Shown one piece after another: positions 1-24,656 of a stretch of DNA of 24,656 nt. Position numbers and translations under genes: made by a program. The notes beneath the pieces are model-generated. The model was given only the letters and a program-made list of their open reading frames with translations, made no database searches and had not been told where the DNA came from. The stretch comes from a virus: positions 1 to 24,656 of the IMG/VR virus record IMGVR_UViG_3300008108_000465. The stretch is one strand, 5' to 3'. Numbering within the stretch: position 1 is the first letter of the stretch; each line of letters starts with the position of its first letter.

Positions 1-210
1 ACCTACGACGAACTACTAAAAGAAAACGCAGACCTAACAGAGCTACTACGAAAAGTCACAAACCAGCTAAACCTAGCATTAGAGGACGTGGCGCGTAACC
101 ATGCGGCTAAGATGCAAGCCAAGCGTGGCGAATCGCATCACAGGGCATTTGAGCGGCTTTGCCCAATGCCGCCCATGCCCGATGCATCAGATCTGGTCAC
201 GTTTAAATGA
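1..210 (+). CDS. C-terminal part of an unknown phage protein (5' truncated by window edge)
   Basis: The frame is open from base 1 and stops at TGA 208-210, leaving 69 residues. The first half is rich in Leu, Glu, Asn and Lys with heptad-like spacing and could be helical or coiled coil. It is followed by a basic stretch (KMQAKRGESHHR) and a Pro/Met-rich tail (CPMPPMPDAS). I do not recognise a family and the start is outside the window. The codons use CTA and ACA heavily, like several small genes of this phage. The gene ends just before a promoter at 212, so it closes an upstream transcription unit or is read through into the next genes. Confidence 0.6.
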   Translation, partial: TYDELLKENADLTELLRKVTNQLNLALEDVARNHAAKMQAKRGESHHRAFERLCPMPPMPDASDLVTFK

Positions 211-211
211 A

Positions 212-239
212 TTGACAATCTAACAGAAAAGAGTAGATT
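212..239 (+). promoter_or_regulatory. Promoter of leader element copy 1
   Basis: A perfect TTGACA (212-217) lies directly after the previous stop codon, 16 nt before TAGATT (234-239), a 4/6 match to a sigma70-type -10. Transcription would start near G246. The same arrangement, TTGACT with 17 nt spacing before an ATTAACG sequence, recurs at 2630-2658 ahead of the second copy of the leader. Confidence 0.5.
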
Positions 240-245
240 AACGCC

Positions 246-386
246 GTCGAAAGACTCCGCTTGAACTCGGATAAAATTAATGCAACTAAAACAAACAACC
301 TCCAATTCCCTTACTAAGCAGTTTTTACAACTGGCATCCGATGCATACGGATGGGTTCAACTTAGTAATGGGATTGGGGGTTTTTT
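246..386 (+). ncRNA. Structured leader RNA, copy 1
   Basis: From the predicted start site the RNA can fold into GTC-GAAA-GAC (246-255, a GNRA-capped hairpin), then CCG/CGG (257-259 with 268-270), then a long bulged stem (about 297-318 with 361-382) enclosing hairpins CAGTT/AACTG (319-333) and CATCCG/CGGATG (335-353). It ends in T6 (381-386). A second copy at 2665-2793 keeps the 5' hairpins and the long stem with different bases, which indicates selection on the fold. I do not recognise the class. It most likely regulates the downstream replication genes in cis, although a released small RNA is possible. Confidence 0.55.
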
Positions 387-399
387 ATTACCAAAATGA
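280..399 (+). CDS. 39-residue leader peptide spanning the terminator-like stem, copy 1
   Basis: ATG 280 to TGA 397-399 encodes 39 residues (MQLKQTTSN... ending GGFLLPK). The entire long hairpin and its T6 tract lie inside this reading frame, and the stop overlaps the ATG of the next gene in an ATGA (396-399). The other leader copy (2699-2806) has a 35-residue ORF with the same relation to its hairpin and the same ATGA junction. The peptides share Q[LF]KQ, N[SP]L[TS], an AY pair and a final G[IF]xGFL block. No clear Shine-Dalgarno precedes it. The peptide itself may be unimportant, and its translation may be what matters for the RNA fold. Chance opening of 39 codons is possible but less likely given the matching copy. 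Confidence 0.5.
   Translation: MQLKQTTSNSLTKQFLQLASDAYGWVQLSNGIGGFLLPK
297..386 (+). terminator. Terminator-like bulged stem, copy 1
   Basis: CCAA-T-T-CCC-TTACTAAG (302-318) pairs with CTTAGTAA-T-GGG-A-TT-GG (361-377), with one bulged T on each strand (306 and 369). The stem can extend outward by about five pairs and is followed by TTTTTT (381-386). Two smaller hairpins fill the loop, making a three-way junction. It lies inside a short ORF, so it may terminate only when the ORF is not translated. Confidence 0.6.
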
Positions 400-566
400 A
401 AAACATTAAAACTAAAAGAGAAGAAGAAATATTAAATAAGCTTAAATCTTGTGAAGATATTTCACAAGGGGATGCAAAATTCGATAGAGAAATTATGGAT
501 GAGTTAATAAAATCCATTAAAAAAGCCATAGATTTATATGAGTCCAAAAAGGAGGCGAGATTTTGA
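396..566 (+). CDS. 56-residue charged helical protein, unknown
   Basis: ATG 396 overlaps the leader-ORF stop and the gene ends at TGA 564-566, overlapping the TTG start of the next gene. The product is very rich in Lys, Glu and Ile (starts MKNIKTKREEEILNKL, ends YESKKEARF) and is probably all helical. I recognise no family. There is no good ribosome-binding site next to the ATG, so translation probably depends on the overlapping leader ORF. Its 3' end carries the strong Shine-Dalgarno used by the replication gene. Base composition is AT-rich like that gene. It could be a small accessory factor of the replication protein it is coupled to. Confidence 0.65.
   Translation: MKNIKTKREEEILNKLKSCEDISQGDAKFDREIMDELIKSIKKAIDLYESKKEARF
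549..555 (+). promoter_or_regulatory. Strong Shine-Dalgarno that fixes a TTG start
   Basis: AAGGAGG sits 7 nt before TTG 563. It is the best Shine-Dalgarno in the window, where most genes have none, and it supports the TTG as the true start of the replication protein. Confidence 0.75.
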
Positions 567-1315
567 AACGTCCATCTTTTCAATTTTACCCATCCGATTG
601 GCTTAGGGACACAGCTCTTAGAACCTGCTCAATAGGGGCTAGGGGATTATGGATTGATATGATTTGTTTTATGCATGAGGGTAATCCATATGGGGTTCTT
701 AAGGTTGGCAATAAGGTTATCCTTCCCGCTAACCTTGCGGTTATGGTAGGGGCAACCTTACTAGAAGTTGAAGGATGGCTTAATGAACTTGAATCATCTC
801 AAGTGTTTGAACGTGGAGATGATGGGGAAATAATGAGCCGACGCATGATAAGGGATGAAAACCTTAGAAACGCAAGGGCTGAAGGTGGAAAACTAGGAGG
901 AAACCCTGCGTTGAAGGTTAAGGATAAGGTTAACTTAAAGGTTAACCAAAAACCAACCCCTTCATCTTCTTCTTCTACTTCATCTACTACTTCCTTATTA
1001 CTAGAGACAGAGAGTTCAGTTAAAAAGAAAAAGACTACAAACAAAGAAAATAGAGCTGTATCACAAAATACCGATTTAATGATTCGTATCGGGTCATGGT
1101 TTAGAAGGCGACCAGACACTTTGTGGACAGTCATGGAAAAAGAAGCACTCGACTCAATCCAAGATTGCTACAAAACAGAAAAGCAAATTGATGGCATGGA
1201 GGCGTATTACACATCAGAAGATCAAGAGGTTAGAAAGTGGCTAAAACGAGATTTAATTACGCTTTTGAATAATTGGACATCTCAATTAGACCGAGCAAGA
1301 AACTTTGATGTATGA
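563..1315 (+). CDS. Phage replication-initiation-like protein (N-terminal winged-helix type)
   Basis: The 250-residue product begins RPSFQFYPSDWLRDTALRTC and continues with the GLWIDMICFMHEG block, typical of phage replication or replisome-organiser proteins that sit beside helicase genes. Residues 1-100 should form the DNA-binding winged-helix region. About 100-150 is a low-complexity linker rich in Lys, Ser and Thr. The C-terminal 90 residues are helical and may bind the helicase. The start is TTG 563, supported by AAGGAGG. Its stop TGA 1313-1315 overlaps the helicase ATG 1312 (ATGA), so the two are translationally coupled. Role inferred: origin recognition and helicase loading. The family is fairly clear from the N-terminus, while the partner role is inference. 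Confidence 0.72.
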   Translation: MKRPSFQFYPSDWLRDTALRTCSIGARGLWIDMICFMHEGNPYGVLKVGNKVILPANLAVMVGATLLEVEGWLNELESSQVFERGDDGEIMSRRMIRDENLRNARAEGGKLGGNPALKVKDKVNLKVNQKPTPSSSSSTSSTTSLLLETESSVKKKKTTNKENRAVSQNTDLMIRIGSWFRRRPDTLWTVMEKEALDSIQDCYKTEKQIDGMEAYYTSEDQEVRKWLKRDLITLLNNWTSQLDRARNFDV

Positions 1316-2628
1316 ACGAAGAATCCCCATATATCAAATCCCTACCGCACTCAGTCGGATGTGAGAAGGCTGTATTGAGCGTTTTAAGTCAGCATAGCGA
1401 GTTTTGGCACGAGTTAGGTGACTTTATACCAGATTGGTATTACCTACCGCAGAATCGCGTGTTACACGTCATTATGGCGAAACAGGTTGAATTGGTCGGT
1501 GCAGTCGAATTAGTCGGGCTTTATCAGTTGCTACTCGATGAGGGTAAGTTAGAAGCTGTTGGCGGCATGGCATACGTTACCGAGGTCTATACCTATCAAC
1601 CCTCGCCTAGTCATTTTGCTAGCCATCTTGAAACGCTACGGATTAAATACGCTTGTCGCCAGGCAATAAAAGCCGCGACTAGTATAGACGAATTAGCGTA
1701 TCAATCCCCAGAAGCAGATGAGTTGGTCAACTTAGCCAACCAAGTCGCTAATGAGATACAGGAGATCGTTACAGGCTCGAAACCAGCACTAGATACTAAG
1801 GCGATAGCTAAAGAATGGTATAACAACTATCAAAAGCTATTATCTGGCGAAAAGATACCAATGGGTATACAAACGGGCGTTATTTCAGCTAGATCATCGG
1901 GTGGTAAATCTACCCTAGCTACCCAGATTATGTCTAACGTAGCATCGCCAGAAACGCCGTGTCTCTATATGTTCTTGGAGGGAACTAAAGAAGCCGCATT
2001 TAGTCGCTGTATTATACAACTATCCAAGCTAGACGGAATGGCTATATCCGACCCGAAAGCATACGCACAGCTTAATAATAGAACGGATGTATCTAAGGAG
2101 GAAACTACCGCTATCGCTACAGCCGTAAAGAAAATCATAGCAGGGGGATTCTATTTTATCCAACCGCCTAGCCGAAAGATTCAAACGATATGTTCAACTA
2201 TTCGGGCTATGGTAAGAAAGAACGGGATCAAGGTAGTTTTTATGGATTATGTCCAGATCGTTCGTAATGCCGAGAAAGGGCAAAGCAAGGAACAGGAAAT
2301 GATGGGTATATCCAATTCGCTCCAGGAACTAGCTACCCAGCTAAATATCTTTATTTGCGTCCTATCCCAAGAAAATAGCGAGGGCGAAACGAAACACGCT
2401 AGGGCTTTGGAAGAGGACTCCGACTGGACTATATCCATTGTTCAAAACCAAGATAAAAGCTCAGAAGATTACAAAAAACATAAGCATATTTTAATCACCA
2501 AAGATCGCCATTGTTCCAATGCAGGGGAAAAATTACCACTAATATTCAATAAAACCAAAGTGAAATTCGTTCGTGGCATTTATGAGGAAACACCCAAACA
2601 AGGACGCAAACCCAAGAAGGACTTTTAA
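1312..2628 (+). CDS. dnaB: Replicative DNA helicase, DnaB-like
   Basis: The 438-residue product has the DnaB layout. Residues 1-150 form the helical N-terminal domain (HSVGCEKAVLSVL; LDEGKLEAVGGMAYV matches the usual DnaB GGxxYL region). From about 165 comes the RecA-like motor: Walker A ARSSGGKST (193-201), Walker B with VVFMDYVQIV (about 308-317), and an LSQEN motif (351-355) where DnaB has LSQLNR. DNA unwinding at the fork is the expected role. It overlaps the preceding initiator gene by 4 nt. The A/S-rich Walker A differs from the common GRPSMGKT but keeps the essential GK[ST]. The stop TAA is directly followed by the promoter of the second leader element. Confidence 0.9.
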   Translation: MNEESPYIKSLPHSVGCEKAVLSVLSQHSEFWHELGDFIPDWYYLPQNRVLHVIMAKQVELVGAVELVGLYQLLLDEGKLEAVGGMAYVTEVYTYQPSPSHFASHLETLRIKYACRQAIKAATSIDELAYQSPEADELVNLANQVANEIQEIVTGSKPALDTKAIAKEWYNNYQKLLSGEKIPMGIQTGVISARSSGGKSTLATQIMSNVASPETPCLYMFLEGTKEAAFSRCIIQLSKLDGMAISDPKAYAQLNNRTDVSKEETTAIATAVKKIIAGGFYFIQPPSRKIQTICSTIRAMVRKNGIKVVFMDYVQIVRNAEKGQSKEQEMMGISNSLQELATQLNIFICVLSQENSEGETKHARALEEDSDWTISIVQNQDKSSEDYKKHKHILITKDRHCSNAGEKLPLIFNKTKVKFVRGIYEETPKQGRKPKKDF

Positions 2629-2629
2629 C

Positions 2630-2658
2630 TTGACTATAAACACGCGATAAGGCAAATT
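2630..2658 (+). promoter_or_regulatory. Promoter of leader element copy 2
   Basis: TTGACT (2630-2635) starts one base after the helicase stop, followed by a 17-nt spacer and CAAATT (2653-2658), a weak -10. The following ATTAACG (2656-2662) aligns with ATTAACG at 237-243 in copy 1. Predicted start is near G2665, the first base of GTTGAAAGAC. Confidence 0.45.
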
Positions 2659-2664
2659 AACGAT

Positions 2665-2793
2665 GTTGAAAGACAACCGCTAGTAACGGTAAATTTGCAT
2701 GATGATTCAATTTAAACAGCCCCGAAATCCCCTATCAAGCCGTGCTTATCATGCCACGGATTTACTACTTGGTAGCGGGTTTCGGGGTTTTTT
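2665..2793 (+). ncRNA. Structured leader RNA, copy 2
   Basis: GTT-GAAA-GAC (2665-2674) and CCG/CGG (2677-2679 with 2687-2689) match the 5' hairpins of copy 1. The 3' part folds into CCCCGAAA/TTTCGGGG (2720-2727 with 2780-2787), CCC/GGG (2729-2731 with 2777-2779), CTATCAAG/CTTGGTAG (2732-2739 with 2768-2775) and CCGTG/CACGG (2740-2759), then T6. One loop hairpin is present instead of two. The inner helix has the same length and the same 3'-side bulge (C2776) as copy 1. Confidence 0.55.
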
Positions 2794-2806
2794 AATATAT
2801 TTATGA
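2699..2806 (+). CDS. 35-residue leader peptide spanning the terminator-like stem, copy 2
   Basis: Two in-frame ATGs (2699, 2702) open a 35-codon frame (MMIQFKQPRNPLSS... ending GFRGFLIYL) that runs through the whole stem and T6 tract and stops at TGA 2804-2806 inside the ATG of the endonuclease gene. Placement and frame relative to the hairpin match the 280-399 ORF: the codons ctt-(a/g)gt-...-ggg-...-ggt-ttt-tta align one for one. No Shine-Dalgarno is evident. Whether the peptide has its own function is unknown. Its likely role is to let a ribosome disrupt the stem. Confidence 0.48.
   Translation: MMIQFKQPRNPLSSRAYHATDLLLGSGFRGFLIYL
2720..2793 (+). terminator. Terminator-like bulged stem, copy 2
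   Basis: An 8-bp GC-rich outer helix, a 3-bp helix and an 8-bp inner helix (one G-U pair) are separated by single bulges and followed by TTTTTT (2788-2793). It is the strongest hairpin in the 2629-2802 gap and is shaped like an intrinsic terminator, yet it lies inside a short ORF and immediately upstream of a gene. Confidence 0.65.
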
Positions 2807-3435
2807 CAAAAGAAGAAAGGAAAGAATACGGCGCAATTTATAGATCTATAAACAAAGATAGAATTAAAGCATATAATTTATCTTATAGATCAAAAAACAA
2901 AGACCAAATAAAGGCGTTAAGACTAAAGGTAAAAGAAACAAAAAAAGCTTACGATTTAGCTTATAGATTAGCTAATTTCAATAAGAAAAAAGCTTACGAT
3001 AAGAATTACCAAGAAAAAAACGCCCAAAAAATAAAAGATTACAAGTATAAATATAGATTACTAAATCCCGATAAAATAAATGCTTATTTCAGAGCATACC
3101 AAAAACAACGTAGTGCAACAGATCCAGTTTTCGCAATGGGCTTAAGATTAAGGTCTAGAATATCAATGGTATTTAAAGTCAACGGGTATAAAAAAAGATC
3201 AGCAACCCAAAAAATGCTAGGATGTTCATTCACTAAATTTAAGGATCATATTGAAAAACAATTCACGGATGGAATGACTTGGGATAATCGCTCTGAGTGG
3301 CACTTAGATCACATAATACCGCTATCTTGCGCTACTACTATTCAGGGCTTAGAAAAGTTATCTCATTACAAAAACATAAGACCCTTATGGGCTAAGGATA
3401 ATTTGGCTAAATCGGATAATTTGGTACTTTTCTGA
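2803..3435 (+). CDS. HNH homing-type endonuclease with Lys/Tyr repeats
   Basis: The product is 210 residues. Residues 10-105 hold four to five imperfect repeats of the form KxKAYxxxYRxxNxDK, a basic array seen in phage HNH proteins and probably binding DNA. The C-terminal nuclease has WHLDHIIPLS (166-175, HxDH with catalytic His170) followed by NIRPLWAKDNLAKSDN (191-206), the usual closing helix of HNH nucleases. It should make DNA breaks and may be mobile. The gene is clearly AT-rich compared with the helicase before it, and it is absent from the core replication logic, which suggests insertion. It starts at ATG 2803, overlapping the leader ORF stop, with no Shine-Dalgarno of its own. Confidence 0.85.
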   Translation: MTKEERKEYGAIYRSINKDRIKAYNLSYRSKNKDQIKALRLKVKETKKAYDLAYRLANFNKKKAYDKNYQEKNAQKIKDYKYKYRLLNPDKINAYFRAYQKQRSATDPVFAMGLRLRSRISMVFKVNGYKKRSATQKMLGCSFTKFKDHIEKQFTDGMTWDNRSEWHLDHIIPLSCATTIQGLEKLSHYKNIRPLWAKDNLAKSDNLVLF

Positions 3436-3485
3436 AAAAAGAGCTTGCGTTAATCAACCTAACTGATTCAATCCAAACCGACTCG

Positions 3486-3587
3486 ATGAAAACCATCACA
3501 CTACTAACAACTCTAACCGCACTAGCATTAGCCGCAATAGGCACAATCCACGCATATACAAACCAAACAAACCAAGACCATGAGTAA
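3486..3587 (+). CDS. 33-residue single-span membrane or exported peptide
   Basis: ATG 3486 to TAA 3585-3587 encodes a peptide starting MKTITLLTTLTALALAAIG followed by THAYTNQTNQDHE-like polar residues. The Lys, hydrophobic core and small-residue A-x-A-like region resemble a signal peptide or a membrane anchor. It overlaps the start of the SSB-like gene by 8 nt in another frame. The coding strand is almost free of G here, unlike neighbouring genes. No family is recognised. It could be chance, but the hydrophobic design and junction support a real gene. Confidence 0.45.
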   Translation: MKTITLLTTLTALALAAIGTIHAYTNQTNQDHE

Positions 3588-3873
3588 TAACAATAAGCTA
3601 ATCACAATCAGTATCGACCTAATGAAAATCCCCAAAGATCGAATCATTGAGGGTAAAAACGGCGGTAAATACATGAACTTTGACGTGACAATTAAGGACG
3701 AGCCAGACCAATATGGGCAGGATTGTTCAGTTGCAATCAGACAGTCTAAAGAGGAACGCGAAGCAAAGACTCCAAAACAATTCTGCGGCAACGGTAAGAA
3801 GCTATTTGGATGGGACGCACCTAAACCAGCCGCACCTGCTAAAGATGATATCGACAACGAACTAGGATGGTAA
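3580..3873 (+). CDS. Small SSB-like protein with acidic C-terminal tail
   Basis: The 97-residue product starts with a beta-rich region (KLITISIDLMKIPKDRI), then GKNGGKYMNFDVTIKDEPDQYGQD, SVAIRQSKEEREAKTPK and a GNGKKLFGW motif. Small phage proteins of this pattern are common beside replication genes, often annotated hypothetical or single-stranded DNA binding. An Ala/Pro linker (81-88) leads to an acidic end DDIDNELGW, similar in design to the acidic tip by which SSBs recruit partners, although the final residue is Trp rather than Phe. Inferred role: binding single-stranded DNA during replication. No Shine-Dalgarno is visible. Confidence 0.55.
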   Translation: MSNNNKLITISIDLMKIPKDRIIEGKNGGKYMNFDVTIKDEPDQYGQDCSVAIRQSKEEREAKTPKQFCGNGKKLFGWDAPKPAAPAKDDIDNELGW

Positions 3874-3874
3874 G

Positions 3875-4114
3875 ATGAGACACCAACTAAACACCTACCG
3901 ATCAAACGAGCGAGAGTTAGCCGAAACCGCAACGCATCGGCTCAATACCGAACCATATACCCTTATGCGTAACGAATCCAAGCGACCTAAATACGAGCTA
4001 GAATATGACCATTCGGCTAATCTATTCGTTATCTGGGCTACTTACTACCCGATGGATTCGATGCAGTTTGAGCGGAAACAGATTAGGAATAAACGTCAAC
4101 TAACAATAATATGA
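3875..4114 (+). CDS. 79-residue unknown protein
   Basis: It starts 1 nt after the SSB-like stop (ATG 3875) and ends in an ATGA overlap with the next gene, so it belongs to the same operon. The first half is polar and Arg/Asn/Glu-rich (MRHQLNTYRSNERELAETA). The second half has a possible small beta domain (YELEYDHSANLFVIWATYYP) followed by a basic tail (RKQIRNKRQLT). No family is recognised. Its place between SSB-like and other small genes suggests an early accessory role. Confidence 0.6.
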   Translation: MRHQLNTYRSNERELAETATHRLNTEPYTLMRNESKRPKYELEYDHSANLFVIWATYYPMDSMQFERKQIRNKRQLTII

Positions 4115-4455
4115 GTCACAAAGGAAGTTGGAATAGAATTAGGGATTATCAGGCTTGGAATAACTCGCCGCTATGGGATAAGAAACCAACCAGGATAATC
4201 GACATAATCAAGGAATACCCAGCCGAGACATTAGCTTATGAGCAAGGATTCGATATCGAGCAGTATGACCTACCTCTCGAAACCCATTTTAAATCTATTA
4301 TCGAAATACCAATCGATCACGGATCTAAGAAGATGGGGCTATTACACGCTCATTTAAACGATTCGGGTAGCGATACAAAGCCACGGGTTTTCCTAGTTAC
4401 GAATCACCAAGGACTAACGACTAAGCTAGCTGTCTGGATGGATGAGATAGAATAA
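4111..4455 (+). CDS. 114-residue unknown early protein
   Basis: ATG 4111 overlaps the preceding stop (ATGA). The N-terminus MSHKGSWNRIRDYQAWNNSPLWDK is polar and basic. The middle is acidic, and the end (PRVFLVTNHQGLTTKLAVWMDEIE) looks like a beta-strand pair. No motif allows a function to be given. It closes the small-gene operon, and the next gene has its own promoter at 4480. Confidence 0.6.
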   Translation: MSHKGSWNRIRDYQAWNNSPLWDKKPTRIIDIIKEYPAETLAYEQGFDIEQYDLPLETHFKSIIEIPIDHGSKKMGLLHAHLNDSGSDTKPRVFLVTNHQGLTTKLAVWMDEIE

Positions 4456-4479
4456 ACCACGACCTAACAGATTACAGGC

Positions 4480-4513
4480 TTGACAAGGTAGTTATACTTA
4501 GAAATATAAGAGG
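4480..4513 (+). promoter_or_regulatory. Promoter and ribosome-binding site for the 4522 gene
   Basis: TTGACA (4480-4485) is followed by AATATA (4503-4508, spacing 17) or TATAAG (4505-4510, spacing 19). AAGAGG (4508-4513) then lies 8 nt before ATG 4522 as a Shine-Dalgarno. A CTAACAG (4464-4470) sits 9 nt upstream of the -35. Confidence 0.5.
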
Positions 4514-4521
4514 TATATTTA

Positions 4522-4836
4522 ATGGCTTCTAATAACTCTAAACGCGGTGCTTATAAACGCAGGATTGATACAGCTCAATCCGAGCGGGATAAATACGATA
4601 CGCTACATAATAGAGAGATTACAGCTAAAGCCGATCAGTTCTTAAAGGCTAGGATAACAGGACAGATAGAAATTAAACAGGTAGAGACTAGGCAGATTAA
4701 GTATTGGCATAGTAAGCAACAGGCGGATATACCTAGCCTAAAGACATTGCTCATAGATCATACTGTTAAGACTGCTAAACCTATCTTAGATAGGCTTAAA
4801 GGTATTGATACCCCACCTATGGTTGAGCTAGAATAA
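4522..4836 (+). CDS. 104-residue basic helical protein, unknown
   Basis: The product (starts MASNNSKRGAYKRRIDTAQSERDKY) is Lys/Arg/Gln-rich and mostly helical, with a long amphipathic central part (EIKQVETRQIKYWHSKQQADIPSLKTLL). This is plausible for a DNA-binding or small-terminase-like protein, but no helix-turn-helix can be assigned and the following gene is the better small terminase. It has its own promoter and one of the few good Shine-Dalgarno sites. It is separated from terS by 211 nt that hold a short ORF and an RNA hairpin. Confidence 0.65.
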   Translation: MASNNSKRGAYKRRIDTAQSERDKYDTLHNREITAKADQFLKARITGQIEIKQVETRQIKYWHSKQQADIPSLKTLLIDHTVKTAKPILDRLKGIDTPPMVELE

Positions 4837-4859
4837 AACAATAACTTACCAACTTAGAC

Positions 4860-5015
4860 ATGAATCTAACAGTATCTAACAAAACCAACACGCTACAAGC
4901 CTTATTCTATAAGGGATATAGAGCATTAGCACATGGGACACCCCATCCAAACAGATTTCTAACACTTTATTACGCTTGTCGGACTCAGTCCCCCGTGCTT
5001 TCTTTATGCAACTAA
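4860..5015 (+). CDS. Possible 51-residue ORF over a structured region
   Basis: ATG 4860 to TAA 5013-5015 encodes 51 residues (MNLTVSNKTNTLQALFYKGY... ending VLSLCN), rich in Tyr, Arg and Leu. It fills most of the 211-nt gap before the small terminase and runs through a long-range stem (4928-4999) that ends in a T-rich tract, recalling the two leader ORFs, but its sequence is not similar to theirs. There is no Shine-Dalgarno. It could be chance, since codon choice (CGG, CCC, GTG) is not especially like the neighbours. Confidence 0.3.
   Translation: MNLTVSNKTNTLQALFYKGYRALAHGTPHPNRFLTLYYACRTQSPVLSLCN
4928..5005 (+). promoter_or_regulatory. Long-range stem with alternative pairings upstream of terS
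   Basis: AGCAC-AT-GGGAC (4928-4939) can pair with GTCCC-CC-GTGCT (4988-4999), giving 10 pairs around a 2x2 internal loop, followed by the T-rich TTTCTTT. The same bases can instead form local hairpins ATGGG/CCCAT (4933-4937 with 4942-4946) and GGAC/GTCC (4981-4984 with 4988-4991). An upstream hairpin CCTTAT/ATAAGG surrounds TCT at about 4901-4915. It may be a terminator or a switch for packaging genes. Confidence 0.4.
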
Positions 5016-5047
5016 TTTGCGTTAGTGTAACCGTAACATGACCTAAA

Positions 5048-5590
5048 ATGAAGCCAGTTAATCCCAATTACCCCAAGCAACCGACTCCAGATGACGGGCT
5101 AGTTACCGTGACCCATCTCGCCCAATTATTCGGTTTGAACAAAAAAACCATCCATGAATGGCGTAAAACGGGCAGGGATGTGCCAGATAAGATTGATGGC
5201 AAGGAAGATTTAGAGGCTTGGAGGGCATGGTTTGCATCTAATCCAGACGCAGGATTCAACCATTTAAAGCCGCGAGCCGACAAGGAAACGCTCCAATGCC
5301 AGAAAATCGAGGTTGAGGTAGCCATTAAAAAGCTAGAACTAGCACAACGGGCTGGTGAATTGATTAGTATTGGAGACGCTAAAGAGGCTGTAACGAGGAT
5401 AGTTAGTGCAGCTCGTGCTGAGTTTCTTAAAATGACATCCGACTTGCCGCCGTTGATTGCAGGATTACCAGAACCGAAGATACACGGGGTAATTAGAGAA
5501 ACGGTTATCGATATTCTTCAGAAACTAAGTGAGGGAATGGATGAGATTTATGCTCAAAAACAACTTGCCACGGTCGAAGAAACTGAGTAA
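5048..5590 (+). CDS. terS: Terminase small subunit (Nu1-like)
   Basis: The product is 180 residues. Residues 17-60 form a helix-turn-helix of the Nu1/MerR-like kind (LVTVTHLAQLFGLNKKTIHEWRKTG), expected to recognise the packaging site. The rest is helical (KIEVEVAIKKLELAQRAGELISIGDAKEAV) and would drive oligomer formation and contact with the large subunit. Its position ahead of a GpA-type large terminase fits lambda packaging. The start at ATG 5048 has no Shine-Dalgarno. Unusually, a ligase-like gene separates it from terL. Confidence 0.8.
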   Translation: MKPVNPNYPKQPTPDDGLVTVTHLAQLFGLNKKTIHEWRKTGRDVPDKIDGKEDLEAWRAWFASNPDAGFNHLKPRADKETLQCQKIEVEVAIKKLELAQRAGELISIGDAKEAVTRIVSAARAEFLKMTSDLPPLIAGLPEPKIHGVIRETVIDILQKLSEGMDEIYAQKQLATVEETE

Positions 5591-5599
5591 ATCTAGACC

Positions 5600-6127
5600 A
5601 TGAAATTGAACGTGATCGACGAGCTACCTAATTGCACGGGCTGGCTAGCATCTGAAAAGCTGGACGGAGTTCGGGCTATTTGGACGGGTGAGTGCTTTAT
5701 TACTCGCCAAGGTAAGATGTTAAAACCACCTACATGGTTCACAGCTAAAATGCCATCTGTTAGATTAGACGGCGAAATCTACATGGGACGCGGCAGGTTT
5801 AACGAGCTGCAACGGGCTATGCAGATTAAGGGCGGAGACTGGTCAGGTATCGAGTATCATGTATTTGACTTAGCCGAGCTTAGAACTCCGATTGAAGCTA
5901 GATTACAGAAGCTCAAATCTATCAAGCTACCCTCGCACGTTAAACTAGTTAGCCATGTAGTTCTTTCATCTAACAGGGAATTAGATGAAATGGAAAAAGC
6001 TATTGTAGATGGCGGTGGCGAGGGCGTAGTTATCCGCGCCGCTGGATCATCTTACAAGGGTGTATTCGATTACAATATGGTTAAGGTTAAGCGACTATTT
6101 CCAGACTTGGAACGCTGGCAAGGATGA
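5600..6127 (+). CDS. Minimal ATP-dependent DNA ligase-like nucleotidyltransferase (no OB domain)
   Basis: The 175-residue product carries the nucleotidyltransferase motifs of ATP-dependent ligases in order: motif I EKLDGVRA with the AMP-accepting Lys20; motif III LDGEIYMGRGRF (56-67); IIIa YHVFDL (86-91); IV EGVVIRAAG (141-149); V MVKVKRLF (160-167). The protein ends 10 residues later, so the OB-fold with motif VI, needed in ordinary ligases for adenylation and nick binding, is missing. Usual phage and bacterial ligases are 270 residues or more. It lies between terS and terL and overlaps terL by 4 nt (ATGA), so it is expressed with packaging genes. It may seal nicks, act with a host OB partner, or be a nucleotidyltransferase with another substrate. 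Confidence 0.85.
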   Translation: MKLNVIDELPNCTGWLASEKLDGVRAIWTGECFITRQGKMLKPPTWFTAKMPSVRLDGEIYMGRGRFNELQRAMQIKGGDWSGIEYHVFDLAELRTPIEARLQKLKSIKLPSHVKLVSHVVLSSNRELDEMEKAIVDGGGEGVVIRAAGSSYKGVFDYNMVKVKRLFPDLERWQG

Positions 6128-7887
6128 ACGAACGAGCGATATCTGAGCTAATAACTGGAGCTAGGCAGGGGTTTAGACCGCCTACGGATCTAAAGCCGTG
6201 GGAATGGGCTGCGTTAAACGTCAAGATTTCAAACAGCGAAAGGTCGACTAGATTTGACCCAGAGCAAACGCCGTGGTGGAAAGCACCTTTAGAATGTGCT
6301 GGAGACTTTGATACTAGGCAGGTAGTTATCGTAGCCCCAACTGGATCTGGTAAATCAACTATGGCAGAGGCTTTGATACCTTATGTAGTTTCGGAGAATC
6401 CTGGTGCTTTTCTCTACGCATCGCAAACGAACGAATCAGCTAAGTTCTGGGGCGAGACTAGGCTTAAACCAGCTTTAATGTCATCGCAACACGTTAAAGA
6501 CCTATTCCCTAAAGACCGACACGCTAGCCGCAAGTTGGAAATTATCTTTCCGCATATGCCTTTGATTCTAGGAGGGGCTAACTTAGCTAACTTCCAAGAG
6601 AAGTCGGTTAGATGGCTTTACGGGGATGAGGTATGGGAATGGCAAGATGAGTTAATCCGCGAGTTCTTAGCTAGGCATCACAACCGCTGGAACAGGAAGG
6701 TTTATCTCGTATCTCAGGGCGGCTATGCTGATTCGGCATTTGATGTTGAATGGCAGAAATCCGATATGGCTTTCTTTAGCTGGAAATGCGATTGCGGAGA
6801 ACAGCAACCGTTTGAATTTGAGGGTATTAAATTCGATGTAGTTACAACTACGGAGGGACAGGTAGATGTAGAGGCTAGTTCTAGAACGTGTCGAATGAAA
6901 TGCCGAGCTTGTGATTTGGAGTATCCCGATGAGGTGCAAACTAGGCGTAAACTAACCGATTCAAATATGACTAATGGTGGTAATGGCTATATTACGACCA
7001 ACCCCGCCCATCACGAATCAGTTAGGGGTTTTCGGGTCGATTCGTTAGCGGTTTGGTGGATTCCTTGGCGGGAAGAGGTTAAAGAGTTCTTAGAGGCTAC
7101 AAAACTAGCCAAGCGTGGCGTTACAGACAGGCTTAGACAATGGACGCAGAAAAGACGTGCTAAGTTCTGGGGTGAGGATATGGCGGATGCTGAGATCATC
7201 GTAGAACGCGGTGGATTTACCAAGTTGGAATACGAGGGCGGAGTTAAGATCGAGAACGAGATACACCGATTCGCTACTATTGACGCTGGAGGAGACCATT
7301 ACTGGATGCTTATTACGGCATGGGCTAAAGGCGGATTCTGTAAGGTCTTATGGGAGGGCTATATTCCTAGTGATAGCGGCAGGGAGGAAAGGATTTTAGA
7401 GATATGCGATAGATACAAAGTTAAACGCTCGTTAACATTCATCGATATTGGATTTGAACAGGATAGGATTTTAGACCTTTGCGTTATGCATGGATGGACG
7501 GGCATAAAAGGCGAGGGTAATAAAAACTTCTTTCTACATACCAACGCACAAGGCAAAACAGTTGAGAAACTTTTCTCTAAAATTAAAAGGGCTAGTTCCA
7601 AGTCGGGCGGCATAGCTAAGTTTATGTTCTTGGCATCAAATCCAGTTAAAGACGTTTTAGCTAGGATGATGAAAAGCGGTAACCAGATTGAATTTCCAGA
7701 TGACTTGTCCAAGCCATTTGAAAACCATATGAGATGTGAGCGGCGGATAGTTGAGAAGAATCCAGAAACTGGGGAGGAGAAATCAAGGTGGATTAGACCT
7801 GGCGGTAAACCCAACCATTTATTTGACTGCCTAGTTTACGCGGTAGCAGCGGCATTAGCGTTTGAAGTAACTGAAACCGATCTCTAA
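6124..7887 (+). CDS. terL: Terminase large subunit, GpA family
   Basis: The product is 587 residues. The ATPase has Walker A APTGSGKST (71-79) and Walker B WLYGDEVW (164-171, Glu169 catalytic). A cysteine cluster CDC (222-224) with CRMKCRACD (256-264) may bind zinc, as in GpA terminases. The nuclease domain follows, with FATIDAGGDHYWMLITAWA near 383-401 and LTFIDIGFEQDR near 439-450 as acidic metal-binding segments. It cuts concatemers and drives DNA into the prohead. GpA enzymes are typical of cos-type packaging, which is an inference here. AAGG directly precedes ATG 6124. The stop TAA is within CTAACAG, just upstream of the head promoter. Confidence 0.93.
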   Translation: MNERAISELITGARQGFRPPTDLKPWEWAALNVKISNSERSTRFDPEQTPWWKAPLECAGDFDTRQVVIVAPTGSGKSTMAEALIPYVVSENPGAFLYASQTNESAKFWGETRLKPALMSSQHVKDLFPKDRHASRKLEIIFPHMPLILGGANLANFQEKSVRWLYGDEVWEWQDELIREFLARHHNRWNRKVYLVSQGGYADSAFDVEWQKSDMAFFSWKCDCGEQQPFEFEGIKFDVVTTTEGQVDVEASSRTCRMKCRACDLEYPDEVQTRRKLTDSNMTNGGNGYITTNPAHHESVRGFRVDSLAVWWIPWREEVKEFLEATKLAKRGVTDRLRQWTQKRRAKFWGEDMADAEIIVERGGFTKLEYEGGVKIENEIHRFATIDAGGDHYWMLITAWAKGGFCKVLWEGYIPSDSGREERILEICDRYKVKRSLTFIDIGFEQDRILDLCVMHGWTGIKGEGNKNFFLHTNAQGKTVEKLFSKIKRASSKSGGIAKFMFLASNPVKDVLARMMKSGNQIEFPDDLSKPFENHMRCERRIVEKNPETGEEKSRWIRPGGKPNHLFDCLVYAVAAALAFEVTETDL

Positions 7888-7896
7888 CAGTTAGGA

Positions 7897-7926
7897 TTGA
7901 CATTGCCATCAATAGAACGCAATGAT
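7897..7926 (+). promoter_or_regulatory. Head-gene promoter giving a probable leaderless mRNA
   Basis: TTGACA (7897-7902) precedes AATGAT (7921-7926, spacing 18; or CAATGA at spacing 17). Only 5-6 nt separate the -10 from ATG 7932, and the first T of the -35 is exactly 35 nt before the A of the ATG. No Shine-Dalgarno can exist on such a transcript. The same distance recurs at 14714 and 20553. Confidence 0.6.
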
Positions 7927-7931
7927 ATGCC

Positions 7932-8207
7932 ATGAGCTTGGCGGCAAACGGAAATGCAATTTATTTAGCGATTAAGGATGATCCGCGAGCAGTCGCGAAG
8001 ATACGTCAAGAAGCTAAAACGCTAGCATTGGCTATTGCAACTGATCAGAACGCATCGGCTCAAGTTACATCTGCTACGGTTAACGGGCAGACCTTTAATA
8101 CAAAACATAGCATGACTCAGGGTCAGCGATTGCAGCTTTTAAGATGGGTTATTAACTGCGTTGATAACTGCACGACTTTAAGTTCGACACAGATATCCAC
8201 ATTCTAA
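7932..8207 (+). CDS. gpW-like head-to-tail connector
   Basis: The 91-residue protein lies between terL and portal, the standard position of lambda gpW. The pattern of an N-terminal helical part, then ITSATVNG-like beta hairpin (VTSATVNGQTFNTKHSMT) and a final helix (QRLQLLRWVINCV) resembles the gpW fold. It would complete the head and form the joining surface after packaging. It opens a unit with its own promoter and is followed after 3 nt by portal. The assignment rests on position and a weak sequence pattern. Confidence 0.65.
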   Translation: MSLAANGNAIYLAIKDDPRAVAKIRQEAKTLALAIATDQNASAQVTSATVNGQTFNTKHSMTQGQRLQLLRWVINCVDNCTTLSSTQISTF

Positions 8208-8210
8208 GCT

Positions 8211-9713
8211 ATGATACTTGACCAATACGGACAACCTTGGAAGGTCGCTCATGCGGCTGAATACAACCCTAGACGCGGTTCTCAATTCGCAGTTAGAAAC
8301 GATGATATCGAGCGGCTTATCCCATCTAGTGACCGTAAGGCATTGGCTAGTTTATCCAATCGGTTATTTATCAATATGGGAGTTCCTAGGGCGTGTATTT
8401 TGCAGAAAGCGGATTACTCGGTCGGCGAGGCATGGTTACCTAGTTATATCGGACAGGATAAAGAAAAGGGCGATAAAGTAGCAAAGTTCATGCATGATAT
8501 TTGGTTACCACAAGCGGATATCCGTGGGGGTATTTTCGATTGGTGGAAAATGTTGGAACTAACCAGCGTAGAAATTGACCGCGCTGGAGACGTATTCTGG
8601 CTAATGGTTAAGGGCGATGATAATTTCCCTAGAATCCAAATGATTCCTTCGCATCGTTGTTATTCTGGTAGCGACACAGTAGTCAAAGAAGGTAAATATC
8701 GGGGTTATCGCATTTGTGATGGTGTTATTTATTATTCATCTGGCAGACCAGCAGCTTATCAGTTTAACGTAGGTAAGGACGGCAAAGAGGATATGGTAAC
8801 AATTCCTGCAACGGATGTAATTCATATATTTGACCCCACGCATTGCGACCAAGGACGAGGTTACCCAGCATTTACCCATGCTTTAGAATCTCTGAAAATG
8901 TCGTTGCTATCCTTAGAGGATGAGCGAGTAAGACAGCAGATTATTTCAAGACTGCATTTAACCGTATTCAATCAGAACGGTTCACCAGACCTAGATGACC
9001 CTCGCACATCACTACTAGAAAAAACGGCTGGCAATACAGGATTTACCCAACAATCATTCCCTGGCGGCGTTTATTATATGTCATCGGAGGGTAACGAGAA
9101 GATCGAGCAGATCAAACATGATAACCCTGGCGAAATCTGGGAGTCATTCCAAGATCGAATTGCTCGTGATGCAATTATACCAGTTTGGTCTTATTCCGTT
9201 TGGAAATCAACAGGACAAGGCACATCGGAGCGGGGCGAGATTGTTAAATGCCGCCGTTTCGTAACCAAACGCCAAGGTCAACTATGGTATGCGGCTAGAA
9301 GAGCTTTAACGTGGGCTTATTCAGTATTTGCCGAACAAGGACGAGTTCCGAAACTATCCGCTCCGACTCTTTGGGATTTCTCAAAACCGCCTAGATTATC
9401 GGTAGATGATGGTAGAGAATCCAAGATGGAACTAGAAGAGTTACGCACGGGATCACGCAACCTAGACGAGGTTTTAGAGGCTCGCGGATTACGCCAAGAT
9501 GATTTCTACATGAAACGGGCTTGGTCGGTAGCGGAGCGTAAAGCAATCGCAGCAAAAGTAGCTCAAGAAGCATCGACTAAATACGGTATGGAGATTGAAA
9601 TTGAAGATCGAGAGATGTTCATGATGACTCCTAACGAAATGGGCGATCAATCAGAATCAAACAAAAACCCAAAAGAAGAATTAGATGATGAAAACGATTC
9701 AAGTAGAAAATAA
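8211..9713 (+). CDS. Portal protein, lambda gpB type
   Basis: The product is 500 residues, the usual size. Family features include RNDDIERLIPSSDRKALASLSNRLFINMGV near the start, a DRAGDVFWLMV strand, the IPATDVIHIFDPTHCDQGRGYPAF segment (about 198-222) and SVWKSTGQGTSERGEIVKCRRF, all typical of lambda-family portals. It forms the dodecameric ring through which DNA enters. The C-terminal 30 residues are acidic and disordered and overlap the protease start by 29 nt in another frame. No Shine-Dalgarno is visible, so it is probably coupled to the connector gene 3 nt upstream. Confidence 0.92.
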   Translation: MILDQYGQPWKVAHAAEYNPRRGSQFAVRNDDIERLIPSSDRKALASLSNRLFINMGVPRACILQKADYSVGEAWLPSYIGQDKEKGDKVAKFMHDIWLPQADIRGGIFDWWKMLELTSVEIDRAGDVFWLMVKGDDNFPRIQMIPSHRCYSGSDTVVKEGKYRGYRICDGVIYYSSGRPAAYQFNVGKDGKEDMVTIPATDVIHIFDPTHCDQGRGYPAFTHALESLKMSLLSLEDERVRQQIISRLHLTVFNQNGSPDLDDPRTSLLEKTAGNTGFTQQSFPGGVYYMSSEGNEKIEQIKHDNPGEIWESFQDRIARDAIIPVWSYSVWKSTGQGTSERGEIVKCRRFVTKRQGQLWYAARRALTWAYSVFAEQGRVPKLSAPTLWDFSKPPRLSVDDGRESKMELEELRTGSRNLDEVLEARGLRQDDFYMKRAWSVAERKAIAAKVAQEASTKYGMEIEIEDREMFMMTPNEMGDQSESNKNPKEELDDENDSSRK

Positions 9714-10785
9714 GCAAGGCAAGGTTAAACTAAATGAAGTTGTAACCCGTGAATCCATTGGTCGAATGATTGATGAGATTAGCAAACTATTCGGAGCTAA
9801 GGCAGTCGCGGATGGTGCGGATTTTGGCGAAATCATGAACGTAGCGGAAAACGCCGTTGATGTTTTAGATATCGAAATCAACTCCCCAGGCGGTAGCGTT
9901 TTTGATGGCTATACAGTTTATCAAGAAATCAAAAGCCTGCAAGATCGTGGTGTTGTCATCAACGCAACTATTACTGGCATGGCTGCATCGATGGCTAGCG
10001 TCATCTGTATGGCGTGTAACAAAGTATCAATAGTTCCACATGGTCGCATGATGATCCATGACGCATCCAGCGGTTTCTCTGGCAATGCCGACCAGATGCG
10101 GAAACAAGCTGACCTTCTAGATTCGATCAGTTCAGATATCGCTAATATCTATTCCTCACGCACTAAAAAGCCAGTTGAGGATATTCGAGCTATGATGAAA
10201 AAAGAAACTTGGATGGACGCTAAAACAACCGTAGATAATGGATTTGCTGATGAAATTGCAGAGAAAAAACTAAACGTATCTAACAACCTAACAGCCGAGC
10301 TTGACATTGTAGACGAAAAAGGGAATAAATCACCCATGAGCATTTTAACAAAGCTGTTCCCTAATAACGATCAAGTAGCGAATCTCGAAAACGCAATTCA
10401 AGAAAACGATTCTCTTCGTGCTGAGATTGCAGACCTTCAAGCTAAACTTGAAACCGCAAAAGAAGCAGATCAGACCCTTATCGAGAACACCGTCAAAATT
10501 GAAAACTTGACCGCTGAACTAGCAACCGCACAATCCGAACTGGAAACAGTTAAGGCTGAGTTGGAAGAAACCAAGGCAGCAGTAGTTGTTGAGGCAGAAT
10601 CCGCCAGCGATAAAGCAATCGAAATGCTAGCTGGTATCGGTCAATCAGACCCGCTTCCAATCGAAAACGGCGGCGAGCAAAGATCTATCTTGGAGCAATT
10701 TGAATCCCTCAAAGGTTCTGAGGCAACCGCATTTTATAAAGCTAACAGAAAAGCTATTCTTTCTGAACAATCAAAACGTAAATAA
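9685..10785 (+). CDS. Prohead protease, ClpP-like (S14/S49 type), with scaffold-like C-terminal region
   Basis: The product is 366 residues. Residues 50-195 are ClpP-like: EINSPGGSVFDGYTVYQ (64-80, oxyanion region), GMAASMAS (98-105, catalytic Ser102), MMIHDASSG (122-130, His125) and ETWMDAKTTVDNGFADE (174-190, Asp178 as third residue). Residues about 225-310 are a long Glu/Leu-rich coiled coil, suited to scaffolding, and the end is LEQFESLKGSEATAFYKANRKAIL. It should mature the prohead by cleaving scaffold and perhaps portal. The start may be ATG 9685 or 9688; it overlaps the portal gene. This layout matches lambda gpC/Nu3. Confidence 0.9.
   Translation: MMKTIQVENKQGKVKLNEVVTRESIGRMIDEISKLFGAKAVADGADFGEIMNVAENAVDVLDIEINSPGGSVFDGYTVYQEIKSLQDRGVVINATITGMAASMASVICMACNKVSIVPHGRMMIHDASSGFSGNADQMRKQADLLDSISSDIANIYSSRTKKPVEDIRAMMKKETWMDAKTTVDNGFADEIAEKKLNVSNNLTAELDIVDEKGNKSPMSILTKLFPNNDQVANLENAIQENDSLRAEIADLQAKLETAKEADQTLIENTVKIENLTAELATAQSELETVKAELEETKAAVVVEAESASDKAIEMLAGIGQSDPLPIENGGEQRSILEQFESLKGSEATAFYKANRKAILSEQSKRK
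10336..10785 (+). CDS. Possible nested scaffold protein from an internal start of the protease gene
   Basis: An in-frame ATG at 10336 (residue 218 of the protease) would give 149 residues starting MSILTKLFPNNDQ and containing the whole coiled coil. Lambda makes its scaffold Nu3 this way from gene C, and no separate scaffold gene exists between protease and capsid here. An AAAAAGGG stretch lies about 12 nt upstream, farther than ideal. It is inferred from architecture, not shown. Confidence 0.45.
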   Translation: MSILTKLFPNNDQVANLENAIQENDSLRAEIADLQAKLETAKEADQTLIENTVKIENLTAELATAQSELETVKAELEETKAAVVVEAESASDKAIEMLAGIGQSDPLPIENGGEQRSILEQFESLKGSEATAFYKANRKAILSEQSKRK

Positions 10786-10805
10786 TCTCCTAACAAAATA
10801 ATACC

Positions 10806-11714
10806 ATGTCCACAATCGCAACTAATGACAAAATTTTCGTTCAAGAGGCTCTCAATGCCTTTACCGCTGGTCTCGCACCGCTGAACGCATTTACCCGTTC
10901 TTATTCAAGTGAAGCTCGCCGTAAAGGTGATGTTATCGCTATCCCTCGTGCCGATGCACTTAGCACGACCACATTCGCTTACGCCAACAACAGCGGTTAT
11001 CCTTACGAAACCGAAGGCGGAACGCTTAACACCATCAGCCTTAACCTCGACCAACACCAGATCGTAGGTGTCGATATTACTGATATCCAATTCGCCAGCA
11101 AAGGTGCTTCTGAGATTTCCGTATTCGCTCGCCAACAAGGACGTGCTTTGGCTCGTAAGTGTATCGAAAACATCTTCTCGTTGGTTTCTATCGCTAACTT
11201 TGGTGCAGCCGCTGCAACTGCAGTTTCCATCGCTGATACTGGTCTTACCCAACTTCGCAATGCTCGTAAAACTATGGTTGATCGCAAAGTAAATGGCGAA
11301 AACCTTAGCCTTATCGCATCTAGCGAATTGTTCGCTTCACTTCTCGGTGATAGCAATATCTCACAAGCCTTCCAATACGGCGGCAATGAAGCCATCCGTG
11401 AAGGTCGCATCCCTCGCCTTCTTGGTATGGATGTCTATGAGACAAACGCTCTCGCACTTGGTGGAACTCTTTCTCTCATTGGTTTCCTTGCACATCCTGA
11501 CGCAATCGCAGTCGCCATTCGCCAGCTGTTGCCACAAGACAACTCGCAATACCTTGCAGTTGATACCGTGGTTGATGACGAAACTGGTCTCGGTTTCACC
11601 TATCGCCGACACTTCAACCCAGGTAAAGGTCGCCATTACGCATCCTTTGAGTGCTTGTTTGGATTTACCCAAGCTCTCACTCTCGGACTCGGAATCCTCC
11701 GCAAAGCTGACTAA
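10806..11714 (+). CDS. Major capsid protein (HK97 fold)
   Basis: The 302-residue protein directly follows the protease. Features of a phage coat are RRKGDVIAIPRADA, EGGTLNTISLNLDQHQIVGVDI and ASELFASLLGDSN... MDVYETNAL, ending in a DDETGLGFTYRRHFNPGKGRHYASFECLFGF beta region. Codon choice differs sharply from the neighbours: Leu is CTC/CTT/TTG with CTA essentially absent, and Arg is CGT/CGC with AGA/AGG absent, as expected for the most abundant product. No Shine-Dalgarno is visible; a TAATAC lies just before ATG 10806. A strong terminator follows, so expression is insulated from the glycosyltransferase block. Confidence 0.88.
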   Translation: MSTIATNDKIFVQEALNAFTAGLAPLNAFTRSYSSEARRKGDVIAIPRADALSTTTFAYANNSGYPYETEGGTLNTISLNLDQHQIVGVDITDIQFASKGASEISVFARQQGRALARKCIENIFSLVSIANFGAAAATAVSIADTGLTQLRNARKTMVDRKVNGENLSLIASSELFASLLGDSNISQAFQYGGNEAIREGRIPRLLGMDVYETNALALGGTLSLIGFLAHPDAIAVAIRQLLPQDNSQYLAVDTVVDDETGLGFTYRRHFNPGKGRHYASFECLFGFTQALTLGLGILRKAD

Positions 11715-11737
11715 TTCTCTAGTGTTCGTAGTTCATA

Positions 11738-11770
11738 AAAGCACCGCTCAGAAATGGGCGGTGTTTTTTT
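11738..11770 (+). terminator. Intrinsic terminator after the capsid gene
   Basis: CACCGCTC (11742-11749) pairs with GGGCGGTG (11756-11763) around AGAAAT with one G-U pair, can extend with the flanking A's pairing to T's, and is followed by seven T's (11764-11770). This is a classical Rho-independent terminator ending the head operon. Confidence 0.88.
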
Positions 11771-11772
11771 AT

Positions 11773-11801
11773 TTGACAAAATCGGTTAGAATTACTAATT
11801 C
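11773..11801 (+). promoter_or_regulatory. Promoter of the glycan-modification block
   Basis: TTGACA (11773-11778) with a 17-nt spacer and TAATTC (11796-11801) follows the terminator by two bases. ATG 11814 is 12 nt past the -10, so the 5' leader would be only about 5-7 nt and have no Shine-Dalgarno. Confidence 0.6.
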
Positions 11802-11813
11802 TAATAGCGAGAT

Positions 11814-14045
11814 ATGAAATTAAGTTTAACCTGTATAACAGGGAATTGCGAAAAGGATATCGTTAGATTCCTAGATGCCTTCCAGCCGTATGTGGATGAG
11901 ATTGTTATGGTTCGTGCCATTGGCGATCAAGATCCAGATAAGACTATTGAAATAGCTAAATCCAGAGGTTGTATTACGTCTGAGTATTTTAATGTTAAAA
12001 AAGAATGGAATCATGTAGATGATTTCTCAGCGGCACGGAATGTGGCTTTAAGCCTAGCAACAGGCGATTGGTCTATGTGGGCTGATATGGATGATATCTG
12101 CGATGGGGCGGATAAGATTAAAGAGCTACTGGTTAAAGTTCCAGACGATATCTGGATGGTATCATGTCCCTATGTGGTTAGTGAACAAGGCGTGGTTTCT
12201 AACTTTAGGGAGCGGTTCTGGCGGAATAGCGGCAAGTTTAAATGGATTAACCCTATTCACGAAAACCTAATATGTATTGATCGTATGCCTAACCCAGCGG
12301 CGACAACTACCCAGTTTAAGGTTATCCACAAGCCAGAAGATCACAAAGGATGCACCCAAGATAGAAACCTGCGTATTTTGGAAACAGTCCCAGAGAAAGA
12401 AAGGTCAGTCGGGCATAAGTTTTACTACGCTCAAGAATTAATTAGGCGTGATGATCCTAGGTCTATTGATGCGGTTAAATCCTTTTTATCTGACAAAGAA
12501 AGCAATACTCCAGAACGGTTTGAAATGCTAATGACCTTGGCGGCTAAATCGGATGACTACGGAGCTAAGGCTAATTTCTATTTACAGGCATTTACAGAAG
12601 ATCCAGGCAGGGCAGAACCGCTTTACGAGTTAGCCGCATTGTCCTTGGCTTGTGATAATACTAAAAACGCCCTAGCCTACGCCGAAAAGATGATGGCTTG
12701 CAAATATCCAGATGACCCGTGTTGGAATCATCGTAAGATGTTTTACGAGTTCTGGCGTGATGATCTCTACTGGCAATGTCTGAGGGCATATGGTGATGTT
12801 TATTTGGCTGATATTTTACGCCGTAATGCTGCTATTAAAACTGGTAAGCCTATTATATCCTTAATCCATGCGACTAGGGGCAGAGCGGCTCAAGCGGTCA
12901 AAGCTAGGCAGAACTGGATCAGAACAGCTAACCATCCAGAGAGAATCGAGCATATATTTGTAGCTGATTTGGATGATGAGGAATCCGTAATTTTGTCGCG
13001 GTTTCCATCAGCTTTTATGGCTGAATCAAATGGTTGCGTAGGTGCTTGGAACTATGGGGCATCACTTACAGAAGGAGAAGTCTTAGTGCAACTTAGTGAC
13101 GATTGGAAGCCCTTTAAAGGATGGGATGACGCTATTCTTGATGCTATTGGTGATACATCTAAACCATCGGTATTAGCTATCTCTGATGGGCATAGAACGG
13201 ATGATTTGCTATGTATGGCGATTATGACCCGACAACGGTATAAAGACCAAGGCTTTATGTTCCATCCTGAGTTCTTCTCGATGTATTCTGATAATTGGTT
13301 TTCAGAATGTGCTTTCCGAGATGGCGTAGTTATTGATGCTCGTGATTCAATTAAATTTGAACACGAACACCCAGTATTCGGCAAGGCTGAGATGGATAAT
13401 ACTTACGCTAGAAGCAATGCAAACGAGCATTACGAGAGGGGGGCAAAGGCATTGGAACGTCTACGGGCTGGGATTAAAACTAGTTCGGATATTGTCGGAT
13501 GGTGTGATTATAAGCACTTTTACCGATCTATTGCCAAAGTAATACCAGACGGCGGTAAGTTCGTAGAGGTAGGTAGCTGGATGGGACAGTCGATTATATG
13601 CTTAGCTCAAGAATTGCAAAATCTAGGTAAAAACGTGCAACTGTATTGCGTTGATACTTGGAAGGGTGAGCAAAATCAACCCACGCATTTACAGGTAGTA
13701 GATGAACACGGCGGTTCAATACTTTGGAAATTCAAGCAAAATATCGAAGCCGCTGGTGTATCAGAAATGATAAAGATTATCGAATCCGATAGTGCCGAGG
13801 CTGCATCTTTATTTGAAGATAATAGTATTGATGGTTGCTATATCGATGCAGCGCACGATTACGAATCAGCTAAAAAGGATATTAACGCTTGGTATAGCAA
13901 AGTTAAGCCTAACGGAATTTGGGCGGGTCACGATTACCCTTGGCACGAAGTAGAGCAAGCTATCCACGAACATTCAGACAAGCATAAATACAAAGTAGCT
14001 GGAATCGGTCGGGTATGGATTAAAGAACCAGAAGCAAAACCATGA
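11814..14045 (+). CDS. Three-part glycosyltransferase / TPR / glycosyltransferase / methyltransferase
   Basis: The product is 743 residues. Residues 1-215 are a GT2 (GT-A) domain of the kind that starts LSLTCITGNCE, with DDFSAARN (69-76) and the DMDD nucleotide-sugar motif (91-94). About 200-320 is helical and TPR-like (FYLQAFTEDPGRAEPLYELAALSL). About 345-545 is a second GT-A-like domain (PIISLIHATRGR, NGCVGAWNYGA, QLSDDWKPFKGWDD with SDD at 428-430). About 560-735 is a class I SAM methyltransferase of the Methyltransf_24 kind: FVEVGSWMGQS (583-593), YCVDTWKGE (611-619), YIDAAHDYESAKKDI (676-690). It probably builds and methylates a sugar chain, on the virion or on the host surface; the substrate is unknown. 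It has its own promoter after a terminator, so it is a separately controlled cargo gene among structural genes. Confidence 0.85.
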   Translation: MKLSLTCITGNCEKDIVRFLDAFQPYVDEIVMVRAIGDQDPDKTIEIAKSRGCITSEYFNVKKEWNHVDDFSAARNVALSLATGDWSMWADMDDICDGADKIKELLVKVPDDIWMVSCPYVVSEQGVVSNFRERFWRNSGKFKWINPIHENLICIDRMPNPAATTTQFKVIHKPEDHKGCTQDRNLRILETVPEKERSVGHKFYYAQELIRRDDPRSIDAVKSFLSDKESNTPERFEMLMTLAAKSDDYGAKANFYLQAFTEDPGRAEPLYELAALSLACDNTKNALAYAEKMMACKYPDDPCWNHRKMFYEFWRDDLYWQCLRAYGDVYLADILRRNAAIKTGKPIISLIHATRGRAAQAVKARQNWIRTANHPERIEHIFVADLDDEESVILSRFPSAFMAESNGCVGAWNYGASLTEGEVLVQLSDDWKPFKGWDDAILDAIGDTSKPSVLAISDGHRTDDLLCMAIMTRQRYKDQGFMFHPEFFSMYSDNWFSECAFRDGVVIDARDSIKFEHEHPVFGKAEMDNTYARSNANEHYERGAKALERLRAGIKTSSDIVGWCDYKHFYRSIAKVIPDGGKFVEVGSWMGQSIICLAQELQNLGKNVQLYCVDTWKGEQNQPTHLQVVDEHGGSILWKFKQNIEAAGVSEMIKIIESDSAEAASLFEDNSIDGCYIDAAHDYESAKKDINAWYSKVKPNGIWAGHDYPWHEVEQAIHEHSDKHKYKVAGIGRVWIKEPEAKP

Positions 14046-14224
14046 ATCATAGAACAACGCACGGCAGTAAAGGCGATATGCCAAGGAAAGTAGATACAGC
14101 TACATACGGTAGCAATTTTGACGATATATTTAGAAAAAAAGATGAAACCAAAACTAAGCATACTAATAGCGACAATACCAGGACGAGAAGAGCAATCAAA
14201 GGCACTAAGCGAAAAACTAGCTAA
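14042..14224 (+). CDS. 60-residue small basic protein, unknown
   Basis: ATG 14042 overlaps the preceding stop (ATGA). The first 33 residues (GSKGDMPRKVDTATY, then GSNFDDIFRKK) look like the small phage proteins that carry a KGDxPRxV...Y..N[FY]DxIF motif. The remaining residues (KDETKTKHTNSDN...) overlap the second GT2 gene for 83 nt in another frame and are compositionally different. This suggests the original gene ended near the A7 run at 14134-14140 and now reads on. Function unknown. Confidence 0.5.
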   Translation: MNHRTTHGSKGDMPRKVDTATYGSNFDDIFRKKDETKTKHTNSDNTRTRRAIKGTKRKTS

Positions 14225-14717
14225 TCAAATTGGAAATCTACCAGTTGAATATCTAATTTTAAGCGATAACCGCAAACGCTCAATCGGGGCTAAACGTCAA
14301 GCCTTATGGGATATAGCCGAGGGCGAATATGCTGCGATGGTCGATGATGACGATGATATTTCTGATAATTATATCGAGGAATTACTTAAAGCTACTGAAA
14401 CGGGTGCGGAGGTTATCACCTTTGAACAACGGGCTATTTATAATGGCTTGGAATCCAAGGTTGTCTTTAAGCTGGGACAGGGCGATCATGCCTTTATTCC
14501 GAATGGTATTACCTTGAGAGATGCGTGGCACGTTTGTGCATGGCGGCTAGATAGGGTTAAAGATTGCCAGTTTCTTTACTGCAATTACGGCGAGGACAAG
14601 GCATGGTCTTTACAGGCACGGCAACAGGCTAGGACTAGCTTTCATATCCCGATGGTCTTACATACCTATAGGCACGATGCGGAAACCACAGCAGCACCAG
14701 AACCTAATGGGGTTTGA
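14142..14717 (+). CDS. Short GT2-family glycosyltransferase
   Basis: The product is 191 residues from ATG 14142, chosen because the GT-A fold begins at once (MKPKLSILIATIPGREEQ). An in-frame ATG 24 nt upstream would add 8 residues. Further motifs are NRKRSIGAKRQALWDIAEGEYAAMVDDDDDIS with the DDD nucleotide-sugar metal site (67-72), and CAWRLDRV followed by YGEDKAWSLQA (149-159), where the ED pair could be the catalytic acid region. It transfers an activated sugar in the cytoplasm, and its acceptor is unknown. It is in one unit with the 743-residue enzyme, so the two probably act on the same glycan. Confidence 0.85.
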   Translation: MKPKLSILIATIPGREEQSKALSEKLANQIGNLPVEYLILSDNRKRSIGAKRQALWDIAEGEYAAMVDDDDDISDNYIEELLKATETGAEVITFEQRAIYNGLESKVVFKLGQGDHAFIPNGITLRDAWHVCAWRLDRVKDCQFLYCNYGEDKAWSLQARQQARTSFHIPMVLHTYRHDAETTAAPEPNGV

Positions 14718-14742
14718 TTTTCGTTAGATTTAAAGCTATGGC
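14714..14742 (+). promoter_or_regulatory. Promoter of connector/tail genes, probable leaderless mRNA
   Basis: TTGATT (14714-14719, overlapping the end of the GT2 gene), a 17-nt spacer containing CGTTAGA, and TATGGC (14737-14742), 6 nt before ATG 14749. The -35 starts exactly 35 nt before the A of the ATG. Confidence 0.5.
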
Positions 14743-14748
14743 TTATCT

Positions 14749-15060
14749 ATGTCTATTCTAACAGATTTCGCGACCAATGCAGCTACATCGGCTTTTGCTA
14801 TTATCGGGGCTGAAACGCTAACCATTGGAGCTAATTCGGTTAGTTGTATATTTAACGAGGCTAACGACAGTAACGAGTTTGATGGGGCTGGATATGAGAA
14901 AACCAAGACTCTAACGGCTGTATTGAAAACCACTAGCCTACCCGCTGGAACGCTACTAGAGAAAAAAGTTACTGCCCGTGGTATCAACTACCGTATTAAA
15001 GGAATTGAAAAAGGCGGAACATTTACGACTTTAAGGCTAGAAACCGATACGAAAGGATGA
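14749..15060 (+). CDS. Head-tail joining protein candidate (FII-like position)
   Basis: The 103-residue protein starts MSILTDFATNAATSAFAIIGAETLTIG and is beta-rich throughout (VLKTTSLPAGTLLEKKVTARGINYRIKGIEKGGTFTTLRLET). Its size, its strands and its position directly ahead of the Z/U/V-like tail genes are those of lambda FII or similar adaptor proteins at the head-tail joint. No catalytic motif is present. Its stop overlaps the next ATG (ATGA, 15057-15060). Confidence 0.55.
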   Translation: MSILTDFATNAATSAFAIIGAETLTIGANSVSCIFNEANDSNEFDGAGYEKTKTLTAVLKTTSLPAGTLLEKKVTARGINYRIKGIEKGGTFTTLRLETDTKG

Positions 15061-15755
15061 GCCGAGTAACTGCTACTATTGATAAAGCTAAACTAGAGAG
15101 GTCTATTAAAAGATACGCCGCTAAAGTAGGCGAGAGCAATGCCCAAGCGGTTATTCGTTGGTCGGTTCAGACTTGTTTGGAAGTAGCTAAATATAACCAG
15201 CCATTCAATGGTAAAGCTTCAGTTCACCGTAACACTATCAGAAAAGATATAAATAACTGCGTAGTTTCTATAAAAGGCAGAACTCCTAGGGGTCAATCAG
15301 CATTAAGAACTACTCAAGAAATAATAGATTGGGTGGATTTAAACCGAATAAAGAGAGGGCGGAGAGTCCCGAAACTTCCAATCCAACAACGTAAAAAGGC
15401 AACCGAATCAATGGTTAATAAGGTTGTAAGGATTAAGATGGAACGGGCAGGTATGGCTCGCGGCGCATGGATTGGGGCAGGGAACGAAATAGGAAGGCAT
15501 CAAAGAGGATCTAACAGGATATCTATTGGAGTTAATCGCTATAAGTTTGCACAAAAGCACACAGGACTAGGTAGGGCTAGGCGACCAATACCAGGATTTA
15601 ACCCTATCGCAGTTATGAAAAACTTAGCACGTCATTCATCTAGCGAATACGTTTTAAGGAAGGATCATATATATTTAGCTATCGCAGACGGGCGTAAAAA
15701 ATGCCTTAATTACTACAGAAAAACCCTAGCAGCAATTAACAGAAGTAAACCATGA
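15057..15755 (+). CDS. Tail completion protein candidate (gpZ-like position)
   Basis: The 232-residue product is very basic (many Arg/Lys, e.g. LNRIKRGRRVPKLPIQQRKKA) with a helical N-terminus (ATIDKAKLERSIKRYAAKVGE), as in the HK97 gp10/gpZ class of tail completion proteins. It follows a joining protein and precedes the gpU-like gene, matching lambda order. AAAGG touches the ATG 15057. It ends in an ATGA overlap. The family assignment rests mostly on order and composition. Confidence 0.55.
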   Translation: MSRVTATIDKAKLERSIKRYAAKVGESNAQAVIRWSVQTCLEVAKYNQPFNGKASVHRNTIRKDINNCVVSIKGRTPRGQSALRTTQEIIDWVDLNRIKRGRRVPKLPIQQRKKATESMVNKVVRIKMERAGMARGAWIGAGNEIGRHQRGSNRISIGVNRYKFAQKHTGLGRARRPIPGFNPIAVMKNLARHSSSEYVLRKDHIYLAIADGRKKCLNYYRKTLAAINRSKP

Positions 15756-16189
15756 GCAATATAAACGAGACATTAAGGTTATGGGTCGAAGGTCAAAAGG
15801 AAAACTATGACTCTCTAACAGATTTCGAGGTAGTAACTATGGGACAGGACGATATTCTTGAGTCTCCGTATATTGCTATTGTTACGACAGGCAGTTCCGA
15901 ACGGGTCGATTCTGGCGTAGTTATGCGTGGCGTAAGTGATTTTGCTGTAGAAGTAATTCTAACAACTATCCCAGTAGAAGAGGATGACGGCGGAACTCTA
16001 GCAGACGATGACAGGCAAGCCGCACTAGACCTTTACCAGATCGTAGCAGATACGGCAGCTATTGATATTCTATCAGAATCCGAATCTTGGCGAGTGTTTG
16101 ACATTCGCCCCGAGGGGTATAATACTGAGTCAAACGATGGGAAACGGGTTACGACCTATCCCTTAACAGTTACCGCTTGTCCAATCTAA
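15752..16189 (+). CDS. Tail terminator candidate (gpU-like)
   Basis: The 145-residue acidic protein has alternating strands and helices (NETLRLWVEGQ, FAVEVILTTIPVEE, AALDLYQIVADTAAIDILSE) ending in a beta segment YPLTVTACPI. Size and position directly before the tail tube gene match gpU, which caps the tail and joins it to the head. It overlaps the previous gene (ATGA). No sequence motif clinches the call. Confidence 0.6.
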   Translation: MSNINETLRLWVEGQKENYDSLTDFEVVTMGQDDILESPYIAIVTTGSSERVDSGVVMRGVSDFAVEVILTTIPVEEDDGGTLADDDRQAALDLYQIVADTAAIDILSESESWRVFDIRPEGYNTESNDGKRVTTYPLTVTACPI

Positions 16190-16201
16190 CTATTTAACTA
16201 T

Positions 16202-16627
16202 ATGTCAGCCACAGTATTTGCAGCCGCTCGATATGGAGCAACAGATGATTCATCCGCAACAGGTCTATTAGTTGGGAATATCAGCTATACCTATTCCTCA
16301 GAGCAAGCATTTGCAAAGAACCACCTTGGATCAGATGTCGGTGCATCTCTTTACAACGAATCAACCGAGATTAGCATTAGCGGCGTAGTTAAAACCAAAG
16401 CAACTGGATTGGTTCCAGATATTGCGGCTGTTTTGACATTGGCTAACAGTTCCGCTGATACTTTGGCGGCAGATAGCAAAAACCTCTTTACAACCCCTAC
16501 CTCTGGTGCAGGTGTTCTCGTAACGGGTGCAACCTTAAACCGCGTAAATAGTGAGTTTGAAAACGGCGAGGTTTCCGCTATCTATAAACCGCTCATCTCA
16601 CTTTCCAGCCCTGCTGTTTTGACGTAA
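16202..16627 (+). CDS. Major tail (tube) protein candidate
   Basis: The 141-residue protein is rich in Ala, Ser, Thr and Val with few charges (SATVFAAARYGATDD, ISISGVVKTKATG, GAGVLVTGATLNRVNSEFENGEVSAIYKPLISL). This is typical of a beta-sandwich tube subunit. It lies between the terminator-like protein and the G/GT chaperone region. Upstream, TATTTA (16191-16196) stands 5 nt before the ATG, which may be the -10 of a leaderless promoter, but no convincing -35 is visible. Confidence 0.7.
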   Translation: MSATVFAAARYGATDDSSATGLLVGNISYTYSSEQAFAKNHLGSDVGASLYNESTEISISGVVKTKATGLVPDIAAVLTLANSSADTLAADSKNLFTTPTSGAGVLVTGATLNRVNSEFENGEVSAIYKPLISLSSPAVLT

Positions 16628-16655
16628 TAATTTAAACTAAGAAATTTAACAAGAT

Positions 16656-17234
16656 ATGAAAAAAACTCCAATCGGAGAGTCTTTTGGCACGGGTGATTTA
16701 AACCTAGCTGCGGCGGTTATGACTATGGGAGTCCCGCCAGAACGAGATGTTGTTAAGTTAATTGCCAGCACGGACGGCAAGGATTATGTTAGGTTTCTAC
16801 TAAGGGACGTATCTATTGACGGCACTTTAAAAACATCCGCTTTAATGGATTCGTGGTCAGATTCGGCTAACCATATTAAAACCTATCCTACTTGCAGTTT
16901 TGGCAAGATTATGTCGTTTATCCTGGCTCGCCCTAGTGATTGCAAAAGCTACATAGAATGGTGCGAATATGCGTGTTCATGGTTAGAAATAAGTATGAAC
17001 CAATGCCGCCAAATGATGATTAAATCGCCCAAGGTATGGGAGACATCGCCTGATTCCGAGCCAGCCTATATTCTAGGATTCATCGCCAATCGTTTCTATT
17101 TATTGGATATGGCTAACAGATTCCGTAAAGATGGTAACTTTGATGTCTACGCCGAGTATGGTAAAGCATCGGCTTTGATATCCGAAAGACTACCAGCTAA
17201 TATGCGTCAATTTCTACTCTCACAATTAAAATAA
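16656..17234 (+). CDS. 192-residue tail-region protein, unknown
   Basis: The product starts MKKTPIGESFGTGDLNLAAAVMTMG and is helical with several Cys and Trp (IEWCEYACSWLEISMNQCRQMM), ending YAEYGKASALISERLPANMRQFLLSQ. No family is recognised. It lies between the tail tube and the G/GT gene, one base before the latter, so it may be another tail assembly factor. A TTGACG (16619-16624) overlaps the end of the previous gene 37 nt before this ATG and could be a weak promoter. Confidence 0.65.
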   Translation: MKKTPIGESFGTGDLNLAAAVMTMGVPPERDVVKLIASTDGKDYVRFLLRDVSIDGTLKTSALMDSWSDSANHIKTYPTCSFGKIMSFILARPSDCKSYIEWCEYACSWLEISMNQCRQMMIKSPKVWETSPDSEPAYILGFIANRFYLLDMANRFRKDGNFDVYAEYGKASALISERLPANMRQFLLSQLK

Positions 17235-17235
17235 T

Positions 17236-17568
17236 ATGAAATACCAAGAATTAAAAAAAGGAACTCTAGGGCTAATCCATTGGCTCAAAAGCACGGCTAA
17301 GAACCCTACTATCCTAATCGGATCTAGCGATCTAAGGGATGTAGCCGAGGTATGCTGGGCTTTTACTTTACCACTAGAGGATATCGAGAAGATGACCCCG
17401 CAAAAGGTTAAATTGGAGGTTAACTCGTTTATGCGTGACCTAACAGCAGATGATTTCCAAGCGTTACAGAATCACGCTGAAAAAGAGATCAAGAAGTTCT
17501 TTAGCACCGATACCCGCCCAAAAAAGCAATCAGCACCTCAACGGGTGCAGAAGAAACGAGCCAAGTAG
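17236..17568 (+). CDS. Tail assembly chaperone, short form (gpG-like)
   Basis: The unshifted product has 110 residues and ends at TAG 17566-17568. It is helical with a C-terminal basic tail (TRPKKQSAPQRVQKKRAK) that lies beyond the frameshift site. In lambda and relatives, G and the frameshifted GT product bind the tape measure and tube protein during tail assembly. The position immediately before the tape measure gene fits. Most ribosomes should make this form. Confidence 0.85.
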   Translation: MKYQELKKGTLGLIHWLKSTAKNPTILIGSSDLRDVAEVCWAFTLPLEDIEKMTPQKVKLEVNSFMRDLTADDFQALQNHAEKEIKKFFSTDTRPKKQSAPQRVQKKRAK

Positions 17569-17804
17569 AGATTTCGCCATTAGCTACGGCTATTCACATT
17601 TTAACCCGTTACGGTCTAACTGCCAGAGAGATTAAATATGACCTAGATATAGAGCTAGCTAATCAGTTGTTGAGTTGCCATTGGATGAGTTTAGGGTTAG
17701 AAGTTGAATATACAACTGACGCTTTAACAAACAAAGTAATAAGACAAAACAGCATCGAGCAAACATCTAAACGTAAAAAAGAATGGCGATTGGAAGTACT
17801 TTAA
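17236..17804 (+). CDS. Tail assembly chaperone, -1 frameshift fusion (gpGT-like)
   Basis: Slipping back one base on A AAA AAG (17520-17526) joins 97 codons of the G frame to 92 codons of the -1 frame, ending at TAA 17802-17804, a 189-residue fusion. The T part (ISTSTGAEETSQVEISPLATA, then HILTRYGLTAREIKYDLDIE, ending KRKKEWRLEVL) has no start of its own and overlaps the tape measure ATG (17783) by 22 nt. The arrangement matches G/GT of long-tailed phages in every respect. Confidence 0.88.
17520..17548 (+). other. Programmed -1 frameshift signal
   Basis: The slippery heptamer A AAA AAG (17520-17526, in the correct phase), a 6-nt spacer, and hairpin GCACC (17533-17537) / GGTGC (17544-17548) with loop TCAACG. 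The G-frame stop TAG is 40 nt downstream of the slip. Confidence 0.9.
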
Positions 17805-19129
17805 AAATTGGGTTTGATGCAACGTCTGTAAAACGTGGCTTAGATGGGCTTGGCAGCGATGTAGCAAAATTTTCATCTAAGATAGCTAAAATGGGTGTAG
17901 CTAGTTTAGCTGCTGGTTTAACCGCATCTGGCGTAGCTATTGTAGCGTTTGCTAAAGGTTCATCCGAGGCTGCCGCTAGCATGGAAACATTGGAAACCCA
18001 ATTCGGAGTATTACTTAAATCTACGGAGGCGGCTAAAAACATGATTGGAGAGTTTCGTAAAGAAGCTATCAAATCTCCATTATCTGTTGAGGATTACGCC
18101 AAAGCGGGTAAAACTTTATTAGCTTTCGGTATGTCATCGGAAAAGGTAATGCCAACTCTTAAAGCATTAGGCGATGTTTCAATGGGTAATTCCGAGCGTT
18201 TTGATTCGCTGGCGTTAGCCTTTGCACAGACCCAAGCCGCTGGTCGTTTAATGGGTCAAGAGGTTCTCCAGTTCATTAACGCTGGATTTAACCCATTACA
18301 ACAGATTTCAAAGAAAACTGGTCAGTCTATGGTTGAGCTTAAAAAGGCTATGGAGGATGGAGCTATTTCAGCCGACATGGTTGCAGAGGCTTTTATGGAC
18401 GCAACTAAAGAGGGCGGCTTATTTTACGGAGCATTGGAAAAAGGATCACAAACCACAGAGGGTAAAATAGCTAAACTTAAAGATACAATCTTTGGTTTAA
18501 AAGTAGCTTTTGGAACTGGATTTAACGAGGGTCTAAAAGATGCCTTAGATGCTAGTAATAATTTCCTGCCACAGTTTGAGAATAACATGAAAATAGCTGG
18601 TCAATATATCGGCACGGCTATTTCGGAGGCAGTCGCTGGGGATGCTAGTAAATTCATTTTGCTTGGGGAAATAATAGGCGAAGGTATAAAAGTTGGTTTG
18701 ATGACAGTATTAAGCAAAGGTGGTTCTGATATATTTAAATTCCTAAGCGGTGCTTTAACCGATGTGGCTAAACTAAATCCACTTATTGCGGCTACTGATA
18801 AATTAACAGGTAGTGGATCTAAAATCCAAAATAAACTATTTGAAGCCGACACATCCACATCATCCATAGCATCAGAGGAATTTGCAATGTCTAGGTTACC
18901 AGCACTACTAAACCAGTTAGGCGGTCAAGCGGCTAAAATAGAAGCCGAAAATGCTCGTAAGGAAGAAATATCTAAGCAAGCAGAATTAGTTAAACAAATA
19001 AAATCTCAAATGTTTGAGGAGTTTGCACCTGGTAGTGGTATAAAACAAACCGTCAGCTTAACTAAGGCTTTGGGTATTTTAATGAGTATTGATAAAAAAC
19101 TAACAACATCACCACCCGCTAAAATGTAA
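17783..19129 (+). CDS. Tail tape measure protein
   Basis: The 448-residue product starts GSTLKIGFDATSVKRGLDGLGSDVAKF. A hydrophobic AKMGVASLAAGLTASGVAIVAFA segment follows (about 35-60), then the characteristic tape measure domain (SPLSVEDYAKAGKTLLAFGMSSEKV, LGDVSMGNSERFDSLALAFAQTQAAGRLMGQEVLQFINAGFNPLQQIS, to about residue 240). The rest is helical. It sets tail length. At roughly 1.5 Å per residue, the family rule, it predicts a short tail of about 65-70 nm. It overlaps the GT frame upstream and shares TAATG with the next gene. Confidence 0.9.
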   Translation: MAIGSTLKIGFDATSVKRGLDGLGSDVAKFSSKIAKMGVASLAAGLTASGVAIVAFAKGSSEAAASMETLETQFGVLLKSTEAAKNMIGEFRKEAIKSPLSVEDYAKAGKTLLAFGMSSEKVMPTLKALGDVSMGNSERFDSLALAFAQTQAAGRLMGQEVLQFINAGFNPLQQISKKTGQSMVELKKAMEDGAISADMVAEAFMDATKEGGLFYGALEKGSQTTEGKIAKLKDTIFGLKVAFGTGFNEGLKDALDASNNFLPQFENNMKIAGQYIGTAISEAVAGDASKFILLGEIIGEGIKVGLMTVLSKGGSDIFKFLSGALTDVAKLNPLIAATDKLTGSGSKIQNKLFEADTSTSSIASEEFAMSRLPALLNQLGGQAAKIEAENARKEEISKQAELVKQIKSQMFEEFAPGSGIKQTVSLTKALGILMSIDKKLTTSPPAKM

Positions 19130-20001
19130 TGAGTGCTAAACTATTTCTAAGTGAATCAATTATTCCGCAGCCAGATTTTGAGGCTACTCAAGAGGAAAAC
19201 GGACAATGGAAAGCCAATCAATCGTTTTTGGTTAAAAAGGGTGATTTTGATAATCTAGCCACTAGACTATTCTTTTCTAGGGGCAAAACACCAACTGATT
19301 TAGACCCAAATAATGACGCTTATTTTAACTTCTTAAAACTCAAGACTACAACGGTAGGAACAGAGGTTGGAGGCTATACAATTATTAGAGTTGAGTTCCA
19401 AGGGTATTCTTACCCGATTGGAGATCCGCCAGAAAACGAAAAATCATATATGACTACGAGTTATCGTGGTTCACTTAAAACAGTCCCAATAACTGAACAT
19501 CCTAAATTCGTAGCAACCTCGGATAGTGAAAAATATATGTTGGGTCTCTTAATGTCTGGTGAATTTACACTAAATGATGATGGATATAGTCTAGGTAGGT
19601 GGATTCATTACGAGTCGGACATTACCACAGAAGAGCCTATAATGAAGCTGGTTACCCTTGAAAATATAGACAACCCTGGTAGTCCATATACATTGGTATC
19701 ATCTGACTCTAGGGATTTAGCTGCACTAATAGCCAAGGGTGTCCGTGATTACGAAGTCGGCACTTATGAATATGTAGTTAGATGGTCAAGTGATGAGCCA
19801 TTACAGGCAACCGATATTGACAAATTGGGCTTGGTCGCAGAACCTCTAGGAAATCCAGTTAAGCCATCGAATGGAACTAGAGAATGGAAACTAGCTACGC
19901 TTAACCAAGAACAAGAGGGAACGGATGAGCCAACTTATACGATTGAGTTAGTTTATCAGTTATCCGACAAAGACGGATGGGATGTTACACTTTACACCTA
20001 A
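19129..20001 (+). CDS. Tail protein after the tape measure, unknown
   Basis: The 290-residue product is acidic and beta-rich (SYMTTSYRGSLKTVPITEHPKFVATSD, GRWIHYESDITTEEP, YEYVVRWSSDEPLQATDIDKLGLVAEP). Its start shares TAATG with the tape measure stop, and the gene is in the place of distal-tail or tail-tip proteins. I recognise no family. Probably a structural component of the tail tip. Confidence 0.65.
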   Translation: MSAKLFLSESIIPQPDFEATQEENGQWKANQSFLVKKGDFDNLATRLFFSRGKTPTDLDPNNDAYFNFLKLKTTTVGTEVGGYTIIRVEFQGYSYPIGDPPENEKSYMTTSYRGSLKTVPITEHPKFVATSDSEKYMLGLLMSGEFTLNDDGYSLGRWIHYESDITTEEPIMKLVTLENIDNPGSPYTLVSSDSRDLAALIAKGVRDYEVGTYEYVVRWSSDEPLQATDIDKLGLVAEPLGNPVKPSNGTREWKLATLNQEQEGTDEPTYTIELVYQLSDKDGWDVTLYT

Positions 20002-20468
20002 TGATAAGAAAACCACAAGTCACGATACCACGCCAACCCAGATCGGGCTTGGATGTTTTAAACTGGGCTAAAGATGTTAACTACGCAATTAGGCAATTAG
20101 CGGCGGCTAGAGAGGATTATATCGGTTTAAAAACAAATAATTCATTTGGCGGAATCAATAAAAACTACACAAGTCACCCTTGGAAATGCTCTGCTAACGG
20201 CGACGCTACGATTTATGTCGGCGAGGGTAGAATACATTCATATCTGGATGGGGATAGTCCAGGTCATAATGCATCTGCTAGCATGGCAGGATTCGGAGAT
20301 TGGGCTGGAGGCAACGTAACAGTCACAGCGGCTACTGGGGTTATTTATGGGAAATTACCTGCTATAAATAGTGTCTCTCCATTGGTTGACATTATAGCTG
20401 ACTCAGCTGGTGAATATGGGGATGTTAATATTATATTATTGAGAACAATGCCAGATCCAGAAACGTAG
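20001..20468 (+). CDS. Tail-tip region protein, unknown
   Basis: I prefer ATG 20001, which shares TAATG with the previous stop and gives MIRKPQVTIPRQPRSGLDVL (155 residues). An in-frame ATG at 19977 would add 8 residues. The product has a short helix (NWAKDVNYAIRQLAAAREDY), then a Gly/Asn-rich beta region (SFGGINKNYTSHPWKCSANGDATIYVGEGRIHSY...). The pattern recalls proteins that bear virion surface strands. It stops at TAG 20466, one of two TAG stops in the window. The 119 nt that follow hold a promoter. Confidence 0.65.
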   Translation: MIRKPQVTIPRQPRSGLDVLNWAKDVNYAIRQLAAAREDYIGLKTNNSFGGINKNYTSHPWKCSANGDATIYVGEGRIHSYLDGDSPGHNASASMAGFGDWAGGNVTVTAATGVIYGKLPAINSVSPLVDIIADSAGEYGDVNIILLRTMPDPET

Positions 20469-20552
20469 CAAGTCTTGAGGCATGACCCAATGCTTTGGAA
20501 CTTTACCCAGTATCTCTAACAATTTTCCTTTAAATTCTAACAGAATTGCGAT

Positions 20553-20581
20553 TTGACTTTTAGCCGTTAGAAAGCAATGAT
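20553..20581 (+). promoter_or_regulatory. Distal-tail promoter, probable leaderless mRNA
   Basis: TTGACT (20553-20558), a 17-nt spacer, AATGAT (20576-20581), then 6 nt and ATG 20588. It is nearly identical in layout and -10 to the head promoter at 7897, with the -35 again 35 nt before the ATG. CTAACAG (20537-20543) lies 9 nt upstream, as at 4464. No Shine-Dalgarno is possible. Confidence 0.62.
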
Positions 20582-20587
20582 TCCGCT

Positions 20588-21433
20588 ATGAGTATTGCAA
20601 ACGCCACGGCTAACTTTGGACTATCGGCAACTGGAACAGTAACCAGACCGAATATATCTGGCAGCGTTATTGTTGGGCAGTCATCGGCTTCGATGGCTTT
20701 AACATCCAGCACTTCTGCCTTCCACGCTCGGCTTTACTTGCAAGATAGCGGTAATGACGCAACTTTAAATACTAACACCTTCGCTACGGCTATTGACTCC
20801 AATGCGGCGGTCGCGGCTACTGGAACGCTAACCTTAACGGGTCAACCCACAGCGGCTCAAACCGTAACCATTGGCAGCACAGTATATACCTTTAGGGCTA
20901 CTACTGTCCCAGCGGCTTTTGACGTTCTAATTGGTGCAACCGCATCGGATAGCTTGGACAACCTTATTTCAGCAATCAACGCATCTGCTGGGGCTGGAAC
21001 TACCTACGGCACAGGCACTACGGGTCATCCTACGGTCGGTGCGGCTGCTGGGGCTGGTGATACCATGACTTTAACCGCTGATACGGCTGGAGAGGCTGGA
21101 AACGCCATTGCAACCACCGAAACGTTAACCAACGGTAGCTTTGGGGCTGTAACGCTTACAGGCGGGGCTGAGGCTAACGTATGGGAAGGTGCAGCCAGCA
21201 ACTACCAAGGCGATGCCTATGGAACTAATACATCTATTCACGGCTTACTGGTCTATTGCGTAAGCGGCAAGGTTGTAGTTTCTAACAGCACCAGCCTAGT
21301 CATTCCAGTTACGGCTGGATCTAAAGCACTTATTTCCTGCCCAACTGCCATTTCCGAGCTACTAGCAACTTTAACGTTCTTAGCCGCTGCAAACGATACA
21401 GAAGTCTACATTACCTGCCTTGGCGTAGTATGA
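20588..21433 (+). CDS. Virion surface protein with an inserted Ala/Gly/Thr-rich domain
   Basis: The product is 281 residues. Residues about 77-195 form a domain widespread in phage structural proteins: ATGTLTLTGQPTAAQTVTIG, STVYTFRATTVP, GATASDSLDNLISAINAS, then GAGDTMTLTADTAGEAGNAIATTETL. The flanking parts (MSIANATANFGLSATGTVTRP; VYCVSGKVVVSNSTSLVIPV) are beta-rich and join well across the insert. It has very few charged residues. Likely a tail or capsid decoration protein in the unit with the fibre genes. It ends in an ATGA overlap with the next gene. Confidence 0.65.
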   Translation: MSIANATANFGLSATGTVTRPNISGSVIVGQSSASMALTSSTSAFHARLYLQDSGNDATLNTNTFATAIDSNAAVAATGTLTLTGQPTAAQTVTIGSTVYTFRATTVPAAFDVLIGATASDSLDNLISAINASAGAGTTYGTGTTGHPTVGAAAGAGDTMTLTADTAGEAGNAIATTETLTNGSFGAVTLTGGAEANVWEGAASNYQGDAYGTNTSIHGLLVYCVSGKVVVSNSTSLVIPVTAGSKALISCPTAISELLATLTFLAAANDTEVYITCLGVV

Positions 21434-21780
21434 GTTGTAATACAAATATCACCTTATCTCCAGTAGTTTATCGGGATACATGGGATGGGCTATCTAATTG
21501 CTCATTTTCATCCGATGGGAATGCTTTTACGTCTAACTTATCAGTTGTTAGAATGTTCTTTCGTGATGAAAACGGAGATGTTGGGCTACAACTTAGTAGT
21601 GCGGATTCTGAGATAGTTATAGATGACGCATCAAACTGGGAATTTACCGTAAATGCTGTATCTCCAATGACTCTATCTATCGGTGTTTGGGATTGGTCTA
21701 TTGAGACTAAAGACGCTCAAAACATCGTTAAAACACGAATTTTTGGATCACTTGAAATTTTAGATGATGCAACACAATGA
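21430..21780 (+). CDS. Small distal-tail protein preceding the fibre
   Basis: The 116-residue beta-rich product (YRDTWDGLSNCSFSSDGN, VVRMFFRDENGDVGLQLSS, ASNWEFTVNAV, IGVWDWSIETKDAQN, TRIFGSLEIL) resembles the small proteins that lie before collagen-like tail fibres in many siphophages and may act in baseplate or fibre attachment. It overlaps the genes on both sides (ATGA at both ends), so all three are translationally coupled. Confidence 0.6.
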   Translation: MSCNTNITLSPVVYRDTWDGLSNCSFSSDGNAFTSNLSVVRMFFRDENGDVGLQLSSADSEIVIDDASNWEFTVNAVSPMTLSIGVWDWSIETKDAQNIVKTRIFGSLEILDDATQ

Positions 21781-23606
21781 GCGAATACATCACGATAAAT
21801 CTAACCCAGCCGAAGGAAGAGATCAAGTTTTCATACACCGAGCAAAACGAAGAGATTGTTTTCAGTTTCTCCGAGGCAGCACGTGGCGCACAAGGTGAGC
21901 CAGGCGCAGCCGCCACAGTCGATCAAACGATTATAGATGGCAGCACGAACGCCGTGTCTGGCAACGCCGTATTCGATGGACTAGCACTAAAAGCACCGAT
22001 CGCCAATCCTACCTTTACTGGAATCGTAACAGCCCCACGGATCACAGGTAGATGCGATGGGATTGAGGTCTTATGCAAAGCAGGACTTGCCATCAACGCT
22101 GGGCAGGTAGTCTATATTACAGGGGCATCTGGTAGTAATATTATCATCGGTCTTGCACAAGCTAACACAGAGCCGACATCCAGTAAAACCATCGGAATCA
22201 GCGAGTCAACCCTCGCCAACAACGCCACGGGCTACGCGATCACTGAAGGGCTGATGACCGTCAGCATCTCCGCTCCGTCTGCTATCGAAGGCGATCCGAT
22301 CTGGCTTTCATCAGATACCGCTGGGGGCATGGTATTTGGACTTGCCAACAAGCCATCCGCACCAAATCATATCGTCTATCTCGGCGTGGTCACACGCAAG
22401 AGCGGCAACACAGTTGTTGAGATATACGTCAAAATCCAGAACGGCGCAGAACTCGATGAGCTTGCAGACGTAGCGATCACAAGTGCAACCGCAGGACAAG
22501 CGTTAATGCGTGGTGCTACTACTTGGGAAAATCGCAGTCTTGTTAGCTCCGATATTTCAGATGCTACAAACTTAGCCATTGCCAATACGGTCGTAAAAAG
22601 AAGCAATTTGGGAAATGTGTCTTTCTCAAAAACTACAGGGGCTGGTGCGACTCTTGGCGTAATTGGGGCTGGAGCGCAAGGTATCACATCAGATGTGACT
22701 ACTGGAACTGCAGGTCTTTTCACAGCAACTTCAGGAACGGCATTTAGAGGATACTCATCAACTGGAACCGATCACGCGCAATTTGGCGAAATAACTGGCG
22801 ATAACCGCTCATTTGTCCGCCGTGTCCTTGGCTTGTTTGGGTGGAATCGCGGATCATTCGTGCAGACGTTAGGCAGCCCAGCAACACTCACAGCAGACAG
22901 CGCGATTGAGTTACCAGATATTGCAAGCGGCACAATCGCTTTGACTAGCGACAGTCGATTTACAGATGAGCGAGTTCCGACCGCAGCGGGACTGACCAGC
23001 AAATTTGGGACTAACAAAGCAACAATAGCAAACGGCGACAAGTTTACGATCCTCGACTCAGCCGCATCAGACGCACCGAAGCACACGCTCTGGAGCTTGA
23101 TTGTATCGACTCTTACCACGGCTTTTGACGCTCTCTATGTCGGACTTACAGGCAACCAGACCATCGCTGGGAATAAAACTTTTAGCGGTCAGGTTAATTT
23201 TTCAACTATGCCGAAAGTTTCCGCCTATAAGTCAACCGATCAAACTGGTTTAACAGCAGGTGCATATAATAAAATTACATTCGACACAGAGGTTTATGAT
23301 GTTGGGTCGAATTTTGCGTCATCCACTTTCACAGCTCCATATGCTTGTAAGGTATTGATAAACGCAACTGTTTTCACTAGCGGCGTTTCTGATAGCGTTG
23401 CATTAGCGGTCTATAAGAACGGAACGCAACATAAGCGGATTGCAGCACAAGACATTACCACAGCAGCTAATACAATAGTTGACGGATCTGTTGTGATTGA
23501 TTGTGCAACTAGTGATACGATTGAGATTTATTTGTATACATTAAATGGTCGCAGCGTTCTAGGTGCTGCAACAATTACTCACGTTCAATTCACCGCATTA
23601 CCTTAA
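21777..23606 (+). CDS. Tail fibre with collagen-like bit, fibre modules and C1q-like tip
   Basis: The product is 609 residues. Residues 1-35 are the attachment end. A short collagen-like GAQGEPGAAA (37-46) precedes the LKAPIANPTFTGIVTAP fibre repeat (71-87). About 90-240 is a module common in tail fibres (GRCDGIEVLCKAGLAINAGQ, SAPNHIVYLGVV, IYVKIQNGAELDELADV). About 250-420 is variable. A second common module (NKATIANGDKFTILDSAA, GLTGNQTIAGNKTFSG) ends near 470, and about 475-609 is a C1q/TNF-like globe (AYNKITFDTEVYDVGSNFAS, FTAPYACKVLINATVF) that should bind the host receptor. Nucleotide composition changes at the module borders, a sign of recombination. Confidence 0.85.
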   Translation: MSEYITINLTQPKEEIKFSYTEQNEEIVFSFSEAARGAQGEPGAAATVDQTIIDGSTNAVSGNAVFDGLALKAPIANPTFTGIVTAPRITGRCDGIEVLCKAGLAINAGQVVYITGASGSNIIIGLAQANTEPTSSKTIGISESTLANNATGYAITEGLMTVSISAPSAIEGDPIWLSSDTAGGMVFGLANKPSAPNHIVYLGVVTRKSGNTVVEIYVKIQNGAELDELADVAITSATAGQALMRGATTWENRSLVSSDISDATNLAIANTVVKRSNLGNVSFSKTTGAGATLGVIGAGAQGITSDVTTGTAGLFTATSGTAFRGYSSTGTDHAQFGEITGDNRSFVRRVLGLFGWNRGSFVQTLGSPATLTADSAIELPDIASGTIALTSDSRFTDERVPTAAGLTSKFGTNKATIANGDKFTILDSAASDAPKHTLWSLIVSTLTTAFDALYVGLTGNQTIAGNKTFSGQVNFSTMPKVSAYKSTDQTGLTAGAYNKITFDTEVYDVGSNFASSTFTAPYACKVLINATVFTSGVSDSVALAVYKNGTQHKRIAAQDITTAANTIVDGSVVIDCATSDTIEIYLYTLNGRSVLGAATITHVQFTALP

Positions 23607-23610
23607 TCCA

Positions 23611-23871
23611 ATGTCTAATCTAATCAATAAAACAACCGCTCAGATCAAAGCTGAGAAAATCGATGCGTTGCAATCTGAGTTGCAATCCCACGTTGAATCC
23701 ATCTTGTCGCTAATCTACGCCGCTTTAACTAAATACGGAACGCTCTACGCGGCAATCTCTGCATTGAACCCAGCGACGACCGTTCCAGCTCCCGATCTGA
23801 ATATGTTCAAACCACAGCTAGACGGCACAGTTCTATTCGTTGCAGTTCCAGAAGAAGCTCCTGAGCCATGA
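23611..23871 (+). CDS. 86-residue unknown protein before the lysis genes
   Basis: I use ATG 23611, 4 nt after the fibre stop, giving MSNLINKTTAQIKAEKIDAL. Longer versions would overlap the fibre. It is helical with ELQSHVESILSLIYAALTKYGTLYAAISAL, then a Pro-rich end (TTVPAPDLNMF; PEEAPEP). No transmembrane span is long enough to be sure of, and no family is recognised. It overlaps the holin-like gene (ATGA). Confidence 0.65.
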   Translation: MSNLINKTTAQIKAEKIDALQSELQSHVESILSLIYAALTKYGTLYAAISALNPATTVPAPDLNMFKPQLDGTVLFVAVPEEAPEP

Positions 23872-24050
23872 ATGAACATTCCCACCTCTACAATCTAATC
23901 AACGGAGCGGTCGGAACTGTCGCCTCATTGTTAGGCGTTATTAGCACCTGCCAAGAACAACTTGAATATGGCGTTAGAATTACTGGCGGAATAATCGGTA
24001 TCTTGGTAGGTCTGATTACGCTTTATAATTTCATCCGTAAAAAGAAGTGA
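23868..24050 (+). CDS. Holin-like small membrane protein
   Basis: The 60-residue product has two hydrophobic segments (about 8-26 LYNLINGAVGTVASLLGVI and 36-56 VRITGGIIGILVGLITLYNF) and a basic tail RKKK, as in class II holins. The place just before lysis genes supports this. It would sit in the inner membrane and let the endolysin through. It overlaps neighbours at both ends (ATGA, GTGA). Confidence 0.65.
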   Translation: MNEHSHLYNLINGAVGTVASLLGVISTCQEQLEYGVRITGGIIGILVGLITLYNFIRKKK

Positions 24051-24439
24051 TTGAGTCATTTCCAGATATCCCAGCTAAATTCGAGAAGTATGGATCTAAC
24101 AACGGATCTATGCTAATTAAGGTATTGGAAAATTTTAGGTATCTATCTAGCTACGGAGTTATCAAAGTTCCAAAGGGATTCCTTAGTGACGGAGCATCCG
24201 TGCCACGTCCGTTCTGGGCTATATTCAGCCCGTTTAATGGCGACTATTTCGAGGCAGCTTTAATCCATGATTACCTATATTCCAAAGCATCCGATCTTAA
24301 ACACCCAATGCTAACCCGTCCAGAAGCGGATGAGATATTCAAAGAGGCGATGTATAATCTAGGGGTAGGCTGGCTAACGAGAGGCACGATCTACACCGCT
24401 GTTAGACTAGGCGGATGGGCTAGTTACAAACGAAAATGA
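24047..24439 (+). CDS. DUF1353 family phage protein
   Basis: The 130-residue product has the marks of DUF1353: VPKGFLSDGASVPRPFWAIFSP (39-60) and FEAALIHDYLYSK (68-80), then TRPEADEIFKEAMYNLGV and GTIYTAVRLGGW. The function of the family is not known; members often sit in phage lysis or tail-end regions. The start is GTG 24047, overlapping the holin-like stop (GTGA). The His-Asp pair in IHDYLY may bind a metal. Confidence 0.85.
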   Translation: MIESFPDIPAKFEKYGSNNGSMLIKVLENFRYLSSYGVIKVPKGFLSDGASVPRPFWAIFSPFNGDYFEAALIHDYLYSKASDLKHPMLTRPEADEIFKEAMYNLGVGWLTRGTIYTAVRLGGWASYKRK

Positions 24440-24528
24440 CCGCAGATCCAGATAACTTATTTGAGGTGACCATCTTAATCATATTTATTTTGTTGATTAT
24501 CGGAATTATTCTGTTAGAAAAGCGTTAA
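24436..24528 (+). CDS. 30-residue single-span membrane peptide
   Basis: ATG 24436 overlaps the DUF1353 stop (ATGA), and TAA 24526-24528 shares TAATG with the endolysin start. The peptide is MTADPDNLFEVTILIIFILL continuing IIGIILLEKR: an acidic N-terminus, one strong transmembrane helix and a basic end. The precise coupling on both sides and the hydrophobic design support a real gene, possibly a second holin, antiholin or small spanin-like helper. Confidence 0.7.
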   Translation: MTADPDNLFEVTILIIFILLIIGIILLEKR

Positions 24529-24656
24529 TGACCAACGAACAGATTAAAGCTATCCAAGCAAAGATTGGAACTGAACCAGACGGATTCTGGGGCGAAAAGT
24601 CTATATCGGCTTGTAAATCCTATCTACGTCGTTTGATGGATTCGTGCGATGATAGC
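24528..24656 (+). CDS. Endolysin, N-terminal peptidoglycan-binding domain (3' truncated by window edge)
   Basis: ATG 24528 shares TAATG with the previous stop and the frame stays open for 43 codons to the end. IKAIQAKIGTEPDGFWGEKS followed by ISACKSYL is a PG_binding_1-type repeat (IQ..iG..pDG.wG..s..A...yl). Phage proteins with this start usually continue into a cell-wall hydrolase, which cannot be seen here. Position after a holin-like gene supports the call. Confidence 0.75.
   Translation, partial: MTNEQIKAIQAKIGTEPDGFWGEKSISACKSYLRRLMDSCDDS

Follow-up and report, generated by a model that had tools for sequence, protein, structure and literature searches.

The question raised by this locus is whether two similar leader regions in one phage belong to a new class of structured RNA, as the initial annotation had suspected from paired base changes between them, or to a more familiar kind of regulatory element. 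Pfam and PHROG matches mark the window (the whole 24,656-nucleotide stretch of DNA that was analysed) as a phage contig, with genes for terminase, capsid and tail. Copy 1 of the leader (237–402) lies 3' of a promoter and 5' of a 56-aa gene, a replisome-organizer-like gene and dnaB, and copy 2 (2656–2809) lies 3' of dnaB and 5' of an HNH nuclease gene. The features needed for the argument are the following (L002 and L006 being relatives of this phage):

212–239, plus strand: promoter of copy 1, TTGACA-16-TAGATT (10/12 consensus positions); TTGACAATCTAACAGAAAAGA also occurs in L002, without the leader.
237–271, plus strand: 5' block of copy 1, ATTAACGnnGTYGAAAGAC..CCG..CGG (26/35 identical to L006, 21/35 to copy 2).
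280–399, plus strand: leader ORF of copy 1 (39 aa, MQLKQTTSNSLTKQFLQLASDAYGWVQLSNGIGGFLLPK), running through the hairpin, with its stop within the ATGA of the next gene.
298–380, plus strand: terminator-type hairpin of copy 1 (MFE -33.4 kcal/mol, z -4.85; covariation), with an outer stem, a 1x1 mismatch (C310/T369), an 8-bp helix (311–318/361–368) and two inner hairpins.
381–386, plus strand: T6 tract of copy 1, read from the sequence, ending 9 nt before the downstream ATG.
396–566, plus strand: gene 3' of copy 1 (56 aa, no assigned function).
563–1315, plus strand: replisome-organizer-like gene after the 56-aa gene.
2656–2690, plus strand: 5' block of copy 2 (28/35 identical to L006).
2699–2806, plus strand: leader ORF of copy 2 (35 aa, MMIQFKQPRNPLSSRAYHATDLLLGSGFRGFLIYL), running through the hairpin, with its stop within ATGA.
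2718–2789, plus strand: terminator-type hairpin of copy 2 (MFE -37.8 kcal/mol, z -6.71), with a 1x1 mismatch (C2731/C2776), an 8-bp helix (2732–2739/2768–2775) and an inner CCGTG..CACGG hairpin.
2788–2793, plus strand: T6 tract of copy 2, read likewise, ending 9 nt before the HNH ATG.
2803–3435, plus strand: HNH nuclease gene 3' of copy 2, endonuclease VII-like (phrog_1035, E 1.4e-12).
2629–3428, plus strand: inserted cassette (leader 2 and HNH gene), approximate extent, missing between dnaB and GATTTCTGAAAAAAGAGC in L002 and L006.

Broadly speaking, the element is rare. A scan of 2.9 million viral contigs for the 5' motif (ATTAACGNNGTYGAAAGAC) matched nine contigs, of which L006 holds one true homologue and the others coding coincidences, and a stricter version of the motif retrieved L006 alone. 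Over 142 nt the L006 leader shares 85% identity with copy 2, and over 169 nt it shares 70% with copy 1; since both window copies match this third one, they are homologous to each other. A pattern built on the terminator arms found L006 and L065 among the viral contigs (the match in L065 being a coding coincidence), two scans of genome contigs found no copies, and searches of phage and plasmid collections gave short and weak DNA matches only (E at least 0.6) and no peptide match. When a three-sequence covariance model (R1) was run on all fetched loci, it recovered the three copies only, its matches in L010 and L007 being coincidences in the 5' motif. The check proposed with the initial annotation, a covariance model with many matches ahead of phage early genes, thus failed for lack of homologues. 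Rfam 15 covariance models yielded no matches up to E 1 over the whole window, and group I intron, HEARO and tRNA elements found no support from Rfam or ARAGORN. A further candidate, the stretch CTAAAACAAACAACCT upstream of a helicase-like gene in L003 and L013, was set aside as common in the phage group and with a weaker hairpin of its own (z -2.2).

Each of the two window regions forms a single long hairpin with T6 behind it, as had been noted, and the same hairpin and T6 are present in the third copy. These folds are far more stable than dinucleotide shuffles (MFE and z as listed above; 0/200 shuffles as good); of the 90-nt folds in the window, they are among the most stable. The L006 hairpin has a z of -6.43. 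The plus strand of the window contains three T-runs of at least six, two of which are the T6 tracts of the leaders. The base changes named initially are correct (T311-A368 vs. C2732-G2775, T315-A364 vs. C2736-G2771, and C314-G365 vs. a T2735-G2772 wobble), and the outer stem adds two further compensatory pairs (C303-G376 vs. G2724-C2783, and T306-A373 vs. A2727-T2780); what had been described as a single bulge on the 3' side is a 1x1 mismatch in the MFE structure of either copy. Across the 20 stem pairs of the three-way alignment, 13 are invariant, three differ on one side (wobble), four differ on both sides and none is broken, the stem being 100% paired in the three copies. Only 7 of 500 shuffles matched the observed stem covariation, and sliding the partner by 1–3 columns lowered pairing to 35–62% with no double change. 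The covariation support from three sequences is good but limited, that is, real but modest. The earlier proposals of a selected fold and of a reusable regulatory part both gain from the third homologue, the four compensatory and no broken pairs, and a distance to the next gene that stays at 9 nt; random changes in the stems of further copies, which would have spoken against selection, are not seen in the third copy.

The conserved fold has the makeup of an intrinsic terminator, with a stable hairpin, a G+C-rich base and T6 directly at the base of the stem (a simple terminator scanner misses these hairpins because it allows loops of 3–8 nt only). Compensatory changes between two hairpins are no proof of a new RNA class: selection on an ordinary terminator produces this signal as well. 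With a fold of terminator type, no significant structure in the rest of the leader and no copies found outside one phage lineage, the label of a new RNA class is unjustified, and the element is best described as real, regulatory-looking and rare, with three copies known.

A hairpin of this kind could be a plain terminator or insulator, which would end upstream transcription or limit read-through at an inserted accessory or HNH gene, with an accidental overlapping short ORF and leaky read-through as the source of downstream expression. A plain terminator that throttles the inserted gene is the main rival to the coupled mechanism preferred below, although we consider it rather unlikely. It would be in keeping with the textbook hairpin and T6, with a leader peptide that is not conserved and lacks a Shine-Dalgarno sequence, and with the precedent of T4 mobE and segF (~30% of mobE transcripts stop at such a terminator; PMC2988022). 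It sits less well with a frame that is open and stops in ATGA in 3/3 copies, a loop length that restores the copy 1 frame and the constant 9-nt spacing, and as an insulator the copy 1 terminator would be oddly placed, right after a strong-looking promoter. A general rule that relatives of the HNH gene carry a terminator upstream was rejected, as terminators just upstream of related HNH genes were not enriched (4/45 vs. 11/84 control genes, with a detector for hairpins of up to 60 nt that misses both window hairpins).

Other hairpins near HNH genes were observed among the fetched loci. A strong terminator (GGGGGAGGCAATAGTCTCCCCTTTCTTTTTT) ends ~15 nt before the start of an HNH gene in L029, L030 and L031 (~2665–2715), and a GC hairpin lies between HNH and metallophosphoesterase-like genes in L048 (3342–3395), L049 (1834–1885) and L052 (3344–3397). 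The GC hairpin of L048 and L052–L054 is followed by T7 and enclosed by a short ORF whose end lies in ATGA, and the stems of L048 and L049 differ by paired changes (AGCGCC/GGCGCT vs. AGCGGCC/GGTCGCT). The L048-type hairpin is a parallel case, independent of the window leaders, in which a leader ORF contains a terminator.

The short ORF that had been counted as part of the shared architecture is present in all copies; the correction is that it spans the hairpin and overlaps the next gene. Beginning after the 5' block, it has 39, 35 and 35 codons (copy 1, copy 2 and L006, respectively), crosses both arms and T6, and ends with a TGA within the ATGA of the next gene in 3/3 copies, so that a leader ORF runs across a terminator ahead of a gene every time. 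The T6 tract begins 89–101 nt after the leader ATG, and the distance from its end to the downstream ATG is exactly 9 nt in 3/3 copies, even where the bases differ. In each of the three copies only the coupled frame is open, the remaining two being closed; when letters were shuffled with pairs kept, the frame was open in 8% (copy 1) or 17–18% (copy 2 and L006) of cases, which amounts to a joint chance of ~1–2% if the choice of ATG is ignored. These statistics are in favour of a leader ORF but are suggestive and not proof, as an ATGA start is seen in most genes of this phage in any case. The 5' arm of copy 1 is read in a frame that differs from that of copy 2 and L006, and its different loop length brings the reading back into register by the 3' arm. 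Because of these different frames, the idea that the leader peptides are conserved proteins was rejected; what is kept is an open passage and not the peptide.

No evident Shine-Dalgarno sequence precedes the leader ORFs or the downstream genes, as is usual in this phage (duplex scores for the starts at 396 and 2803 are spurious and come from the G-run of the stem base). Throughout the window, almost no genes have a Shine-Dalgarno sequence, and most starts are ATGA, in many cases overlapping the stop of the gene before; one exception is the gene at 563, which starts with TTG and has a strong AGGAGG.

Judging from the sequence, the conserved fold looks like an attenuator, i.e., an intrinsic-terminator-type hairpin with T6 inside a leader ORF. 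Because the 9-nt gap between T6 and ATG leaves no room for a promoter, the downstream genes would be transcribed only through the hairpin. In pyrBI, a ribosome on the leader ORF suppresses the terminator (PMC5021804), and in E. coli a terminator that lies in the first 100 bp of an ORF keeps its function except where coupling is forced (PMC4824070). Given these precedents and the lack of a promoter between T6 and ATG, we favour a ribosome-coupled attenuator with restart at ATGA, as leader of the gene directly behind it (probability of roughly 0.5), and most likely a pyrBI-like or T4 mobE/segF-like one that is carried with homing-nuclease and accessory genes. The intrinsic terminator within the 35- to 39-codon leader ORF would halt most transcription 9 nt before the start codon, unless a ribosome translating the leader close behind the RNA polymerase blocked the hairpin and allowed read-through; this ribosome would then stop in the ATGA overlap and restart on a downstream gene that has no obvious Shine-Dalgarno sequence. 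Such a scheme would amount to pyrBI-type attenuation plus translational coupling, and would hold the HNH homing-nuclease and accessory genes at a low, coupling-dependent expression while the leader travels with them as a mobile cassette. Termination in vivo, translation of the leader ORF and ribosome-dependent read-through are what we infer from this geometry.

Several points weigh against a coupled attenuator. The leader ORFs lack a Shine-Dalgarno sequence and a conserved peptide, and no pyrBI-like U-rich pause stretch precedes the hairpin, this region being A-rich in both copies (AAAACAAACAACC and TTTAAACAG). The open frames could have arisen by chance (~1–2%) in a phage where ATGA starts are common, the gene behind copy 1 is not of HNH type, and upstream terminators are not enriched at related HNH genes. 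A terminated transcript would in addition end without the leader stop codon, which would be costly if it were heavily translated. A classical trp-type attenuator was rejected, as a search for an alternative helix in which the leader would pair with the 5' arm as antiterminator found none (with the 3' arm left out, leader and 5' arm fold no more stably than shuffles; z -0.49, +0.55; -0.02).

Outside the stem and tail, the best conserved part of the leader is the 5' block (26/35 and 28/35 vs. L006). The GTYGAAAGAC and CCG..CGG parts of the earlier description stand as conserved sequence, but no significant fold was found for them (z -0.56 and +0.81), and the fold of the block is no better than chance in any of the three copies and without covariation. 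It has a candidate role in put- or nut-like antitermination, in which the block (GTYGAAAGAC mini-hairpin and CCG..CGG) would act as a nascent-RNA or protein-recruiting signal and let polymerase pass the T6 terminator, as for HK022 putL and putR ahead of early genes. Its conservation, its location at the probable 5' end and the two copies per phage, which recall putL/putR (PMC9378689), would suit such a role. However, put RNAs are ~70 nt long with two long stems (PMC9378689), vs. 3-bp stems here, the block shows neither fold nor covariation, and Rfam finds nothing; antitermination as the main explanation thus seems improbable to us, and a put-like role of the block possible but unsupported. We give similarly little credence to the idea that block and terminator make up a self-contained expression valve that moves horizontally, and thereby a new class of phage attenuator: some phage or host factor recognising ATTAACGnnGTYGAAAGAC would license read-through, and the homing-nuclease and accessory genes would stay off until a given stage.

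The TTGAC promoter, initially placed inside the shared unit, has to be taken out of it, as the copy 1 promoter also occurs in L002 without the leader. Copy 2 has a -35-like match only, with no scored promoter at the expected site, and L006 has TTCCGG in place of a -35. This bears on the view of the two leaders as paralogous trans-acting small RNAs of ~130–140 nt, from promoter to T6, with the downstream genes as read-through passengers. The distance of ~140 nt from the copy 1 promoter to T6 and the location of conserved block and terminator at the two ends would be as expected of such RNAs; the promoter evidence from copy 2 and L006, the poor conservation of the middle of the RNA between copies (loop 16/42, spacer 13/27) and a downstream gene without a free promoter would not, and we regard small RNAs as a doubtful explanation, even less probable than put-like antitermination. 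Elsewhere in the window, the intergenic regions 7884–7931 and 20537–20587 have in common promoter sequences resembling TTGACw-N16/17-CAATGAT, each a few bases ahead of an ATGAG start.

How the leaders are distributed among close relatives suggests mobility. The sister phage L006 matches the window at 99.9% identity over 9.6 kb downstream and has a different replication module, and its leader precedes a different HNH-type gene, one with an N-terminal HTH domain, so that HNH nucleases are encoded by 2/3 of the genes downstream of leaders, the exception being that of copy 1. (The HNH gene of the window has an HLDHIIPLS..N motif and a weak Pfam HNH match, E 0.048.) In L002 and L006, GATTTCTGAAAAAAGAGC directly follows dnaB, vs. 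~800 bp between the two in the window, and leader 2 with its HNH gene is, by this comparison, an insertion missing from these relatives. Copy 1 starts where L002 and L006 diverge from the window (224–232), and the matches of near-identical phages stop there and restart at 3429. From the insertion polymorphism of cassette 2 and the location of copy 1 at a divergence point, we conclude that the leader moves with accessory genes.

A DNA-level recombination cassette like the PeSLs of T4, with homology for gene swapping as its main role, would account for three copies at module boundaries where near-identical phages differ (224–232; 3429), and for a mosaic in which copy 1 and L006 share flanks, and L006 and copy 2 share the hairpin. 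It would leave the compensatory changes, T6, the 9-nt spacing and the ORF/ATGA geometry unexplained, and of the readings weighed here we consider it the least probable, by itself very unlikely; it is compatible with ribosome-coupled attenuation, and not exclusive of it.

This part of the genome shows other differences between relatives. A comparison of window 98–224 and 3429 onward with L006 and L002 shows that near-identical phages swap the whole replication module (~3.2 kb) at the same two joints, and L002 has another HNH gene, without leader, between organizer and dnaB. The DnaB of the window lacks, at 1861–1920, 17 residues just before Walker A that L002 has, through a 51-bp in-frame deletion with GGCGTT/GGAGTT repeats at the joint; the different DnaB of L006 also has residues at this position, and the window DnaB may be a defective or unusual helicase. 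Further along, two independent contigs (L061 and L064) end within ~12 bp of each other at 4974–4986, just before a small-terminase-like gene, which is possibly a genome end, a packaging site or an assembly break.

Among known systems, the closest in layout is E. coli pyrBI, where the structural gene is directly preceded by an intrinsic terminator that a short leader ORF (pyrL) overlaps (PMC5021804). The phage leaders differ in having no pyrimidine link or U-rich pause region and in a leader stop that overlaps the gene start (ATGA), and their read-through is a prediction, so that they are likened to pyrBI in working and are not members of it. The T4 genes mobE and segF have intrinsic terminators in the 5' coding ends of homing endonuclease genes, and mobE of Aeh1 and segB have hairpins that block the RBS (PMC2988022); these and our leaders have in common an RNA hairpin or terminator whose position would keep the expression of a phage homing nuclease low. 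Here, in contrast, the HNH gene has the terminator ahead of it, in a leader ORF that is separate from the gene, a second copy stands before a gene that is not of HNH type, and there is no RBS to sequester. The PeSL cassettes of T4-like phages, named in PMC4503421, are likewise a repeated promoter and stem-loop at gene-swap boundaries; the stem-loop at a swap boundary is found here too, but it lies between promoter and gene, and the promoter is outside the repeat, its -35 not being kept in L006 or copy 2. HK022 is comparable in having a pair of related RNA elements, putL and putR, close to early promoters, although the two-stem 70-nt structure is absent here and the conserved fold is itself the terminator (PMC9378689). 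The leader probably throttles the next gene, as a neat but rare variation on known attenuators. If so, a homing-nuclease cassette would bring its own ribosome-dependent attenuator and land in an operon without over-expression, the same leader would be reusable before another gene, and the T4 theme of tightly throttled homing nucleases would extend, in a different arrangement, to an unrelated phage group.
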